From Amycolatopsis australiensis (lineage in GTDB: Bacteria > Actinomycetota > Actinomycetes > Mycobacteriales > Pseudonocardiaceae): a stretch of DNA of 64,000 bases. The notes beneath the pieces are model-generated. The model was not told the DNA's origin. It made no database searches and saw nothing but the letters and a program-made list of their open reading frames with translations. This document shows, in pieces, positions 1 to 64,000 of the stretch. The stretch covers positions 8,284,001 to 8,348,000 of the forward strand of contig NZ_FPJG01000006.1 of assembly GCF_900119165.1 (NCBI RefSeq), in the 5' to 3' direction. The position numbers and the translations under genes are program-made. Each line of letters starts with the position of its first letter. The stretch's first letter is position 1.

Positions 1-32
1 GTGGCCGGGTTCAGGACGTCGAACGTGGTCAT
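1..32 (-). CDS. Start of probable aldehyde dehydrogenase (partial)
   Basis: Only the first ten codons are inside the window, beginning MTTFDVLNPA. That is a typical N-terminus for NAD-dependent aldehyde dehydrogenases. The ATG overlaps the stop of the upstream PuuD-like gene (ATGA), so the two are translationally coupled. In the Puu putrescine pathway a dehydrogenase (PuuC) works with PuuA and PuuD, which fits this position. The product call rests on ten residues and context only. Confidence 0.5.
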   Translation of the reverse strand, partial: MTTFDVLNPA

Positions 33-739
33 CGCTTCTCCTTGCTCGCTTCGGCGAGAGCCTGGAACAGCCGGACGTCGTCGCTGTCCTGCTCGGGGTG
101 CCACTGGACACCGAGGACGAACTCGCCGGGGATCTCGGCGGCCTCGATCGTGCCGTCGGCGGCCCAGCCCACGGCTTCCAGTCCGGCGCCGAGCCGGTCG
201 ACGGCCTGGTGGTGGTAGCAGTGGGCCTTGGTCTCCGACCCCAGGATTTCCGCCGCCCGGCTGCCGCTTTTCAGCGAGATCGTGCTGGTGCCGAAGGTCG
301 CCGGGGCGGGCTGGTGGTCGGTGGTGTTCACACTTTCGGGCAGATGCTGGACCAGGGTCCCGCCGAGGGCGACGCTCATCACCTGCAGGCCGCGGCACAC
401 GCCGAGCACGGGCTTGCCCTGTCGCCGGGCCGCTTCGAACAGGCCGAACTCGAAGGCGTCCCGCTCAGGGCGGACGTAGGTGGCCGGGTGCGGTTCGTGG
501 CCGTAGCGCTCGGGCTCGACGTCGGCGCCGCCGGTGAGCACCAGCCCGTCCACTGTGGACACAAGACGCTCGTACGCGTCCGACACCGGCGGCAGCAGCA
601 CCGGGATGCCCCCGGCCGCGACGACGCAGTCGACGTAGACCCGGTGCAGCAGCACGGCTTCGGTCTCCCAGACCAGGAACTTCGCGGGCTCCAGGTAGCC
701 GGTGAGGCCGATGACCGGCCTAAAGTCGCTCGAAGCCAC
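29..739 (-). CDS. Gamma-glutamyl-gamma-aminobutyrate hydrolase family protein (PuuD-like)
   Basis: This 236-residue protein is a class I glutamine-amidotransferase-fold hydrolase of the peptidase C26 family, which cleaves gamma-glutamyl amides such as gamma-glutamyl-GABA. The nucleophile is Cys115 in GVCRG, and His214 and Glu216 in the WHPE motif complete the triad. The N-terminal GLTGY and the central VLTGGADV motif are also typical. The start is a GTG that overlaps the 3' end of the glutamine-synthetase-like gene by 20 nt, and the stop overlaps the next gene, so the three form an operon. A role in polyamine or other amine catabolism is likely; the exact amide is not determinable. Confidence 0.88.
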   Translation of the reverse strand: MASSDFRPVIGLTGYLEPAKFLVWETEAVLLHRVYVDCVVAAGGIPVLLPPVSDAYERLVSTVDGLVLTGGADVEPERYGHEPHPATYVRPERDAFEFGLFEAARRQGKPVLGVCRGLQVMSVALGGTLVQHLPESVNTTDHQPAPATFGTSTISLKSGSRAAEILGSETKAHCYHHQAVDRLGAGLEAVGWAADGTIEAAEIPGEFVLGVQWHPEQDSDDVRLFQALAEASKEKR

Positions 740-2084
740 GGATCAGCTCCCAGTCGGTGACGGCGGCGTTGTAGGCGTCGATCTCGATCTTCGCCGCGTT
801 CAGGTAGTGGCCGACGACGTCGTCGCCGAACGCGGCGCGCGCCAGCTCGCTCCCGGCCAGGGCCGCGGCGGCCTCCGGCAGCGTGGTCGGCACGGTGGCG
901 CGGTCGGAGTCGTAGGCGTTGCCGGTGAAGGGTTCTTCCAGCGGCAGCTCGTTCTCGATGCCGTGCAGGCCGGCGGCGATGAGCGCGGCGACGGCGAGGT
1001 ACGGGTTGACGTCCCCGCCCGGCACCCGGTTTTCGACGCGCAGCGAGTCGCCGTGGCCGACCACGCGCAGCGCGCACGTCCGGTTGTCGGTGCCCCACGC
1101 GATCGCCGTCGGCGCGAAGCTGCCGGGCACGAACCGCTTGTAGGAGTTGACGTTCGGCGCGAAGAAGTACGTCAGCTCGTGCAGCGCGGCGAGCTGGCCG
1201 GCCAGGAACTGCTCCATCAGCGTCGAGAAGCCGTGTTCGTGGTCACCGGCCAGGACGGCGCGGCCCTCGGTGGAGCGCAGGCTGATGTGGATGTGGCAGG
1301 AGTTGCCCTCGCGCTCGTTGTACTTCGCCATGAACGTCAGGCTCTTGCCCTCCTGCGCGGCGATCTCCTTGGCGCCGTTCTTGTAGATGCTGTGGTTGTC
1401 GCAGGTCGTCAGCGCGTCGGTGTAGCGGAAGGCGATCTCCTGCTGGCCGGGGTTGCACTCGCCCTTGGCGGACTCGGGGTAGAGCCCGGCGCCGGCCATG
1501 TCGTTGCGGATGCGGCGCAGCAGCGGCTCGAGACGCGCGGTGCCGAGCATCGAGTAGTCGACGTTGTACTGGTTGGCGGGCTTGAGGCCGTGGTAGCGCT
1601 TGTCCCAGGCGGCTTCGTAGGTGTCGTCGAAGACGATGAACTCGAGCTCGGTCCCGACGTACGCGGCGAGCCCCCGCTCGGCGAGGCGGGCGAGCTGGCG
1701 GCGCAGGATCTGGCGCGGCGACACGCTGACCGGGCCGCCCTGGACGCGTTCGACGTCGGCGAGCACCAGCGCGGTGCCCTCGTGCCAGGGGACCTCGCGC
1801 AAGGTCTCGAGGTCCGGGCGCAACACGAAGTCGCCGTACCCGCTCTCCCACGACGAGAGCGCGTAGCCGCCGACGGTGTTCATGTCGACGTCGACGGCCA
1901 GCAGGTAGTTGCAGGCCTCGGTGGCGTGGCCGACGACCTCGTCGAGGAAGTACTCCGCCGAGCAGCGCTTGCCCTGGAGCCTGCCCTGCATGTCCGTGAT
2001 CGCGACGAGCACGGTGTCGATCGAGCCCGCGTCCACGCGCGCCCGGAGCTCGTCGAGCGTGAGCATGCCTCGCCTGCGTGCCAT
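720..2084 (-). CDS. Glutamine synthetase family protein (gamma-glutamylamine ligase type)
   Basis: The protein is about 454 residues and has the glutamine synthetase fold: a beta-grasp N-terminus (residues 10-110) and a catalytic domain. Metal and substrate residues are visible at Glu146 and Glu148 (GTELEF), Glu209 and Glu216 (KGEC..QQE) and His264/His266 in GNSCHIHIS. The divergent sequence and the coupled PuuD-like hydrolase indicate a PuuA/GlnA3/GlnA4-type enzyme that glutamylates an amine rather than ammonia. I chose the ATG giving MARRRG; an ATG at 2066 (MLTLDEL) is equally plausible, and the frame is open further upstream without support. Substrate (putrescine, other polyamine or ethanolamine) is unresolved. 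Confidence 0.85.
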   Translation of the reverse strand: MARRRGMLTLDELRARVDAGSIDTVLVAITDMQGRLQGKRCSAEYFLDEVVGHATEACNYLLAVDVDMNTVGGYALSSWESGYGDFVLRPDLETLREVPWHEGTALVLADVERVQGGPVSVSPRQILRRQLARLAERGLAAYVGTELEFIVFDDTYEAAWDKRYHGLKPANQYNVDYSMLGTARLEPLLRRIRNDMAGAGLYPESAKGECNPGQQEIAFRYTDALTTCDNHSIYKNGAKEIAAQEGKSLTFMAKYNEREGNSCHIHISLRSTEGRAVLAGDHEHGFSTLMEQFLAGQLAALHELTYFFAPNVNSYKRFVPGSFAPTAIAWGTDNRTCALRVVGHGDSLRVENRVPGGDVNPYLAVAALIAAGLHGIENELPLEEPFTGNAYDSDRATVPTTLPEAAAALAGSELARAAFGDDVVGHYLNAAKIEIDAYNAAVTDWELIRGFERL

Positions 2085-2124
2085 CAGCCGCCCCAAAGGT
2101 TTGATGCGAATCCTTTGCGGGTTC

Positions 2125-2153
2125 TTCCTACCCGGTGAGGCGGCGCAGGTCAA
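2125..2153 (-). promoter_or_regulatory. Candidate promoter of the glutamine-synthetase-like operon
   Basis: Reading the minus strand there is a TTGACC -35 hexamer (2153-2148), a 17-nt spacer and TAGGAA as the -10 (2130-2125). This would give a leader of roughly 35 nt before the chosen ATG. The -10 lacks the final T of the consensus, so this is only a candidate. Confidence 0.4.
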
Positions 2154-2294
2154 CCGGAGCAAAGGTATTTTCTTGAACCATTAACTGTACGTCCGGGTTG
2201 TCCGGGATGCCCGGCTGAGAAGAATCTGTGAATTCGGCAGGCCGGGAGGGATCCGGGGTACTCCCGCGTTGTACGGGGCAGAGAGGTGAGATCG

Positions 2295-2819
2295 ATGACC
2301 ACAGCATTCACGCAGAGCACGTTCACCGAGCAGCCGCAGGCCCGGCCGCAGCTGCCGACGATGCCCACCGGCTGGCCGATCGGCTCGTACGAGTCCTACG
2401 AGCAGGCCCAGCGCGCGGTCGACCACCTCGCGGGCGCGGACTTCCCGGTCACCGACGTCACGATCGTGGGCGTGGAGCCGCTGCTCGTCGAGCGCGTGGC
2501 GGGCAAGCTGTCCTGGGGACGGGTGCTGGGCAGCGCCGCGACGTCCGGCGCGATGTTCGGCCTGTTCCTCGGCCTGGTGCTGAGCCTGCTCAACCCGGGC
2601 GCCGGCCTGGTCCCGATCGTGATCGGCCTCGTCGCCGGTCTCGGGTTCAACCTGCTGTTCGGCGCGCTGGGCTACGCGGTGAACCGGAACAAGCGCGGGT
2701 TCGTCTCGCAGAGCCAGCTGGTGGCCCGCCGCTACGACGTCCTGTCCCAGCCGCGCAACGCCGAGAAGGGCCGCGCGCTGCTGGCGGACTTCGCGGCGCG
2801 CAGTGCGTTCGGCCACTGA
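2295..2819 (+). CDS. General-stress-protein-17M-like membrane protein
   Basis: This is a 174-residue protein. Residues 25-70 (PIGSYESYEQAQRAVDHL then VTDVTIVGVEPLL) match the N-terminal domain named after Bacillus general stress protein 17M (YflT). Two hydrophobic glycine-rich segments follow (about residues 75-97 and 100-122), and the C-terminus is soluble and basic. The ATG was chosen because GAGAGGTGAG lies 4-14 nt upstream; a GTG three codons earlier is also open. The family is common in actinobacteria and of unknown mechanism; glycine-zipper-like helices suggest membrane association. It is monocistronic and divergent from the glutamine-synthetase-like operon. Confidence 0.75.
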   Translation: MTTAFTQSTFTEQPQARPQLPTMPTGWPIGSYESYEQAQRAVDHLAGADFPVTDVTIVGVEPLLVERVAGKLSWGRVLGSAATSGAMFGLFLGLVLSLLNPGAGLVPIVIGLVAGLGFNLLFGALGYAVNRNKRGFVSQSQLVARRYDVLSQPRNAEKGRALLADFAARSAFGH

Positions 2820-2832
2820 CGCGGATTCCGAG

Positions 2833-2859
2833 GGCCGCTCCCGGCTTCCGGGGGCGGCC
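2833..2859 (+). terminator. Hairpin terminator after the stress-type gene
   Basis: A 12-bp GC-rich stem (GGCCGCTCCCGG pairing with CCGGGGGCGGCC, one G-U pair) encloses a CTT loop 13 nt after the stop codon. There is no U tract, as is usual in high-GC actinobacteria. Confidence 0.6.
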
Positions 2860-2929
2860 TTCGCCGTGTCCGGGGCCGGTGGGTGTTTCCGGGGCGATCA
2901 GCGGTTCGGGGGCCGCGCGTTGATGAGCA

Positions 2930-3118
2930 ACCCCGGCCACCGCAGGCGCCCGGGCTGCCGCCACCGTTCCCGGAGCCTCGCGCAGCCGCCGCAGGCGGAA
3001 GCCACCCGTTCCCTGCAGCCAAACCCGGCCGCCGCAGGCGGCTGCCACCACCGTTCCCCCAGGGCTTCCCGGCCGCCGCAGGCGGGCAGCCATCGTTCCC
3101 CGCAGCCAAACCCGGCCA
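2930..3118. repeat. Degenerate ~44-bp tandem repeat
   Basis: The 362-bp gap between 2820 and 3181 contains no convincing gene. Its central part carries three imperfect copies of a unit built around GCCGCCGCAGGCGG followed by a CCACCGTTCC-like block and GCAGCCAAACCCGGCC. Copy starts are near 2985, 3028 and 3072. Reading frames across it are proline/alanine-rich artefacts. Confidence 0.7.
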
Positions 3119-3181
3119 CCGGCCCGGCTTCGGTGGGCGCCAGGAGCGGCCCCGATTCCGCTCCTGGCGCCCGTTCCCCCG

Positions 3182-4402
3182 TTACCTCGTCGGCGTCGGC
3201 GTGGCCGGCGCGGTCGAGGACGTCGGTGCGGTCGGGGACGTCGGCGGCGCCGTCACCTTCGGGATCGCCGCGCTGAACGGCACGCTCGCGTCCTCGCGGC
3301 ACGCCGACCGGTACCCGTTGTAGCCGTTGTAGTTGCCCTGGTCGTCGGTGACGCCCTGCTCGATCCGCGGCCGCGGGAACCGGTTGTCCGCCCCGATCTT
3401 CTCCTTCGTGCCCGACGAGCGTTCGCAGCCGTAGCGGGTCAGCGTGATCGGACGGCCCTCTTCGTCGTAGAGGTAGACCTCCGTCAGCGGCTTGCCCTCG
3501 CCGTCGAACGCGTAGACGTTCTCGATCTCGCGGCCGCCGTAGGTCAGCTGGTCGTTTCCGTACCGGTCGGACGACTGGTAGTACGACGGCATGTTCGCGT
3601 AGGAGTTCCGGTGCGAGATCAGGTCGACGGCGGCGGCGAACCCGCCCAGCATGCCGCCGATGACGAACGCCGAGACCGGCACAGCCACCCACAGCAGCCG
3701 CCGGTCGCGGCGCAACCGCGGACCCGCCCACACCGCCGCGCCGCCCGCGACGAGCAGGAACGGCAGCAGCAGCACCGCGCTTCGCGAACGCAGCATGAGC
3801 AGCAGCCCGAACGCCACCAGCACCAGCGCGCACACGACCCACCACGCCGGCTTCAGCGAAGCCAGGTAGCTCAGCGCCTTCCCGGAGTCCTCCTGCTCGC
3901 GTCCCTTCGCCAGCGTCCGCCGCAGCCAGCCCACCTCCGGCAGCGCCAGCACCGGCTCGGTCCCGCCGCTGAGCAGGAAGAACAGGCTGACGAGGAACAC
4001 CGGCAGGAACAGCACGGCGCCCAGGAGATCGCCGGGATCGAGGTTGACGGCGGCGCCGAACGCGAACAGCGCGAGCGCCACCGCGCACACCAGCAGGCCC
4101 CAGAACGCGATCCTCGGCTTCACGAGGCTCGGGGCGGTCTTCGCCGGCAGTACCTGCGTCGCTCCCTCCGCGGCCGGCGGGTAGCCACCGGACGCGCGCA
4201 GCTCGGCGGCGTAGCTCTCCGGCGTGCCGAGCCGTTCGATCAGGGCTTCGACGCGGGCGCCCTCTCCCAGCTCGGCTTCGAGTTCCGCCAGGTGCGGGCG
4301 GACGTCGTCGAGGATCTCTTCGATCTCACTCGCGGGCAGGTCGGCGAGCGCGGTGCGGACCCGCGCCAGATACACCCGCACGGCGGTCGGCTTGTCGCTC
4401 AT
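3182..4402 (-). CDS. HAAS-domain multi-pass membrane protein
   Basis: The 406-residue protein begins with a helical cytoplasmic domain of about 80 residues (YLARVRTALADLPASEIEEILDDV), which is the HAAS/DUF1700 signature. Five or six transmembrane helices follow between residues about 98 and 270, then an extracytoplasmic domain of about 130 residues ending in a Thr/Pro/Ala-rich tail. Its ATG overlaps the stop of the PadR gene (ATGA). HAAS proteins are typically encoded directly after a PadR repressor and are thought to sense or transduce envelope stress. No enzymatic motif is visible. Confidence 0.85.
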   Translation of the reverse strand: MSDKPTAVRVYLARVRTALADLPASEIEEILDDVRPHLAELEAELGEGARVEALIERLGTPESYAAELRASGGYPPAAEGATQVLPAKTAPSLVKPRIAFWGLLVCAVALALFAFGAAVNLDPGDLLGAVLFLPVFLVSLFFLLSGGTEPVLALPEVGWLRRTLAKGREQEDSGKALSYLASLKPAWWVVCALVLVAFGLLLMLRSRSAVLLLPFLLVAGGAAVWAGPRLRRDRRLLWVAVPVSAFVIGGMLGGFAAAVDLISHRNSYANMPSYYQSSDRYGNDQLTYGGREIENVYAFDGEGKPLTEVYLYDEEGRPITLTRYGCERSSGTKEKIGADNRFPRPRIEQGVTDDQGNYNGYNGYRSACREDASVPFSAAIPKVTAPPTSPTAPTSSTAPATPTPTR

Positions 4403-4722
4403 GCTGCCTCTCCCAAAAGCGCGTTCATCGTCGATGCGAAGCTCTGCCAGGTCTTGCCGGACTCCGCCAGGCGCGCCCGGCCCGGCTCGTTCAGGCTGTA
4501 GTACTTGCGGTGCGGGCCTTCTTCGCTCGGCACCACGTACGAGGTGAGCAGGCCGGCCTTGTAGAGCCTGCGCAACGTCCCGTACACCGACGCGTCCCCC
4601 ACCTCGTCCAGGCCGGCCGTCCTGAGTCTTCGCAGGACGTCGTACCCGTAGCCGTCTTCCTCGCGCAGCACCGCGAGGACGGCGAGATCGAGCACCCCTT
4701 TGAGCAGCTGACTGATCTCCAC
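4399..4722 (-). CDS. PadR-family transcriptional regulator
   Basis: This 107-residue winged-helix repressor begins EISQLLKGVLDLAVLAVL and continues through GYGYDVLRRL, ASVYGTLRRLYKAGLL and HRKYYSLNEPGRARL, all PadR hallmarks. I chose the GTG at 4722 because GGAGG sits six nt upstream and family members start with MEISQLLKG; the frame runs open to 4785 without a ribosome site. It is translationally coupled to the HAAS membrane protein and probably represses that pair. The palindrome in the upstream divergent region is a possible operator. Confidence 0.9.
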   Translation of the reverse strand: MEISQLLKGVLDLAVLAVLREEDGYGYDVLRRLRTAGLDEVGDASVYGTLRRLYKAGLLTSYVVPSEEGPHRKYYSLNEPGRARLAESGKTWQSFASTMNALLGEAA

Positions 4723-4761
4723 TGCACCCTCCAGTCTTACGTTTGGAACGGTACCACGCAT

Positions 4762-4777
4762 TGCGCAGTAGTGCGCA
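4762..4777. promoter_or_regulatory. Palindrome in the padR / SMP-30 divergent region
   Basis: TGCGCA, four nt, TGCGCA forms a dyad in the 74-bp region between the divergent PadR and SMP-30 genes. A further GGTACC palindrome lies at 4750-4755. One of them could be the PadR operator; there is no direct proof. Confidence 0.35.
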
Positions 4778-4796
4778 CGGCACACCCCCGGGCAGA

Positions 4797-5708
4797 ATGT
4801 GCCGGGTGGATCTGATCAAGACGGACTTCCAGGTGCTGGACGAACGCTTCGCCCGCGTCGGCGGCGACCAGTGGACGCGGCGCCTGCACACCGGCTGCCG
4901 CTGGGCGGAGGGGCCCGCGTACTTCCCCGCCGGCCGCTACCTGGTGTTCAGCGACATCCCGAACGACCGGACGCTGCGCTGGGACGAGACGACGGGCCGG
5001 GTCGGCGTGTTCCGGCAGCCGTCCGGGTACGCCAACGGCCACACGGTCGACCGCGCCGGCCGGCTGGTCAGCTGCGAGCAGGGTCCCCGCCGGGTGACGC
5101 GCACGGAGCACGACGGATCGGTGACGGTGCTCGCGGCGGAGTTCCGCGGCAAGCGGTTCAACAGCCCGAACGACGTGGTCGAACACTCGGACGGGTCAAT
5201 CTGGTTCACCGACCCGAGTTACGGCATCGACAGCGACTACGAGGGGTACCGGGCGGAGAGCGAGATCGGGGCGTGCCACGTGTACCGCGTGTCCCCGGAC
5301 GGCGAGGTATCGATCGCCGCCGACGACTTCAGCCGCCCGAACGGCCTGGCGTTCTCGGCCGACGAGTCCCGGCTGTACATAGTGGACACCCGCCAGGAGC
5401 CGAGCCACATCAGGGTGTTCGGCGTGCGACGGGACGGCGGCCTGACGGGCGGCGAGATCTTCGCGACGTGCGACAACGGAGTGTTCGACGGGGTCAGGGT
5501 GGACAGCGAAGGCCAGGTCTGGGCAGCGGCCCACGACGGATTGCACTGTTTCGCCCCGGACGGGGTGAAGATCGGCAAGCTGCGGCTGCCGGAGGTGTGT
5601 TCGAACCTGACTTTCGGGGGCCCGCGGGGGAACGACCTGTTCATCACGGCCTCGAGTTCGGTGTACACGCTGAGGGTGACGGTCACAGGGGCGCGCTACC
5701 CGCGATGA
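4797..5708 (+). CDS. SMP-30/gluconolactonase-family protein
   Basis: The approximately 303-residue protein is a six-bladed beta-propeller lactonase. Metal-site motifs are visible in order: CRWAEGPAYF (Glu ligand), YANGHTVD, NSPNDVVEHSDGSIWFTDP (Asn ligand), PNGLAFSADESRLYIVDT and DGVRVDSEGQVWAA (Asp ligand). Members hydrolyse sugar lactones or related esters with Ca2+ or Zn2+. I report the ATG; a GTG at 4806 giving VDLIKTDFQVLDERF matches the usual family start equally well. The gene is divergent from padR and ends just before a long repeat array. The substrate is unknown. Confidence 0.87.
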   Translation: MCRVDLIKTDFQVLDERFARVGGDQWTRRLHTGCRWAEGPAYFPAGRYLVFSDIPNDRTLRWDETTGRVGVFRQPSGYANGHTVDRAGRLVSCEQGPRRVTRTEHDGSVTVLAAEFRGKRFNSPNDVVEHSDGSIWFTDPSYGIDSDYEGYRAESEIGACHVYRVSPDGEVSIAADDFSRPNGLAFSADESRLYIVDTRQEPSHIRVFGVRRDGGLTGGEIFATCDNGVFDGVRVDSEGQVWAAAHDGLHCFAPDGVKIGKLRLPEVCSNLTFGGPRGNDLFITASSSVYTLRVTVTGARYPR

Positions 5709-5879
5709 GGTGGCCCGGTCGGGCCGCTGAGGTGGGAATCTCGGTGGCCGGGCCACCGACTGGCACCGCGAAGGTGGGCCCACCGCGGGTGCGGGCTACC
5801 CGAGGTGGGGCGGCCGGGCGGGGCACTCCGCCGCCGGGCGCCGCCATCGGGCGCGCCCGATCCCACCGCGCGGCCTCAC

Positions 5880-6304
5880 TGGAGGCGGCCCGCCCCACTG
5901 TGCGGCCTCGCTACCCCGCCACCCCGCGGCCTGACCGGAGGCGGCCCGCCCCACTGTGCGGCCTCGCAACCCCGCCACCCCGCGGCCTGACCGGAGGCGG
6001 CCCGCCCCACTGTGCGGCCTCGCAACCCCGCCACCCCGCGGCCTGACCGGAGGCGGCCCGCCCCACTGTGCGGCCTCGCAACCCCGCCACCCCGCGGCCT
6101 GACCGGAGGCGGCCCGCCCCACTGTGCGGCCTCGCAACCCCGCCACCCCGCGGCCTGACCGGAGGCGGCCCGCCCCACTGTGCGGCCTCGCAACCCCGCC
6201 ACCCCGCGGCCTGACCGGAGGCGGCCCGCCCCACTGTGCGGCCTCGCTACCCCGCCGCCCCCGCGCGGCCTGACCGGAGGCGGCCCGCCCCACTGCCGAC
6301 CTCG
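5880..6304. repeat. 56-bp tandem repeat array
   Basis: The 596-bp gap 5709-6304 has no supportable gene. From 5897 a unit beginning ACTGTGCGGCCTCG recurs at 5897, 5953, 6009, 6065, 6121, 6177 and 6233, exactly 56 bp apart and nearly identical. A 59-bp variant then runs into the end of the next gene, and a decayed copy lies upstream near 5841. Because 56 is not a multiple of three, the array cannot keep a constant reading frame, so the Arg/Gly/Pro-rich frames across it are not proteins. Confidence 0.92.
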
Positions 6305-7477
6305 CTACCCCGCCGCCCCCGCGCGGACCCGGTCCACCACCGCCGCGCGCTGCCATGCTCGGCTTACCCTCACCAGCCAGGCCGCTTCCGTTGCCACGTC
6401 CGCGTCCGTGTCCGGGAGCTGGGTCGGGGCTGGTGGCTCGTAGCGTCTTCCTTCGCGGCCTGCCTCGATCGCCGCCGCCAGAGTCACCGCTTCCACCGTT
6501 GGCCGCACCTCCGCATCCGGGACTCCCGCCTTGCGGGCCGCCCTCTCGGCTCGGGCCGGGAGGTCCGGGTCGAAGTGGGCTCGGAGGGCCAGGTGGCCGT
6601 CGCGGATTTCGATCACCCTGCGGTACAGCGCGAACTCCGCGCCGCCCGCCAGTTTGCGGCCCGGCTCCAACGCGATTCCCGGCACTGCCGCGCGCAACGC
6701 CGTCCACAGTGGCTCGATGCGGCGGTACGCGCGGTACGCCCGGACCCGGCCGATCACCGACGTCACCGCCGGTGCCCACGCGCTGAGTGTCGCGCCCGCC
6801 GTGACTAAACCGATCGTCGTCGCCGCCAGCACCGACGACGGCAGGTCCTCGCGGGCGCCGATCCGGGCCGTTTCGGCGAGGCGGCGGACGTCGTCGATGT
6901 CCCAGAACGTCCACGCGAACGCCGACCCCACGCCGACCACCAGCAGCCACAGCCCGGCGCGCAGCGGTCCCGGCTCCGCGTGCCGCGCGCTGCGCGCGAA
7001 CACCGTCATCAGCAGGCCGAGGCTGATCAGGCTGTAGAGCAGGAACACGACCTTGTCGGCCATGGCGAAGGGCAGGGCGCCGTCCGAGAAGACCGTGTCG
7101 TCGCCGACGCGCTTCGGCTCGGAGAGCGTGAAGCACGCTGCGAGCAGCAGCATCGTCGCGGCGGTGAACCACGCGTGCGGCGCGAGCCTGGCGCCTTCGC
7201 CGCGCCAGACCGACTGCGTGAACGCGACGGCGAAACCGATCGCGCCGAGCTTCAGCTCGTCGCCGGCCAGGGTGAGGATCCACTCGGCGACCGGGCCGGG
7301 GCCGGCGAGGGCCGTCATGGCGGGCGTCAGGACGAGAATGCCGCCGGCGATGCAGATCCCGAAGCCGGCGAGGAACCACATGACGCGCACCGGCTGGCTG
7401 CGGCGCGCCTCGATCAGCTTGTAGCCGAAGCCGGCGAAGCCCACTACGCAGAGGTAGTAGGCCAGCGTCTCGATCAC
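6305..7477 (-). CDS. MAB_1171c-family putative transporter
   Basis: The 390-residue protein has about seven N-terminal transmembrane helices (residues 1-215) and a cytoplasmic C-terminal domain rich in helices (RAYRAYRRIEPLWTALRAAVP). This layout and the RIEPLW motif match the MAB_1171c family. The GTG start overlaps the stop of the ImmA/IrrE gene (GTGA), so the two are co-translated. Such genes are regularly linked to ImmA/IrrE and XRE genes in actinobacteria. Its transported molecule, if any, is unknown. The last codons abut the 56-bp repeat array. Confidence 0.8.
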   Translation of the reverse strand: MIETLAYYLCVVGFAGFGYKLIEARRSQPVRVMWFLAGFGICIAGGILVLTPAMTALAGPGPVAEWILTLAGDELKLGAIGFAVAFTQSVWRGEGARLAPHAWFTAATMLLLAACFTLSEPKRVGDDTVFSDGALPFAMADKVVFLLYSLISLGLLMTVFARSARHAEPGPLRAGLWLLVVGVGSAFAWTFWDIDDVRRLAETARIGAREDLPSSVLAATTIGLVTAGATLSAWAPAVTSVIGRVRAYRAYRRIEPLWTALRAAVPGIALEPGRKLAGGAEFALYRRVIEIRDGHLALRAHFDPDLPARAERAARKAGVPDAEVRPTVEAVTLAAAIEAGREGRRYEPPAPTQLPDTDADVATEAAWLVRVSRAWQRAAVVDRVRAGAAG

Positions 7478-8043
7478 GGCGTACGGCGGCGCGCCCGGCC
7501 GCCGAACAGGGAGTCGAAGCGGCGGACGCCGTCGGGAACGTCGGTAGCGGGCTCGCGCGGCTCGGCGGGCCGGACGACGCGCTGGGCGAGCAGGCTCGCG
7601 ACGAGTTCGGCTTCGCGCTCCTCGACCTCGGTGTAGGTGGTGCGGCCGAGCACGCGCCGGACCAGCTCGGGCGAGAGGTTCGGCATGAGCTGCCGCCCGG
7701 CGGCGTCGATGGCGACGCCGTCCGCGCCGCCGACGGTGCCGGCGTGGCCGCAGAGGAGGTGCCCGACCTCGTGGAGCAGGATGTGCCGCCGGTGCAGGGC
7801 GGTGGTGTCGGCGGGATAGAGGATGTAGTCGGCGCGTTCGGTGCTCATGAGCAAGCCACAGGGCGCGCCTTCGGGAGCGCGGACGGGCATGAGTTCGATG
7901 GGCCGCCCACGCTGGCGGGCCAGGCCGGCGACGAACGCTTCGGCATCGAAGGGCTCGGGAAGGGTGACGGAGTCGGCGACTTCACGGGCGCGCTTCCAGA
8001 GCGCGCGGCTGGGCCGCCGCCGCCAAGGGGCACCGGTTGCCAC
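7474..8043 (-). CDS. ImmA/IrrE-type metallopeptidase-fold protein
   Basis: This 189-residue protein carries a zinc-protease motif HEVGH (His91, Glu92, His95) inside RRHILLHEVGHLLCGH, the core of the ImmA/IrrE family. Such proteins often cleave or partner an XRE-type repressor. The GTG start is preceded by AAGGAGGG at a good distance. The stop overlaps the MAB_1171c gene. An EspR-like XRE gene lies upstream on the same strand, separated by the 69-bp repeat array. I infer a regulator / peptidase / membrane-protein set; the proteolytic target is unproven. Confidence 0.82.
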   Translation of the reverse strand: MATGAPWRRRPSRALWKRAREVADSVTLPEPFDAEAFVAGLARQRGRPIELMPVRAPEGAPCGLLMSTERADYILYPADTTALHRRHILLHEVGHLLCGHAGTVGGADGVAIDAAGRQLMPNLSPELVRRVLGRTTYTEVEEREAELVASLLAQRVVRPAEPREPATDVPDGVRRFDSLFGGRARRRTP

Positions 8044-8151
8044 CTCAGCCCTCCTTCTCCGAGCTGTACCGCCTCGCCCGGTTCAACGCCGCGGCCGCCA
8101 CGGGGATACGCGGCTGGACGGGATATCGCGTGCCGCGGGGGTGGGCGGGCT

Positions 8152-8634
8152 GGCCGGAGAGCGGCCTGCCGCTGAGATGCGCCGCCCGCGCGGACCGCAC
8201 ACCGCCGGAGCGAGCGGACTGGCGGGAGAGCGGCCTGCCATTGAGAGGCGCCACCGAACCGGACCGCGCGCCGCCGGAGCGAGCGGACTGGCGGGAGAGC
8301 GGCCTGCCATTGAGAGGCGCCACCGAACCGGACCGCGCGCCGCCGGAGCGAGCGGGCTGACCGGAAACCGCCCCGCCGCTGAGACGCGCCGCCCGCGCGG
8401 ACCGCACACCGCCGGAGCGAGCGGACTGGCGGGAGAGCGGCCTGCCATTGAGAGGCGCCACTGAACCGGACCGCACACCGCCGGAGCGAGCGGCCAGACC
8501 GGAAACCGCCCCGCCGCTGAGACGCGCCGCCCGCGCGGACCGAACGCTGCCGGGGTGGGCGGGCTGACCGGAAAGCATCCCACGGCTGGGAGGCCCCGCC
8601 GCGCTGCTCTCGCGGCCGCCCCGTCGGGCCGTGC
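8152..8634. repeat. 69-bp tandem repeat array
   Basis: The 671-bp gap 8044-8714 is filled mostly by a 69-bp unit. Equivalent positions fall at 8152, 8221, 8290, 8359, 8428, 8497 and 8566. Two sub-types alternate (GGCGGGAGAGCGGCCTGCC and GACCGGAAACCGCCCCGCC versions). Since 69 is 23 codons, several frames stay open, but no start site, ribosome site or plausible domain supports a protein. No gene is visible in 8635-8714. Confidence 0.88.
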
Positions 8635-8714
8635 GGCCCGTGAGCGTCGTTCCGGCTCTGTACATGGTGCCGAACCCAGGCCCGATGGGCGCCTTTGGCC
8701 GGGAACCCGCACCC

Positions 8715-9149
8715 TCAGTTCTCCTTCTTCTGTCCGCCGCGGCTTGCCTCCCGCCGGGCTATCGCGTCGATCATGTCGCTGATCGTGTCCAGGCCGTCCG
8801 CCGACAGCGTCACCGCTCGCAGCGCCAGATCGCGCACCCCTGCGTCGCGCAACGCCCCCAGCAGGGCCAGCTCCTCCGCGATCTTCGCGCTTTGCTCGTC
8901 GTCGAAGAAATACGCCGGGGGTACGCCGAAGAACTTTGCCAGTGCCTCCAGGTGGCGCTTGGTCGGGTTGTCGCGGCGGCCCGTGCGCAGCTGCCACAGG
9001 TACGTCGTCGAGAAGCTTTCGCCCGTTGCCTCGCGGCACGCCTTCGCTACCTCTTCGTTGCTGTACGGCTCACGATCGGGCCTGCGGACCACGTGGAACA
9101 GCCGGTCGATCTTCTCGGCCAGCGTCGACTTTCCGGGCTCCTTGACCAC
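8715..9149 (-). CDS. XRE-family regulator, EspR-like
   Basis: The 144-residue protein has an N-terminal helix-turn-helix (about residues 30-75: YSNEEVAKACREATGESFSTTYLWQLRTG). It continues with NPTKRHLEALAKFFGVPPAYFFDD and a helical C-terminal half. This organisation and the TYLWQLRTGRRDNPT block closely resemble mycobacterial EspR, a nucleoid-associated dimeric regulator. It lies upstream of the ImmA/IrrE gene on the same strand and may be its substrate or partner. The C-terminal tail (GGQKKEN) is charged. Confidence 0.82.
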   Translation of the reverse strand: MVKEPGKSTLAEKIDRLFHVVRRPDREPYSNEEVAKACREATGESFSTTYLWQLRTGRRDNPTKRHLEALAKFFGVPPAYFFDDEQSAKIAEELALLGALRDAGVRDLALRAVTLSADGLDTISDMIDAIARREASRGGQKKEN

Positions 9150-9208
9150 GATGCACTCCCTCGGCTACCAGGCGCATTCATCTTAGCTGGGAGGCAAACA
9201 CCTTTTAT

Positions 9209-10066
9209 CTACCCAAGTTGCCGCCTGGGCCGGGGCTGGCAGCGGGGACAGGAGAACGACGACCGGTTCATGAACGGCTCCCGCCGGATCGCCGTGCCGC
9301 ACCGGCCGCACGGCTTGCCCTCCTGGCCGTACGCGTCCAGGGACCGGTCGAAGTACCCCGACTGCCCGTTGACGTTCACGTACAGCGCGTCGAACGACGT
9401 GCCGCCCGCGCCCAGGGCCGCGTTCATCACGTCCGCCGCCGCCGACAGCAGCTCGCGGCCCTTGGCCATCGTCAGCTTCTCCGTCGGCCGTGACCAGTGC
9501 AGGCGCGCCCGCCACAACGCTTCGTCCGCGTAGATGTTGCCGATGCCCGACACCAGCGTCTGGTCCAGCAGCGCCCGCTTGACCTCCGTCCGCCGGGACC
9601 GCAGCGCGCGCACCGCCGCGTCCAGGTCGAACTCCGGGTCCATCGGGTCACGCGCGATGTGCGCGATCGTGTCCGGGAGGAGCACCTCGTTGAGGTCGTC
9701 GAGCGCCAGGCCGCCGAACGTCCGCTGGTCGACGAACCGCAGCTCCGGGCCGTCGTCGGCGAAGCGCAGCCGCACCCGCAGGTGCTTCTCGTCCGGTGCG
9801 TCCTCCGGCTGGACGAGCATCTGCCCGCTCATCCCGAGGTGGGCCAGCAGCGCTTCCTTGTCGGACAGCTCCAGCCACAGGTACTTGCCACGGCGCCGCG
9901 CCGCCTCGACGCGGGTGCCGGCCAGGCGCCGCGCGAAGTCATCGGCGCCCAGCGCGTGCCGGCGGATGGCGCGGGGGTGCAGGACCTGCGCCTCGCGGAT
10001 CGTCCGGCCCGCGACGTGCGCCTGCAGGCCCAGGCGGACGACTTCGACCTCGGGGAGTTCGGGCAT
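9209..10066 (-). CDS. mutM: Formamidopyrimidine-DNA glycosylase
   Basis: The 285-residue Fpg/MutM removes 8-oxoguanine and formamidopyrimidines from DNA. The N-terminal PELPEVE (catalytic Pro2 and Glu3), the [10 protein letters not shown] lysine region, the H2TH segment ([15 protein letters not shown]) and the C-terminal zinc finger (CGRCG and CPRC cysteine pairs) are all visible. It belongs to the conserved rnc-mutM neighbourhood, although here a polysaccharide lyase gene separates it from rnc. Confidence 0.96.
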
Positions 10067-10096
10067 GCCGCCATTGTGCCCGGAGGGTCCGACATT

Positions 10097-11452
10097 TTAC
10101 GGCGCGCCCGGTCCGACGTCGGCTTTCGTCAGCGGGACGCGGGTGAGGCCGGTGGCGAAGTACTCGTCGGCGCCGACGTCGAACGCGCCCGTGCGGGTCT
10201 GCAGGTCGAAGTCCTTCGCCGCATCCGGGTACGACCCGACGCCGGCGTCGATCGCCGGGCTCCCGGCGGCCAGCCGGTACAGCCCGGCGGCGTCCTTCAC
10301 GAGCTTCGGGTCCACCGGCCGGGACGGGATCCCGGCTGTCCCGCCGAAGGTGATGTTGCCTTCGTACTTCACCGTCGACCCGCTCGGCAGCGTCACGAGC
10401 GTGCCGGACGTCCCCTGGACGATGTTGTCCGCGACCACGCAGTCCTTCGGCTTGAAGTCGCCGCCGTCGCCGTCGATCACCGACGAGCTGCCCAGGACCG
10501 TGTTGTACGCCACCGTGCCGCGGTCCGGGCGGTCGTGCAGCTTGCTCGTCGGCCCGCTGTCGGCCTCGTCGCCGGACCCGAACACGATCGCGCGGCCGTC
10601 GGAGTTCGCGACGTAGTTGTCGACGATCCGGTGGTCGTTGCCGTGGAACCGGATGCCCGACCGGAACAGGAGGTTGCCCTCGACGAGGCCGCGGTTGCCG
10701 TGCCGCAGCACGATGTAGCCCTTGCTGTCGCGGATCGTGTTGTAGCGCACCACGTTGTCCGACGACTTCACCGAGATCGCCTCGATGTCGCCGTCGGCCT
10801 TCTCGAACAGGTTGTTCTCGACGAGCGCGTGCGCCGAGTACGCCTGGTGGTTGCTCAGGCCGAGCCGGATCGACTCGCCGCCGTTGGCCCCGGCGAACTG
10901 GTGGTTGAAGAAGTAGTTGTGGTGCACGTGGACGCGCTGCGCCATGGCGTCCGACGGGCCGAGGATCTGCAGGAACACACCCTGGCTGGTGCGGTTCTGG
11001 AAGACGTTGCGGTCGACCTCGGTGTCGTCGCCGTTCACCGTGACCCAGTTGCCGTCGGTGGTGAGCTGGAAGTCGTTTCGGGACAAGCGGTTGTGCGACG
11101 CCCCGGCGGGGATGCTCAGCGGCGCGCCGCCCCGGAACTTGAAGCCCCGCAGCACGACGTTCGACACGCCGCCGGCGAAGGAGAACGTCTTCGAGCCGGT
11201 GATCGTCGCCTTGCCGACGTGCTCGGCGGTGACCGTGATCGGCGCCGGCGCGGTACCGGACCGCTTGATCGCGAGCGCCGACCCTGCGGAGTAGGAGCCG
11301 TCGGCCAGCGCGATCGTGTCCCCCGGCTGCGCCTTGTCCAGCGCCGACTGCAGCGCGGACAGCGAAGTGACCCGGATCTGCGCGGCCGACGCGGAAGGTC
11401 CGGGCACGACGACGAGCGCCGCCGCGATCAGGGGAACGAAGAACAGCCGCAT
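10097..11452 (-). CDS. Secreted PL6-family polysaccharide lyase
   Basis: The 451-residue protein has a signal peptide (residues 1-23, cleavage after ASA) and a right-handed beta-helix domain. NGGESIRLGLS at 190-200, the acidic DIEAIS segment (likely Ca2+ ligands) and Lys229 (SVKSSDN) with Arg250 (VLRHGN) match the chondroitinase B / alginate lyase family. The Lys-Arg spacing of 21 residues equals that of chondroitinase B. It should depolymerise an acidic polysaccharide outside the cell by beta-elimination; the substrate (alginate, dermatan or other) cannot be read from sequence. A hairpin behind rnc suggests it is not part of the rnc operon. Confidence 0.88.
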   Translation of the reverse strand: MRLFFVPLIAAALVVVPGPSASAAQIRVTSLSALQSALDKAQPGDTIALADGSYSAGSALAIKRSGTAPAPITVTAEHVGKATITGSKTFSFAGGVSNVVLRGFKFRGGAPLSIPAGASHNRLSRNDFQLTTDGNWVTVNGDDTEVDRNVFQNRTSQGVFLQILGPSDAMAQRVHVHHNYFFNHQFAGANGGESIRLGLSNHQAYSAHALVENNLFEKADGDIEAISVKSSDNVVRYNTIRDSKGYIVLRHGNRGLVEGNLLFRSGIRFHGNDHRIVDNYVANSDGRAIVFGSGDEADSGPTSKLHDRPDRGTVAYNTVLGSSSVIDGDGGDFKPKDCVVADNIVQGTSGTLVTLPSGSTVKYEGNITFGGTAGIPSRPVDPKLVKDAAGLYRLAAGSPAIDAGVGSYPDAAKDFDLQTRTGAFDVGADEYFATGLTRVPLTKADVGPGAP

Positions 11453-11507
11453 CCGCCAACCCTCTCAGTGAGCAGGTGCGCGGCGGATGGTCAGCACGCT
11501 ACTGAGC

Positions 11508-11543
11508 GATCAGCGGAACCGTCAACGAAGGTTCCCGCTGATC
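11508..11543 (-). terminator. Hairpin at the end of rnc
   Basis: GATCAGCGGAACC (11508-11520), a 9-nt loop and GGTTCCCGCTGATC (11530-11543) form a 13-bp stem with one bulged base. It begins inside the rnc stop codon when read on the minus strand. It probably ends the rpmF-rnc transcript before the polysaccharide lyase gene. Confidence 0.65.
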
Positions 11544-12282
11544 AGGACTCCGGCTTTTGGACCTCGAGCTCGGCCGACAGCGAACGCCAGGCCGTCTCGG
11601 CGGCCTTCTGCTCGGCTTCCTTCTTGGTCGAACCGGTGCCGTGGCCGAGGCCGCGGCCGGCGACGAGCACCGTGGCCGTGAACTCCTTGCGGTGGTCCGG
11701 TCCGGTGTCCTCGACCTTGTACTCGGGCACGCCGAGACCGGCCGACGCGGTCAGCTCCTGGAGGCTCGTCTTCCAGTCGAGCCCGGCACCGCGCAACGGC
11801 GCTTCGGCGAGCAGGCCGTCGAAGAGGTGGTGCACGAGCTTGCGGGCGATCTCGATGCCGTGCTCGATGTAGACGGCGCCGATGACGGCTTCCAGGCCGT
11901 CGGCGAGGATGCTCGCCTTGTCCCGGCCGCCGGTGAGCTCTTCGCCCTTGCCGAGCAGCAGGTGCGCCCCGAGCCCGCCCTCGCCGAGCCCGCGGGCGAC
12001 CCGCGCCAGCGCGTGCATGTTGACGACGCTGGCGCGGAGCTTCGCGAGCTGACCTTCGGGCAGGTCCGGGTGCGTGGTGTACAGGTGATCGGTGACGACG
12101 AGGCTCAGCACGGCGTCACCGAGGAACTCCAGCCGCTCGTTCGGCGGCAGACCCCCGTTTTCGTACGCGTACGAACGGTGGGTCAGCGAAAGCCGGAGCA
12201 GCTCGGGGCCCAAGGTGACCCCGAGCGCTTCGAGCAACGGCGCCGGATCGGCTGCGGGTCCCCCGGGCGTCTTGCCCCCCAT
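11542..12282 (-). CDS. rnc: Ribonuclease III
   Basis: The 246-residue double-strand-specific RNase processes rRNA precursors and structured mRNAs. The signature [12 protein letters not shown] holds catalytic Glu49, Glu52 and Asp56, and Asp128/Glu131 lie in ADGLEAVIG. The C-terminal double-stranded RNA-binding domain spans about residues 170-240 ([11 protein letters not shown] ... [15 protein letters not shown]). It lies 13 nt downstream of rpmF, as in many actinobacteria. Confidence 0.97.
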
Positions 12283-12295
12283 GTCGGCTACCCGA

Positions 12296-12478
12296 TCAGG
12301 CGGGCTCGACGACCTGGCGGCCGTTGTGCTGGCCGCACGACGGGCACGCGACGTGCTGGAGCTTCGGCTGCTTGCAGGCGCGGTTGGAGCAGGGCACCAG
12401 CTGCACCGGAGCCGCCTTCCACTGGCTGCGGCGGGAGCGCGTGTTGGATCGCGACATCTTCCGCTTCGGGACGGCCAC
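12296..12478 (-). CDS. rpmF: Ribosomal protein L32
   Basis: The 60-residue L32 begins [21 protein letters not shown] and carries four cysteines (PCSNRACK and CPSCG) for a zinc ribbon, so it is the zinc-binding C+ form. The GTG start follows AAGGAG. It sits between the DUF177 gene and rnc, the standard arrangement. Confidence 0.97.
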
Positions 12479-12550
12479 GAGTAGATCTCCTTATGACGGT
12501 CTGCTCGCGGTCGTGCGAGCGAACTTTCCTCCGGAACGAGCTGGCGCTCG

Positions 12551-13153
12551 TCAGGCTTGCTCAGCGGGGCCCGGCGCAGGCTTTTCGCCCGCGTTCTCGT
12601 CGAATCGCTCCACGAGTGCGGCCCACCGAGGGTCTATCTTCTCATGCCCGTGTCCGGGCTCGAGATCGGCCCACTTGACACCGCACTCCGAGCACAGCCC
12701 GGCGCAGTCCTCGGTGCACAACGGCGCCAGCGGCAGGGCGAGCACGACGGCGTCGCGCACGATCGGCTCGAGGTCGATCCGGTCGTCGACCAGCCGCGGG
12801 ATCTCGTCCTCCTCGGTGGTCTCCTCCGTGGCCGACCCCGGGTAGGCGAACAGCTCCTGGACCTCGACCTCGACCTCTTCGGTCAGCGGATCGAGGCAGC
12901 GGGCGCACGTGCCCTTCGCCGTGGCCGTGGCGGTGCCGCTGACCAGCACGCCTTCGACGACGGACTCGAGGAGCAGGTCGAGTTCCAGCTCGGAGCCGGC
13001 TTCGATGGTGATGACGTCGGGGACGCCGAGCGGCGTCTCCACCGGCACGCTGCGCCGGACGGCGCGGCTGAGGCCGGCGTGACGGCCGAGCTCACGGGTG
13101 TCGATCACCCACGGGCTGCGGTCGTCGAGCTGGGGGGTCTTGTTCTCGGACAT
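12551..13153 (-). CDS. DUF177 (YceD) family protein
   Basis: This 200-residue protein belongs to the YceD/DUF177 family, linked to 23S rRNA maturation and nearly always encoded next to rpmF. A central CARCLDPL pair and a C-terminal [13 protein letters not shown] pair give cysteine motifs that could bind zinc. I chose the ATG giving MSENKTP; a GTG six codons upstream is possible. It corresponds by position to mycobacterial Rv2926c. Confidence 0.9.
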
Positions 13154-13231
13154 CCCGTCCAGGGTACGCACGGTGCGCCACCGCTGTTGAGCTGGGACGG
13201 CGTGCGGCGGACGGGACGGCCGAGAGACTCG

Positions 13232-13960
13232 TCACACCTGGTAGTCGTAGAGCGTCGGGCGGCCGCCGCCACCCGGGAGGTTCGCCGGGGAGCGCAGGTG
13301 GTTGCGGCCCGAGTCGACCGTCCGCAGCGTCGTCGCCAGCAGCTCCGAGAACTCCGCCAGCTTGCCGTCGACGTAGGCGTCGCAGTCCGCGCGCTGGCGG
13401 TCGGCCTCCGCGTGGGCCTCGTCGACGATGCGCGCCGACTCCGCGTGCGCCGCCTGGACGACCTCGGTCTGCGCCACCAGCCGGGCCTGCTCGGCGCGGC
13501 CGTCCTCGATCGCGCGGTCGTAGGCGTCGCGGCCGGCCTGGATCATGCGCTCGGACTCGGCGCGGGAGCGCTCGGTGAGGTTCTGGTACTCGGCCTGGCC
13601 GGCGGCGACCGTGCGGTCGGCCTGGTCGTGCGCGTCGGCGAGCATCTGCTCGGCACGGGCGCGCGCGTCGGCCAGGATGCGCTCGGCTTCGTCGGTGGCT
13701 TCCGCGATCGCCCGCTCGGCCTCGGCGTTCGCGCCGGCGACGGTCTCGCTCGCCTCCTTGCGGGCGGCGTGGAGGATGTCGTCGCGCTTGTCGAGCACGT
13801 CCTGCGCGTCGTCGACCTCGGCGGGCAGCGCGTCGCGGACGTCGTCGAGGAGCTCCAGCACGTCGCCGCGGGGCACCACGCAGCTGGACGTCATCGGGAC
13901 GCCGCGCGCCTCTTCGACGATGGTGACGAGCTCGTCGAGCGCCTCGAAAACCCGGTACAC
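13232..13960 (-). CDS. sepIVA: DivIVA-like septation protein SepIVA
   Basis: The 242-residue protein starts VYRVFEALDELVTIVEEARG and is then almost entirely coiled coil (about residues 50-215, many Ala/Glu/Arg heptads). The tail ends RPTLYDYQV. Sequence style, length and position beside DUF177, rpmF and rnc match mycobacterial SepIVA (Rv2927c), a DivIVA-domain factor needed for septation and cell-envelope growth. The GTG start has GGAG six nt upstream. Confidence 0.88.
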   Translation of the reverse strand: MYRVFEALDELVTIVEEARGVPMTSSCVVPRGDVLELLDDVRDALPAEVDDAQDVLDKRDDILHAARKEASETVAGANAEAERAIAEATDEAERILADARARAEQMLADAHDQADRTVAAGQAEYQNLTERSRAESERMIQAGRDAYDRAIEDGRAEQARLVAQTEVVQAAHAESARIVDEAHAEADRQRADCDAYVDGKLAEFSELLATTLRTVDSGRNHLRSPANLPGGGGRPTLYDYQV

Positions 13961-14076
13961 GGCAACTCCAATCCCCTGTCGCTGGGACCAGTCTGCCCGG
14001 TTTTCCCGCCGAAGCGGTGAAGGCGACCGGCGCCGGGCGTGTCCCCCGGTGGACGCCCGGCCGCCGTCGCCGGAGG

Positions 14077-14775
14077 TCAGGCGCCGAGGTCGATCCGCTC
14101 GAAGGTGACGTAGCGGTCCGGCGTGTAGGCCAGCTCGCCCGCCTTGCCGGAGATGACCCGGTCGTTCGTGCCGACGGCGAACAGCGTGTAGTACCCCGGC
14201 GCGCACGCCGGGAGGACGCCTTCGCGGTTCTGGTACGTCGTGCCGGTGGCGGTGCCGTCGCGGACGTCGTCCACCGCGGTCTTCGCGGCCGACGACAGCT
14301 GCGAGTAGCCGATCTTCGCCAGGCCGGACAGGTCGCCGCAGGCGTGCGCCGGGCCGCCGGGCACGTCGATCACCTGGAAGGTGGCGTAGTGGTCGCCGGT
14401 GTAGAAGTACTCGCGGCCGGAGCCGGTCACGATGCGCCGCGTGCCGCGGGTGCTCGAGCCGGGCGTCGGCACCGTGTACTCGTGGTAGTAGCCCGGCGCG
14501 CACGCCGGGAGGACGCCCTCCCGGTTGTCGAAGACGACCCCGTCGTTGCGCGGGTACGGGAACGGGCCGCCCTGCTGGATCAGGTCGTACGTCGTCGTCG
14601 CTTCGGCCGGCAGCGCCGGGAGCGTCGTGTGCGTGAACCCGGACAGGTTCCCGCAGGCGTTCTGCGCGGCGACGGCGGGTGAATCCGCGACCGCTTCGGC
14701 GGCGGTGACACCCGTGAACAACGTGGCCAGGAGCGCGAAGAGGACAGCGACCAGGCGTGATCGGTAGTTGGTCAT
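14077..14775 (-). CDS. Secreted guanyl-specific ribonuclease with a second, degenerate RNase domain
   Basis: A signal peptide (about residues 1-30) precedes two tandem copies of a barnase/RNase Sa-type domain (residues 41-138 and 146-230). Domain 1 keeps the guanine loop FDNRE and the catalytic set Glu99 (YHEY), Arg114 (RRIVTG) and His129 (GDHYATF), equivalent to RNase Sa Glu54, Arg69 and His85. Domain 2 keeps the loop YQNRE and one arginine (Arg206) but has Leu198 in place of the Glu and Arg221 in place of the His, so it should be inactive. Both copies share NREGVLPACAPGYY. Most RNases of this group have a single domain of about 96 residues. It lies between sepIVA and coaD; no barstar-like gene is visible nearby. 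Confidence 0.9.
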   Translation of the reverse strand: MTNYRSRLVAVLFALLATLFTGVTAAEAVADSPAVAAQNACGNLSGFTHTTLPALPAEATTTYDLIQQGGPFPYPRNDGVVFDNREGVLPACAPGYYHEYTVPTPGSSTRGTRRIVTGSGREYFYTGDHYATFQVIDVPGGPAHACGDLSGLAKIGYSQLSSAAKTAVDDVRDGTATGTTYQNREGVLPACAPGYYTLFAVGTNDRVISGKAGELAYTPDRYVTFERIDLGA

Positions 14776-14886
14776 TTTCGGACCGTAACCCGATCGGATG
14801 GTCGTCAGAAGACGAGCACGTGACCTCGGGGCCGCCGGCGCGCAAGTCCCGACGAACGGAGGGAGCCGAAGGACGGGAACCGGACG

Positions 14887-15372
14887 TCAGCGGCCGAGCT
14901 TCGGGAACTTCGCCGACAGCCGCTGGTAGACGATCGGCGGCACGAGGTGCTCGATGTCGCCGCCGAGCGCCGCGACCTCCTTGACCAGCGAGCTGGACAC
15001 GAACCCGTACGCCGGGTTGTTCGCCATCAGCAGCGTCTCGACGCCGGTGAGCTCGCGGTTCATCTGCGCCATCTGCAGCTCGTAGTCGAAGTCGCTGACC
15101 GAGCGCAGGCCCTTGGCGATCGCCGCGATGTCGTGGTCGCGGCAGTAGTCGACGAGCAGGCCCTCCCACGAGTCGACCCGCACGTTCGGCAGCTTCGCGG
15201 TGATCTCGCGCAGCATCTCCAGGCGCTCTTCGATCTCGAAGAGGCCCTTCTTGCTCCGGTTCACCCCGACCGCGACGACGACCTCGTCGAACAGCCGGCC
15301 GGCCCGCTCGATGATGTCGAGGTGGCCGTTGGTGGCCGGATCGTAGGAACCGGGACAGACCGCACGCCGCAT
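14887..15372 (-). CDS. coaD: Phosphopantetheine adenylyltransferase
   Basis: The 161-residue enzyme makes dephospho-CoA from 4'-phosphopantetheine and ATP in coenzyme A synthesis. The nucleotidyltransferase motif GSYDPATNGHLDI is at the N-terminus, and GLRSVSDFDYELQMAQMN and the C-terminal SSSLVKEVA motif are typical. The start giving MRRAVCPG was chosen over an upstream frame extension. It follows rsmD, the usual actinobacterial pairing. Confidence 0.97.
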   Translation of the reverse strand: MRRAVCPGSYDPATNGHLDIIERAGRLFDEVVVAVGVNRSKKGLFEIEERLEMLREITAKLPNVRVDSWEGLLVDYCRDHDIAAIAKGLRSVSDFDYELQMAQMNRELTGVETLLMANNPAYGFVSSSLVKEVAALGGDIEHLVPPIVYQRLSAKFPKLGR

Positions 15373-15415
15373 GGCGCGGACGCTACCGTGCCGCACCCGG
15401 TTTCCGCCGCGTGGC

Positions 15416-15976
15416 TCACGCCACAGGCGTGTACTCCGCCCAGAAGACCGCGGTGTCGCCGTACTTCTTCTCGCGCGCCGGCGTGAAGCCGGGAGGCCAG
15501 TCGGGCGCGCCGTCGCGGGCCGCGCGCTCGATCACGACCAGCGCGCTCCCGCCCAGCCAGCCGCCCGCGGCCAGCGCCGCGAGCACCGACCCCAGCGCGG
15601 CCGCGTCCACGGCGTACGGCGGATCGGCCAGCACCAGGTCGAACGCGGCGGGCGCGGGCGCGGCGACCACCGTCTCGACCTGCCCGGCGCGGACCGTGCC
15701 GCCCAGGCCCAAGGCCGCGACGTTGCCGCGCAGGACGTCGACGGCACGCCGGTCCGCCTCGACGAACAGGGCGTCGGCCGCGCCGCGGGAGAGGGCTTCG
15801 AGGCCGAGCGCACCGGAGCCCGCGTAGAGGTCCAGGACGCGGGCGCCGTCCAGCTCGCCGGCCGTCTCCAGGGCGTTGAACAGGGCTTCCCGCACGCGCT
15901 CGGACGTCGGCCGGGTGCCCTTCGGCGGCACCTTCAGCCGCCGCCCGCCCGCCGTCCCGGCCACGATCCTGGTCAC
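15416..15976 (-). CDS. rsmD: 16S rRNA (guanine966-N2)-methyltransferase
   Basis: This 186-residue Rossmann methyltransferase begins VTRIVAGTAGGRRLKVP. It has the SAM motif LDLYAGSGALGLEALSRG and the catalytic LADPPY motif of N2-guanine methylases. The GTG start is the first that gives the family N-terminus. It heads the minus-strand coaD block and is divergent from the HelD-like gene. Confidence 0.95.
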   Translation of the reverse strand: MTRIVAGTAGGRRLKVPPKGTRPTSERVREALFNALETAGELDGARVLDLYAGSGALGLEALSRGAADALFVEADRRAVDVLRGNVAALGLGGTVRAGQVETVVAAPAPAAFDLVLADPPYAVDAAALGSVLAALAAGGWLGGSALVVIERAARDGAPDWPPGFTPAREKKYGDTAVFWAEYTPVA

Positions 15977-16099
15977 CCCCCGATTGTGCGGGGATGACGC
16001 ACGGCACTGATGACCGGGACACGGGTGTCGCCGCCGGACCCAACGCGTAGAGTCGTTCTTCGCCCTCGGAGGCGATCCAGAGCTGTCAAGGAGCCATGC

Positions 16100-18214
16100 G
16101 TGTCGGAACCTCGGGTCAGACGGGCCGAGATCGCCATCGAACAAGCCCACGTCGATCGCGTGTACACCCGTCTGGACGAACTGCGGGCCCAGGCCGAGGC
16201 CATGCGCACGAAGGGCTACGAAATCGGCCAGGGCGCGCAGCGCGAGGCGATCTTCGAGCAGGCGTCGATGCTGTTCGAGCGCGACATGATGGTCTACCAC
16301 GCCAACCAGACGCTCCAGACGCTCGACGCCGAGTACGAGGGCCTGGTCTTCGGCAGGCTCGACCACCTCGACACCGAGCGCGTGTACGTCGGCCGCCTCG
16401 GCATCCGCGACGCCGAGTTCGACAACCTCGTCACCGACTGGCGCGCGCCCGCCGCGGCCGCGTTCTACCAGGCCACGGCCGAGGAGCCGATGGACGTCGT
16501 GCGGCGGCGCGTGATCCGCTGCTCGGGCCAGAACGTGCTCGACGTCGACGACGACGTCCTGATGGCCGACGCCGTCCCCGAGGACATGCGGATCGTCGGC
16601 GAAGGCGCGCTGATGGCCGCGCTGGGGCGCTCGCGCGGCGAGAAGATGCGCGACATCGTCGCGACCATCCAGAAGGAGCAGGACGAGGTGATCCGGGCGC
16701 CTTGGCGCGGGGTCACCGAGATCACCGGCGGGCCGGGCACCGGCAAGACCGCCGTCGCGCTGCACCGCGCCGCGTACCTCCTCTACCGCTACCGCCGTCA
16801 GCTCGGCGGGGCGGGCGTGCTCGTGATCGGGCCTTCGGGGGTGTTCACCAGCTACATCTCGCGGGTCCTGCCCTCGATGGGTGAGACGAACGTCGAGCTG
16901 CGCGCGCTCGGCGAGGTCCTCGACGGCCTGGAGGCGACCCGGCAGGACGCGGCGCCGCTCGCCGCCGTCAAGGGCTCGCTGCGGATGCGGAAGGTGCTGC
17001 TGCGGGCGCTGCGCGACACGCCGCCCGAGGCGCCGGAGGAGATGCGGATCGTCTACCGCGGCGAGGTGCTCAAGCTGTCGGCACGCGAGCTGGAAAAGGT
17101 CCGCCGCAAGGCGCACACGCAGGGCGCGCCGCCCAACCGGTCGCGGATCCGGGCGGCCGAGCTGCTGCTCGACGCGCTGGCGGCGAAGGCCGAGGAGCAC
17201 GCGAAGGACGACGGCCGGCAGCTCGACCGGGCCGAGCTGATCACCGATCTGGGGGAAAGGATCGACTTCCACCGGTTCCTGGTCGTGTGGTGGCCGGTGC
17301 TGTACCCGGCCCAGATCCTGAAGTGGCTGGGCGACGAGAAGCGGCTGGCGTCGGCGGCGAAGGGCGTGCTGAACCGGCAGGAGATTTCGATGCTGGCCGC
17401 GGACTTCGCGGACCGGTCCCGCGGCTGGTCGATCGCGGACGTGGCGCTGCTGGACGAGCTGCGCGTGCTGATCGGGCCGCCGCCGAAGCGCAAGCGGCGG
17501 CAGGTGATCGAGGTGGAGCCGGAGCGGTCCGGCGGCGCCCCGACCCGGCCCGAGCACTACGACGAGTACTCGCACGTGGTCGTCGACGAGTCGCAGGACC
17601 TCTCGCCGATGCAGTGGCGGATGGTCGGCAGGCGCGGCAAGTACGCGAGCTGGACGGTCGTCGGCGACCCGGTGCAGAGCTCGTGGCCGGACCCGGCGGA
17701 GGCGGCTTCGGCGCGTGACCAGGCGTTCGGCGTCAAGACGGCCCGGCGGCGGTACACGCTGCGCACGAACTACCGCAACTCGGCGGAGATCTTCGACCTG
17801 GCGGCGAAGGTGGTCGCCGGGCACGCGAAGGCGGACGAGCTGCCGGTGGCGGTGCGCCGGACGGGCGTGGCGCCGGAGGTCCGCCCGGTGGAGGCGGCGG
17901 GGCTGGCGTCCGCGACGCAGGCGGCGGTGAAGGAGCTGCTGGGCGCGGTCGAGGGCACGGTCGGCGTCATCACGGCGATGGACCGGGTGCCGGAGGTCGC
18001 GGGCTGGCTGGCGGGCCAGGCCGACGAGCGGCTCAAGGTCGTCGGCAGCCTGGACTCCAAGGGCCTGGAGTACGACGCGGTGGTGCTGGTGGAACCAGTG
18101 GACCTGATTCGCGAGTCGACGACGGGACGGCGGGTGCTCTACGTCGCGCTGACCCGCGCGACGCAGCAGCTGATCGTGCTGGCCTCGAACCCGGACTGGC
18201 TTCCGGCGGGCTGA
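16100..18214 (+). CDS. HelD-like UvrD/Rep-family ATPase (RNA polymerase recycling)
   Basis: The 704-residue protein is a superfamily 1 helicase-fold ATPase with the HelD-specific N-terminal coiled coil ([22 protein letters not shown]). It has Walker [10 protein letters not shown], Walker [18 protein letters not shown] and the C-terminal YVALTRAT motif. Actinobacterial (class II) HelD proteins pull stalled or rifamycin-bound RNA polymerase off DNA. The GTG was chosen because AAGGAG lies seven nt upstream. I see no rifamycin-associated element in the 120 bp upstream, so a resistance-specific HelR role is not supported. Confidence 0.88.
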
Positions 18215-18216
18215 CG

Positions 18217-18239
18217 GCCGGGCTCGGTGTCAGCCCGGC
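18217..18239 (+). terminator. Short hairpin after the HelD-like gene
   Basis: GCCGGGCT, a 7-nt loop and AGCCCGGC form an 8-bp stem directly after the stop codon, without a U tract. Confidence 0.45.
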
Positions 18240-18386
18240 TCATGGTGGGCCACGACCTGCCCGAGCGGCTGCCCCGGGCCCGTTTCGGTCACGTCACCCG
18301 GTTGCCGCCCACGGTGCCGGGCTCGCGGTGAAGCGCGTCACGGCGGCGCGGGAAGCAACGGGACCGCCCGCGCGTTGCACCAGGGC

Positions 18387-19379
<993 letters not shown>

Positions 19380-19388
19380 CCCGGAAAA

Positions 19389-19440
19389 CCCGGTGGGCGG
19401 GAATACGCGATTCCGTCCACCGGGTCGGGAATTTCTTTTC
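19389..19440 (+). terminator. Rho-independent terminator after the LLM gene
   Basis: CCCGGTGGGCGGGAAT (19389-19404) pairs with ATTCCGTCCACCGGG (19410-19424) around a 5-nt loop with one bulge. An AT-rich tail with TTTCTTTT follows. This isolates the mce operon from the upstream gene. Confidence 0.8.
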
Positions 19441-19695
19441 CTCCGCTGACAACAAGATCCGGGGCATTTGTCAGCGCCGGACAAGAAATGCGCGGTTACC
19501 AGCCCGTGACCGCGTGATCCCGCGCAAGTTCTTGTCTCCCAGCAGGCCCGTCGTTAGCGTACCGACCAGTAGGAAACGGCACGGTGGCTCCCGGGACCGT
19601 GAATGGCCGACATTTGTTACCCCGTTCGGACCATTTCCCTTTGCTCACCTCGGGTGTATTCGGCGTGCCGGCGAAACCGCTGGGGAGGCATGCGA
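19441..19695 (+). promoter_or_regulatory. Upstream region of the mce operon with TTGTCA-type motifs
   Basis: No gene is visible between the LLM terminator and yrbEA. TGACAA (19447-19452) and TTGTCA (19468-19473) form an inverted pair 15 nt apart. The second also starts TTGTC-AGCGCCG-GACAA (19468-19484). Another TTGTC is at 19532. The same hexamers occur upstream of pucR and between the RCC1 and secreted-protein genes. No -10/-35 pair was convincing. Confidence 0.45.
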
Positions 19696-20490
19696 ATGGC
19701 CGCACGGACGACGACGGCGTCGTTTCCCGGGGCCGCCGCGCTGCGGCAGACCGGACGGCTCTACGGGCTCGGGCTCGACGTCGTCCGGCTGACCTTCCGC
19801 CGCCCGTTCCAGCTGCGTGAGCTGATCCAGCAGTTCTGGTTCATCGCGAGCGTCTCGATCCTGCCGACGGCGCTGGTGTCCATCCCGTTCGGCGCGGTGA
19901 TCGCGCTGCACATCGGGTCGCTGACCACGCAGATCGGCGCGCAGTCGTTCACCGGCGCGGCCAGCGTCCTCGCGATCATCCAGCAGGCCAGCCCCATCGT
20001 CACCGCGTTGCTCATCGCCGGCGCCGGCGGAAGCGCGGTCTGCGCCGATCTCGGGTCGCGGACCATCCGCGAAGAGATCGACGCCATGGAGGTGCTCGGC
20101 GTCTCGCCCGTCCAGCGGCTGATCGTGCCGCGGGTGCTGGCCGCCATGGGGGTCGCCGTCTTCCTCAACGGCATGGTCAGCGTCGTCGGGGTGCTCGGCG
20201 GCTACTTCTTCAACGTGATCATGCAGCACGGGACGCCGGGCGCGTACCTGGCCAGCTTCTCGGCCCTCGCGCAGCTGCCCGACCTGTGGATCAGCGAGAT
20301 CAAGGCCGTCATCTTCGGGTTCGTCGCCGGGGTCGTGGCCGCCTACCGGGGGCTCAACCCGCGCGGCGGCCCCAAGGGCGTCGGCGACGCGGTCAACCAG
20401 TCCGTGGTCATCACGTTCCTGCTGCTGTTCGTGCTGAACCTGGTGCTCACCACCGTGTACCTGCAGCTCGTGCCGCCCAAGGGGAGCTGA
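19696..20490 (+). CDS. yrbEA: YrbE/MlaE-family permease A of the mce operon
   Basis: The 264-residue integral membrane protein is the first of two ABC-type permease subunits that pair with Mce proteins to import lipids. It has five or six hydrophobic segments and the cytoplasmic coupling-helix motif EEIDAMEVLGVSPV typical of MlaE. The ATG giving MAARTTTA was chosen because GGGGAGG lies seven nt upstream; an ATG two codons earlier is too close to it. The next gene starts 2 nt after its stop. Confidence 0.93.
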   Translation: MAARTTTASFPGAAALRQTGRLYGLGLDVVRLTFRRPFQLRELIQQFWFIASVSILPTALVSIPFGAVIALHIGSLTTQIGAQSFTGAASVLAIIQQASPIVTALLIAGAGGSAVCADLGSRTIREEIDAMEVLGVSPVQRLIVPRVLAAMGVAVFLNGMVSVVGVLGGYFFNVIMQHGTPGAYLASFSALAQLPDLWISEIKAVIFGFVAGVVAAYRGLNPRGGPKGVGDAVNQSVVITFLLLFVLNLVLTTVYLQLVPPKGS

Positions 20491-20491
20491 G

Positions 20492-21337
20492 ATGGTGACC
20501 ACGACCCCCGCCGCGAGAGTCCGCGAAGCCGTCGACCGCCGCTTCGGCTTCCTCGACACGCTCGGCGACCAGATCCTCTTCTTCCTCCGCGCCATCGCCT
20601 GGGCGCCCCGGGCCGTGCACCGCTACCTGCGCGAGATCACGCGCCTGCTGGCCGAGGTCAGCTTCGGCAGCGGCGCGCTCGCCGTCATCGGCGGCACGAT
20701 CGGCGTGATGATCGGGATGACCGTGGCCACCGGCACGGTCGTCGGCCTGCAGGGCTACTCCGCCCTCAACCAGGTCGGCACGTCGGCGTTCGCCGGGTTC
20801 GTCTCCGCCTACTTCAACACCCGCGAGATCGCGCCGCTGGTCAGCGGGCTCGCCCTGAGCGCCACCGTCGGCTGCGGGTTCACCGCGCAGCTGGGCGCGA
20901 TGCGGATCTCCGAGGAGATCGACGCGCTGGAGGTCATGGGCATCCCCAGCGTCCCGTACCTGGTGACGACGCGGGTGATCGCCGGGTTCCTCGCCGTCAT
21001 CCCGCTCTACGCGATCGGGCTGCTGTCGAGCTACCTCGCCTCGCGGCAGGTCACCGTGTGGTTCTTCGGCCAGTCCGCCGGCACCTACGACCACTACTTC
21101 CTGCTGTTCCTCCCGCCCGGCGACGTGCTGTGGTCGTTCGGGAAGGTCCTCGTCTTCAGCGTCGTCGTGGTGCTGGCGCACTGCTACTACGGCTTCCGCG
21201 CGAGCGGCGGCCCCGCCGGGGTCGGCGTGGCGGTCGGCCGCGCGGTGCGCACCGCGATCGTCGCGATCAGCGTGCTCGACTTCTTCCTGTCGCTGGCGAT
21301 CTGGGGCGCGACGACGACCGTGCAGGTGGCGGGATGA
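20492..21337 (+). CDS. yrbEB: YrbE/MlaE-family permease B of the mce operon
   Basis: The 281-residue second permease subunit has the same MlaE fold, with FGSGALAVIGGTIGVMIGM, TREIAPLVSGLALSATVGCGFTAQLG and the coupling motif EEIDALEVMGIPSV. Its stop overlaps the mceA start by 4 nt (ATGA). With YrbEA it would form the inner-membrane channel, energised by an ATPase (MceG/MlaF-type) encoded outside this window. Confidence 0.93.
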   Translation: MVTTTPAARVREAVDRRFGFLDTLGDQILFFLRAIAWAPRAVHRYLREITRLLAEVSFGSGALAVIGGTIGVMIGMTVATGTVVGLQGYSALNQVGTSAFAGFVSAYFNTREIAPLVSGLALSATVGCGFTAQLGAMRISEEIDALEVMGIPSVPYLVTTRVIAGFLAVIPLYAIGLLSSYLASRQVTVWFFGQSAGTYDHYFLLFLPPGDVLWSFGKVLVFSVVVVLAHCYYGFRASGGPAGVGVAVGRAVRTAIVAISVLDFFLSLAIWGATTTVQVAG

Positions 21338-22614
21338 GGCGCGAGACCCGCCGCAAGGCCGGGATCCGCACCGCCGGCGTGCTGTTCCTGGTGGTGATGG
21401 GCGTGCTCGTGACGCTCTCGATCAAGGTGTACGACAAGGACTTCGTCAGCACGGTCCCGGTGACGCTGAAGGCGAACCGCATCGGCAACCAGCTGCAGGC
21501 GGGCGGGCAGGTCAAGGCCCGCGGCGTGCTCGTCGGGGAGATCCGCGCGGTCCGGGCCACCCCGCAGGGCGCCGAGATAGCGCTTGCTCTCCAGCCGGAC
21601 AAGGTGACCATGCTGCCGCGCACCGTTTCGGCGTTGCTCGTGCCGAAGACGCTCTTCGGCGAGCGGTACGTCCAGCTGTCCGTTCCGGACGGTGCCGGTA
21701 CCGCACCGCACCTGGCCGCCGGCGACGTCATCGAGCAGGACCGGTCGGCGAACGCGATCGAGCTGGACCGGGTCTTCGACGACCTGCTGCCGCTGCTCAA
21801 GGCCGTCCAGCCGCAGAAGCTCGCGACGACGCTGACCGCGGTCGCCACCGCGCTGCAGGGCCGCGGCACCCAGATCGGCGAGACGCTGTCCACCGCGGCG
21901 GACTACCTCAAGGACTTCGACCCGCAGCTGCCGGCGCTCACGAAGGACGTCCAGGACCTCGCGTCGGTCTCCCGGCTGTACGGCGACATCGCCCCGGATC
22001 TGCTCGACGCGCTCACCGACTCGGCCGTCACGCTGAACACCGTCCACGACCAGACGGCCCGGCTCGCCACCGTCTACCAGCAGGTGGGCGACTCCGCGGG
22101 CGAGGTCGGGGAGTTCCTGAGCCGCAACGAGAACACCATCATCGCCCTGTCGGCCGACAGCCGCGCGGCCCTGGAGGTCGCGGCCCGGTACTCGCCGAGT
22201 TTCCCGTGCACGCTCGAAGCGATGGACGCCCTGCGCGAGCCGGTCGACAAGGCGCTGGGCAAGGGCACCGGCCGGCCCGGCATGCACGCGCAGGTCACCG
22301 TGACCCAGTCACGCGGCAAGTACGTGCCCGGCGAGGACGACCCGATGTACCCCGCCACCGGCGACGGCCCGCGCTGCTACCCCAGCGGCGTCGCCCCGAC
22401 GACCGGCACCGCCGCGGCCGCGCCGGGCACGTCCCGGCACCCGCTGCTGACCGGCGCGCGCGACGACCTCGGCGTCGCGAACTCGCCGCAGGAACGCGAA
22501 CTGCTCGCCACGATCCTCGCGCCGCAGCTCGGCGTGCCCACCGGGCAGGTCGCGGACTGGAGCAGCGTGCTCGTCGGCCCGCTCTACCGCGGCACGGAGG
22601 TGACGCTGAAGTGA
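21334..22614 (+). CDS. mceA: MceA-type lipid-transfer protein
   Basis: The 426-residue protein has one N-terminal transmembrane anchor (about residues 13-30). The MCE/MlaD domain follows (about 38-120, with GGQVKARGVLVGEIRAVR and LFGERYVQL), then a long helical region. The C-terminal tail is Pro/Ala-rich and holds a Cys pair. Mce proteins assemble into a hexameric tube carrying lipids across the envelope. It is the first of six and overlaps its neighbours by 4 nt on both sides. Confidence 0.92.
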   Translation: MRRETRRKAGIRTAGVLFLVVMGVLVTLSIKVYDKDFVSTVPVTLKANRIGNQLQAGGQVKARGVLVGEIRAVRATPQGAEIALALQPDKVTMLPRTVSALLVPKTLFGERYVQLSVPDGAGTAPHLAAGDVIEQDRSANAIELDRVFDDLLPLLKAVQPQKLATTLTAVATALQGRGTQIGETLSTAADYLKDFDPQLPALTKDVQDLASVSRLYGDIAPDLLDALTDSAVTLNTVHDQTARLATVYQQVGDSAGEVGEFLSRNENTIIALSADSRAALEVAARYSPSFPCTLEAMDALREPVDKALGKGTGRPGMHAQVTVTQSRGKYVPGEDDPMYPATGDGPRCYPSGVAPTTGTAAAAPGTSRHPLLTGARDDLGVANSPQERELLATILAPQLGVPTGQVADWSSVLVGPLYRGTEVTLK

Positions 22615-23618
22615 GGAAGTTCGCCGCCCCGCTGGTCAAGAGCCTGATCTTCATCCTGGTCACCACGGCAGCGACCGTGTTGCTGGCCGTGTCCATCGCC
22701 AACACCGGCGTCGGCCGGACCGACCTCTACGGCGCCACCTTCATCGACGCGACGTCGCTCAACGTCGGCGACGACGTGCGCATCTCCGGGGTGCGGGTGG
22801 GGCAGGTCGAGGAGCTGGCGATCGCGGACCACAGCCTCGCCCACGTCCGGTTCTCCCTCGACGCGGGCCGTCAGCTGCCCGCCGACGTCGGCGCGGTCAT
22901 CAAGTACCGCAACATGGTCGGGCAGCGCTACATCGCCCTGCAGCGCGGGGCCGGCGCGCCGGGCACGCTTCCGCCGGGCGGCGAGATCCCGCTGAGCCGC
23001 ACCACGCCGGCGCTCGACCTGACCGACCTGTTCAACGGCTTCAAGCCGCTGTTCCAGGCGCTGTCGCCCACCGACGTCAACCAGCTCTCCGGCGAGATCG
23101 TGCAGGTGCTGCAAGGGGAAGGCGGCACGGTCGACGAGCTGCTCGCGCACACCGGCTCGCTGACCTCGACGCTGGCGAGCCGCGACCGGCTGATCGGCGA
23201 GGTGATCACCAACCTCAACCACGTGCTCGGCACGGTGAACAGCAAGGGAACCGCGCTGACGACGTTGATCTCGACCCTGCGGGAGCTGGTCTCCGGGCTG
23301 GCCGCGGACCGCACCGCGATCGGCGACGCGATCGGCGGCCTCGGCGACCTGTCCACGGCGACCGCGGGCCTGCTCGGCGACGCGCGGACGCCGTTGCAGG
23401 ACAGCATCGCCGGGCTCGACCGCGTCACGAAGAACCTCGCGGACCCCGGCACCCTGCCCGGCCTGGAACAGACGCTGGGCACCCTGCCGGAGAAGCTGAC
23501 CGGGCTCGGGCGCATCAGCTCCTACGGCTCGTGGATGAACTTCTACCTGTGCAGCGCGACCCTGCAAGCCACGCCGCCGCGCGGGACGCCGGTCACCGCG
23601 GAGAGGTGCGGCTCGTGA
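22611..23618 (+). CDS. mceB: MceB-type protein
   Basis: The 335-residue protein has an N-terminal transmembrane segment (about residues 10-28). The MCE domain includes GDDVRISGVRVGQVEELAI and NMVGQRYIAL, followed by a helical region. Like other MceB proteins it ends with a short segment holding two cysteines (FYLCSA and ERCGS). The GTG start overlaps the mceA stop (GTGA). Confidence 0.92.
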   Translation: MRKFAAPLVKSLIFILVTTAATVLLAVSIANTGVGRTDLYGATFIDATSLNVGDDVRISGVRVGQVEELAIADHSLAHVRFSLDAGRQLPADVGAVIKYRNMVGQRYIALQRGAGAPGTLPPGGEIPLSRTTPALDLTDLFNGFKPLFQALSPTDVNQLSGEIVQVLQGEGGTVDELLAHTGSLTSTLASRDRLIGEVITNLNHVLGTVNSKGTALTTLISTLRELVSGLAADRTAIGDAIGGLGDLSTATAGLLGDARTPLQDSIAGLDRVTKNLADPGTLPGLEQTLGTLPEKLTGLGRISSYGSWMNFYLCSATLQATPPRGTPVTAERCGS

Positions 23619-24607
23619 AGTCCTTCAAGGAACGCAACCCGCTCGCCCTCGGCGCCGCCGGCAGCGTCGTGCTCGCCGCGCTGCTGACCGTGACGTTCAA
23701 CTACGACGACCTGCCGATCGTCGGCGGCGGGACCACCTACCGCGCCGAGTTCTCGGAGGCGGCCGGGCTGCAGCCCGACGACGAGGTCCGCGTGGCCGGC
23801 ATCAAGGTCGGCGAGGTGCGCGACGTCCGGCTGGCCGACGACCACGTGCTCGTCACCTTCCGCGTCAAGAACGCCTGGGTCGGCGACCGGACGTCGGCGG
23901 AGATCCGGATCAAGACGTTGCTGGGCCGCAAGTTCCTCGCCCTCAAACCCACCGGCGACGGCGTGCAGGACCCGGACCGGCCGATCCCGCGCGACCGGAC
24001 GGTGACCCCGTACGACGTCACGGAGGCGTTCAACGGCCTGGCGAACACGGCGGGCTCGATCGACACCCGGCAGCTCGCGGACAGCTTCACCGCGATCAGC
24101 GACACCTTCCGCAACGCCCCGGCCCACGTCCGCACCGCGCTCGACGGCCTGTCCGCGCTGTCGAAGACGGTGTCCTCCCGCGACGACCAGCTCGCCGGCC
24201 TGCTCGCCAACGCCCGCAAGATCACCACGACGCTGGCGAACTCCAACGAGGACTTCGAGCAGCTGCTCTCCGACGGCAACCTGCTGCTCGGCGAGCTCGA
24301 CCGGCGCCGGCAGGCCATCCACGACCTGCTGACCGGCGCGCAGGCCCTGGCCACCCAGCTCTCCGGCCTGGTCGCCGACAACACCGGGCAGCTGCAGCCC
24401 GCGCTGAGCCAGCTGAACACCGTCACCGACCTGCTGTCGCGGCAGAACGCCAACCTGGCGAAGAGCCTGGCCGCCGCCGGGCCGTACTTCCGGCTGGCGA
24501 ACAACGCGCTCGGCAACGGCCGCTGGCTCGACGCCTACCTCTGCGGGCTGCTGCCCGAGAACCGCGACCCGTGTGTCCCGCCGAAGCAGTCGGGAGTCCC
24601 GAAGTGA
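23615..24607 (+). CDS. mceC: MceC-type protein
   Basis: The 330-residue protein has an N-terminal anchor (LALGAAGSVVLAALLTVTF) and an MCE domain (DDEVRVAGIKVGEVRDVRL and LLGRKFLALKP). A long helical domain has repeated 'LL.NA..I..TL' heptads, and the tail has two cysteines (YLCGLLPENRDPCVP). The GTG start overlaps the preceding stop. Confidence 0.92.
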   Translation: MKSFKERNPLALGAAGSVVLAALLTVTFNYDDLPIVGGGTTYRAEFSEAAGLQPDDEVRVAGIKVGEVRDVRLADDHVLVTFRVKNAWVGDRTSAEIRIKTLLGRKFLALKPTGDGVQDPDRPIPRDRTVTPYDVTEAFNGLANTAGSIDTRQLADSFTAISDTFRNAPAHVRTALDGLSALSKTVSSRDDQLAGLLANARKITTTLANSNEDFEQLLSDGNLLLGELDRRRQAIHDLLTGAQALATQLSGLVADNTGQLQPALSQLNTVTDLLSRQNANLAKSLAAAGPYFRLANNALGNGRWLDAYLCGLLPENRDPCVPPKQSGVPK

Positions 24608-25611
24608 CCACCACCCGCACCTACCGGTTCCTCGCCGCGGCGATCCTGCTCGCGCTCGTCGTCGTGGCCGCGTTGTGGTGGCTGTTCTCCGGCAGCGGCC
24701 TCGACCGCGCGACCGTGTTCTTCTCCCGCGCGGTCGGCGTCTACAGCGGGTCCGACGTCCGGCTGCTCGGCGTCCGGATCGGGCAGGTCGAGTCGGTGAC
24801 CCCGCGCGGCGAGCAGGTCGAGGTGACGCTCACCTACGACGGCTCCGCGCCGATCGCCGCCGACACCGGCGTCGTCGTCATCGCCCCCAGCGTGGTCGCC
24901 GACCGGTACGTCCAGTTCGCCAAGCCGGCCCGCGGCGGGCCACGGCTGGCGGACAACGCCACGATCGGCGTGGACCGCAGCGCGACCCCGGTCGAGCTGG
25001 ACCAGCTGTACGCCAGCCTCGACACGCTGACCAAAGCGCTCGGCCCGGACGGCGCGAACAAGAACGGCGCCCTGTCGGACCTGCTCACCACCGGCGCGCG
25101 GAACCTGCGGGGCAACGGGACGGCGTTCAACGACTCGGTCCGGCAGCTCGCCGAGCTGGCCAGAACCCTCTCCGGCAACTCCGGCGACCTGTTCACCACG
25201 GTACGGGAGCTGCAGCGGTTCACCAGCATGCTCGCCGCCAACGACGACCAGGTGGCCAAGGTCAACCAGCAGCTCTCGTCGGTGTCGGGCACGCTGTCGG
25301 CCAACCGCGACGAACTGGCTTCGGCGTTGCGCTCGCTCGGCACCGCGCTCGGGGACATCCAGGGGTTCCTCAAGGACAACCGGGCGCTCATAAAGTCCAA
25401 TGTGGACAAGCTGGCGGTGACCACGCAGACGCTCGTCGACCAGCGCGCGTCGCTGGCCGAGACCCTCGAGACCGTGCCGCTGGCCGAGACCAACCTGCTC
25501 CGGACGATCGACCCCGCCACCGGCGCCCTGCAGAGCCGCACCGACCTGCTCGACTACCTGCCGCTGCCGGTGACCGGATCGATCTACACGAACGAGGTGG
25601 GCGGCCGATGA
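24604..25611 (+). CDS. mceD: MceD-type protein
   Basis: This 335-residue Mce protein has a membrane anchor (about residues 9-28), the MCE domain (SGSDVRLLGVRIGQVESV and VVADRYVQF) and an extended helical region predicted to form the tube needle. It overlaps mceC and mceE by 4 nt. Its coding sequence happens to contain one TGTGGACAA nonamer at 25401. Confidence 0.92.
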   Translation: MTTTRTYRFLAAAILLALVVVAALWWLFSGSGLDRATVFFSRAVGVYSGSDVRLLGVRIGQVESVTPRGEQVEVTLTYDGSAPIAADTGVVVIAPSVVADRYVQFAKPARGGPRLADNATIGVDRSATPVELDQLYASLDTLTKALGPDGANKNGALSDLLTTGARNLRGNGTAFNDSVRQLAELARTLSGNSGDLFTTVRELQRFTSMLAANDDQVAKVNQQLSSVSGTLSANRDELASALRSLGTALGDIQGFLKDNRALIKSNVDKLAVTTQTLVDQRASLAETLETVPLAETNLLRTIDPATGALQSRTDLLDYLPLPVTGSIYTNEVGGR

Positions 25612-26687
25612 AAGGACTGCGACGCGTCACCACGTTGGCCATGGGCTGCTGCCTGGTGCTGACCGCCTGTTCGGGGGAATTCAAGGGCGTCTACGACCTG
25701 CCGCTGCCCGGCGGTGCCGACGTAGGCGACCACCCGTACCACGTCACCGTCCAGTTCGCCGACGTCCTCGACCTCGTGCCGCAGGCCGCGGTCAAGGTCG
25801 GCGACGTCCCGGTCGGGCGCGTGCAGGCCATCCGGCTCGGGACGGACGGCTGGACCGCCGAGGCCGTCGTCGAGGTCAACGGCGACGTCGTCCTGCCCGC
25901 CGACGCCGTCGCGCGGCTGCGCCAGTCCAGCCTGCTCGGCGAGAAGTTCGTCGAGCTGGCCGCGCCGGAAGGCGGCCAGGCGAAGGAAAAACTCGCCGAC
26001 AACGCCGTGATCCCGGTGTCGCGCACCAACCGGAACCCGGAGTTCGAAGAGGTCTTCGGCGCGTTGTCGCTGCTGCTCAACGGCGGCGGCATCGGCCAGC
26101 TGCAGACGATCAACCGCGAGCTGTCGCGGGTGATGACCGGCAACGAGAGCCAGATCCGGTCGTTCCTCTCCGGCGTCGACACCCTCGCCACCGACCTGGA
26201 CGCGCACCGCCAGGACATCACCGCCGCGCTCGACGGCGTCAACCGGCTGGCGACGACACTCGCCGACCGGGACAAGCAGGTCTCCGGCGCGCTCACCGAT
26301 CTCACGCCGGGCCTGCGCACGCTGACCGACCAGCGCAGCCAGCTCGTGGCCATGCTCCAGTCGCTCGACGACCTCTCCGGCGTCGCCACCGACGTCATCC
26401 ACAAGAGCAAGGACGACCTCGTCGCCGACCTGCGGGCGCTCGCCCCGATCCTGCACCGGCTCGCCGACGCCGGCGCGTCGCTGCCGAAGGCACTGGAAAT
26501 CCTGCCGTCCTTCCCGTACACCGACGCGGTCATCCCGGCGATCAAGGGCGACTACCTCAACGTCTACGCGTCGGTGATCCCGGCTCCCGGCGTGACGCTG
26601 CCGCCGCCCGGCGAAGGCACCCCGCCGGGCCTGCCGACCCTGCCGCTGCCCTCGACCGGCCAGGTCACGACGCCGGGAGGCCGCTGA
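25608..26687 (+). CDS. mceE: MceE-type lipoprotein
   Basis: The 359-residue protein has a lipoprotein signal peptide with lipobox LTAC, so Cys21 is the predicted lipidated residue. This is the hallmark of the fifth Mce protein (LprK-type). The MCE domain (AVKVGDVPVGRVQAIRL and LLGEKFVELAAP) and helical domain follow, ending in a Pro/Thr-rich tail. It overlaps mceF by one nt (TGATG). Confidence 0.93.
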   Translation: MKGLRRVTTLAMGCCLVLTACSGEFKGVYDLPLPGGADVGDHPYHVTVQFADVLDLVPQAAVKVGDVPVGRVQAIRLGTDGWTAEAVVEVNGDVVLPADAVARLRQSSLLGEKFVELAAPEGGQAKEKLADNAVIPVSRTNRNPEFEEVFGALSLLLNGGGIGQLQTINRELSRVMTGNESQIRSFLSGVDTLATDLDAHRQDITAALDGVNRLATTLADRDKQVSGALTDLTPGLRTLTDQRSQLVAMLQSLDDLSGVATDVIHKSKDDLVADLRALAPILHRLADAGASLPKALEILPSFPYTDAVIPAIKGDYLNVYASVIPAPGVTLPPPGEGTPPGLPTLPLPSTGQVTTPGGR

Positions 26688-27892
26688 TGCTCACCACCCG
26701 GATCCGCGTCCAGGTCCTCGCGTTCGTAGTGATCTCGCTGGTCACCGTCGCGTTCGTGGGCGCGAACTACGCCGGGATCGGCCGGCTCTTCGGCGGCGGG
26801 TACACGGTGCAGCTGGAACTCGCCGAAGGCGGCGGCATCTTCACCGGCGGCGAGGTCACCTACCGCGGTGTCGCCGTCGGGCGGATCGGCGAACTCCGGC
26901 TGACACCGTCCGGGATGGAAGCGGACCTCGTCATCGACGGCTCCGCGCCGCCGATCCCGGCGAACGCGCAGGCCGTCGTGGCCAACCGGTCCGCCGTCGG
27001 CGAGCAGTACGTCGACCTGCAGCCGCGCACCGCCGACGGCCCGTACCTGAACGCCGGCTCGGTCATCCCGCGCGAGAAGACGACGCTGCCGATGCCGGTG
27101 CAGCACCTGCTCGGCGACCTCGACTCGCTGACCGCGTCCGTGCCGACCGGCGATCTGCGCACGGTCGTCGACGAGCTGGACGACGCGCTGCGCGGCACCG
27201 GCCCCGACCTGCAGGTCCTGCTGGACACGGCGACGTCGTTCACCAGGGACGCCGCGGCCAACCTGCCGCAGACGGCGAAGCTGATCGACGACGGCTCGAC
27301 CGTGCTGCGCACCCAGCTCGGCTCCTCCGCCGACTGGCGGTCGTTCACGAGCAACGCCAAGCTCTTCGCCGCGCAGCTGTCCTCTTCGGACGGTGACCTG
27401 CGCCGGCTGATCGCCGCCGCGCCGCCCGCCGCGTCCGAGCTGGGCTCGCTGCTGCGCGAGAACACCCCGGGGCTGCCGGTCCTGCTGGCCAACCTGCTCA
27501 CCACCGCGCAGGTGTTCCAGGCCCGCACCGGCCCGCTGGAGCAGCTGCTGGTCCAGACGCCGAAGGCGGTCGCGGCGACCTCGACCGTCTTCGCCCACGA
27601 CCAGGCCAACCTGGGGCTGGCCCTGACCTTCTACGACCCGCTCCCCTGCCGGGCCGGGTACGAGAGCACGCGGTACCGGCCCAGCACGGACACCTCGCCG
27701 CTGCCGTTCAACACCGGCGCGTCCTGCACGCTGGAGCCGGGCGACGCGTCGTCGGTGCGCGGCTCGCAGCACCTGCCGCACCTGCCGGTGCCGCCGGCCG
27801 CGGTCCCCGGCTCCGGTGGCGCCCCGCTCAGCGCGTCGCCCGGCCTGGCGGTGTCCCCGACCCTCGAGGAGATGCTGTGGCTGGGAAAGTGA
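26687..27892 (+). CDS. mceF: MceF-type protein
   Basis: The 401-residue last Mce protein has an N-terminal anchor (VQVLAFVVISLVTVAFVGANY), an MCE domain (GGEVTYRGVAVGRIGELRL and VGEQYVDLQP) and a helical domain. The C-terminal part is proline-rich and holds the two cysteines of the family. Its last 16 nt overlap the first Mce-associated gene. Confidence 0.92.
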   Translation: MLTTRIRVQVLAFVVISLVTVAFVGANYAGIGRLFGGGYTVQLELAEGGGIFTGGEVTYRGVAVGRIGELRLTPSGMEADLVIDGSAPPIPANAQAVVANRSAVGEQYVDLQPRTADGPYLNAGSVIPREKTTLPMPVQHLLGDLDSLTASVPTGDLRTVVDELDDALRGTGPDLQVLLDTATSFTRDAAANLPQTAKLIDDGSTVLRTQLGSSADWRSFTSNAKLFAAQLSSSDGDLRRLIAAAPPAASELGSLLRENTPGLPVLLANLLTTAQVFQARTGPLEQLLVQTPKAVAATSTVFAHDQANLGLALTFYDPLPCRAGYESTRYRPSTDTSPLPFNTGASCTLEPGDASSVRGSQHLPHLPVPPAAVPGSGGAPLSASPGLAVSPTLEEMLWLGK

Positions 27893-28392
27893 AGTGGCCG
27901 CTGCGGGCGGCGGTGCTCGCCGTGGTCGTCACCGCGGCCTTCGCCGGCTGGTCGGCGATCGGCTGGTACCGGGCGGCGCACAGCGAGGCACGCACCTACG
28001 GCACCGCGCGCGACGAGGCACTGGCCAGTGGCCGCGAGCTGGTCGCCCGCCTGTGCAGCCTCGACTACCACCGGCTCGACCAGGGGCTCGCGCAGTGGCT
28101 CGACGCGACGACCGGACCGCTGCACGACCGGCTGGCCCACACCGACGACGCCACGAAGAAGACGCTCACCCAGGACGCGACGGTGTCCACCGGCAAGGTC
28201 CTGGACGCGGCGGTGAGCGAGCTGGACGAGCATGCCGGGACCGCGAAGCTGCTGGCGTCGGTCGAGATCACCGCGCTGAAGGAGGGCGTGGCCCCGGCGA
28301 CCAAGCGCAACCGGTTCGCCGCGGGCCTCACCCGGACCGCGAGCGGCTGGAAGCTCAGCGCGCTCGACGAGCTGCCGGTGGGCGCCCGATGA
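27877..28392 (+). CDS. Mce-associated membrane protein 1
   Basis: The 171-residue protein has one N-terminal transmembrane helix (about residues 8-26) and an alpha+beta extracytoplasmic domain (LCSLDYHRLDQGLAQWLDATTGPLHD). This is the Mas-type layout found at the end of mce operons. Such proteins (e.g. Mam4A) stabilise Mce complexes. The GTG start lies inside the end of mceF. Confidence 0.85.
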   Translation: MAGKVKWPLRAAVLAVVVTAAFAGWSAIGWYRAAHSEARTYGTARDEALASGRELVARLCSLDYHRLDQGLAQWLDATTGPLHDRLAHTDDATKKTLTQDATVSTGKVLDAAVSELDEHAGTAKLLASVEITALKEGVAPATKRNRFAAGLTRTASGWKLSALDELPVGAR

Positions 28393-28949
28393 GCACCGCG
28401 ACGGAAGAAGAAGCCGAGGTCATCATCGAGACGGCCGGACCGCGGCGCCGCCGGTTGCTCCTGCCGCTGCTCGTCGCCGTGTCGGTGCTGCTGGCCGCCG
28501 CGGGTGTGGTGTTCACCGTCGCGGCGCGGTCGGCGGCGGACGACCCGGCCGCGGCCAACCGCGCGCTGACCGACGTCGGGGCCACCGCCGAGGTGAACTC
28601 GGCGGTGACGCTGGCCCTCAACCGGATCTTCTCCTACTCCTACGACCGGACCGACGTCACCGCGCAGGCCGCGCGGGACGTCCTGCGCGGCGACGCCCGC
28701 ACCACCTACGACCGGCTGTTCGCCCAGGTGAAAGAAAAGGCACCGGCCCAGAAACTGGTGCTGACGACCCGGGTGACGTCTTCGGCCGTTCAGGAGGTCC
28801 GCGACGGCCGGGCCCGGCTGCTCGTGTTCCTCGACCAGTCGGCCACGCGCGCGGACAACAATTCCAGCAGTTCCGCGGCCGCCCAGCTTTCGGTGACCGC
28901 GGAACGCGAGGGCAATGCCTGGAAAATCACCGGGCTCACACCTCGCTGA
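28389..28949 (+). CDS. Mce-associated membrane protein 2
   Basis: This 186-residue protein has an acidic N-terminus, one transmembrane helix (about residues 22-45) and a soluble domain with NRALTDVGATAEVNSAVTLALNRIFSY and LLVFLDQSATR, typical of the second Mas protein. It starts at ATGA overlapping the previous stop. It is the last gene of the tightly overlapped ten-gene mce operon. Confidence 0.85.
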   Translation: MSTATEEEAEVIIETAGPRRRRLLLPLLVAVSVLLAAAGVVFTVAARSAADDPAAANRALTDVGATAEVNSAVTLALNRIFSYSYDRTDVTAQAARDVLRGDARTTYDRLFAQVKEKAPAQKLVLTTRVTSSAVQEVRDGRARLLVFLDQSATRADNNSSSSAAAQLSVTAEREGNAWKITGLTPR

Positions 28950-28990
28950 TCCCGTTTTTCCACCGCTGCACAATGCGAAGGAGAGTTGGC

Positions 28991-29659
28991 ATGCCTGTTG
29001 TCCCGCGCACTCGGAAGAACGGCCGGAAATGGGGCCGCGCGGCCGCGGTCACGGCCGTGGCGGGCGTCGCGCTGAGCGTCGTCACCGCCGTTCCGGCCTC
29101 GGCCGACGTGGTCGAGATCCCGGTGGGCTACACCGTCACCGGCAGCACCGTGGTGAAGAAGACCGGCAGCGCGATGACGCTCGGCCCCGGCAACCTCGAC
29201 GGCGCGCTGGTCATCGACGACCAGACCGGCTCGGTCGGCCTGCGCGCGAACCTGACACTGCCGCCGTCGCAGGCGAACATCTCGCTGGTGTCGGGCGTGT
29301 TCAAGATCAAGGCGAAGGTCAAGATCACCCCGACCGGCCCGGCGACCGGCACCATCGCCGGCGGCACGCTGACCACGCACGCCCAGGCGAACATGGAGAT
29401 CTACGACATCTGGGCCGGCCTGCTGGTCCCGGTCGTCCCGGTGCCGACCGTGCCGGGCAGCTGCAAGGCGAGCAAGCCGCTCGACCTGGACCTGAGCGCC
29501 GGCGACGTCGACATCTTCGGCCCGAAGATCACCGTCACCGGCACCTACACCATCCCGGAGTTCAAGAACTGCTTCATCGCCGACCTGGCGCTGGGCGCAC
29601 TGGTCTCCGGGCCGGGCAACACGATCTCGCTGGACCTGGTCTCCAAGAACGCGGGCTGA
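28991..29659 (+). CDS. Secreted beta-rich protein of unknown function, end of the mce operon
   Basis: The 222-residue protein has a twin-basic signal peptide (residues 1-38, cleavage near PASA-DVV). The mature domain is made of alternating hydrophobic and polar residues, suggesting an all-beta fold, with two cysteines (GSCKAS and KNCFIAD) likely paired. AAGGAGAG provides a strong ribosome site 41 nt after the mce operon, so it may be co-transcribed. I do not recognise a named family. Its position suggests an exported partner of the Mce importer, such as a lipid-binding or envelope protein; that is inference only. Confidence 0.75.
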   Translation: MPVVPRTRKNGRKWGRAAAVTAVAGVALSVVTAVPASADVVEIPVGYTVTGSTVVKKTGSAMTLGPGNLDGALVIDDQTGSVGLRANLTLPPSQANISLVSGVFKIKAKVKITPTGPATGTIAGGTLTTHAQANMEIYDIWAGLLVPVVPVPTVPGSCKASKPLDLDLSAGDVDIFGPKITVTGTYTIPEFKNCFIADLALGALVSGPGNTISLDLVSKNAG

Positions 29660-29666
29660 CCCGGTC

Positions 29667-29708
29667 CGCGAAGAGGGGGCTTCCCGCCCGGGAAGCCCCC
29701 TCTTCGCG
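29667..29708. terminator. Bidirectional terminator, perfect 20-bp stem
   Basis: A perfect inverted repeat (CGCGAAGAGGGGGCTTCCCG, 2-nt centre, then its complement) lies between the convergent secreted-protein and RCC1 genes. It should end transcription from both sides and closes the mce unit. Confidence 0.9.
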
Positions 29709-29716
29709 TGGCCCGC

Positions 29717-30664
29717 TCAGCAGGGCGCGGACGGATCGGCCTTGAGCGCGACGGTGAACCGGTCGCCCGACGAGACGGACAGGAACGGGCCGCACAGCCC
29801 CCAGCCCGCCGGGTCGCTTTCGGACACGTCGTCGGATCCCCAAGCGACGTAATCCCCGTTGCTCTTGAGCGCGAAGCTGAACGTCCAGCCCGCCTCGATC
29901 GCGACGACGTCCGACAGCGCCGCCTCGGGCACGTCGGCCTGGTGGTTGTCGTTGCGGCCCCAGGCGATCACCCGGCCGTCCTTGAGCGCGAGGCTGTGCT
30001 GGTGGCCGGCGGACACGGCGGTCACGCCCGATTTCGCCTCGGCCGGCACGTCGGTCTGGCCGTGGTCGTCGGCGCCCCAGGCGAGCACCTCGCCGTTCTT
30101 GATCGCCAGGCTGTGGTCGCCGCCGGCGGACACGGCGGTGACCCCGGAAGCCGCCGCGGGCGGGACGTCCGAGCGCAGGCCCCAGCCGATCACCCGGCCG
30201 CCGGCGGTCAGGGCGAGGTTGTGCATGGCGCTGGTGGAGATGGCGGTGACGCCGGACTTCGCCTCGGCCGGCACGTCCGTCTGGCCGTACCAGTCGTTGC
30301 CCCAGGCCAGGACGGCGCCGTCTTTGAGCGCGAGCTCGTGGCCCCAGCCGGCGGCGATCGCGGTGACACCCGAGGCCGCCGCGCCGGGGACCTCGGTCTG
30401 GCCGAAGTTGTTGTCGCCCCAGACCAGGACGCGGCCGTCCTTGAGGCCCATGGCGTCCAGCCCGCCCATGGAGACTTCGCTCAGCCCCTCGGCCGCTTCC
30501 GGCGGCGGGCCCAGGATGTAGTTCGAGAACCCCCATTCCACGACACCGCCGGTGACCGGTGCCTGCGCGGAAGCGGACGCGCCCGGCACCACCGGCACGG
30601 CGGCCAGCGTGACGGCGAGCAGCACGGAGGCCCGGCGGTGGGCGATGCGGAAACGGGCGGCCAC
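29717..30664 (-). CDS. Secreted RCC1-repeat beta-propeller protein
   Basis: The 315-residue protein has a signal peptide (about residues 1-34, ending ASASA). Five or six RCC1-like repeats of about 42 residues follow, with the recurring pattern SGVTA(I/V)SAG..HSLALK(D/N)G.V.AWG. Two cysteines sit near the C-terminus. The GTG at 30664 was chosen because AAGAGG precedes it; a GTG twelve codons earlier is open. RCC1-type propellers mediate protein or ligand binding; no enzymatic motif is seen. It is convergent with the mce unit and divergent from the next secreted gene. Confidence 0.83.
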   Translation of the reverse strand: MAARFRIAHRRASVLLAVTLAAVPVVPGASASAQAPVTGGVVEWGFSNYILGPPPEAAEGLSEVSMGGLDAMGLKDGRVLVWGDNNFGQTEVPGAAASGVTAIAAGWGHELALKDGAVLAWGNDWYGQTDVPAEAKSGVTAISTSAMHNLALTAGGRVIGWGLRSDVPPAAASGVTAVSAGGDHSLAIKNGEVLAWGADDHGQTDVPAEAKSGVTAVSAGHQHSLALKDGRVIAWGRNDNHQADVPEAALSDVVAIEAGWTFSFALKSNGDYVAWGSDDVSESDPAGWGLCGPFLSVSSGDRFTVALKADPSAPC

Positions 30665-31026
30665 GGCATCCTCTTTCGCTGAATCGATTCCCGCGTTCAC
30701 GGTGCGCGCGTGGTATCGATAGTAACGCGGACAACGGCCGATCGAAACGCGGTCGCGTATTTGTCAAAATCGCACCAAGGTCATCACACCACTACTCCGG
30801 CGTTGACAAGAACCGCGCCGGGCAAACGCCGGTGGAAACCGACCAGGTGACATCCTTGTTGCGCAACCGACTGGCGAGTAACCTCATTTCTCACAGCCAC
30901 CTCGCGAGGGTTGCGGCTGCACCAGGAATACACCCGGGGGAATTCGCGGTACCGCTTCGGTCCGCGGGGCGCGTGGGCGGCGCCCGCCCGAGACGTCAAC
31001 TGGATGATCGAAGGAGATTGACAGTC
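30665..31026. promoter_or_regulatory. Divergent regulatory region with TTGTCA/TGACAA motifs
   Basis: No gene is visible in this 362-bp gap. TTGTCA (30761-30766) and TGACAA (30804-30809) match the motif seen upstream of the mce operon and pucR. A candidate plus-strand promoter is TTGTTG (30856-30861), 17 nt, TAACCT (30879-30884). The palindrome GTTGCGCAAC (30858-30867) overlaps its -35, and about 140 nt of leader would precede the secreted-protein gene. Confidence 0.4.
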
Positions 31027-31647
31027 ATGACCCGACTCAGGAACCTGTCCCTCAAAGCAGTCACGACCGCGGCCGCGGTCAGCGCGTTCGGCATGGCGCT
31101 GACCGGCGTGGCCTCGGCCGACACCGCCTACAACGCGGCGGCCACCTACCGGTGCACCTTCCCGGGCATCCCGCAGCAGGACGTGGCGATCACCGCGTCC
31201 CTGACCGGGCCGGACTCCGTCCCCGCGGGCACCACCGTCACGCCGGGCAACGTCGGTGGCACCGCGACCATCTCGGCCGCGGTCCACACGCTGCTGACCG
31301 CCGTCGGCTACGACGGCATCCGCGGCACGGCGACGGTCCCGGTGACCGCCGCCCGCGGCACGGTTTCCGGACCGGCCAGCGGCCTGAGCATCCCGGAGAC
31401 GATCTACCCGGCCGGCGGCCCGATCACGGTGGTCATCAGCCAGGTGGCGACCTCGTCGATCCCCACCTACACGGCGCCGGCGACCGCGGGCAGCGACACG
31501 CTCTCGCTCGGCACGCCGATCACCGCGGCCCTGCAGTTCCACAAGGCCTCCGGCAACACCTGGGCGAACTGGAACATGAGCTGCACGCCGAAGACGACGA
31601 GCCCGGCGCAGAACCTGGCGTTCTCGCCGAACTTCGTCATCACCTGA
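31027..31647 (+). CDS. Secreted protein, probable DUF6801 family
   Basis: The 206-residue protein has a clear signal peptide (residues 1-31, ending ASA). A beta-rich domain beginning AATYRCTFPGIPQQDVAITASLTGP resembles the actinobacterial DUF6801 proteins. Two cysteines (YRCTF and MSCTP) flank the domain. AAGGAG lies 11 nt before the ATG. A strong hairpin follows the stop. It neighbours a second, larger secreted protein that begins in a similar way, and both lie near the mce operon. No function is known to me. Confidence 0.75.
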   Translation: MTRLRNLSLKAVTTAAAVSAFGMALTGVASADTAYNAAATYRCTFPGIPQQDVAITASLTGPDSVPAGTTVTPGNVGGTATISAAVHTLLTAVGYDGIRGTATVPVTAARGTVSGPASGLSIPETIYPAGGPITVVISQVATSSIPTYTAPATAGSDTLSLGTPITAALQFHKASGNTWANWNMSCTPKTTSPAQNLAFSPNFVIT

Positions 31648-31666
31648 CAGCGCTGAACCAGCACGC

Positions 31667-31702
31667 CCGTAGGGATGGCCGGGGCCCCGGCCATCCCTAC
31701 GG
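31667..31702 (+). terminator. Hairpin between the two secreted-protein genes
   Basis: CCGTAGGGATGGCCGGGG is followed at once by its perfect complement, an 18-bp inverted repeat, then CTCGTTTCC. Because a same-strand gene follows, it may be an attenuator as well as a terminator. Confidence 0.85.
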
Positions 31703-31735
31703 CTCGTTTCCCCGTGGCACGGACAGGAGCACGGC

Positions 31736-33166
31736 ATGGCCCCACGGCTGACCCGGCGGACGGCGGTCCGCGGCGCGCTGGCGCTGGTGTGCGCGGTGTC
31801 GGTCACCACCGGCGCGTTCACCGGGACCGGCTCGGCCGCGCCCGGGACGGCGGCCACGGAGGCCGCACCGGACGGCCGCGCGGTCACGAAGACGATCACG
31901 GCGTCCTGCCCCTTCGCCGACCCGGTGGGGCCGGTGAAGCTCGACGTGAAGACCGAGGCCACGCTGCCCGCCTCGATGACGACGGGCAAACCGGCGGCGA
32001 TCGACGGCCTGTCCGTGTCGTTCGCGCTGCCGCGTGCCGCCGCCCAGCAGCTGCTCGGCACCGGCGCCGCCCTCGAAGGTGGGCTGACCTTCCAGCTGCT
32101 GCTGGAGCAGGGCAAGAGCAAGGACGCACTCGTCGTCCCGCTGACCATCGCCGCCACCCCGATGCCGCCCGAGGGCGATGTTCCGCTGGTGGCCAAGGGA
32201 AAGCTCGCCGCGTTCTCGCCGTCCGCGGCCGGGGTGCTGCGGATCCGGCTGAGCGCACCGGAACTCGCGCTGGGCCCCACGGGCGCGCCCGCCGGTCACC
32301 CCGCCGAGCAGGTGGCCTGCACCACCGACGGCGGCCAGGACCTGTCCTTCGGCACGATCGCCGTGCTGGCGGCCACCACACCGCCGTCCGGGAAGCCGGC
32401 CCCGGACAAGAAGGCCACGCCGTCGCCCCGGCCGGGCACCCCGCGGCGGCATTCCCTGCTGGCGGAAGAGCCACCGGCGGACGACACCGTCACCACGGTG
32501 CTCCCGTTGCAGCCGAACCAGGTCAACGCCACCAGCACGGTCGTCCGGACCGGCACGGTCGTGCGCAGCTCGGCCGCCGCCCTGATCAACGGCGTCTGGC
32601 GGCAGGTCACCGACCCGAACGGCACGCCGCTGTCGAGCGACATCACCGGTGAGATCGCGCTCGCGCCGGTGCGGGTGTCGTTCCTCGCCTACGGGTTCCT
32701 CCCGGTGAGCGCGACCGTCGAGTTCCTGCCACCGGACTACCGCAACGGCAGGCTGATCCACTCGGCGGGCACGCTCTTCAACGGTGTCCTGCGCGACCAC
32801 CTCGACGTGGTGGCCCGGCTGAGCGACGTCGAGATCAACGGCGCCCCGCTGCGCGTCGGGCCCGGTTGCGTGACGAAGGAGCCGGCGTCGATCGACATGA
32901 TGGGCCCGTACGACCCGTTCTCCAGCGGCGAGATCGGCACCGACCCGGCCAATCCCGACCCGAAGTACCGCGGCTTCCGGCTCCCGGAGTTCACCGGCTG
33001 CGGCGTGGACGAAAAGCTCAGCTCGGTGTTCAGCGGCCTCACCTCGGGCGACGGCAACCAGGCGCACGCGAGCCTGGCGATCATCGCCCTGTGCACCGAA
33101 GCCGACCACCGCAACTGCCCGCCGGTGATGCCGATCCCGGCCGCGGTGTTCCGCGCCGGCCGCTGA
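31736..33166 (+). CDS. Large secreted protein, probable DUF6801 domain
   Basis: This 476-residue exported protein has a twin-arginine-like N-terminus (RLTRRTAVRGALAL). An N-terminal beta-rich domain follows (residues about 50-205), beginning TITASCPFADPVGPVKLDVKTEATLPA and holding CTTDGG, the DUF6801-like pattern. After a Pro/Lys-rich linker (about 215-245) comes a C-terminal domain of about 230 residues with four cysteines, which I do not recognise. AGGAG precedes the ATG. It is the second of two consecutive DUF6801-like genes beside the mce operon, which suggests an envelope role. Confidence 0.72.
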   Translation: MAPRLTRRTAVRGALALVCAVSVTTGAFTGTGSAAPGTAATEAAPDGRAVTKTITASCPFADPVGPVKLDVKTEATLPASMTTGKPAAIDGLSVSFALPRAAAQQLLGTGAALEGGLTFQLLLEQGKSKDALVVPLTIAATPMPPEGDVPLVAKGKLAAFSPSAAGVLRIRLSAPELALGPTGAPAGHPAEQVACTTDGGQDLSFGTIAVLAATTPPSGKPAPDKKATPSPRPGTPRRHSLLAEEPPADDTVTTVLPLQPNQVNATSTVVRTGTVVRSSAAALINGVWRQVTDPNGTPLSSDITGEIALAPVRVSFLAYGFLPVSATVEFLPPDYRNGRLIHSAGTLFNGVLRDHLDVVARLSDVEINGAPLRVGPGCVTKEPASIDMMGPYDPFSSGEIGTDPANPDPKYRGFRLPEFTGCGVDEKLSSVFSGLTSGDGNQAHASLAIIALCTEADHRNCPPVMPIPAAVFRAGR

Positions 33167-33173
33167 GCCGCGG

Positions 33174-34451
33174 CTACCGTGCGGTCCACTGTGGACGTGC
33201 GCCGCCGGTGCGGGGCGACGGCAGCAGTTCGCTGACCGGGTAGCGCAGCGGCAGCGGCGCCGCACCCGCGCGCAGCGCCAGCTCCATCTCGAAGCGCGCC
33301 GCCGGGTCGCGGAGCTTTTCGCCGAACGTCGCCTGCAGCTGGCGCATGCGGTAGCGGACCGTCTGCGGGTGCACGCCGAGGCGCTCGGCGATCTCCACCA
33401 CGTTGCCCTGGCTGTCCAGCCACGCCCGCAGCGTCTCCAGCAGCCGTTCCTGCTGCTTGCCCGTCAAGTCGGCCAGCGGCGCGAACAAGCGGCTCCGCAG
33501 GGTGCCGACCAGGCCGGTGTCGGAGTTGACCAGCAGCGTCGCCAAGTGCTCTTCCGCGCGCAGCACCGGACGCGGTGTCAGCACGCCGCGTTCGGCCAGC
33601 TGCAATGCGTTCCGGGCCCAGCGCAGGGAATCCGCCACCGACGCGAGCGGGACGCACGGGCCGATCGAGAGCCGGCAGTCCGGCAGCGCCACCTGCAGCG
33701 TCGCCAGCCGGGCGCCACCGAGCTCGCCTGGAACCACCAGTTTCGCGTCCGGCGTGTCCAGCTCGGCGAGGATGTCCGCGTCCAGGCCCGCGTGGCGGCG
33801 GGCCGGGGCGACGCCGCCGGACGGGCTGACGGCCACCGGGGTCGCGTCGGCGGGCACCGGCCAGCCGATCAGCTGGGCCAGCTCGGCGATCGCCTTCGGC
33901 GAGGCCGGTGGCGTCTCGAGGATCAGGTGGAGAAGCTTGCGGCGCCAGGTTTCCAGCGCGCCCGCCGTGCGCGCCTTCGCCTCCAGGTACCCGTCGAGCG
34001 CGACGGAGGCGAGTTCGTCCATGAACGCCAGCATCGCGTCGGCCAGCTGGGACATCACCGCCGAGGAAAGCCCGCTTCGCCGCCCGACACGCATGATCCG
34101 CCGCCACGACACGCGCGCGCCGACGCGGTACGCCGACTGCAGCGTGTCGAGGCTGCGGCCTTCCCGCATTTCGTTCTGCCCCAGCCGGTGGTGCACTTCG
34201 TGGGACTGTTCCTTCGACACGGTCGGGTCGGCGATCTGGGCGACGAACAGCGTGATCGCGTATTCGACGCCGGCCCGGATGGACTTGCCGTAGGGCCCGT
34301 CGAGCGGCCGGGCGTAGGCGGGAATGGTCGCGCGGATCTCGTCGACGATCTCGGCCGCGAGGCTGGCCAGCTCCGGACGCAGGATGTCGGCGAGCTTGCG
34401 GGGCAGCGGGGCGGGCGGCGCAGCGTGTTCGAATCCGCGCTCCACCGACAT
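33174..34451 (-). CDS. PucR-family transcriptional regulator
   Basis: The 425-residue protein has an N-terminal helical sensor domain (RsbRD-like, residues about 20-180), a middle region and a C-terminal PucR-type helix-turn-helix (NVVEIAERLGVHPQTVRYRMRQLQATFG, about residues 362-392). The ATG at 34451 has AAGGAG nearby; the frame continues upstream without a ribosome site. It is convergent with the last secreted-protein gene, 8 nt away. PucR-type activators often sit beside the genes they control, so it is the best candidate regulator of the mce / secreted-protein cluster. Confidence 0.88.
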   Translation of the reverse strand: MSVERGFEHAAPPAPLPRKLADILRPELASLAAEIVDEIRATIPAYARPLDGPYGKSIRAGVEYAITLFVAQIADPTVSKEQSHEVHHRLGQNEMREGRSLDTLQSAYRVGARVSWRRIMRVGRRSGLSSAVMSQLADAMLAFMDELASVALDGYLEAKARTAGALETWRRKLLHLILETPPASPKAIAELAQLIGWPVPADATPVAVSPSGGVAPARRHAGLDADILAELDTPDAKLVVPGELGGARLATLQVALPDCRLSIGPCVPLASVADSLRWARNALQLAERGVLTPRPVLRAEEHLATLLVNSDTGLVGTLRSRLFAPLADLTGKQQERLLETLRAWLDSQGNVVEIAERLGVHPQTVRYRMRQLQATFGEKLRDPAARFEMELALRAGAAPLPLRYPVSELLPSPRTGGARPQWTAR

Positions 34452-34589
34452 CGCAGCTCCTTCGCTCCGCCCCGGGATCCCGGCGCGCGCACCGCGCGGC
34501 CGGGCACCCCGCGCCTGGTGCGGGGTGACACCGGACACATCGAAAAAGTAGTCCTGAACGTGTCATCCGTTCGAAGGGAAACCGATTTC

Positions 34590-34607
34590 TTGTCATCTTC
34601 GTGACAA
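34590..34607. promoter_or_regulatory. Perfect dyad TTGTCA-N6-TGACAA upstream of pucR
   Basis: This 18-bp site is the most symmetric example of the hexamer that also occurs upstream of yrbEA and in the secreted-protein divergent region. It lies about 140 bp before the pucR start. It is the natural candidate for a PucR autoregulatory operator. Confidence 0.5.
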
Positions 34608-34721
34608 ATTCACGGAGGCAGGCTGCGGAAGGCTGACAATCCGGCGACCGACTGCCCGTGACCGTGCGTACGAACGGCCGAACCCTCCAACGAGGCGGCC
34701 GCGCCGCGGTTACGCGGCCGT

Positions 34722-34745
34722 CTTGTATCATGCTATTGATACAAG
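34722..34745. promoter_or_regulatory. Operator dyad of the GntR (YtrA-type) operon
   Basis: CTTGTATCA, six nt, TGATACAAG is a perfect 9-bp inverted repeat ending 13 nt before the ATG of the membrane-protein gene. It contains TATCAT, a plausible -10. Operators of this kind (TTGTATCA-type half sites) are typical autoregulatory targets of YtrA-subfamily GntR repressors. Confidence 0.7.
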
Positions 34746-34758
34746 CGAGGAGGTCCGC

Positions 34759-35448
34759 ATGCCGTGGGACAACGTGCTCGGCGTCGCGCTGGTGACGGGA
34801 CTGGCCGGCCTGGCGATCCTGATCGTGCTCTGGCCCGGTGAGAAGCACGGAAAGCGCTTGCTGCGCCGCTGGGGCGTGCCGGATCCGGACCCGGCCGAGG
34901 TCGCGCTCGCCGTCCGCTACCTCAAGCGCCGCCGGCTCTGGTACCCGTGGCTGTTCCTCGCGATCCCGCCGCTGCTGGACCGGACGGCCGGCTCGCTGTT
35001 CACGACGTTGATGCTGGGCGGCCTGATCGCCGAACTGCTGGCGCAGCGGCCGTCGCGCGGCCCACGCCGCGAAGCCGTGCTCTCCCGGCGCACGCTGACC
35101 GGGCTCGTGCCGGCGTGGGCGCTCGGGATGAGCGTGCTGGCGGCGGCCGGGTCGATCGTCAACCTCGCCAGGACCGACCGCTGGACTTCGCTGGCGGTGT
35201 CGGCGGGCGCGTTCGTGGTCGCGTGGGCGATCGCGCTGCTCGCGGTGCGCCGCCCGGCCGCCGGTGACCGGGCCGACCTCGCGCTGCGCTGCCGCAGCGC
35301 GCGCGTGGCGATCGGGCTGGGCATCGCGACGTGCGCGGCCGCCGGCGGCCCGGTCCAGTCCTTCGGCGCGCTCCTGACGGTCGTGGGCGCGCTGGTGGTG
35401 TTCTCGGCGGTCGTGGCCCCGATGAAGCAGGTGCCCGCGCCGGCGTGA
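34759..35448 (+). CDS. Multi-pass membrane protein co-expressed with a GntR regulator
   Basis: The 229-residue protein has an N-terminal helix (about residues 5-24), a basic cytoplasmic stretch (GEKHGKRLLRRWG) and five or six further transmembrane helices. GAGGAGG lies eight nt before the ATG. Its stop overlaps the GTG of the GntR gene (GTGA). I recognise no transporter motif or named family. YtrA-type operons normally encode ABC transporters; here a single polytopic protein takes that place. Confidence 0.82.
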   Translation: MPWDNVLGVALVTGLAGLAILIVLWPGEKHGKRLLRRWGVPDPDPAEVALAVRYLKRRRLWYPWLFLAIPPLLDRTAGSLFTTLMLGGLIAELLAQRPSRGPRREAVLSRRTLTGLVPAWALGMSVLAAAGSIVNLARTDRWTSLAVSAGAFVVAWAIALLAVRRPAAGDRADLALRCRSARVAIGLGIATCAAAGGPVQSFGALLTVVGALVVFSAVVAPMKQVPAPA

Positions 35449-35813
35449 AGATCTTCGTCGACACCGAAAGCGGCGTCGCCCCGTGGCGGCAGGTGCACGA
35501 CCAGGTGGTCCGCGCGGTCACGACGGGCGCGTTGCCGGCGGGGACGCGGCTGCCGCCGATCCGCCAGCTGGCCCGCGACCTGGGCCTGGCGCCGGGAACG
35601 GTGGCGCGGGCCTACCGCGAGCTGGAGACGGCCGGCTGGGTGGCGACGGCCCGCGCCCGCGGCACGGTGGTGACCCTGCCCGCCGCTCCCCCGGACTCCG
35701 CGGCTTTACTGCGCTCTGCCGCGGCCGGCTACGTCACCCAGGCCCGCGAGCTGGGCGCGGATCTCGCCACGGCGCTCGCCGCGGTGCGCGCGGCCTACGA
35801 GCACCCGGCCTAG
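35445..35813 (+). CDS. GntR-family regulator, YtrA subfamily
   Basis: The short 122-residue protein has a GntR winged helix (PWRQVHDQVVRAVTTGALPAGTRLPPIRQLARDLGLAPGTVARAYRELE). Only a small C-terminal helix pair follows, which defines the YtrA subfamily. It is coupled to the membrane protein by a 4-nt overlap and probably represses the operon through the upstream dyad. Its stop overlaps the convergent arginase-fold gene by two nt. Confidence 0.9.
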   Translation: MKIFVDTESGVAPWRQVHDQVVRAVTTGALPAGTRLPPIRQLARDLGLAPGTVARAYRELETAGWVATARARGTVVTLPAAPPDSAALLRSAAAGYVTQARELGADLATALAAVRAAYEHPA

Positions 35814-36601
35814 CGCGGGTCGAGCAGGCGGCCGATCGCGGCCAGGACCGGTTCCAGGACCTCGACCTCGCGGGGCGTGCCCACGCACTCCGTGATGCCC
35901 GCGCCCACCACGTCGAACTCCGCCAGCGCGTCCAGTTCGGACACCAGGCGGGCGATCGTCCAGCCGTCCGGCTCCGGGTAGTTGAGTCCCGGGAACTCCC
36001 CCGGATCCAGTACGTCCAGGTCCACGTGGACGTACAGCTTCTCCACGTCCGCCAAGGCGTCGGACGATGTGACCGCCAGTCCCCGGGAAACCGCCGCCCG
36101 CTCGTCCGGGTCGAACACCCGCGTACCCAGCAGCGCCACGCTGCCCGGCGAAAGCGCCGGGTCCGCCGCGAACTCCGGGTCGCCCTCGCCGAACAGCGAC
36201 CGCAGCACCATCCCGTGGAACGCGCCCGACGGGGACGTCGACGCCGTGTTCAGGTCCGCGTGGGCGTCGAACCACGCGACCCCCAGCCCGGGCCCGTACC
36301 GGAAGCGCGCGACACCGATCGGCACCAGCTCGACGCCGCAGTCGCCGCCGATCGTGAGCACCGGGCCGCCGGGTGCCTCCAGCGCCGCCAGCTGCGCCGC
36401 GCGGTTGGGGCCGGTCAGCACGGCGCGCGACGCGATGCCACGGTCTACTTCGGACACTTCGCGGGTCTGGCGGACGTGGTGCACGGGCCGGCCGAGCACG
36501 TGCCCGGCCAGCTCCGCGAGCGCCAGGCAGCCGTCCGGCAGGCCCGCCGCCCGCGGTCCCACCGCGCCCTGGCGCTGCGGGACCGCGTTGATCAGCGTCA
36601 C
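35810..36601 (-). CDS. Arginase/agmatinase-fold hydrolase
   Basis: This 263-residue ureohydrolase-fold protein shows the metal motifs GGDCG, WFDAHADLN and HVDLDVLDP. The first motif has Cys where classical arginases and agmatinases have His (GGDH), while the Asp/His/Asp set of the second is intact. It is shorter than typical arginases (about 300). The GTG start overlaps the pyruvate carboxylase stop (GTGA), so it is co-translated with pyc. The substrate is uncertain; Cys in this position could change the metal or the reaction. Confidence 0.85.
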   Translation of the reverse strand: MTLINAVPQRQGAVGPRAAGLPDGCLALAELAGHVLGRPVHHVRQTREVSEVDRGIASRAVLTGPNRAAQLAALEAPGGPVLTIGGDCGVELVPIGVARFRYGPGLGVAWFDAHADLNTASTSPSGAFHGMVLRSLFGEGDPEFAADPALSPGSVALLGTRVFDPDERAAVSRGLAVTSSDALADVEKLYVHVDLDVLDPGEFPGLNYPEPDGWTIARLVSELDALAEFDVVGAGITECVGTPREVEVLEPVLAAIGRLLDPR

Positions 36602-39600
36602 TCCAGCACCAGCAGCAGGTCACCGCCCTCGACCTGCTGGACGTTCGTGATCGCCAGCCTGGCCACCCGGCCGCCGGTGGACGCGGTGATCGACGCCTCC
36701 ATCTTCATCGCCTCGATCGTCGCGACCGTGGCACCGGCCTCGACCGTGTCGCCCTCGGCGACCTGCAGCGTCACCACGCCGGCGAACGGCGCCGCGACCT
36801 GCTTCGGGTTGCCCTTGTCGGCCTTCTCGGTCGCCGGGACGTCGGAGGCGATCGAGCGGTCGCGGATCTGGATCGGGCGCAGCTGGCCGTTGAGCGTCGA
36901 CATCACCGTGCGCATGCCGCGTTCGTCGGCCTCGCCGATGGCCTCCAGCTCGATGAGCAGCCGCACGCCCGGCTCCAGGTCGACCTGGTACTCCTCGCCC
37001 GGGCGCAGCCCGTAGAAGAAGTCCTTGCTGGGCAGCACCGACGTGTCACCGTAGGCCTCGCGGTGGGCTTCGAACTCCTTCGTCGGGCCGGGGAACAGCA
37101 GCCGGTTGAGCGTCCGGCGCGGTTCAGCCGCCAGTGCGGTCCGGTCCTCTTCGGACAGTTCGACGACCGGCTTCGCCGCCGCGCGGCCTTCGAGGGCCTT
37201 GGTGCGGAACGGCTCCGGCCAGCCGCCGGGCGGGTCGCCCAGCTCGCCGCGCAGGAAGCCGATCACCGAGTCGGGGATGTCGAACTTGTTCGGCTCGGCC
37301 TCGAAGTCGGCCGGCGAGACGCCCGCGCCGACCAGGTGCAGCGCCAGGTCGCCGACGACCTTCGAGGACGGCGTCACCTTCACCAGGTGGCCGAGGATCT
37401 TGTCGGCCGCGGCGTACATCGCTTCGATGTCCTCGAACCGGTCGCCCAGGCCCAGCGCGATGGCTTGGGTGCGCAGGTTCGACAGCTGCCCGCCGGGGAT
37501 CTCGTGGTGGTAGACGCGCCCGGTCGGCGACGCCAGCCCGGCCTCGAACGGCGCGTAGATCTTGCGCACGCTCTCCCAGTACGGCTCCAGGTCGCCGATC
37601 GCCTGCAGGTCGAGCCCGGTGGTGCGGTCGGAGTGGTCGGTGGCCGCCACGATCGACGACAGCGACGGCTGCGACGTGGTGCCCGCCATCGACGACACGG
37701 CGCCGTCGACGGCGTCCGCGCCCGCCTGGATCGCCGCGAGGTAGGTGGCCAGCTGGCCGCCCGCGGTGTCGTGGGTGTGGATGTGCACCGGCAGGTCGAA
37801 CTCCTTGCGCAGCGCGGTGACCAGCTTGGTCGCCGCGGGCGCGCGCAGCAGCCCGGCCATGTCCTTGATCGCCAGGACGTGCGCCCCGGCACCGACGATC
37901 TGCTCGGCCAGCTTGAGGTAGTAGTCGAGCGTGTAGAGCTTCTCGCCCGGATCGGACAGGTCCGAGGTGTAGCACAACGCCACCTCGGCGACGGCCGTCC
38001 CGGTCTCGCGCACGGCTTCGATGGCCGGGCGCATCTGCTCGACGTCGTTGAGCGCGTCGAAGATCCGGAAGATGTCGATCCCGGTCTTGGTGGCCTCGTC
38101 GACGAACGCGGTCGTCACCTCGGTCGGGTACGGCGTGTACCCGACGGTGTTGCGCCCGCGCAGCAGCATCTGCAGGCAGATGTTCGGCACAGCCTCGCGC
38201 AGCGCGGCCAGCCGCTCCCACGGGTCCTCGGCCAGGAACCGCAGCGCCACGTCGTAGGTCGCGCCGCCCCAGCACTCCAGCGAAAGCAGCTGCGGCAGGG
38301 TGTTCGCGACGACCGGCGCGACCGCGAGGAGGTCCTTCGTCCGGACACGGGTGGCGAGCAGCGACTGGTGCGCGTCCCGGAACGTCGTGTCGGTGACGCC
38401 GATGTGCGGCGACTTCCGCAGCCACTCTGCGAACCCGGCCGGCCCCAGCTCGGCGAGCTTCTGCTTCGAACCCGGCGCCGGCTGCGCGTCCTCCGGCAGC
38501 TTCGGGAGCTTCAGCGTGGCGTCCGGCGTCTTCGGGCGCTCGCCGTGCGGCTTGTTGACCGTCTGGTCGGCGAGGTAGGTGAGCAGCTTCGTGCCGCGGT
38601 CGGCCGAGGACCGGGCGGTGAGCAGGTGCGGGCGCTCCTCGATGAACGAGGTCGTCACGCGCCCGGCGCGGAAGTCCGGGTCGTCGAGGACGGCCTGCAG
38701 GAACGGGATGTTCGTCGCGACCCCGCGGATCCGGAACTCGGCGACGGCGCGGCGCGCGCGGCCGACGGCGGTGTCGAAGTCGCGGCCCCGGCAGGTGAGC
38801 TTGACCAGCAGCGAGTCGAAGTGGGCGCTGATCTCGGTGCCGGAGAAGGCGGTGCCGCCGTCGAGCCGGATACCGGAGCCGCCCGGCGAGCGGTAGGCGG
38901 AGATCATGCCGGTGTCCGGGCGGAAGCCGTTGGCCGGGTCCTCGGTGGTGATCCGGCACTGCAGGGCGGCGCCGCGCAGGTAGATCTTGTCCTGGGACAG
39001 GCCGAGGTCGGCGAGGGTCTCGCCGGCGGCGATCCGCAGCTGCGACTGCACGAGGTCGACGTCGGTGACCTCTTCGGTGACCGTGTGCTCGACCTGGATG
39101 CGCGGGTTCATCTCGATGAAGACGTGCTTGCCTTGCTTGTCGAGCAGGAACTCGACGGTGCCGGCGTTGCGGTAGCCGATCTGGCGGGCGAACTTGACCG
39201 CGTCGGCGCAGATGCGCATCCGCAGCTCGGGGTCGAGGTTCGGGGCCGGGGCCAGCTCGATGACCTTCTGGTGGCGCCGCTGCACCGAGCAGTCGCGCTC
39301 GAAGAGGTGGATGACGTTGCCCTCGCCGTCGGCGAGGATCTGCACCTCGATGTGCCGCGGCTCGACGACGGCCTTCTCGAGGAAGACGGTCGGGTCGCCG
39401 AAGGCGGACTCGGCCTCCCGCGCGGCGGCCTCGATGGACTCGCGCAGCAGGGCGGGGTCCTCGACCCGGCGCATGCCGCGCCCGCCACCGCCGGCGACGG
39501 CCTTGACGAAGACGGGGAAGCCCAGCTCCTCGGCGGCCGCGACCAGCGTGTCGACGTCACTCGACGGCTCGGACGACCCGAGCACCGGCACCCCGGCCTC

Positions 39601-39975
39601 CCGCGCGGCCTTGACCGCGCGCGCCTTGTTACCGGTGAGTTCGAGGATGTCGGCGCTCGGCCCGACGAAGGTGATGCCCGCTTCCTCGCACGCGCGCGCG
39701 AGATCGGGGTTCTCGGAGAGGAAGCCGTAGCCGGGGTAGACGGCGTCGGCTCCCGCCTTCTTCGCGGCGGCGACGATCTCGTCGACCGAGAGGTAGGCGC
39801 GCACGGGGTGACCGGGTTCGCCGATCTCGTACGCCTCGTCGGCCTTCAGCCGGTGCAGCGAGTTGCGGTCTTCGTGCGGAAACACGGCGACCGTCCCGGC
39901 GCCCAGTTCGTAACCGGCGCGGAACGCGCGGATGGCGATCTCGCCGCGGTTGGCCACCAGCACCTTGCGGAACAT
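36598..39975 (-). CDS. pyc: Pyruvate carboxylase
   Basis: The 1125-residue biotin enzyme replenishes oxaloacetate from pyruvate and bicarbonate. Domains in order: biotin carboxylase (residues about 1-450, with GGGGRGM and EMNPRIQVEH), carboxyltransferase TIM barrel (about 520-790, with DTTFRDAHQSLLATR and HTHDTAGGQ), a PYC-specific domain and the biotinyl domain with EAMKME (Lys1091 biotinylated). GAAGGACC precedes the ATG. The gene follows rsmD in mycobacteria; here 20 kb of other genes lie between. Confidence 0.98.
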   Translation of the reverse strand: MFRKVLVANRGEIAIRAFRAGYELGAGTVAVFPHEDRNSLHRLKADEAYEIGEPGHPVRAYLSVDEIVAAAKKAGADAVYPGYGFLSENPDLARACEEAGITFVGPSADILELTGNKARAVKAAREAGVPVLGSSEPSSDVDTLVAAAEELGFPVFVKAVAGGGGRGMRRVEDPALLRESIEAAAREAESAFGDPTVFLEKAVVEPRHIEVQILADGEGNVIHLFERDCSVQRRHQKVIELAPAPNLDPELRMRICADAVKFARQIGYRNAGTVEFLLDKQGKHVFIEMNPRIQVEHTVTEEVTDVDLVQSQLRIAAGETLADLGLSQDKIYLRGAALQCRITTEDPANGFRPDTGMISAYRSPGGSGIRLDGGTAFSGTEISAHFDSLLVKLTCRGRDFDTAVGRARRAVAEFRIRGVATNIPFLQAVLDDPDFRAGRVTTSFIEERPHLLTARSSADRGTKLLTYLADQTVNKPHGERPKTPDATLKLPKLPEDAQPAPGSKQKLAELGPAGFAEWLRKSPHIGVTDTTFRDAHQSLLATRVRTKDLLAVAPVVANTLPQLLSLECWGGATYDVALRFLAEDPWERLAALREAVPNICLQMLLRGRNTVGYTPYPTEVTTAFVDEATKTGIDIFRIFDALNDVEQMRPAIEAVRETGTAVAEVALCYTSDLSDPGEKLYTLDYYLKLAEQIVGAGAHVLAIKDMAGLLRAPAATKLVTALRKEFDLPVHIHTHDTAGGQLATYLAAIQAGADAVDGAVSSMAGTTSQPSLSSIVAATDHSDRTTGLDLQAIGDLEPYWESVRKIYAPFEAGLASPTGRVYHHEIPGGQLSNLRTQAIALGLGDRFEDIEAMYAAADKILGHLVKVTPSSKVVGDLALHLVGAGVSPADFEAEPNKFDIPDSVIGFLRGELGDPPGGWPEPFRTKALEGRAAAKPVVELSEEDRTALAAEPRRTLNRLLFPGPTKEFEAHREAYGDTSVLPSKDFFYGLRPGEEYQVDLEPGVRLLIELEAIGEADERGMRTVMSTLNGQLRPIQIRDRSIASDVPATEKADKGNPKQVAAPFAGVVTLQVAEGDTVEAGATVATIEAMKMEASITASTGGRVARLAITNVQQVEGGDLLLVLE

Positions 39976-40168
39976 GCCCGGTCCTTCCCGTATGGATCGG
40001 TAGTCAACGCACGTTACCCGGTTCTTCCCGCTCTGCGGGAGTTCAGTCCCGGGTGATGGACATCATGCGCCGCGGGAGGTTGGCCGGGACGCCGGCTGGG
40101 CAGCCTGTCCGGATCCGGGCAGCGGTGCCATCTTCGCAGGCCGGGAGCACATCGGCCAGTGCCTCGGG

Positions 40169-41062
40169 TCAGCCGCCGGGCGGCGCGTAGAGCAGCCGGT
40201 TGGCCGTGCCGTCCGGAACGCCCTGCAGCGCGTCCGGGGTCGCCGCCTGAACAAGCGCTTGGTCCACTTGGGCCGGTGCCGCCTCCGGGTGCTGGGCGCG
40301 GTACAGCGCCGCCACCCCGGCCGCGAACGCCGCCGCCATCGAGGTGCCCGATTCCGGGCCCGCTCCCGCGCCGCCCGCGATCGGGGCCGGGATGTCCACG
40401 CCCGGCGCGTACAGGTCGACGTCCTGGCCGAAGTTCGACGCCTTGTCCGGCCGGTCCTGGGCGTCGCTCGCCGCGACGGTCAGCGCCTCGGCCACGCGGC
40501 CCGGCGAGAACCCGCTCGCGTCGGCGGTCTCGCTGCCCGCCGGGACCGCGACCGGGACCACCGCCGCCAGCCGTTTCACCGCGGCGTCGAGCCGGTCGTT
40601 GGGCACGCCGCCGATGCCGAGGACGGCGACCGCGGGCTGCTGGGCGTTCTGGGCGACCCAGTCGATGCCCGCGATGATCCGGTCGGTCGCGCCGCCGCCG
40701 TCCTTGTCGAGCACCCGCACCGGCACGATCTGCGCGCCCTTCGCGACGCCGTAGTCCTTCCCCGCGGCGAGCCCGGCGAGCCGTGTGCCGTGGCCGTTGG
40801 TGTCGGAGGTGTCCGAGCCGCCGCCGAGGAAGTCCCGCCCCGGCGCGACGCGGCCCTGGAAGTCGGGGTGCTTCGCGTCCACGCCGCTGTCGATGACGTA
40901 GATCGAGACGCTCGAAGCGTCCGTTGCGTAGTGGTAGGCGTGGTCCTGCCCGGTGCGCTGGTCGATCCGGTCGAGCCCCCAGCTGGGCGGGTCCGGCTGC
41001 ACACCGCCGGCGGCGGCCTGCCCGGCGAGCACGGCCGTCATCGCCGCGAGAAGCATCCTCAT
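40169..41062 (-). CDS. Exported subtilase-family protein with altered oxyanion hole
   Basis: The 297-residue protein has a signal peptide (residues 1-19) and the S8 catalytic triad: Asp58 (YVIDSGVD), His91 (NGHGTRLAGLAAG) and Ser231 (SGTSMAAAFAAG). The oxyanion-hole Asn, normally in AAGN, is replaced by Ser167 (VPAGSE). No I9-type propeptide lies between the signal peptide and the catalytic domain, unlike most secreted subtilases. It starts 37 nt after the caspase-fold gene on the same strand and is probably in its operon. It may be a weak protease, a pseudo-protease or one needing activation. Confidence 0.85.
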   Translation of the reverse strand: MRMLLAAMTAVLAGQAAAGGVQPDPPSWGLDRIDQRTGQDHAYHYATDASSVSIYVIDSGVDAKHPDFQGRVAPGRDFLGGGSDTSDTNGHGTRLAGLAAGKDYGVAKGAQIVPVRVLDKDGGGATDRIIAGIDWVAQNAQQPAVAVLGIGGVPNDRLDAAVKRLAAVVPVAVPAGSETADASGFSPGRVAEALTVAASDAQDRPDKASNFGQDVDLYAPGVDIPAPIAGGAGAGPESGTSMAAAFAAGVAALYRAQHPEAAPAQVDQALVQAATPDALQGVPDGTANRLLYAPPGG

Positions 41063-41099
41063 GATCGTCGTCGTACCCCGGCGGTGACCGGGCGACAAC

Positions 41100-43379
41100 T
41101 CAGGGCCGTCGCTCGATCGGCTGATTCCGCGCCCGCACGGCGAGCACGACGACGTCGGCGGCCAGCAGCACGAGAGCGATGGTGGCGACGATCTGGCCGG
41201 CGTAGGTCAGGGAGGAGTGCTCGAGCACGGCCGCGAACGTCGGCGCGAGGACGCCCAGCAGTCCCGCGGTCCCGCCGGCGAGCACGGCCCAGCGCAGCCC
41301 GGCGGGGCGAAGGACAAGGGCGAGGACGGGAACGACAACGGCGAGCAACGCCCCGAGCACGAAGTAGGCCGCCGCCCGCCCGCCGTCGCTGCGGTCGTGG
41401 TCGGCCAGTTCGGCGAGCTGCCCGGCCCAGCCACCGGCGGCGACCAGCCCGAGCCCGATCGCCACCCAGCCGTCCCAGCCCCGCACCCGCCCGGCCCCGA
41501 ATCCCCCGGCCCGCCTCAGCACGACGAGCGCGGACGTCCCGGCGACGACGAGCGCGAGGTGGGCGAGCAGCAGGAAGGCGAAGCCCGCGCTGAGGTCCGA
41601 GGAGCCGTCCTGGGAGAGGGTGATGAGATCGCCGAGGAAGCGAAGCAAGCCGAAGAGCGCACCGAGCCCGGCCCCGGCCAGCAGCGCGGGGCCGACGTGC
41701 CGGCGGGCACGCGGAGCGAGGGTCAGGATGCCGGCGAGCAGGGCGGTCCCGGCGACGAGCACGACGTAGACGGGCATGCCCGGCCGGTAGTCGGCGAGAC
41801 TGTACTCGCCGTAGCGGTAGTAGAGGCCGAGTCCGAGGAAGGCGAAGAGCGCGCCGGTGATGGCGAGGATGCCGGCGAAGCCACCGACCGGATCCACCGG
41901 CCCGGGCGCGACGGGCCGGGCCCCGGTCTCGGCGACGGCTTCGGCCTCCGGCGCGGCCACCGGCGCAGGCTCCACAATGGCCTGAGGCTCAGGCTCATGC
42001 GCCACGACCGGCTCGGGCTCCCGCTCCACCACCGGCTCCGGCGCCACGACCGGTTCTGGCTCGACGACCGGCTGGTGCTCCGGCGCCACGACCGGCTCCG
42101 GCTCGACGACCGACTGGGGTTTCGGCACCACGACCGGCTCCGGCTCGACGACCGGGAGCGTCTCGATCTCCACCGCCACCACGACCTCACCGGTGGGACC
42201 GCGGACCACGACCTTCCCCCGCCGCGTGCCCGACTCGCCCGCCGTCACCCTCAGCTCCGCGCCCGACGCCGTCTCCGCGACGCCGATCCACGCGTGCGAA
42301 GCCTCGAACCGCACCTCACGCGCCACGGGCGGCCCCGCCGTCCGCAGCTCCGCCGACGCCACCTCCCCGGGCGCCGCCGACAGCCGCACCGACGGCACCG
42401 CCACCTGCACCAGCGCGGAGCCCAGTGCGTCCGAGGCCGCCGCGGCCACGTGCTCGATGTCCGTCGCCGCCATCGTCTTCAGTGCTTCGAACGCTCCCAT
42501 GGCCACCGGCAGGTTGTCGCTCGCCAGCCTTCGCCGCAGCTCCGCCACCGCGCCCAGGCGGGTGAACGGGTTCTCCGCCTCGATCGCCGCCGCCAGGTCG
42601 GCCGGGACCGGCGACGGCTTGATGCGCCGCCGCCTGCTCTTCGCCAGGTACAGCTCGCCCTGCATCTCGATGTCACGGCTCGGTGTCTGCTTCGGGTTGC
42701 GCTCGCGGACGCGGTCGAACAGGTACTCGTACAGCTCGCCCAGCGCGATCCAGCCGTCCTCGTCGCGGTCGGCCTCGCCCGTGCGCAGGCCTTCCACCAA
42801 CGCCGACGTGAACACCGAAGGCTGCGCCGGCTGTCCTTCCGCCAATCGCGCGCCTTCGAAGGCGTACTCGATCGAGTTCGACGCCGTGATGACCGCCCGG
42901 CCGCGGCCACCGCGGAAGCTGTCCAGCACGTTCGCCTCGCCCGACGCCCGTACCGTGACGCCCTGGGCGAACGCCCCGCCGTAGCAGCAGTCCAGCAGCA
43001 GCACGATGCTGCGCGAGCGGCTCTGCCGGATGCACAGCCGCACGAAGTCCGCCGGCACCGCCGTCGACCGCAGCCGGTCCGGCCGGGTGTTGCGGGCGGC
43101 GAAGAACAGCCCGCCCGAGTCGTCTTTCAGGCCGTGGCAGGAAAAATGCAGCAGCAGGACGTCGTCGGGACGGCCCTCCGCGCAGAGGTCTTCGATCTCA
43201 GCCTGCACGACGTGCGCGGTCTCGTTGCGCACGACGCGGACCTCGAAGTCGCTGATCGCCCGGTCACCGAGCACTCCGGCGAGGGCGTCGGCGTCCGCCG
43301 CGGGCGAGCCCAGCCGCTGCAGCCCCGCGTTGTCGTACTCGCCGTTGGCGACGATCAACGCCCGCCTCCGCCCCGCCAT
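41100..43379 (-). CDS. Caspase-fold protein with C-terminal membrane domain
   Basis: The 759-residue protein begins with a caspase (C14) domain (residues about 4-240). Its dyad is His82 (HFSCHG) and Cys132 (LLLDCCYGGAF), and an acidic EF-like EADRDEDGW lies near 207. Next come a helical stretch of about 60 residues resembling HEAT repeats (about 280-340), a beta-rich domain (about 345-425) and a Pro/Glu/Val linker of about 80 residues built from EPEPVV. The C-terminus has eight to ten transmembrane helices (about 515-750). This architecture suggests a membrane-tethered cytoplasmic protease. The ATG start has a poor ribosome site. A role in cell death or defence is possible but unproven. Confidence 0.85.
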   Translation of the reverse strand: MAGRRRALIVANGEYDNAGLQRLGSPAADADALAGVLGDRAISDFEVRVVRNETAHVVQAEIEDLCAEGRPDDVLLLHFSCHGLKDDSGGLFFAARNTRPDRLRSTAVPADFVRLCIRQSRSRSIVLLLDCCYGGAFAQGVTVRASGEANVLDSFRGGRGRAVITASNSIEYAFEGARLAEGQPAQPSVFTSALVEGLRTGEADRDEDGWIALGELYEYLFDRVRERNPKQTPSRDIEMQGELYLAKSRRRRIKPSPVPADLAAAIEAENPFTRLGAVAELRRRLASDNLPVAMGAFEALKTMAATDIEHVAAAASDALGSALVQVAVPSVRLSAAPGEVASAELRTAGPPVAREVRFEASHAWIGVAETASGAELRVTAGESGTRRGKVVVRGPTGEVVVAVEIETLPVVEPEPVVVPKPQSVVEPEPVVAPEHQPVVEPEPVVAPEPVVEREPEPVVAHEPEPQAIVEPAPVAAPEAEAVAETGARPVAPGPVDPVGGFAGILAITGALFAFLGLGLYYRYGEYSLADYRPGMPVYVVLVAGTALLAGILTLAPRARRHVGPALLAGAGLGALFGLLRFLGDLITLSQDGSSDLSAGFAFLLLAHLALVVAGTSALVVLRRAGGFGAGRVRGWDGWVAIGLGLVAAGGWAGQLAELADHDRSDGGRAAAYFVLGALLAVVVPVLALVLRPAGLRWAVLAGGTAGLLGVLAPTFAAVLEHSSLTYAGQIVATIALVLLAADVVVLAVRARNQPIERRP

Positions 43380-43433
43380 ACCGGTAGGAAACGCCCGCGC
43401 GCGCCGTTGCGGCAATCAGCCGAACGGGCACAC

Positions 43434-44573
43434 CTACCCCGCCTCCGCCCGGAAAATCGTTTCCTGCCCTTTCAGGCAGACGACGGCGTCGAAGGCGGCC
43501 GCGACGTCGACCCGCACCGCCATGTGCGCGTGCCGGATGCTCGACGCCGCCGGGCTCGCGACCACGCACGGCGCCCGATCGGCCAGCACCGCCTCGACCC
43601 CGCCGTCCGCGGGCGCTTCGAGGGCCTGCTCGAACATCCGGAACCCGAGCCGCCCGGTTTCGTCGGGGACGAGCCCGGTCGTCGTCCCCGAAACGGCCGT
43701 GAGCGCGAGCGCGAAGTACCGGTCACCCAGCTCCGCGGCCAGGTGCGTGCCCGCCGACGGCGCCGTCATGCCCGGCATCGGCGAGAACGGCACCCGCTGG
43801 AGGTGTCCGTTGTGGAGCATCAGCACGACCTTCTCGCCCGGGTGCAGGCGGCGCAGCAACCGGACGGTCGCCGCCATGTACGTGTCGCGCGACGAGCTCT
43901 GCGGCTCCGGCGCCTGCCCGGCCATCAGCGCGTCCAGCTCACGCAGGTACAGGTCGACGCGCAGGGCGCCTTCGGCCAGATGCACGGCGACCTGGCCGTA
44001 GCCCGGCGCAAGCGATTCGACGTGTCCTTTGAGGATGGTCAACGCCGTCGTCGCCGCGTCCCGCGCTTCGGTGCTCATCTCCTTGTAGCGCGCGGGAGCG
44101 ACGGCGCTGCTCACCGACGCGTACGGCTGGCACGCCTTCAGCGCCGTGTCCACGAGGGACACCGCGGCCGGGTCCACGCGCTCGAGGTGCTCGCGCAGCG
44201 CCCGCAACGCCGGCACCGGCGAGCCCGCCGAACTCGGCACGTCGAGCCCGTAGAACCGGACGTCCCGGCCGCGCAGCCAGGTCAGCATCCCGTGCACCTC
44301 GGCCGAGTCGCCGAGGCCGAAGGTGAAGCCGTCGCGGGCGATGCCGGCGACGTCACCGGGGCCGCCCCGAAGCCACGCGTCGACCAGGTGCCCTTCCGGG
44401 AACCCGCTTTCGAACCCCAGCACGGTGAACCCGCGCTCGTCGACGAGGTGGCGCAGCAGCCGGTCGCGCAGCACGCCGAACTCGCGGATGTGATGGTTGT
44501 TCTCGCCGATGGCGACGACTTCGGCGTCGCCGACGAGGTCGGCGATCTCGGTGACAGCGACGGTTTCTGGCAT
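43434..44573 (-). CDS. Erythromycin-esterase-family protein
   Basis: The 379-residue protein belongs to the EreA/EreB-like family, with the N-terminal GENNHHIREF motif (Glu24, His27) and later FESGFPEGHLVDAWL and VVLMLHNGHLQRV. Family members include macrolide esterases and many enzymes of unknown substrate, such as succinoglycan-synthesis-type proteins. The ATG has no ribosome site, so the mRNA may be leaderless. It is divergent from a TetR gene 31 nt away, which probably controls it. Macrolide resistance is possible but not shown. Confidence 0.83.
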   Translation of the reverse strand: MPETVAVTEIADLVGDAEVVAIGENNHHIREFGVLRDRLLRHLVDERGFTVLGFESGFPEGHLVDAWLRGGPGDVAGIARDGFTFGLGDSAEVHGMLTWLRGRDVRFYGLDVPSSAGSPVPALRALREHLERVDPAAVSLVDTALKACQPYASVSSAVAPARYKEMSTEARDAATTALTILKGHVESLAPGYGQVAVHLAEGALRVDLYLRELDALMAGQAPEPQSSSRDTYMAATVRLLRRLHPGEKVVLMLHNGHLQRVPFSPMPGMTAPSAGTHLAAELGDRYFALALTAVSGTTTGLVPDETGRLGFRMFEQALEAPADGGVEAVLADRAPCVVASPAASSIRHAHMAVRVDVAAAFDAVVCLKGQETIFRAEAG

Positions 44574-44604
44574 ACTGACCACACTAACGCAACAGGAGTA
44601 GCAG

Positions 44605-45240
44605 TTGGCTTCCGAGTTTTCCGGCACGCGACGGCCGGGCGGCCGCACCGGGCGGACCCGCCTCGCCGCGCTGAACGCCACCCTGGAGCTGCTCGGCGAA
44701 CGCGGGTACGCGGAGCTGACCGTCGAGGCGGTCGCCGAGCGCTCCGGCGTGCACAAGACGACGCTGTACCGCCGGTGGGAGTCCGCCGAAGGCCTGGTCG
44801 CGGCGGCCCTGCTGATGGGCACCGAGCAGCCGTGGGAAGCCCCGGACACCGGGTCGCTGGAGGGTGACCTGCGCGAGGTCAACCTGGAGCTGGTGCACTA
44901 CTTCACCGCGCCGGGCGAGCGCGAGCTGCCGACGGCGTCGATCTCGGCGGCGTTTTTGTCCCCGCGCGCCGCGGAGGCCCTGCGCGAGTTCTACGTCGAC
45001 CGCCACGCCCGGTCCGCGCCGATCGTCGAGCGGGCCGCCGGCCGCGGCGAGGTCCCGCTCGGCACCGACCCGGTGGAGGTCGTGCGCGTGGCGTGCGGGC
45101 CGATCTTCTACCGCTTGTTCGTCTCCCGCGAAGGCGTGACCCCGCAGGACGCCGACGTGGCCGCGAGAGCCGCCGCGGCCGCCGCGAAAGCCGGCGTGTT
45201 CACGGCAAAGACCGGCGGTACCGCGTCTCCTCCAGCGTGA
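44605..45240 (+). CDS. TetR/AcrR-family regulator
   Basis: The 211-residue protein has the TetR helix-turn-helix (LTVEAVAERSGVHKTTLYRRW, about residues 38-60) and a C-terminal ligand domain of the TetR_C type. The TTG start is chosen because AGGAG precedes it. Only 31 nt separate it from the divergent erythromycin-esterase-like gene, so its operator must overlap both promoters. Its last 41 nt overlap the convergent GNAT gene. Confidence 0.88.
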   Translation: MASEFSGTRRPGGRTGRTRLAALNATLELLGERGYAELTVEAVAERSGVHKTTLYRRWESAEGLVAAALLMGTEQPWEAPDTGSLEGDLREVNLELVHYFTAPGERELPTASISAAFLSPRAAEALREFYVDRHARSAPIVERAAGRGEVPLGTDPVEVVRVACGPIFYRLFVSREGVTPQDADVAARAAAAAAKAGVFTAKTGGTASPPA

Positions 45241-45670
45241 CCCGGCCGCCGTCGATGGTCTCGGTCTGGGTCACGCCGTCGTCCACCCAGCCCTGCCGGA
45301 CGTAGAACGCCTTCGCCCGTTCGTTCGTCGACAGCACCCACAGGACGGCGCTGTCGCCGGTCAGCTCCTCGATGACCCGGTCGTGCAGCGCCCGGCCGAG
45401 ACCGCGACCCCAGTACTCCGGCAGCAGGTACAGCGCGTAGAGCTGCCCGTCCCCGAATGCGGCGAACCCGGCGAGGACGCCGTCCTCCTCGGCGACCAGC
45501 ACCCGGCCGATGCCCTCGCCGATGCGCCGCGCCCACGACGCGGCGCGTGAGGAAGCCGAGAGCCCGGCGAGGAAATCGTCCGGGAGCAGGCCCGCGTACG
45601 CCGCCTGCCACGACCGCACGTGGATCTCGCCGATCGCGGCCGCGTCGGCGACCGTGGCCGGCCGGATCAA
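45200..45670 (-). CDS. GNAT-family N-acetyltransferase
   Basis: The 156-residue acetyltransferase begins LIRPATVADAAAIGEIHVRSWQ and has the acetyl-CoA motif LYLLPEYWGRGLGRAL and AKAFYVRQGWV. The TTG start overlaps the recG stop (TTGA) and is preceded by GGAG, so it is translated with recG. Its 3' end overlaps the convergent TetR gene by 41 nt. The substrate is unknown. Confidence 0.87.
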   Translation of the reverse strand: MIRPATVADAAAIGEIHVRSWQAAYAGLLPDDFLAGLSASSRAASWARRIGEGIGRVLVAEEDGVLAGFAAFGDGQLYALYLLPEYWGRGLGRALHDRVIEELTGDSAVLWVLSTNERAKAFYVRQGWVDDGVTQTETIDGGRVTLEETRYRRSLP

Positions 45671-47820
45671 CTCTTCTCCAGGTATTCCGCGCGTTCCAGA
45701 TCGACGACGTCGGCGACCATCTGCGCGAGCCCGCGGTACTTCTTCAGCTCCGGATCCTGGTCGACGATCTCCTGCGCGCTGGCCCGCGACGCGGCGATGA
45801 CGTCTTCGTCCCGCAGCAGCGAAAGCAGCTTCAGCCCGGACCGCTTGCCCGACTGCGCGGCGCCGAGGATGTCGCCTTCGCGGCGCAGCTCCAGGTCCAG
45901 CCGGGACAGCTCGAAGCCGTCCGTCGTGGACTCGACGGCCGCCAGCCGTTCGCGCGTCGCCGTGCCGTCGAGCGCCTCCGTGACCAGCAGGCACAGGCCG
46001 GGCACGCTGCCCCGGCCGACGCGGCCGCGCAGCTGGTGCAGCTGGCTGACGCCGAACCGGTCGGCGTCCATGATCACCATCGCCGTCGCGTTCGGCACGT
46101 TGACGCCGACCTCGATCACTGTGGTGGCCACGAGGACGTCGAGCTGCCCCGCGGAGAACGCGCGCATCACCGCGTCCTTGTCGTCGGGCGGCATCCGGCC
46201 GTGCAGCACGCCGATCTTCAGGCCCTGCAACGGCCCGTGCTCCAGCTCGGGCGCGACGTCCAGCACCGCGAGCGGCGGCCGCTTGTCGCTCTTGTCCGAC
46301 GGCGGCTCGTCGCCGATGCGCGGGCACACGACGTACGCCTGATGCCCCTTGCCGACCTCTTCGCGGACCCGCTGCCAGATCCGGTCGAACCAGGCGGGTT
46401 TCTCGGCGACCGGCACGACCGTGGTCGAGATCGGGGACCGCCCGACCGGCATCTCGCGCAGCGCCGACACCTCCAGGTCGCCGTACACGGTCATCGCCAC
46501 CGTGCGCGGAATCGGCGTCGCGGTCATGACCAGGACGTGCGGGCTCGTGTCGCCGGCCCCGCGGGTGCGCAGCGCGTCCCGCTGCTCGACGCCGAAGCGG
46601 TGCTGCTCGTCGACGACGGCGAGGCCGAGGTCGGCGAACTCGACGTGGTCCTGGATGAGCGCGTGCGTGCCGACGACGATGCCCGCTTCCCCGCTGACGA
46701 TCTCCAGCAGCGCCTTCTTGCGCTCCTTCGCGCCCATCGAGCCGGTGAGCAGCGTGACGCGGGTGGCGTTCTCCGCCGCGCCCAGCTCGCCGGCCTGGCC
46801 GAGGTCGCCGAGCATTTCCCGCAGCGACCGCGCGTGCTGCGCGGCGAGGACCTCGGTCGGGGCCAGCATCGCGGCCTGCCGCCCGTTGTCGACGACCTGC
46901 AGCATCGCCCGCAGCGCGACGACCGTCTTGCCCGAGCCGACCTCGCCCTGCAGCAGCCGGTTCATCGGGTGGTCGGAGGCGAGGTCCGCGGCGATCTCGT
47001 CGCCGATCCCCCGCTGCCCGGCGGTCAGGTCGAACGGCAGCCGCTTGTCGAACGCGTCCAGGATCCCCCCGCTGACGTGCGGGTTCGCCTTCGCCGGCCG
47101 CGAGACCGCGGAGTGCCGCCGCTGCGCGAAGATCAGCTGGACGGCCATCGCCTCGTCCCACTTGAGCCGCTTCTTCGACGCCTCCAGGTGCGCCCAGTTG
47201 CTCGGACGGTGGATGCCGTGCAGGGCGGTGTCGAGGTCGGACAGCTTGTGCAGCCGCCGCAGCTCCGCGGGCATCGGGTCCTCGTCGACCTCCAGGACGT
47301 CCAAGACCTGCCGCACGCACTTAGCGATCGACCAGGTCGGCATGCCCTGCGCGGCCGGGTACACCGGGATGATCGCGGCGAGGAAGTCGTCCATCGCCTC
47401 GTCCGCGCGGTCGGCCTCGAAGAGCTCGTACTCGGGGTTGGTCAGCTGCAGCGTGTCGCGGAAGGCGGAGACCTTGCCGGCGAACAGGCCGGTCTTGCCG
47501 GGCACCAGCTCTTTTTCGCGCCACGCCTGGTTGAAGAAGGCGCAGGTCAGACGCTTCTTGCCGTCGGTGATCACCATGTCGAGGATGGTCCCGTTGCGTG
47601 ACTTCATCCGCCGCTTGCTCACCTTTTCGATGCGCGCCATGACGGTCGCGTGCTCGCCGAGCTCCAGCCCGGCGATGTCGGTGAGCTCGCCGCGCTCGGC
47701 GTAGCGGCGCGGGTAGTGGCGCAGCAGGTCGCTGACCGTCTCGATGCCCAACGCCGTGGAGAGCGCCTTCGCCGTCTTGGCGCCCAGCAGCAACGGCAGC
47801 TTGTCGCGCAATCCGGCCAT
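45667..47820 (-). CDS. recG: ATP-dependent DNA helicase RecG
   Basis: The 717-residue helicase remodels stalled replication forks and branched DNA. An N-terminal wedge/OB domain (HATVMARIEKVSKRRMKSRNGT) is followed by helicase motifs I (GEVGSGKTVVA), II (VVDEQHRFG), III (MTATPIPRT) and VI (QLRGRVGRG). It begins 3 nt after the DAK2 gene, as in mycobacteria (Rv2974c-Rv2973c). Confidence 0.97.
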   Translation of the reverse strand: MAGLRDKLPLLLGAKTAKALSTALGIETVSDLLRHYPRRYAERGELTDIAGLELGEHATVMARIEKVSKRRMKSRNGTILDMVITDGKKRLTCAFFNQAWREKELVPGKTGLFAGKVSAFRDTLQLTNPEYELFEADRADEAMDDFLAAIIPVYPAAQGMPTWSIAKCVRQVLDVLEVDEDPMPAELRRLHKLSDLDTALHGIHRPSNWAHLEASKKRLKWDEAMAVQLIFAQRRHSAVSRPAKANPHVSGGILDAFDKRLPFDLTAGQRGIGDEIAADLASDHPMNRLLQGEVGSGKTVVALRAMLQVVDNGRQAAMLAPTEVLAAQHARSLREMLGDLGQAGELGAAENATRVTLLTGSMGAKERKKALLEIVSGEAGIVVGTHALIQDHVEFADLGLAVVDEQHRFGVEQRDALRTRGAGDTSPHVLVMTATPIPRTVAMTVYGDLEVSALREMPVGRSPISTTVVPVAEKPAWFDRIWQRVREEVGKGHQAYVVCPRIGDEPPSDKSDKRPPLAVLDVAPELEHGPLQGLKIGVLHGRMPPDDKDAVMRAFSAGQLDVLVATTVIEVGVNVPNATAMVIMDADRFGVSQLHQLRGRVGRGSVPGLCLLVTEALDGTATRERLAAVESTTDGFELSRLDLELRREGDILGAAQSGKRSGLKLLSLLRDEDVIAASRASAQEIVDQDPELKKYRGLAQMVADVVDLERAEYLEKS

Positions 47821-47823
47821 TCG

Positions 47824-49401
47824 CTATTCGACTCCCATCAGCAGCACGGCGTCGGCCTGGCCACTCGCGTAGCTGGTCAGCTCCACCTCCGGGTGCTCCA
47901 CCCGCAGCTGCTCGGCGAGCTCCTCGGCGACCCCGGGCGGGGCGGCGGCCCCGCTCAGCACCGTCACCAGCTCCCCGCCGAGCGCCAGCATCCGGTTCAG
48001 CACCTTCATCGCGGCCGCGACCACGCTCGTCTCGGACGCGGGGGCCGGCTCGATCAGCACCACCTCGTCGTCGACCAGGCCGACCACGTCGCCGGACTGG
48101 GCCCGGCCCACCCAGGTTAGCGACTCCTCCTGCGCGATCCGCAGTTCGCCACGCCTGGTCGCGGCGGCCGCCTCGGCCATCGCGACGACGTCGTCGTTGG
48201 TGCGGCGCCCGGCGTCGTGCACGGCGAGGGCGGCCAGCACCTGCACCGGCGACGCGCACGGGATGACCACGACGTCCCGGTCGGCGGCCATCGCGTGCCC
48301 GGCCGCGGTGTCGGCCGCGGCGGTGAGCGCGGTGCTGCCCGGCAGCACCGTGACGTGCCGGCCGGCGGCCTCGTTGAGCAGGCCGATCATGTCCTCGACG
48401 CTCGGCGTCTCGCCTTCGGGAACGGCCAGCACCGGAATGCTCTCGGCCCGCAGCAGCTCGGCGAGCGCGCCGCCGTGGACGACGGCCACCACCGTGCGGT
48501 CGATGCCGCCGCCCGGCTCGATCGGTGTCGGCGTGAGCAGCGGTTCGACGCGGATCCGGCGCGGGCGGCCCAGCGCGAGCCCGGCCTCGATGGCGGCGCC
48601 GATGTCGGCGCAGTGGACGTGCACGGCGTGGCTGCCCGAGCCGTCGCCGGCCACGGTGACGCTGTCGCCGAGACCGCTCAGCTCCTTGCGCAGGGTCGGC
48701 AGGCTCTGCTCGTCGACGCCGTCGAGCAGGTACATGACCTCCCAGGCGTAGGCGCCGGCCTGGCCGGCGGCGTGGACCTCGAGGGCGTGCTCGTGCGGGA
48801 GGTCGGTGCCGGTGACCACGCCGACCAGGGCGTCGAGCACGGCGACCAGGCCGCGCGCGCCCGCGTCGACGACCCCGGCCCTGGCCAGGGCGGGCAGCTG
48901 CAACGGCGTCTTCTCGAGGGCGTGCGCGGCCGCCTTCGCGGCCTTCTCCGCGACGTCGCCGAGCGGGCCCGTGTCCCCGCGCACGGCGAGGGCGACGGCG
49001 TGCAGGACGGTCAGGATCGTCCCCGCGACCGGGCGGCTGACGGCGCCGGTGGCGACCTCGTCGGCGTGCCCCAGCGCCCGGGCCAGCCACGGCCCGTCCA
49101 GCTCGCCGCCGGCCCGGTCCGCCAGCCCGCGCACGACCTGCGAGAGGATCACGCCGGAGTTGCCCTTGGCGGCGGCCACGGCCCCCCGAGCGAGGACCTT
49201 CAGCGCTTCGGCGGCGTCCCCGGGGTTCGCCTTCGCCAGTTCTTCGGCGGCGCCGGTCATCGTGAAGAGCATGTTGGAGCCGGTGTCGGAGTCGGCGACG
49301 GGATAGACGTTGATCTCGTCGATGGCCGGCCGCAGGGTCGCCAGGCTGCGCACACAACCCGCAGCCCAGGCCGACACCGCCGCCGCGTCCAGCACCCGCA
49401 C
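47824..49401 (-). CDS. DAK2-domain protein (YloV/FakA-like)
   Basis: The 525-residue protein has an N-terminal DAK2 kinase domain (residues about 10-190, with INVYPVADSDTGSNM and AKGNSGVILSQ) and a C-terminal DegV-associated domain (about 300-525). This is the FakA/YloV architecture; FakA phosphorylates fatty acids bound by FakB proteins. No FakB is visible here. The GTG start has AGGAGG seven nt upstream. It leads the recG operon and is divergent from rpmB. Confidence 0.9.
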   Translation of the reverse strand: MRVLDAAAVSAWAAGCVRSLATLRPAIDEINVYPVADSDTGSNMLFTMTGAAEELAKANPGDAAEALKVLARGAVAAAKGNSGVILSQVVRGLADRAGGELDGPWLARALGHADEVATGAVSRPVAGTILTVLHAVALAVRGDTGPLGDVAEKAAKAAAHALEKTPLQLPALARAGVVDAGARGLVAVLDALVGVVTGTDLPHEHALEVHAAGQAGAYAWEVMYLLDGVDEQSLPTLRKELSGLGDSVTVAGDGSGSHAVHVHCADIGAAIEAGLALGRPRRIRVEPLLTPTPIEPGGGIDRTVVAVVHGGALAELLRAESIPVLAVPEGETPSVEDMIGLLNEAAGRHVTVLPGSTALTAAADTAAGHAMAADRDVVVIPCASPVQVLAALAVHDAGRRTNDDVVAMAEAAAATRRGELRIAQEESLTWVGRAQSGDVVGLVDDEVVLIEPAPASETSVVAAAMKVLNRMLALGGELVTVLSGAAAPPGVAEELAEQLRVEHPEVELTSYASGQADAVLLMGVE

Positions 49402-49534
49402 CCCGTAACCTCCTGACCGGTCTCGGGCAGCGTATCGACCCGGTGCGGAGGCCATCGAACGCAGTAGTTACTATGGTCGAGTTGCCCAGTGCATCTGGGC
49501 TCATTTCTATGACCCAGATCCAAAGGAGTTCGAC

Positions 49535-49726
49535 GTGGCTGCCGTGTGCGACGTCTGTGGCAAGGGACCCGGCTTCGGCAAGTCGGTCTCGCACTCCCAC
49601 CGCCGTACCAACCGCCGGTGGAACCCGAACATCCAGACCGTCCACGCCAAGGTGGGTGTGTCCCAGCGCAAGCGCCTGAACGTGTGCACGTCCTGCATCA
49701 AGGCGGGCAAGGTCGTTCGCGGCTGA
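49535..49726 (+). CDS. rpmB: Ribosomal protein L28
   Basis: The 63-residue L28 begins [21 protein letters not shown] and has a second cysteine pair ([10 protein letters not shown]), so it is the zinc-ribbon form. AAAGGAG precedes the GTG start. It is monocistronic with its own terminator and divergent from the DAK2-recG operon. Confidence 0.97.
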
Positions 49727-49741
49727 CGCGAGAAGTTTGGG

Positions 49742-49775
49742 TGGCGGGTGCTCGCGAGAGCACCCGCCATTTTCA
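49742..49775 (+). terminator. Rho-independent terminator of rpmB
   Basis: A perfect 12-bp stem (TGGCGGGTGCTC with GAGCACCCGCCA, GCGA loop) is followed by TTTTC, 15 nt after the rpmB stop. Confidence 0.88.
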
Positions 49776-49794
49776 TGTCCGCGGCCGGAAGCGC

Positions 49795-49990
49795 CCAATG
49801 TGGCCTTCGGTGCGTTGGATCAGCACTGCGGCGCGAAGCGCCTCCGCTGAGGGCGGCGGTGGGGGCATGGGCGGAGCACCCAATGTGGCCTTCGGTGCGT
49901 CACACGCACCCAATGTGGCCTTCGGTGCGTCACACGCACCCAAGGCGGCCTTCGGTGCGTCACACGCACCCAAGGCCGCCTTGGGGCGCT
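49795..49990. repeat. 30-bp tandem repeat, AATGTGGCCTTCGGTGCGT type
   Basis: A core of CCAATGTGGCCTTCGGTGCGT appears near 49795 and then as direct 30-bp units starting at 49881, 49911, 49941 and 49971. The last copies drift to AAGGCGGCC/AAGGCCGCC, and there are no spacers. The array ends next to the stop of the alpha/beta hydrolase gene. Frames across it give artefact peptides (APNVAFGASH). Confidence 0.9.
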
Positions 49991-50760
49991 CACTTGAGGA
50001 AGCCGGTCAGCAGGTCCTTGAGCGTCTCCGGGTACTGGAGGACGCCGTGGTCCTGGCCTTCGAGGGTTTCGTGACGGGCGCCCGGGATCGCCGCGGCCGC
50101 CGCGCGGGCTCCTGACTGCAGTGCTTCGTCGCTGGCGCCGCCGCCGATCACCAGGGCCGGCACCGCGATGCGGGCCAGGTGGTCGAGACGGGGGCGGGCG
50201 CCCGGGCCGCAGATCGTCAGGTCGTACGGCAGCGTGTGCGCCAGCGCCGTGAACCAGCCCCACACCGGGGCGGCCTTCATGCCGTCGACCGTCTCCGCCG
50301 GGGTGCCCGCGACCCGCAGGAACGTCGCCACCGCGCCGTCGCGGTCCCCCGCCGCGAGCTGCGCGCGGACCTCGTCCAGGACGTCGGCCCGCGGGTGCTC
50401 GTCGGTCGCGTACGGCGGCTCGTACGCCACCACCCGATCGATCGGCAGGCCCGCCGCGGCCGCCTCCAGGGCCAGGACCGCGCCCGACGAGTGCCCGAAC
50501 ACCGACGCCGTCCCGCCCGCGTGGGAGATCAGCGCCGCGAGGTCTTCGATCTCACGCTCCATCGCGTACGAAGGCGCGTCGCCGCTCGAGCCCCGGCCGC
50601 GCCGGTCGTAGGTGATCGTCGTGAAGTCGCCGGCCAGGACCTCCGCCAGGCCGGCGACCGTCGTGCGGTCGTTGAACGCGCCGCCGACCAGGATCACCGG
50701 CGCACCGGATCCGCGCCGCTCGAAGAAGATGGTCGTGCCGTCGGCCGACGTGACGTTCAT
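49990..50760 (-). CDS. Alpha/beta hydrolase
   Basis: The 256-residue hydrolase has the oxyanion region VILVGGAFND, the nucleophile elbow GHSSGA (Ser), and a catalytic His in EGQDHGVLQ near the C-terminus. TYDRRGRGSSG is also typical. GGAGG precedes the ATG. The substrate is unknown. Confidence 0.88.
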   Translation of the reverse strand: MNVTSADGTTIFFERRGSGAPVILVGGAFNDRTTVAGLAEVLAGDFTTITYDRRGRGSSGDAPSYAMEREIEDLAALISHAGGTASVFGHSSGAVLALEAAAAGLPIDRVVAYEPPYATDEHPRADVLDEVRAQLAAGDRDGAVATFLRVAGTPAETVDGMKAAPVWGWFTALAHTLPYDLTICGPGARPRLDHLARIAVPALVIGGGASDEALQSGARAAAAAIPGARHETLEGQDHGVLQYPETLKDLLTGFLK

Positions 50761-50827
50761 GGTTTCCTCCGGAAAGGGTGTCGTTTCCCCCTGGTCGGAG
50801 CCGTCACGCCGATCCGGACACGCGGAC

Positions 50828-51505
50828 CTAGGGAAGTTTCCAGTCGACCGGCGCCGCGCCCTGCTGCTCCAGCAGCTGGTTGGCGCGGCTGAACGGCCGG
50901 GACCCGAAGAAGCCGTTGTGCGCCGACAGCGGGCTCGGGTGCGCCGACTCGATGCACGGGACATCGCCGAGCAGCGGGCGCAGGTTGCGGGCGTTGCGGC
51001 CCCACAGGATCGCCACCAGCGGCCCTCCTCGCGCCGCGAGGGCCTTGATCGCCTGCTCGGTGACCTCTTCCCAGCCCTTGCCCTGGTGCGAGTTGGGTTT
51101 GTTCGGCTGCACCGTCAACGCCCGGTTGAGCAGCAGGACGCCCTGCTCGGCCCACGGCGTGAGGTCGCCCGTCGACGGCGTCGGGTGGCCGAGGTCGTCG
51201 ACGTACTCCTTGTAGATGTTGATCAGGCTCTTCGGGATCGGCCGGACGTCCGGCGCCACGGAGAAGCTCAACCCGACCGCGTGCCCCGGCGTCGGGTACG
51301 GGTCCTGCCCGACGATGAGCACCCGCACGTCGTCGAACGGCTGCTTGAACGCGCGCAGCACGTGCTCCCCGGCCGGCAGGTACTGCCGGCCCGCGGCGAT
51401 CTCCGCGCGGAGGAACTCCCCCATCGCGGCGACCTGCGGCGCCACCGGTTCGAGGGCCTTCGCCCAGCCTGCCTCGACGATCTCGTGCAGCGGTCGTGCG
51501 GTCAC
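50828..51505 (-). CDS. ung: Uracil-DNA glycosylase
   Basis: This 225-residue family 1 UDG removes uracil from DNA. The water-activating motif GQDPYP (Asp68) and the HPSPLSAH motif (His189) are intact, and [17 protein letters not shown] is typical. It lies 30 nt after the gamma-carbonic anhydrase gene and within the recG-thiL region, as in mycobacteria. Confidence 0.97.
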
Positions 51506-51535
51506 GGGCCGCGAGCTTACCGGGCGTGGCCGGCG

Positions 51536-52066
51536 TCACCCGAGCGGGTCGAGCCGCCGCAGCTCGGCGCGGAACCGTCGCGCCCGCCGGACGTACGAAT
51601 CGACGACGAGCGCGATGTTCTCCGCGCTGAACGACTTGTTCTCCCGCGTCTTCCCCGGCACGCCCAGCGCGATCTCCCCGGTCTTGACGTGGGAGCCGTA
51701 CGACAGCACCGCGCCCGCGCCGACCATGCCGCCGTCCTCGATCACCGAGCCGTTCAGCACCACCGAGCCGGACGCGATCAGGCAGCCGGTGCCGATGGTC
51801 GCGCCCTCGATGTGCACCGCGTGGCCGACCGCCGACGACGGCCCGAGGATCGTCGGGTGCCGCTCGGTGCAGTGCACGACACAGCCGTCCTGGACGTTCG
51901 AGCGCTCCCCGATCTCGATGTACCCGTGGTCGCCGCGCAGCACCGTCTGCGGCCACACCGACGCGTGCGCGCCGATCCGGACGTCGCCGATCACGGTCGC
52001 GTCCGGGTGGACGTAGGCGTCGGGGTGGATCGCCGGCTCCAGGGAGCCGAGGGCGTAGATCGGCAT
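51536..52066 (-). CDS. Gamma-carbonic-anhydrase-like hexapeptide protein
   Basis: The 176-residue protein is a left-handed beta-helix of hexapeptide repeats. VLRGDHGYIEIG, NVQDGCVVHC and GHAVHIEGATIG place the His ligands and the Arg/Asp pair of gamma-class carbonic anhydrases (YrdA/PaaY group). It forms trimers in known members; carbonic anhydrase activity varies. It probably shares a transcript with ung. Confidence 0.88.
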   Translation of the reverse strand: MPIYALGSLEPAIHPDAYVHPDATVIGDVRIGAHASVWPQTVLRGDHGYIEIGERSNVQDGCVVHCTERHPTILGPSSAVGHAVHIEGATIGTGCLIASGSVVLNGSVIEDGGMVGAGAVLSYGSHVKTGEIALGVPGKTRENKSFSAENIALVVDSYVRRARRFRAELRRLDPLG

Positions 52067-52099
52067 GCCGCCTCCGGGTGCACTGCGGTTTCACTTCCC

Positions 52100-53314
52100 G
52101 TGCGATTGGATCACGCCATCGCCGCCTCGTCGAAGACCAGTGCCGGGAGCACGGGACTCGTGCTCCTGCTGGTCGTGCTCGCGTGGCTGCTCAGCCTGCC
52201 GACGGTGTCGCCCGCGCTCGCCAACGGCCTGGCCGCGACGCCGCCGATGGGCTGGAACAGCTGGAACCAGGTCCGCTGCCACGACCTGACCGAGGACGTC
52301 GTCCGCCACGCCGCCGACGCGCTCGCCGACACCGGCCTGCGTGACGCGGGCTACCGGTACGTCGTCGTCGACGACTGCTGGCAGGCCCCGACGCGCGCGG
52401 CCGACGGTTCACTGCGGGCGGACCCGGCGCGGTTCCCGCACGGCATCGCCGACCTCGCCGACTACGTCCACTCGCGCGGCCTGCTGTTCGGCATCTACGC
52501 CGTGCCCGGCAGCCGGACCTGCGCGATGGCCAACGACGGCTACGCCGCGTCCGGCATCGGCTCGCTCGGCCACGAACGCCAGGACGCCGAGACCTTCGGC
52601 CGGTGGGGCGTCGACTACCTCAAGTACGACTGGTGCCACGCCGACACCGTCGACGGCCTCGACCGGAAGGCCGCGTTCGAGAAGATGCGCGACGAGCTGG
52701 CCGCGCTGCCCCGCCCGATCGTGTACGCGATCTCCGAATACGGCGTTTCGAGCCCGTGGACCTGGGCGCGGCCGGTGGCGAACCTGTGGCGCACGACCGA
52801 CGACCTGGGCGCGACCTGGGATTCGGTGCTCGCGACGATCGACCGGCAGGCCACCGTCGCCGTCCACAGTGGCGCCCCGGGCGGCTGGAACGACCCGGAC
52901 ATGCTGCAGGTCGGCAACGGCACGCTGACCGCCGACGAGGCCCGCGCGCACTTCAGCGTCTGGGCGGTGCTGAACGCGCCGCTGTTCGCCGGCACCGACC
53001 CGGCGAAGCTGAGCGGGGAGGACCTGGCGACGCTGGGCAACCCGGAGGCGATCGCCGTCGATCAGGACTTCGCGGGCGGCCAGGGACGGCGGCTGGACGC
53101 GGGTCCCGGCTACCAGGTGTGGGGCAAGCCCTTGTCCGGCGGCGGGTTCGCGGTGGTGCTGCTCAACACGGGCGGCACCACCGCGACCGTCTCCGCCGCG
53201 ATCCCGGGGTCGTGGACCGTCCGGGACCTGTGGGCCCACCGGGACGTCGGCACCGGCGTCTCGGCGACCCTGCGGCCGCACTCGGCGGCCCTGCTCAAGC
53301 TCACGCCGAGGTGA
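52100..53314 (+). CDS. Secreted GH27 alpha-galactosidase
   Basis: The approximately 404-residue glycoside hydrolase has a signal peptide (ending SPALA) and then GLAATPPMGWNSWN. The nucleophile is in DYLKYDWC and the acid/base in WNDPDML, both GH27 signatures. A C-terminal beta-sandwich follows (about 325-404). No carbohydrate-binding module is attached. The start is uncertain: GTG at 52100 or TTG at 52106, neither with a ribosome site. It is divergent from the gamma-carbonic anhydrase gene, 33 nt apart. Confidence 0.9.
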   Translation: MRLDHAIAASSKTSAGSTGLVLLLVVLAWLLSLPTVSPALANGLAATPPMGWNSWNQVRCHDLTEDVVRHAADALADTGLRDAGYRYVVVDDCWQAPTRAADGSLRADPARFPHGIADLADYVHSRGLLFGIYAVPGSRTCAMANDGYAASGIGSLGHERQDAETFGRWGVDYLKYDWCHADTVDGLDRKAAFEKMRDELAALPRPIVYAISEYGVSSPWTWARPVANLWRTTDDLGATWDSVLATIDRQATVAVHSGAPGGWNDPDMLQVGNGTLTADEARAHFSVWAVLNAPLFAGTDPAKLSGEDLATLGNPEAIAVDQDFAGGQGRRLDAGPGYQVWGKPLSGGGFAVVLLNTGGTTATVSAAIPGSWTVRDLWAHRDVGTGVSATLRPHSAALLKLTPR

Positions 53315-53780
53315 GGTCCTTGCCGTAGCAAAGGCTTTCCGGCTCGTTCTTGTAGACGCCGAACTTCGGGATCTCGACGTACCCCGACGACGTGTAGAGC
53401 GCGATGGCTTCCGGCTGCTTGGTCCCGGTCTCCAGGACCGCGCGTTTGCGGCCGGACAGCGCCGCCGTCCGCTCCAGCTCGAACAGGATCATCCGCGCGA
53501 ACCCCCGGCCGCGCGCGGAATCGGCGACGTACATGCGCTTCAGCTCGGCGTCGCCGTCCTGGAAGTCGGGCGCGGGCCCGTCGTGGGCGCGCCACGCTCC
53601 GCAGGCGACGGGTTCGCCGCCCTGGTAGCCGACGAGGAACAGGCCACGCGGCGGCTCGAAGTCCGCCGGGCTCATCGGGGTGGCGTCCTCGTCGCCGTAG
53701 CGCTCGACGTAGACCTGCTGCACCGCGGCCATGAGCTTGGCCGCGTCGGGGTGGTCGTAGGGGACCGGAACGATTCTCAC
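53301..53780 (-). CDS. GNAT-family N-acetyltransferase
   Basis: The 159-residue acetyltransferase has LKRMYVADSARGRGFARMILFELE as acetyl-CoA motif and ALYTSSGYVEIPKFG at the C-terminus. Its 3' end overlaps the convergent GH27 gene by 14 nt. The substrate is unknown; the acceptor region (ACGAWRAHD) resembles small-molecule acetylating GNATs. Confidence 0.87.
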   Translation of the reverse strand: MRIVPVPYDHPDAAKLMAAVQQVYVERYGDEDATPMSPADFEPPRGLFLVGYQGGEPVACGAWRAHDGPAPDFQDGDAELKRMYVADSARGRGFARMILFELERTAALSGRKRAVLETGTKQPEAIALYTSSGYVEIPKFGVYKNEPESLCYGKDLTSA

Positions 53781-53795
53781 GTCCTCGACCCTAGA

Positions 53796-54752
53796 TCAGC
53801 GCCAATGCGCCCAGCCGCCTTCTCGGGTGAACGGCTTGCCGTCCACGGTGATCCCCGAGTCGGCCATGGTGACGACGCCGATCGTGCGCCAGCCGTCGGG
53901 CAGCTCGGTGAACGGCGGGAACGTGGCCACCAGCGCGTGGTCTTCGCCGCCGGTGAGGACCCAGTCGAGCGGGTCCGCGCCGAGGGCGGCGCCGACTTCG
54001 GTGAGGCGGGCGGGGACGTCGAGGTCGGCCGTGCGGACGTCGATGCCGACGCCGGAGGCCTCGCCGATGTGGGCGAGGTCGGCCAGCAGGCCGTCGGAGA
54101 CGTCGATCATCGCCGTCGCCCCGGCCAGGGCCGCGCGCGGCCCGGCCTCGTACGGCGGTTCCGGGCAGCGCTGCGCGTTGACGACGCCGACCGGCGACCG
54201 GAAGCCGCGGCCGAGCACGGCCAGGCCGGCGGCGGCCCAGCCGAGCCGCCCGGTCACGGCGACGACGTCCCCGGGCCGGGCGCCCGCGCGCGTCACCGGC
54301 TCGCGGTCGCCGAGGTCACCCAGCGCGGTGACGCTGATCACGAGCTGGTCGGCGCGGACCATGTCGCCGCCGGAGACGCCGATCCCGGCGCGCTCGGCCT
54401 CGGCCCACATGCCGTCGGCGAGGCCGGTGACCAGGTCGCGCGGCGTGTCGGACGGGCAGGCCAGACCGACGAGGACGGTGGTCGGCGTGGCGCCCATGGC
54501 GGCGATGTCGGCCAGGTTGACCGCGACGGCCTTGCGCCCGACGTGCTCGGGCGAGGACCAGTCGAGCCGGAAGTGGACGCCCTGGACGAGCACGTCGGTG
54601 CTGGCGACCACCCGGCCGTCCGGGGCGGCGACGACCGCCGCGTCGTCGCCCGGGCCGAGCAGCGTGCCCGGGGGCTGGCGCCGTCCTTCCGTGACGGCGC
54701 GGATGAGCGCGAACTCGCCGGTCCCGGCGACCGTTCCGTCGTTCGGTGACAC
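53796..54752 (-). CDS. thiL: Thiamine-monophosphate kinase
   Basis: The 318-residue PurM-type kinase makes thiamine diphosphate from thiamine monophosphate. LGPGDDAAVV, STDVLVQGVHFRLDW, VNLADIAAMGA, GGDMVRAD and IDVSDGL are all ThiL motifs. The start is GTG. Position next to the DUF3515 gene and ddl matches mycobacterial Rv2977c-Rv2981c. No TPP riboswitch is visible upstream. Confidence 0.96.
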   Translation of the reverse strand: MSPNDGTVAGTGEFALIRAVTEGRRQPPGTLLGPGDDAAVVAAPDGRVVASTDVLVQGVHFRLDWSSPEHVGRKAVAVNLADIAAMGATPTTVLVGLACPSDTPRDLVTGLADGMWAEAERAGIGVSGGDMVRADQLVISVTALGDLGDREPVTRAGARPGDVVAVTGRLGWAAAGLAVLGRGFRSPVGVVNAQRCPEPPYEAGPRAALAGATAMIDVSDGLLADLAHIGEASGVGIDVRTADLDVPARLTEVGAALGADPLDWVLTGGEDHALVATFPPFTELPDGWRTIGVVTMADSGITVDGKPFTREGGWAHWR

Positions 54753-54770
54753 CGGTCACCTCTGCTTTCT

Positions 54771-54799
54771 CTATCGGGACAAAGGTCGATCACCGATAG
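54771..54799. promoter_or_regulatory. Dyad between thiL and the Lrp-type gene
   Basis: CTATCGG and CCGATAG form a 7-bp inverted repeat 15 nt apart in the 137-bp divergent region. It may be an operator; no cognate regulator is evident. Confidence 0.3.
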
Positions 54800-54889
54800 T
54801 CGGATGCCCTATGTTTTTCCGTGAGCTGGCGATACGTTGCTGATGACGTTCCTACCTTGAGCCGATCAGTCCAGACGAAAGGGCGCGCC

Positions 54890-55123
54890 GTGGTCCACGC
54901 ATACATCCTCATCCAGACCGAGGTCGGCAAGGCGGCCGCGGTGGCTGCCGAGATCTCCAGCATCCCGGGTGTCACCAGCTCGGAGGATGTCACCGGACCG
55001 TACGACGTCATCGTCCGCGCGGCCGCCGACAACGTCGACCAGCTGGGCCAGCTCGTGGTCGCGAAGGTGCAGAACGTGGAAGGCATCACGCGGACGCTGA
55101 CCTGCCCGGTGGTGCATCTCTGA
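54890..55123 (+). CDS. Stand-alone Lrp/AsnC ligand-binding domain protein
   Basis: The 77-residue protein consists only of a RAM (AsnC_trans_reg) domain: VVHAYILIQTEVGKAAAVAAEI then TGPYDVIVRAAADNVDQLGQLV. It lacks a DNA-binding domain. Such proteins oligomerise and may bind amino acids or modulate full-length Lrp regulators. The GTG was chosen because the domain begins there and family members start with VHAYILIQ; the frame is open to 54821. Confidence 0.85.
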   Translation: MVHAYILIQTEVGKAAAVAAEISSIPGVTSSEDVTGPYDVIVRAAADNVDQLGQLVVAKVQNVEGITRTLTCPVVHL

Positions 55124-55142
55124 GCAGTGGTGTAGTGGTCGG

Positions 55143-55679
55143 GTGCCTGACTCCGACACCGGTGCCCCGCCGAAAGTGGTTCTCGTCATAGCGGCGACGC
55201 TGGCCGTGGCCCTCGCGGCCACCGTCGCCGTGTTCGCGTTGACCCAGGGCCGGGCCCGGCCGGAAGCCGGTCCCCTGCCGCTCGTTCCCGTTCCGGCCCC
55301 CGAGGCGGGCTCGCCGGGCTGCACCGCGCTGCTGGGCGCGGTGCCGACGGAGCTGACGTCGAACGGGTCTGCGCTGAAGCTGCGCGAGCTGGCGAACCCG
55401 GCTCCGCCGGCGACGGTCGCGTGGGGCACGGACGACCCGGTCGTGTTGCGCTGCGGGCTGAACCGGCCGCCGGAGCTGACGCAGACGGCTCCGCTGCGGG
55501 TGGTGAACGGCGTGCAGTGGCTGCAGGTCTCGGGTGAGGGTGCGTCGACGTGGTACGTCGTGGACCGCGAGGTCTACGCGGCCTTGACGGTGCCGGACAG
55601 TGCCGGGACCGGGCCGCTGCAGCAGCTCTCGGACACCGTGGCCGCGAAGCTGCCGGCGAAGCCGCTGCGCTTTTCCTAG
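55143..55679 (+). CDS. DUF3515 membrane-anchored protein
   Basis: The 178-residue protein has one N-terminal transmembrane helix (about residues 11-34) and a secreted domain with two cysteines (PGCTALL and [11 protein letters not shown]). It ends LPAKPLRFS. The family is actinobacterial and of unknown function, usually beside ddl (Rv2980 in M. tuberculosis). It starts 19 nt after the Lrp-type gene. Its stop overlaps the ddl stop (convergent). Confidence 0.9.
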
Positions 55680-56770
55680 CGCAGGCCGGTGCCGCGGGCG
55701 ATCGCCGTCTCGATCAGCGTGGTCAGCAGCGTCGCGTAGTCGACGCCGGTGACCTCCCACATCTTCGGGTAGGCCGACTTCGTCGTGAACCCGGGCATGG
55801 TGTTGACCTCGTTGATCGTCAGCTCGCCGTCCGCCCCGACGAAGAAGTCGACGCGGGCCAGGCCCTGGCAGTCCAGCGCCCGGAAGGCTTCGACGGCCAT
55901 CGCGCGGAGCTTGTCGGTGAGGGCGTCGTCGAGCTTGGCCGGGATGTCCAGCTCGGCGTCGTCGCCGAGGTACTTGGTTTCGAAGTCGTACCAGGCGTTC
56001 TCGTCGTCGGACAGGACGCGGATCTCGGCGGGCAGCGACGCTTCGACGCGGCCGTCCGGGAACTCGAGGACCCCGCACTCGACCTCGCGCCCGGTGACGG
56101 CGGCCTCCACGAGGACCTTGGGGTCGGTCCGGCGCGCGAGGGCGATGGCGGCGTCGAGGTCTTCCCAGGCGGCCACGCGCGTGATCCCGACCGACGAGCC
56201 GGCGCGCGACGGCTTGACGAACACCGGCAGGCCGAGCCGTTCACGGTCCGTCTGGTCCAAAGTGGATTCGTGACGGCGGAGCGCGCGGTAGGTGCCGACG
56301 GGAAGTCCTTCGGCGGCAAGGAGTTTCTTCGCGGTCTCCTTGTCCATCGCGGCGGCGCTGGCGAGGACGCCGGGCCCGACGTACGGGATGCCGGCCAGCT
56401 CGAGCAGGCCCTGGATGGTGCCGTCCTCGCCGAAGGCGCCGTGCAGCACCGGGAAGACGACGTCCACCTGGGAGAGGAGTTCGCTTTCCCGCCCGGGTTC
56501 GACGGCGACGAGCCCCCGGCTGGAGGGATCCCCGGCGAGGACGAGCCCCTTGCCGTCTTCGACGGAGGGCAGTTCGCGGCCGCGGATGGCGAGCTGGGCG
56601 GAGTCCCCGGTGCCGAGCACCCAGCGGCCTTCCCGGGTGATCCCCACCGGCACGGCTTCGAAGCGCTCGGGGTCGAGGTTCCCCAGGACACTGCCCGCGG
56701 ACAGGCAAGAGATGGTGTGCTCGCTGCTGCGCCCGCCGAACACGACCGCCACCCGGATCTTCTCGCTCAT
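55676..56770 (-). CDS. ddl: D-alanine--D-alanine ligase
   Basis: The 364-residue ATP-grasp enzyme makes the D-Ala-D-Ala dipeptide for peptidoglycan. [48 protein letters not shown] and [11 protein letters not shown] are all conserved. HGAFGEDG followed by SSVGI is the D-Ala-D-Ala form; I see no sign of a D-lactate ligase. The ATG giving MSEKIRV was chosen. Confidence 0.96.
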
Positions 56771-57040
56771 GGTGAGCCACCGTACCCGGTGACCTCGCCG
56801 AACAGCCGAGCCCGGTGCGACGGGCGGCGCCCGCCTCGCGACGAACGCAACCGGGATGGGACTTGGCACGTCTGGTGTGTCGAGGCGGCAGTGGGCCGGT
56901 GGTTCTCGAGGGTGCTCGGGTGACGGCGCATCCGCGGCGCCGGGCTGCCCGCGCGGCGTGGCGCGAGTCCTGGAAGGCGGAAGCCACGCTGGGCGCGGTG
57001 GGCCGGTTGTTGGGTAGCTCTGCGGCACCGATGCGCCACC

Positions 57041-57201
57041 GCTCGGGGCTCGGGGCTCGGGGCTCGGGGCTCGGGGCTCGGGGCTCGGGGCTCGGCGCTC
57101 GGCGCTCGGCGCTCGGGGCTCGGGGCTCGGGGCTCGGCGCTCGGCGCTCGGGGCTCGGGGCTCGGGGCTCGGGGCTCGGGGCTCGGGGCTCGGGGCTCGG
57201 G
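57041..57201. repeat. 7-bp tandem repeat GGGGCTC
   Basis: About 23 heptamers of GGGGCTC with interspersed GGCGCTC variants fill this stretch. The 807-bp gap 56771-57577 contains no supportable gene; the left part (56771-57040) shows nothing I can identify. Frames across the heptamers give Gly/Leu/Ala-rich artefacts in all phases. Confidence 0.93.
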
Positions 57202-57326
57202 CGAGGCTGCCAGGCAGGGCCGTTCAGGGCCACCGGGCAAGGCCGGGCGATGACCACCAGGCACGACCCGGGCGAAGACCACCAAGTGCAACCGGGGCGA
57301 AGACCGCCGGGCAGGGCGCGCGCCCA

Positions 57327-57456
57327 CAGCCCCCAAGCACAGCCCCCAAGCACAGCCCCCAAGCACAGCCCCCAAGCACAGCCCCCAAGCACAGCCCCCA
57401 AGCACAGCCCCCAAGCACAGCCCCCAAGCACAGCCCCCAAGCACAGCCCCCAAGCA
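57327..57456. repeat. 13-bp tandem repeat CAGCCCCCAAGCA
   Basis: Ten nearly identical 13-bp units run from 57327 to 57456, followed by a broken copy. The unit is not a multiple of three and is read through in every frame, so it is not coding. It lies 90-250 bp from two DnaA-box-like nonamers. Confidence 0.93.
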
Positions 57457-57547
57457 CAGCCCGCCCTCCCAGGGGGAACCACCAGCCACACTGAGCGTAT
57501 CCACGGCCACCGACACCGGACCCGGAAATCCCGCCACCAGGCCAACG

Positions 57548-57577
57548 TTGTCCACAACACCACCGGCCTGTGGACAA
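57548..57577. promoter_or_regulatory. Inverted pair of DnaA-box nonamers TTGTCCACA
   Basis: TTGTCCACA (57548-57556) and its exact complement TGTGGACAA (57569-57577) are separated by 12 nt and end at the stop codon of the MocR gene. TTGTCCACA is the preferred DnaA box of streptomycetes. The pair can also fold as a 9-bp hairpin and could simply terminate the MocR transcript. Confidence 0.5.
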
Positions 57578-58951
57578 TCAGCGCAGCAACGACACCAACG
57601 TCGGCAACGCGGCCACCAACGCCTCCCGCGAACAACCCGCGTACCCGATCGCCACCCCGTGCGCCGTCGGCTCGCCCGCGAAGTGGCGTGCCAGCCCGTC
57701 CAGCCGGATGCCCCGTCGCTCCGCCGCCGCGAGCACCTCGGCCTCCACCGTGGCCGACGGGAACGGCACCACCAGGTGCGCGCCCGCGTCGTCGCCGCGG
57801 ACCGGGATGTTCGCCGCCGCCAGTGCTCCTGCCAGCAACGTCCGGCGCTCCGCCATCTCGCGGCGCAATTTGCGCAGGTGGCGGCCCAGGTCTCCGTTGC
57901 GGGCGAACTCGTACAGCACCCGCTGGCCGGCCGGGGATGGGCGCGTTCCCGTCGAATCCCGGTACGCCAGCACCGCCGACGTGATCGGCTCCGGCGCCAC
58001 CATCCAGCCCGCGCCCAGCGTCGGCGTGAGGATCTTCGACGTCGTGCCCAGGTGGGCCACCACGTCCGGGGCCAGTGCCGCCAGCATCGGCAGCGGGGCG
58101 ACGTCGAACCGCAGCTCGCCGTCGTAGTCGTCCTCGATGACCAGCATCGCCGACGCCCTCGCCCGCTCCACCAGCTCCACCCGCCGCGCCGCGCTCAGGC
58201 GGCTGCCCATCGGGTACTGGTGCGCCGGCGAGCAGTACACCGCCCGCGCGCCCGGTGGGATCGCGTCCGGGCGCAGGCCCTCCTCGTCCACCGGCACGCC
58301 CGCGACCCGCATTCCCGCGCGGCGGAACGCCTGGACCGCGCGCTGGTAGCCGGGCTCTTCGACGGCGACGACGTCCCCGCGCTCCAGCACCGCCGCGGCC
58401 AGCTCCACCACCGCCGCCGTCGTCCCGCCCGTGGCCAGCACCGATCCGGCCGCGAGCCCGCGGTGCCGCAGCAGGTGTTCCGACACCGCCGCGCGGTACT
58501 CCGGCAGCCCCGCGCGGTGGGCCCGGACCAGCGGGTCCGGGTCGGCCGCCGCGCGCCAGGCGCGCCGCCAGGCCGCGCGGTCGAGTCCCGCGGCCCACGG
58601 CGTGCCCGGCCCCAGGTCCAGCAGCGACGGCGCGTCGGCTTCGGCCGCCGGTACCGCGTCCGGCGCGGGGACCTCGGCCGACGACACGTTCGGGGGAGTC
58701 GTGACGTACGTGCCGGAGCCGTGCCGTCCGGCGATCCAGCCCTCGGCGTGCAGCTGCTCGTACGCCGCCGACGTCACCGTGCGGCTGACGCCGAGCCGCC
58801 CGGCCAGCGCCCGCGTCGACGGCAGCCGGTCGCCGCCGCGCAGGTGCCCGGTCGCGGCGGCTTCGCGGAGCGCGTCGGCCAGCTGGACGGCCAGCGGCGT
58901 CACGGCCGAGCGGTCGAGGCTGACCGGGATCGCGGTGTCGGCGTGGGTCAC
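57578..58951 (-). CDS. MocR-type regulator (GntR / aminotransferase fusion)
   Basis: The 457-residue protein has an N-terminal GntR winged helix (PLAVQLADALREAAATGHLRGGDRLPSTRALAGRLGVSRTVTSAAYEQL). A fold-type I aminotransferase domain follows, with VEEPGYQ, YCSPAHQYPMG, VIEDDYDGE and the PLP-lysine motif TTSKILTPTLGAGWM. Many MocR proteins respond to PLP (PdxR). GGAGG lies six nt before the GTG. It is divergent from a pyridoxamine-oxidase-like gene, its probable target. Confidence 0.92.
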   Translation of the reverse strand: MTHADTAIPVSLDRSAVTPLAVQLADALREAAATGHLRGGDRLPSTRALAGRLGVSRTVTSAAYEQLHAEGWIAGRHGSGTYVTTPPNVSSAEVPAPDAVPAAEADAPSLLDLGPGTPWAAGLDRAAWRRAWRAAADPDPLVRAHRAGLPEYRAAVSEHLLRHRGLAAGSVLATGGTTAAVVELAAAVLERGDVVAVEEPGYQRAVQAFRRAGMRVAGVPVDEEGLRPDAIPPGARAVYCSPAHQYPMGSRLSAARRVELVERARASAMLVIEDDYDGELRFDVAPLPMLAALAPDVVAHLGTTSKILTPTLGAGWMVAPEPITSAVLAYRDSTGTRPSPAGQRVLYEFARNGDLGRHLRKLRREMAERRTLLAGALAAANIPVRGDDAGAHLVVPFPSATVEAEVLAAAERRGIRLDGLARHFAGEPTAHGVAIGYAGCSREALVAALPTLVSLLR

Positions 58952-58962
58952 GGGACCTCCTC

Positions 58963-58992
58963 GAGTGGACTTCCCAAGTGTACGAGAAGTGG
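58963..58992. promoter_or_regulatory. Direct repeats in the mocR divergent region
   Basis: GAGTGG (58963), AAGTGT (58976) and AAGTGG (58987) lie as direct copies about 11-13 bp apart within the 80-bp gap between mocR and the oxidase-like gene. MocR regulators commonly bind direct repeats, so this is a candidate operator. Confidence 0.4.
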
Positions 58993-59031
58993 CTGTTTTC
59001 CGATGCCACTGCGCCACGAGACGCTGGTCGC

Positions 59032-59688
59032 ATGCTCTCCACCACGCCCCGCACCACGCTCGGCCGCAAGAAGCACCGGGCCGTGACCGACCGTTCCGTG
59101 CTCTACGACGTCCTCGACGAGGGTCTGATCTGCCACCTCGGGATCGTCCGCCACGGCGTCCCCGTGGTCCTGCCGACCGGGTACGGCCGCGACGGCGACA
59201 CGCTCTACCTGCACGGCTCGACCGGCGCGGCCAGTCTCCGGGAAGCGGCGCGGGACCTCGACGTCTGCGTCACCGTGACGCTCCTCGACGGCATCGTCTA
59301 CTCGCGCTCGGTCAACAACCACTCGATGAACTACCGCAGCGCGGTGATCTTCGGGAAGGCCGCACCGGTCGTCGACCGCGAACCCAAGATGCACGGCCTC
59401 GAAGTGCTCACCGAGCACCTCGCGCCGGGCTCGTGGGCGCACGCGCGCGGGGTGAACGCGAAGGAGTTCGCCGCGGTGTCGGTGCTCGCGCTCGACCTCG
59501 CCGAGGCGTCGGTGAAGATGCGCGCCGAGGGCCCGGACGACGAGCCGGAGGACGTCGAGGCGGACGCCGCCTGGGCCGGGGTGCTGCCGGTGCGGACGGT
59601 CTTCGGCGAGCCGGAGCCGTCGGCCGACCTCTCCCCCGGCCGGCCGGTGCCGGCCCACGTCACCGCGCGAGCGGCAGCCGGACGGTGA
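59032..59688 (+). CDS. Pyridoxamine 5'-phosphate oxidase-fold flavoprotein
   Basis: The 218-residue protein has a split-barrel FMN-binding fold (Pyridox_ox_2 type): VLYDVLDEGLICHLGIVRHGVPVVLPTGYGRDGDTLYLHGST then VNNHSMNYRSAVIFGKAAPV. The ATG at 59032 gives the typical MLSTTPRTTLGR start; an upstream GTG frame is open but sits in the regulatory region. Its 3' end overlaps the convergent histidine kinase gene by 29 nt. A link to vitamin B6 or detoxification is suggested by the MocR neighbour. Confidence 0.85.
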   Translation: MLSTTPRTTLGRKKHRAVTDRSVLYDVLDEGLICHLGIVRHGVPVVLPTGYGRDGDTLYLHGSTGAASLREAARDLDVCVTVTLLDGIVYSRSVNNHSMNYRSAVIFGKAAPVVDREPKMHGLEVLTEHLAPGSWAHARGVNAKEFAAVSVLALDLAEASVKMRAEGPDDEPEDVEADAAWAGVLPVRTVFGEPEPSADLSPGRPVPAHVTARAAAGR

Positions 59689-61069
59689 AGGTCGTGCGGC
59701 CCGGCTCAGAAGACACCGAGACCGTGCCGCCGTGGGCCGTCACCAGCGACTGGACCACCGACAGGCCCAGCCCGGTGCCGCCGTTGCCGCGCGTGCGGGA
59801 GTCGTCGACGCGGAAGAACCGGTCGAAGATCCGCTCCTGGTCGGCGGGCGCGATCCCCGGCCCCGCGTCGGTGACCCGGACGACCGCTTCGGAGCCCGAG
59901 GCCGCCACCGAGACGTGCACCGCGGTTCCCGGCGGGGTGTGCACGGCCGCGTTGGTGAGCAGGTTGTCGAGCACCTGCCGCAGCCGCAGCGGATCGGCGT
60001 CCACGGGCGCCGCGCTCGACGAAGTGGTCAGCGGGTGGCCGGGACGCCCGGCGGCGAAGGCGTCCGCGGCGGCGCGGGCCAGCTCCGCCAGGTCGACGCG
60101 TTCGGGCCGCAACGGCGTCTCGGCCGCGCGCGCGTCGAGCCGGGCCAGCAGCAGGAGGTCGTCGACGAGGACGCTCATCCGCGCGGTCTCCTCGCGGATC
60201 TTCGCCAGGTGCGCTTCGCGCTCGGCCGGCTCGTTCGCCGCGGCGTAGCGGAAGAGGTCGGCGTAGCCGCGGATCGACGTCAGCGGGGTCCGCAGCTCGT
60301 GGGAAGCGTCCGCGACGAACCGCCGCAGCCGCTCGTTCGCCTCGGTCTTCGCGGCCAGTGACGTGTCGATGTGGGCCAGCATCACGTTGAACGCCGTCCG
60401 CAGCTCCTCCACCTCGGCGCCGCCACCGGTGCCCGCCGCGCGGACCGGCAGGTCCGGGTCGGCGGTGAGGTCGTGGGACGCGATGTCGTGCGCGGTGCCC
60501 GCCATGTCGGCCAGCGGGCGCAGGCCGCGGCGCAGCACCAGCCGCCCGAGAACCAGCAGCACGGCCAGCGCGAAGGCGAACGCGCCCACCTCGACCCAGA
60601 TCAGCTGCTGCACCGTGGCGTCGAGGTCCTTCTGCGGCGCCGCGCTCAGCAGCACCGAGCCGTTGTCGACCGGGCAGGCGCGTACCCGGTACGGGCCGTC
60701 GTCGCGGAGCCGGATGTTGCGCGTGACGTCGCCGTTCACCGCCTCGGCCGCGATGTCGGCCAGCTGTTTCGCGTCCTCCGGCAGCTTCCCGCCCGGCTCG
60801 GGCGTCGCGACGCCGTCGCGCACCCGGTACAGCGCCGAATACCACGAGAACACCGACTGCGGCGAGCCGTGCGTCTCGCGCAGCAGCGGCAGCTGGGTGT
60901 TCTGGCTCTTGGACAGCTGCTCGTCGAGGCGCCGGTCGAGGTAGCCGTGCATGATCCCGGTCATCGTGGCGCCGACGACGGCGAACACGACCAGCGCGAG
61001 CGCGCCGAGGCCGAGCGTGATCCGCGTGCCGAGCCGCGTGCGCTGCCAGGCCCGGTACCAGCGCTTCAC
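59660..61069 (-). CDS. Sensor histidine kinase
   Basis: The 469-residue kinase has two transmembrane helices (about residues 17-38 and 158-180) enclosing a sensor domain of about 120 residues, then a HAMP linker. The H-box is DASHELRTPLTSIRGY (phospho-His257). N, G1 and G2 boxes follow (NLLTNAAVHTP, DAGPGI, GNGGTGLGLSVV). The GTG start overlaps the response regulator stop (GTGA). It is the partner of the adjacent OmpR-type regulator. Confidence 0.94.
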   Translation of the reverse strand: MKRWYRAWQRTRLGTRITLGLGALALVVFAVVGATMTGIMHGYLDRRLDEQLSKSQNTQLPLLRETHGSPQSVFSWYSALYRVRDGVATPEPGGKLPEDAKQLADIAAEAVNGDVTRNIRLRDDGPYRVRACPVDNGSVLLSAAPQKDLDATVQQLIWVEVGAFAFALAVLLVLGRLVLRRGLRPLADMAGTAHDIASHDLTADPDLPVRAAGTGGGAEVEELRTAFNVMLAHIDTSLAAKTEANERLRRFVADASHELRTPLTSIRGYADLFRYAAANEPAEREAHLAKIREETARMSVLVDDLLLLARLDARAAETPLRPERVDLAELARAAADAFAAGRPGHPLTTSSSAAPVDADPLRLRQVLDNLLTNAAVHTPPGTAVHVSVAASGSEAVVRVTDAGPGIAPADQERIFDRFFRVDDSRTRGNGGTGLGLSVVQSLVTAHGGTVSVSSEPGRTTFTVRLPLAR

Positions 61070-61779
61070 CGGTGGGCCTGACGCACGGCGTACCCGACGC
61101 CGCGCACGGTGTGGATCAGCGGTTCGCCGCCGCCCGCGTCGACCTTGCGCCGCAGGTGCGAGATCACCAGCTCGACCACGTTGGACCGGCCGCCGAAGTC
61201 GTATTCCCAGACGTGGTCGAGGATCTGCGCCTTGGTCAGCACCGCGGGCGAGCGGCGCATGAGGTAGCGCAGCAGCTCGTACTCGGTCGGCGTCAGCTCG
61301 GCCGGCCGGTCGCCGCGGCGGACTTCGCGGGTGTCCTCGTCCAGCGTCAGGTCCCCGACGCGCAGCACCGCGCCCCGCGCCGCCTGATGCGCCGAACCGG
61401 TGCTGCGCCGCAGCACCGCGCGCAGCCGGGCCATCAGCTCCTCGACCGAAAACGGTTTCACGAGGTAGTCGTCGCCCCCGCGGGTGAGCCCGGCGATCCG
61501 GTCCGACGTCGCGTCCTTCGCCGTGAGGAACACCACGGGCACCGTGCCGCCGTTCGCCCGCAGGCGGTCGAGCACGGTGAAGCCGTCGAGGTCGGGCAGC
61601 ATCAGGTCGAGCACGACGATGTCCGGCCCGAACTCGGCGGCCCGGCTCAGCGCGGCCTCGCCGGACCCGGCCGTGACCGCCTGCCAGCCCTCGTACCGGG
61701 CGACGGTGGCGACGAGGTCGGCGATGTGCGGCTCGTCGTCGACGACGAGCAGGCGCACGGGGTCGGGGGTCTGCACCAC
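61066..61779 (-). CDS. OmpR-family response regulator
   Basis: The 237-residue protein has a receiver domain (phospho-acceptor Asp58 in VVLDLMLPD, Lys in LVKPFS) and a C-terminal winged helix (LTPTEYELLRYLMRRSPAVLTKAQILDHVW ... HTVRGVGYAVR). GTG starts at 61779 and 61776 are both possible. It is divergent from the ferric-reductase-like gene, 135 bp apart, and probably regulates it. The order resembles TcrA/TrcR-type pairs. Confidence 0.94.
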   Translation of the reverse strand: MVQTPDPVRLLVVDDEPHIADLVATVARYEGWQAVTAGSGEAALSRAAEFGPDIVVLDLMLPDLDGFTVLDRLRANGGTVPVVFLTAKDATSDRIAGLTRGGDDYLVKPFSVEELMARLRAVLRRSTGSAHQAARGAVLRVGDLTLDEDTREVRRGDRPAELTPTEYELLRYLMRRSPAVLTKAQILDHVWEYDFGGRSNVVELVISHLRRKVDAGGGEPLIHTVRGVGYAVRQAHR

Positions 61780-61914
61780 CCCATCTTCTCCCGGGCCGGG
61801 CGCGGCGGGCGAGCGGAGCCGGGGGCCGACAGGAAGCCGACAGCCGGCACCCAGCCTCGCCACAGGCCGCGTGACGAGGCTGGTCTTCGTGAACCGAACC
61901 GAAGGGGAATCCGT

Positions 61915-63270
61915 GTGACCACCATGACGCAGACCGCCGAGGCCGCGCGCCCGGCGATCCGCCCCCGGATCGCCGCGCAGTCCGGCCTCTTCACCTTCCT
62001 GGGCGCCAACGTGGCCGCGGTCACGGTGCTGTTCGCCGAAGCCGGGCTGTCGCCGAACGTGCTGATCACGATCGGCAGGCTCGCCGGGCTGTACGGCGCG
62101 CTGGCCATGGCCTTCCAGCTGGTGCTCGTGGCCCGGCTGCCCTGGCTCGACCGGCGGATCGGGATGGACCGGCTGACTTCGTGGCACCGCTGGACCGGCT
62201 TCACGATCCTGTGGACCCTGCTGGGGCACCTGGTGTTCATCGCGTTCGGCTACGCCGAGGTGTCGGACAAGGACGTGGTCGACGAGGTCGTCGAAATGGC
62301 CAGCACCCTCGAAGGGATCCTGCGGGCGCTGGTCGCGTTCGCCGTGATCCTGGTCGTGGGCGCGGCTTCGGCGAAGTTCGCCCGGAAGCGGCTCGCCTAC
62401 GAGACGTGGCACTTCGTCCACCTCTACACCTACGCGGCGGTGCTGCTGGCGTTCACCCACCAGCTCGCGCTCGGGACGTCGTTCGCCGGGTCGGAGGCGG
62501 CGAAGGCGTACTGGTGGACGCTCTGGCTCGGTGCCGGTGCGGCCGTGCTCGCCGGGCGCGTCGTGCTGCCGCTGTGGTGGAACGTGCGCCACCAGCTGCG
62601 CGTCACCGCGGTGGTTTCCGAGTCCCCGGACGTGGTTTCGGTGTACATGACCGGCAAGCACCTGGACCGGATGCCGGTGCGGGCCGGTCAGTTCTTCCTG
62701 TGGCGGTTCCTCACGAAGGACCGCTGGTGGCAGGCGAACCCGTTCTCCCTGTCGGCCGCGCCGGACGGCCGCACGCTGCGGCTGACCGCGAAGGCGCTGG
62801 GTGATTCCAGCGCCGGGCTGCGGAATCTGCGGATCGGGACGCGCGTGTTCGCCGAAGGCCCGTACGGCGCCTTCACGACGATCCACCGGCAGCGGCCCAA
62901 CGCGCTGCTCGTCGCGGGCGGGGTGGGCATCACGCCGATCCGCGCCCTGCTGGAGGACATCGACGGTCATGTCGTCGTGCTGTACCGGGTGCGCACGCAG
63001 GCCGACGCGGTGCTGCTGCCGGAGCTGAACGGCCTGGCCAAGGCCCGCGGCGCGGTCGTCAGCGTCCTCACCGGACCGGACCAGGCGGTCGGCCCGCGCG
63101 GCGCCATGCTCGGCCCGGCCAACCTGCACATGATGGTGCCGGACGTGCACGAGCGGGACGTGTTCGTCTGCGGCCCGCCGGGGATGACCGCCGCGGTGCT
63201 GCGCAGCCTGCGCGAGCTGCGGGTGCCGAAGAGCCAGGTCCACGCCGAACGTTTCAGCCTCGCGGCCTAG
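61915..63270 (+). CDS. Ferric-reductase-like transmembrane oxidoreductase
   Basis: The 451-residue protein has an N-terminal ferric-reductase-like membrane domain (five or six helices, residues about 25-230). His residues that could bind haem lie in SWHRWTGF, LLGHLVF, WHFVHLYTY and AFTHQLALG. A C-terminal ferredoxin-reductase-like FAD/NAD domain follows (about 235-450: NPFSLSAAPDG, AGGVGITPIRALL, FVCGPPGMT). GAAGGGG precedes the GTG start. With the following two genes it forms a flavin-based extracytoplasmic electron-transfer unit that moves electrons from cytoplasmic NAD(P)H across the membrane. Confidence 0.9.
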   Translation: MTTMTQTAEAARPAIRPRIAAQSGLFTFLGANVAAVTVLFAEAGLSPNVLITIGRLAGLYGALAMAFQLVLVARLPWLDRRIGMDRLTSWHRWTGFTILWTLLGHLVFIAFGYAEVSDKDVVDEVVEMASTLEGILRALVAFAVILVVGAASAKFARKRLAYETWHFVHLYTYAAVLLAFTHQLALGTSFAGSEAAKAYWWTLWLGAGAAVLAGRVVLPLWWNVRHQLRVTAVVSESPDVVSVYMTGKHLDRMPVRAGQFFLWRFLTKDRWWQANPFSLSAAPDGRTLRLTAKALGDSSAGLRNLRIGTRVFAEGPYGAFTTIHRQRPNALLVAGGVGITPIRALLEDIDGHVVVLYRVRTQADAVLLPELNGLAKARGAVVSVLTGPDQAVGPRGAMLGPANLHMMVPDVHERDVFVCGPPGMTAAVLRSLRELRVPKSQVHAERFSLAA

Positions 63271-63281
63271 GGGGATCCGCT

Positions 63282-63719
63282 GTGAAGAAGACCATCTTCG
63301 TCGTCGCGCTCTCGATCGCGGGGTTCATCGCGGTCTGGCGGTTCGAGCCGGGACCGGTGCACGACACCGCCGCCGTCGCGCAGGCACCGCCCACCGCCAC
63401 GGCACCGTCCACATCGGCCGCTCCAGCGCCGTCCACTTCGGACAATCGGGACGCGACGGTCACGACCCGGGGCTCCGCGGAGTCGAGCAGCTACGGGACC
63501 GTGCAGGTCCAGGTCACCTTCACCGGCTCGCGCCTGACCGCGATCACGCTGCTGCGGGCACCCGACGACGGCCGCGCGCTCACCGCGTTGCCGCGCCTGC
63601 AGGAAGAGGCGATGAAGGCCCAGAGCGCCGACATCGACACCGTCACCGGCGCGACCGAGACGAGCGAGTCCTACAAGAAGTCGCTGCAGGCGGCGATCGA
63701 CGCGCGGGGCAGCCGATGA
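63282..63719 (+). CDS. Membrane-anchored FMN-binding domain protein
   Basis: The 145-residue protein has an N-terminal signal anchor (residues 3-19), an Ala/Pro/Thr/Ser linker and an FMN_bind domain (about 62-142). The flavinylation motif DTVTGAT (Asp119 to Thr125) marks Thr125 as the probable site for covalent FMN attachment by ApbE. It lies 11 nt after the reductase gene and overlaps the apbE start by 4 nt. It should receive electrons from the reductase outside the membrane; the terminal acceptor is unknown. Confidence 0.92.
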   Translation: MKKTIFVVALSIAGFIAVWRFEPGPVHDTAAVAQAPPTATAPSTSAAPAPSTSDNRDATVTTRGSAESSSYGTVQVQVTFTGSRLTAITLLRAPDDGRALTALPRLQEEAMKAQSADIDTVTGATETSESYKKSLQAAIDARGSR

Positions 63720-64000
63720 CCGTCCGCGTGGAGCAGGTGATGGGCCTGCCGATCTCCCTCGACCTGCGCGACGAGAGCGGCCCGGCCGGCTTCGCCGGGA
63801 TCGTCGGCGAGGTCTTCGCCTGGTTCCGCGACGTCGACGCGAAGTTCAGCCCGTTCTCCGAAGACAGCGAGGTCAGCCGCTACGACCGTGGCGAGCTGAC
63901 GGCCGCGCAGCTGAGCGGCGACCTCATCGAGGTGCTGGAGCTGTGCGCGTACTACGAGCAGCTGTCGGGCGGCGCGTTCCGCGCGCGGCTGCCCGGCCGC
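63716..64000 (+). CDS. apbE: FAD:protein FMN transferase (ApbE), partial
   Basis: The first 95 residues are inside the window (MTVRVEQVMGLPISLDLRD, then FRDVDAKFSPFSEDSEVSRYDRGEL and a GGAFRARLPGR segment). VMG.P.S, the 'FSPF..DSE.SR.NRGE'-like block and GGAF are ApbE signatures. ApbE transfers FMN from FAD to a Thr/Ser of FMN_bind proteins, and its substrate is surely the preceding gene product. The gene runs off the right edge, so the metal-binding C-terminus is not visible. Confidence 0.93.
   Translation, partial: MTVRVEQVMGLPISLDLRDESGPAGFAGIVGEVFAWFRDVDAKFSPFSEDSEVSRYDRGELTAAQLSGDLIEVLELCAYYEQLSGGAFRARLPGR

Follow-up and report, generated by a model that had tools for sequence, protein, structure and literature searches.

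The window, a 64,000-nucleotide stretch of the Amycolatopsis australiensis genome, carries on its minus strand a gene for a membrane-anchored caspase, here called CASP-A, followed closely by a gene for an S8-family protease. The features of the locus, in window coordinates, are as follows.

36598-39975, minus strand: pyruvate carboxylase (PYC), downstream neighbour
40169-41062, minus strand: S8 protease of 297 aa (PF00082), proteinase K/aqualysin-like, with a signal-like N-terminus
41100-43379, minus strand: CASP-A, EACC1-associated-type caspase of 759 aa, membrane-anchored (ORF, Pfam, NCBIfam and AlphaFold2)
41127-41891, minus strand: CASP-A polytopic membrane domain, residues 497-751 (hydropathy and AlphaFold2)
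41892-42152, minus strand: CASP-A Pro/Glu/Val-rich disordered linker containing EPEPVV (low pLDDT)
42153-42416, minus strand: CASP-A Ig-like β-sandwich, residues 322-409
42420-42602, minus strand: CASP-A HEAT-like helical stretch, residues 260-320 (AlphaFold2 model)
42672-43370, minus strand: CASP-A caspase (C14) domain, residues 4-236
42984-42986, minus strand: CASP-A catalytic Cys132
43134-43136, minus strand: CASP-A catalytic His82
43434-44573, minus strand: erythromycin-esterase-family gene (Ere, PF05139), upstream neighbour
45667-47820, minus strand: recG (Pfam), the gene just after which the EACC1-caspase pair lies in clade 2

CASP-A was proposed to be a caspase-fold protein in a sequence-only reading of this DNA, and the profile searches agree, with scores of 57.8 bits against Pfam Peptidase_C14 (cut-off 21.4) and 162.4 bits against NCBIfam NF047832, "caspase, EACC1-associated type" (cut-off 140). 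The latter assignment also bears out the suggested link to families predicted for conflict or cell-death systems. The catalytic residues named in that reading, His82 in an SCHG motif and Cys132 in a DCCYGG motif, are invariant in an alignment of 44 relatives, and both motifs are retained in 42 of 43 genomes, the exception being G040. The remainder of the architecture that had been read from the letters is likewise visible in the AlphaFold2 model, in which HEAT-like helices at residues 260-320 are followed by β-strands at 330-407, a disordered linker of low pLDDT at about 410-490 and a membrane part of eight long helices at 497-751 (pLDDT 80-98 per ten-residue block), where hydropathy gives seven hydrophobic segments. 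Within the caspase domain region, residues 132-185, 205-214 and 231-251 are modelled with pLDDT below 50. The linker region contains a 42-bp tandem repeat (42034-42155, TRF). Among 23 copies from clade 1, the clade of the window, the protein measures 723-902 aa; CASP-A ends in a variable region with membrane helices, and the C-termini vary among relatives. One relative, from a Nocardioidaceae MAG (L169:5915-8857), has the same caspase front, followed by three hydrophobic segments and a part that looks GTPase-like by eye.

The two genes 3' of CASP-A are those for the S8 protease and pyruvate carboxylase, and the gene on its 5' side, 54 nt away, is the esterase-family gene, which usually adjoins S8 where the caspase is absent. 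By Pfam, the neighbours among six window proteins are housekeeping or metabolic rather than defence genes, and none of the six matches gasdermin. The S8 protein scores 115.3 bits against PF00082 and starts 37 nt from the caspase stop on the same strand, as had been noted, if the first of two nearby ATG codons is taken as the start. All three triad residues (Asp, His, Ser) are present in the window copy and the N-terminus appears signal-like by eye; alignment to aqualysin shows the oxyanion-hole Asn to be replaced, and the Pfam scan returned no propeptide domain. This replacement, by G, S or E, occurs in 69 of 70 copies of the S8 family at the site; in a comparison of the 70, the copies of G005, G062 and G032 also lack at least one triad residue. 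CASP-A and S8 are both beyond chance, each being a long open reading frame with a curated domain match above its cut-off and with low dN/dS, in the caspase domain and in S8.

To follow the two genes across the genus, we searched 80 Amycolatopsis genomes and took the S8 locus from 72 of them (not from G010, G026, G027, G036, G053, G057, G072 or G079). S8 is absent from the obtained contig in G022 and G034, leaving 70 loci that contain the S8 of this site; in G022 the contig ends inside the caspase, so that its CASP-A is a contig-end fragment. Among the matches listed, S8 is found in all 80 genomes, at E 1.3e-84 or better in 79 and as a distant match only (E 1.3e-25) in G022; the caspase is missing from 29 of the 72 loci. 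The marker gene that comes next after S8 is PYC in 68 of these 70 S8 loci, 63 of them with an Ere match, whether or not the caspase is present. In G050, a 54-nt tail of CASP-A is left before an intact S8 open reading frame. Since S8 is kept with or without the caspase and in the same order before PYC, it behaves as independent of the caspase and, judged from this gene order, is an older resident of the site and probably not a caspase partner.

A proteolytic pair or cascade of caspase and S8, the most striking suggestion of the earlier reading, is thus highly unlikely in our estimate. It would draw on the same-strand adjacency of the two genes, kept in all 25 clade-1 genomes that could be tested (among the matches listed), a pattern that a functional link would also give; on gaps that gene calls put at 37-67 nt across eight mapped clade-1 loci, some longer gaps of 100-247 nt being partial matches; and on a weak test that found no terminator-like site between the genes in the window. 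This spacing fits co-transcription, the part of the operon proposal that survives, but S8 resides at the site with or without the caspase and outlasts its loss. The adjacency, moreover, does not extend to other lineages: in the 17 genomes of clade 2 the caspase lies between recG and a GNAT gene, at an approximate distance of 3.1-5.6 kb from S8 in 16 of 16 measured, and none of five caspase loci from other genera contains an S8 match. S8 looks exported while the caspase domain is expected inside, and S8 activity is doubtful because of the oxyanion replacement. We read the adjacency in clade 1 as a single insertion retained by descent, and the locus cautions against taking the S8 neighbour for a partner.

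The conserved neighbour of this caspase family is instead EACC1. In EACC1 "System 4", as set out by Kaur et al. 2020 (PMC7159879), the 5' gene encodes EACC1, described with one conserved transmembrane helix, and the 3' gene often encodes a protein with an N-terminal caspase and a highly variable C-terminus, with membrane helices in at least a third; in the authors' proposal, EACC1 switches the caspase on and self-cleavage of the caspase helps to deploy the effector. Our search of the open-access literature found no experiments on any EACC1 system. An EACC1 gene, EACC1-A, sits directly 5' of the orthologous caspase in 17 of 17 clade-2 genomes, its end coinciding with the start of the caspase or lying at most a few bases from it, and an EACC1 match lies directly upstream in five of five relatives from other genera (two Lentzea, one Nocardioidaceae MAG and two Paractinoplanes). 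The two Lentzea caspases are similar to CASP-A in overall layout, with seven hydrophobic segments. As EACC1 adjoins the caspase in clade 2 and in other genera, and as the clade-1 caspases are united with those of clade 2 (support 96/87), the pair is likely the older state. The obtained clade-1 loci contain no EACC1-A match and CASP-A sits between Ere and S8; from this comparison of loci, the pairing is lost in clade 1, with the caspase moved a few kilobases off and EACC1-A absent. EACC1-A itself falls below the Pfam EACC1 cut-off. An AlphaFold2 model of a clade-2 copy (L164:5636-6004; pLDDT 88, from only 10 sequences) is globular α/β with no membrane helix, and its fold matches are ferredoxin- or PII-like and of middling strength; if this model is right and holds for the family, EACC1 would be a soluble switch.

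A second EACC1 gene, EACC1-B, lies about 285 kb from CASP-A in the window's genome (G000:C6:8612599-8612988), after a cluster that by eye resembles a glutamate-type ABC transporter. It shares 38-46% identity with EACC1-A (best E 1e-22), to which, among the matches listed, no other EACC1 of the genus is closer, and exceeds the Pfam EACC1 cut-off of 23.6 bits in all three copies scanned (27.7-33.8 bits). Its carriers, among the matches listed, are the clade-1 genomes except G050, plus G066, and in all 27 the open reading frame is intact at 128-132 aa. The same-type caspase that follows it, CASP-B, retains its start and catalytic motifs in 8 of the 27; in 7 it is a broken or partial remnant of differing extent, two of these being just some 30 nt long, and in the other 12, among them the window's genome, none was detected. 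Among the matches listed, EACC1-B occurs in each of the 26 clade-1 genomes that have CASP-A, the G022 fragment counted. G050 branches within the clade (SH-aLRT 98) and, among the matches listed, has neither CASP-A beyond the 54-nt tail nor CASP-B nor EACC1-B, but retains other EACC1 matches; G066 lacks CASP-A, of which a 23-nt match to its end persists (E 1e-4), and has both EACC1-B and CASP-B. Over these 28 genomes, EACC1-B is therefore present exactly where CASP-A or CASP-B is, counting as present the copies of G022, G040, where CASP-A is frameshifted, and G056, where it is truncated. The latter two keep EACC1-B and have no CASP-B. On the species tree of RecG and PYC (53 genomes having both), the state of CASP-A and EACC1-B without CASP-B requires seven changes, at least six of them forced by well-supported branches. 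In G050, the locus from which EACC1-B is missing contains, downstream, an 88-nt inverted pair (L143:8824-8915) resembling nt 1571-1668 of the G016 and G041 caspase genes.

Other EACC1 arrangements also occur in the genus. Of 10 loci examined, 8 (L175:4284-4616, that is G000:C6:969283-969615, as well as L176-L181 and L184) have a lone EACC1 next to an ABC transporter and pknA-pknB-like kinases; an EACC1-caspase pair directly adjoins this lone EACC1 in the window's genome, and in three carriers of it, G008, G009 and G068, there was no NF047832 match among the matches listed. At L185 (G000:C6:4376500-4386500), an EACC1-like gene is divergent from its caspase and does not overlap it.

Selection differs along CASP-A. 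In clade 1, with G022, G040 and G056 (fewer than 600 codons) omitted and pairs restricted to dS of 0.05-2.5, dN/dS is 0.12 in the caspase domain, next to 0.11 for RecG, and rises through 0.23 in the HEAT-like part and 0.44 in the β part to 0.58 in the membrane domain, the fastest-evolving part tested. That of S8 is well below 1. For EACC1-B, the median is 0.25 in the 19 genomes without CASP-B and 0.23 in the 8 with it, and the ratio ranges over 0.12-0.31 in eight close pairs lacking CASP-B; this shows purifying selection on EACC1-B with or without CASP-B. A constrained protease, a fast membrane end and a repetitive linker fit a gated enzyme for which conflict bears on the target or trigger side, and relaxed constraint would look similar.

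CASP-A is thus probably an EACC1-type conflict-system caspase, an EACC1-gated, membrane-anchored death protease that has lost its adjacent EACC1 and has no need of S8. It would stand in the membrane as a cytoplasmic protease, kept inactive until a danger signal comes from an EACC1 protein. Once activated, it may cut itself, in the linker, or cell proteins; cleavage could free or trigger the membrane domain, by release or membrane damage, or the protease might instead act at the membrane. Either way the cell would be stopped or killed, possibly as phage defence. S8 would act outside the membrane, on the side opposite the caspase domain, and would not be required. The alternative that CASP-A is a decaying, functionless relic in clade 1 we regard as unlikely. 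Its partner gene is lost, its frame is broken in G040 and G056, and it is deleted in G050 and possibly in G066; because of the frameshift and the truncation, it may be dispensable. Against decay stand the His and Cys motifs kept in all but one of the genomes and a caspase domain held almost as tightly as RecG.

Which EACC1 protein would do the signalling is a further matter. EACC1-B, without a caspase of its own in the window's genome, could activate CASP-A in trans, a split system that we entertain tentatively. EACC1-B stays intact in all its carriers even though CASP-B is gone or broken in 19, and the CASP-B-less state requires several changes on the tree, with remnants that differ in extent; every clade-1 genome with CASP-A has it, the nearest listed match to EACC1-A, while G050 lacks all three genes and G066 combines EACC1-B with CASP-B. 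That EACC1-B tracks the presence of a caspase and remains under purifying selection is what re-partnering in trans would lead one to expect. Counted by independent events, however, the association is weak, as both caspases are missing from a single lineage, G050, for which the chance, estimated by hand, is about 1 in 7, and G050 still has other EACC1 matches. Other EACC1 genes persist without any caspase, as at the pknB locus; G040 and G056 keep EACC1-B despite a broken CASP-A frame; and the clade-1 caspase shows no drift toward CASP-B residues (9 versus 8 matches of 46 fixed differences). The fuller form of this account, in which the separated half-loci, a membrane caspase without EACC1 and an EACC1 without caspase, re-partnered in trans over a distance of about 285 kb and are lost jointly, is possible and we hold it as loosely. 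The distribution suggests, and does not prove, an EACC1-caspase system divided between two loci. The pairing of EACC1 with caspases has until now rested on gene adjacency, and a clade in which that adjacency is broken and in which an intact pair, a caspase remnant, EACC1 alone and the loss of both all occur offers a direct test of EACC1 action.

Several described systems resemble parts of this locus. The window S8 is related in sequence to mycosin (TIGR03921) but scores 113.1 bits, far under the cut-off of 278.75; by eye it has no C-terminal membrane helix, and its scanned neighbours are not type VII genes. The NucA-peptidase systems, in the excerpts of Kaur et al. 2020, likewise group several proteases within a single operon or protein, sometimes with an S8 domain, but there trypsin or S8 accompanies a NucA nuclease, and NucA is not among the window proteins scanned. 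With the Canu caspase-nuclease antiphage system (PMC12799240), as excerpted, CASP-A shares MALT1 as the closest fold match and an Ig-like β domain in the same protein, and thus has the combination of a MALT1-like caspase with an Ig-like domain. Canu has a downstream MBL-fold pro-nuclease, and no MBL-type nuclease occurs among the six window proteins scanned; CanA is described there in a soluble CanAB complex, with no membrane domain mentioned in the excerpt, whereas CASP-A has one. The closest counterpart is System 4, which has in common with CASP-A the N-terminal EACC1-type caspase, the variable C-terminus, the membrane helices and an origin in multicellular actinobacteria. The HEAT, β, linker and eight-helix layout is not mentioned in the excerpted description (PMC7159879), and in the window's clade the adjacent EACC1 is replaced by esterase-family and S8 neighbours. 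The caspase of the window is a displaced member of this known, predicted conflict system.
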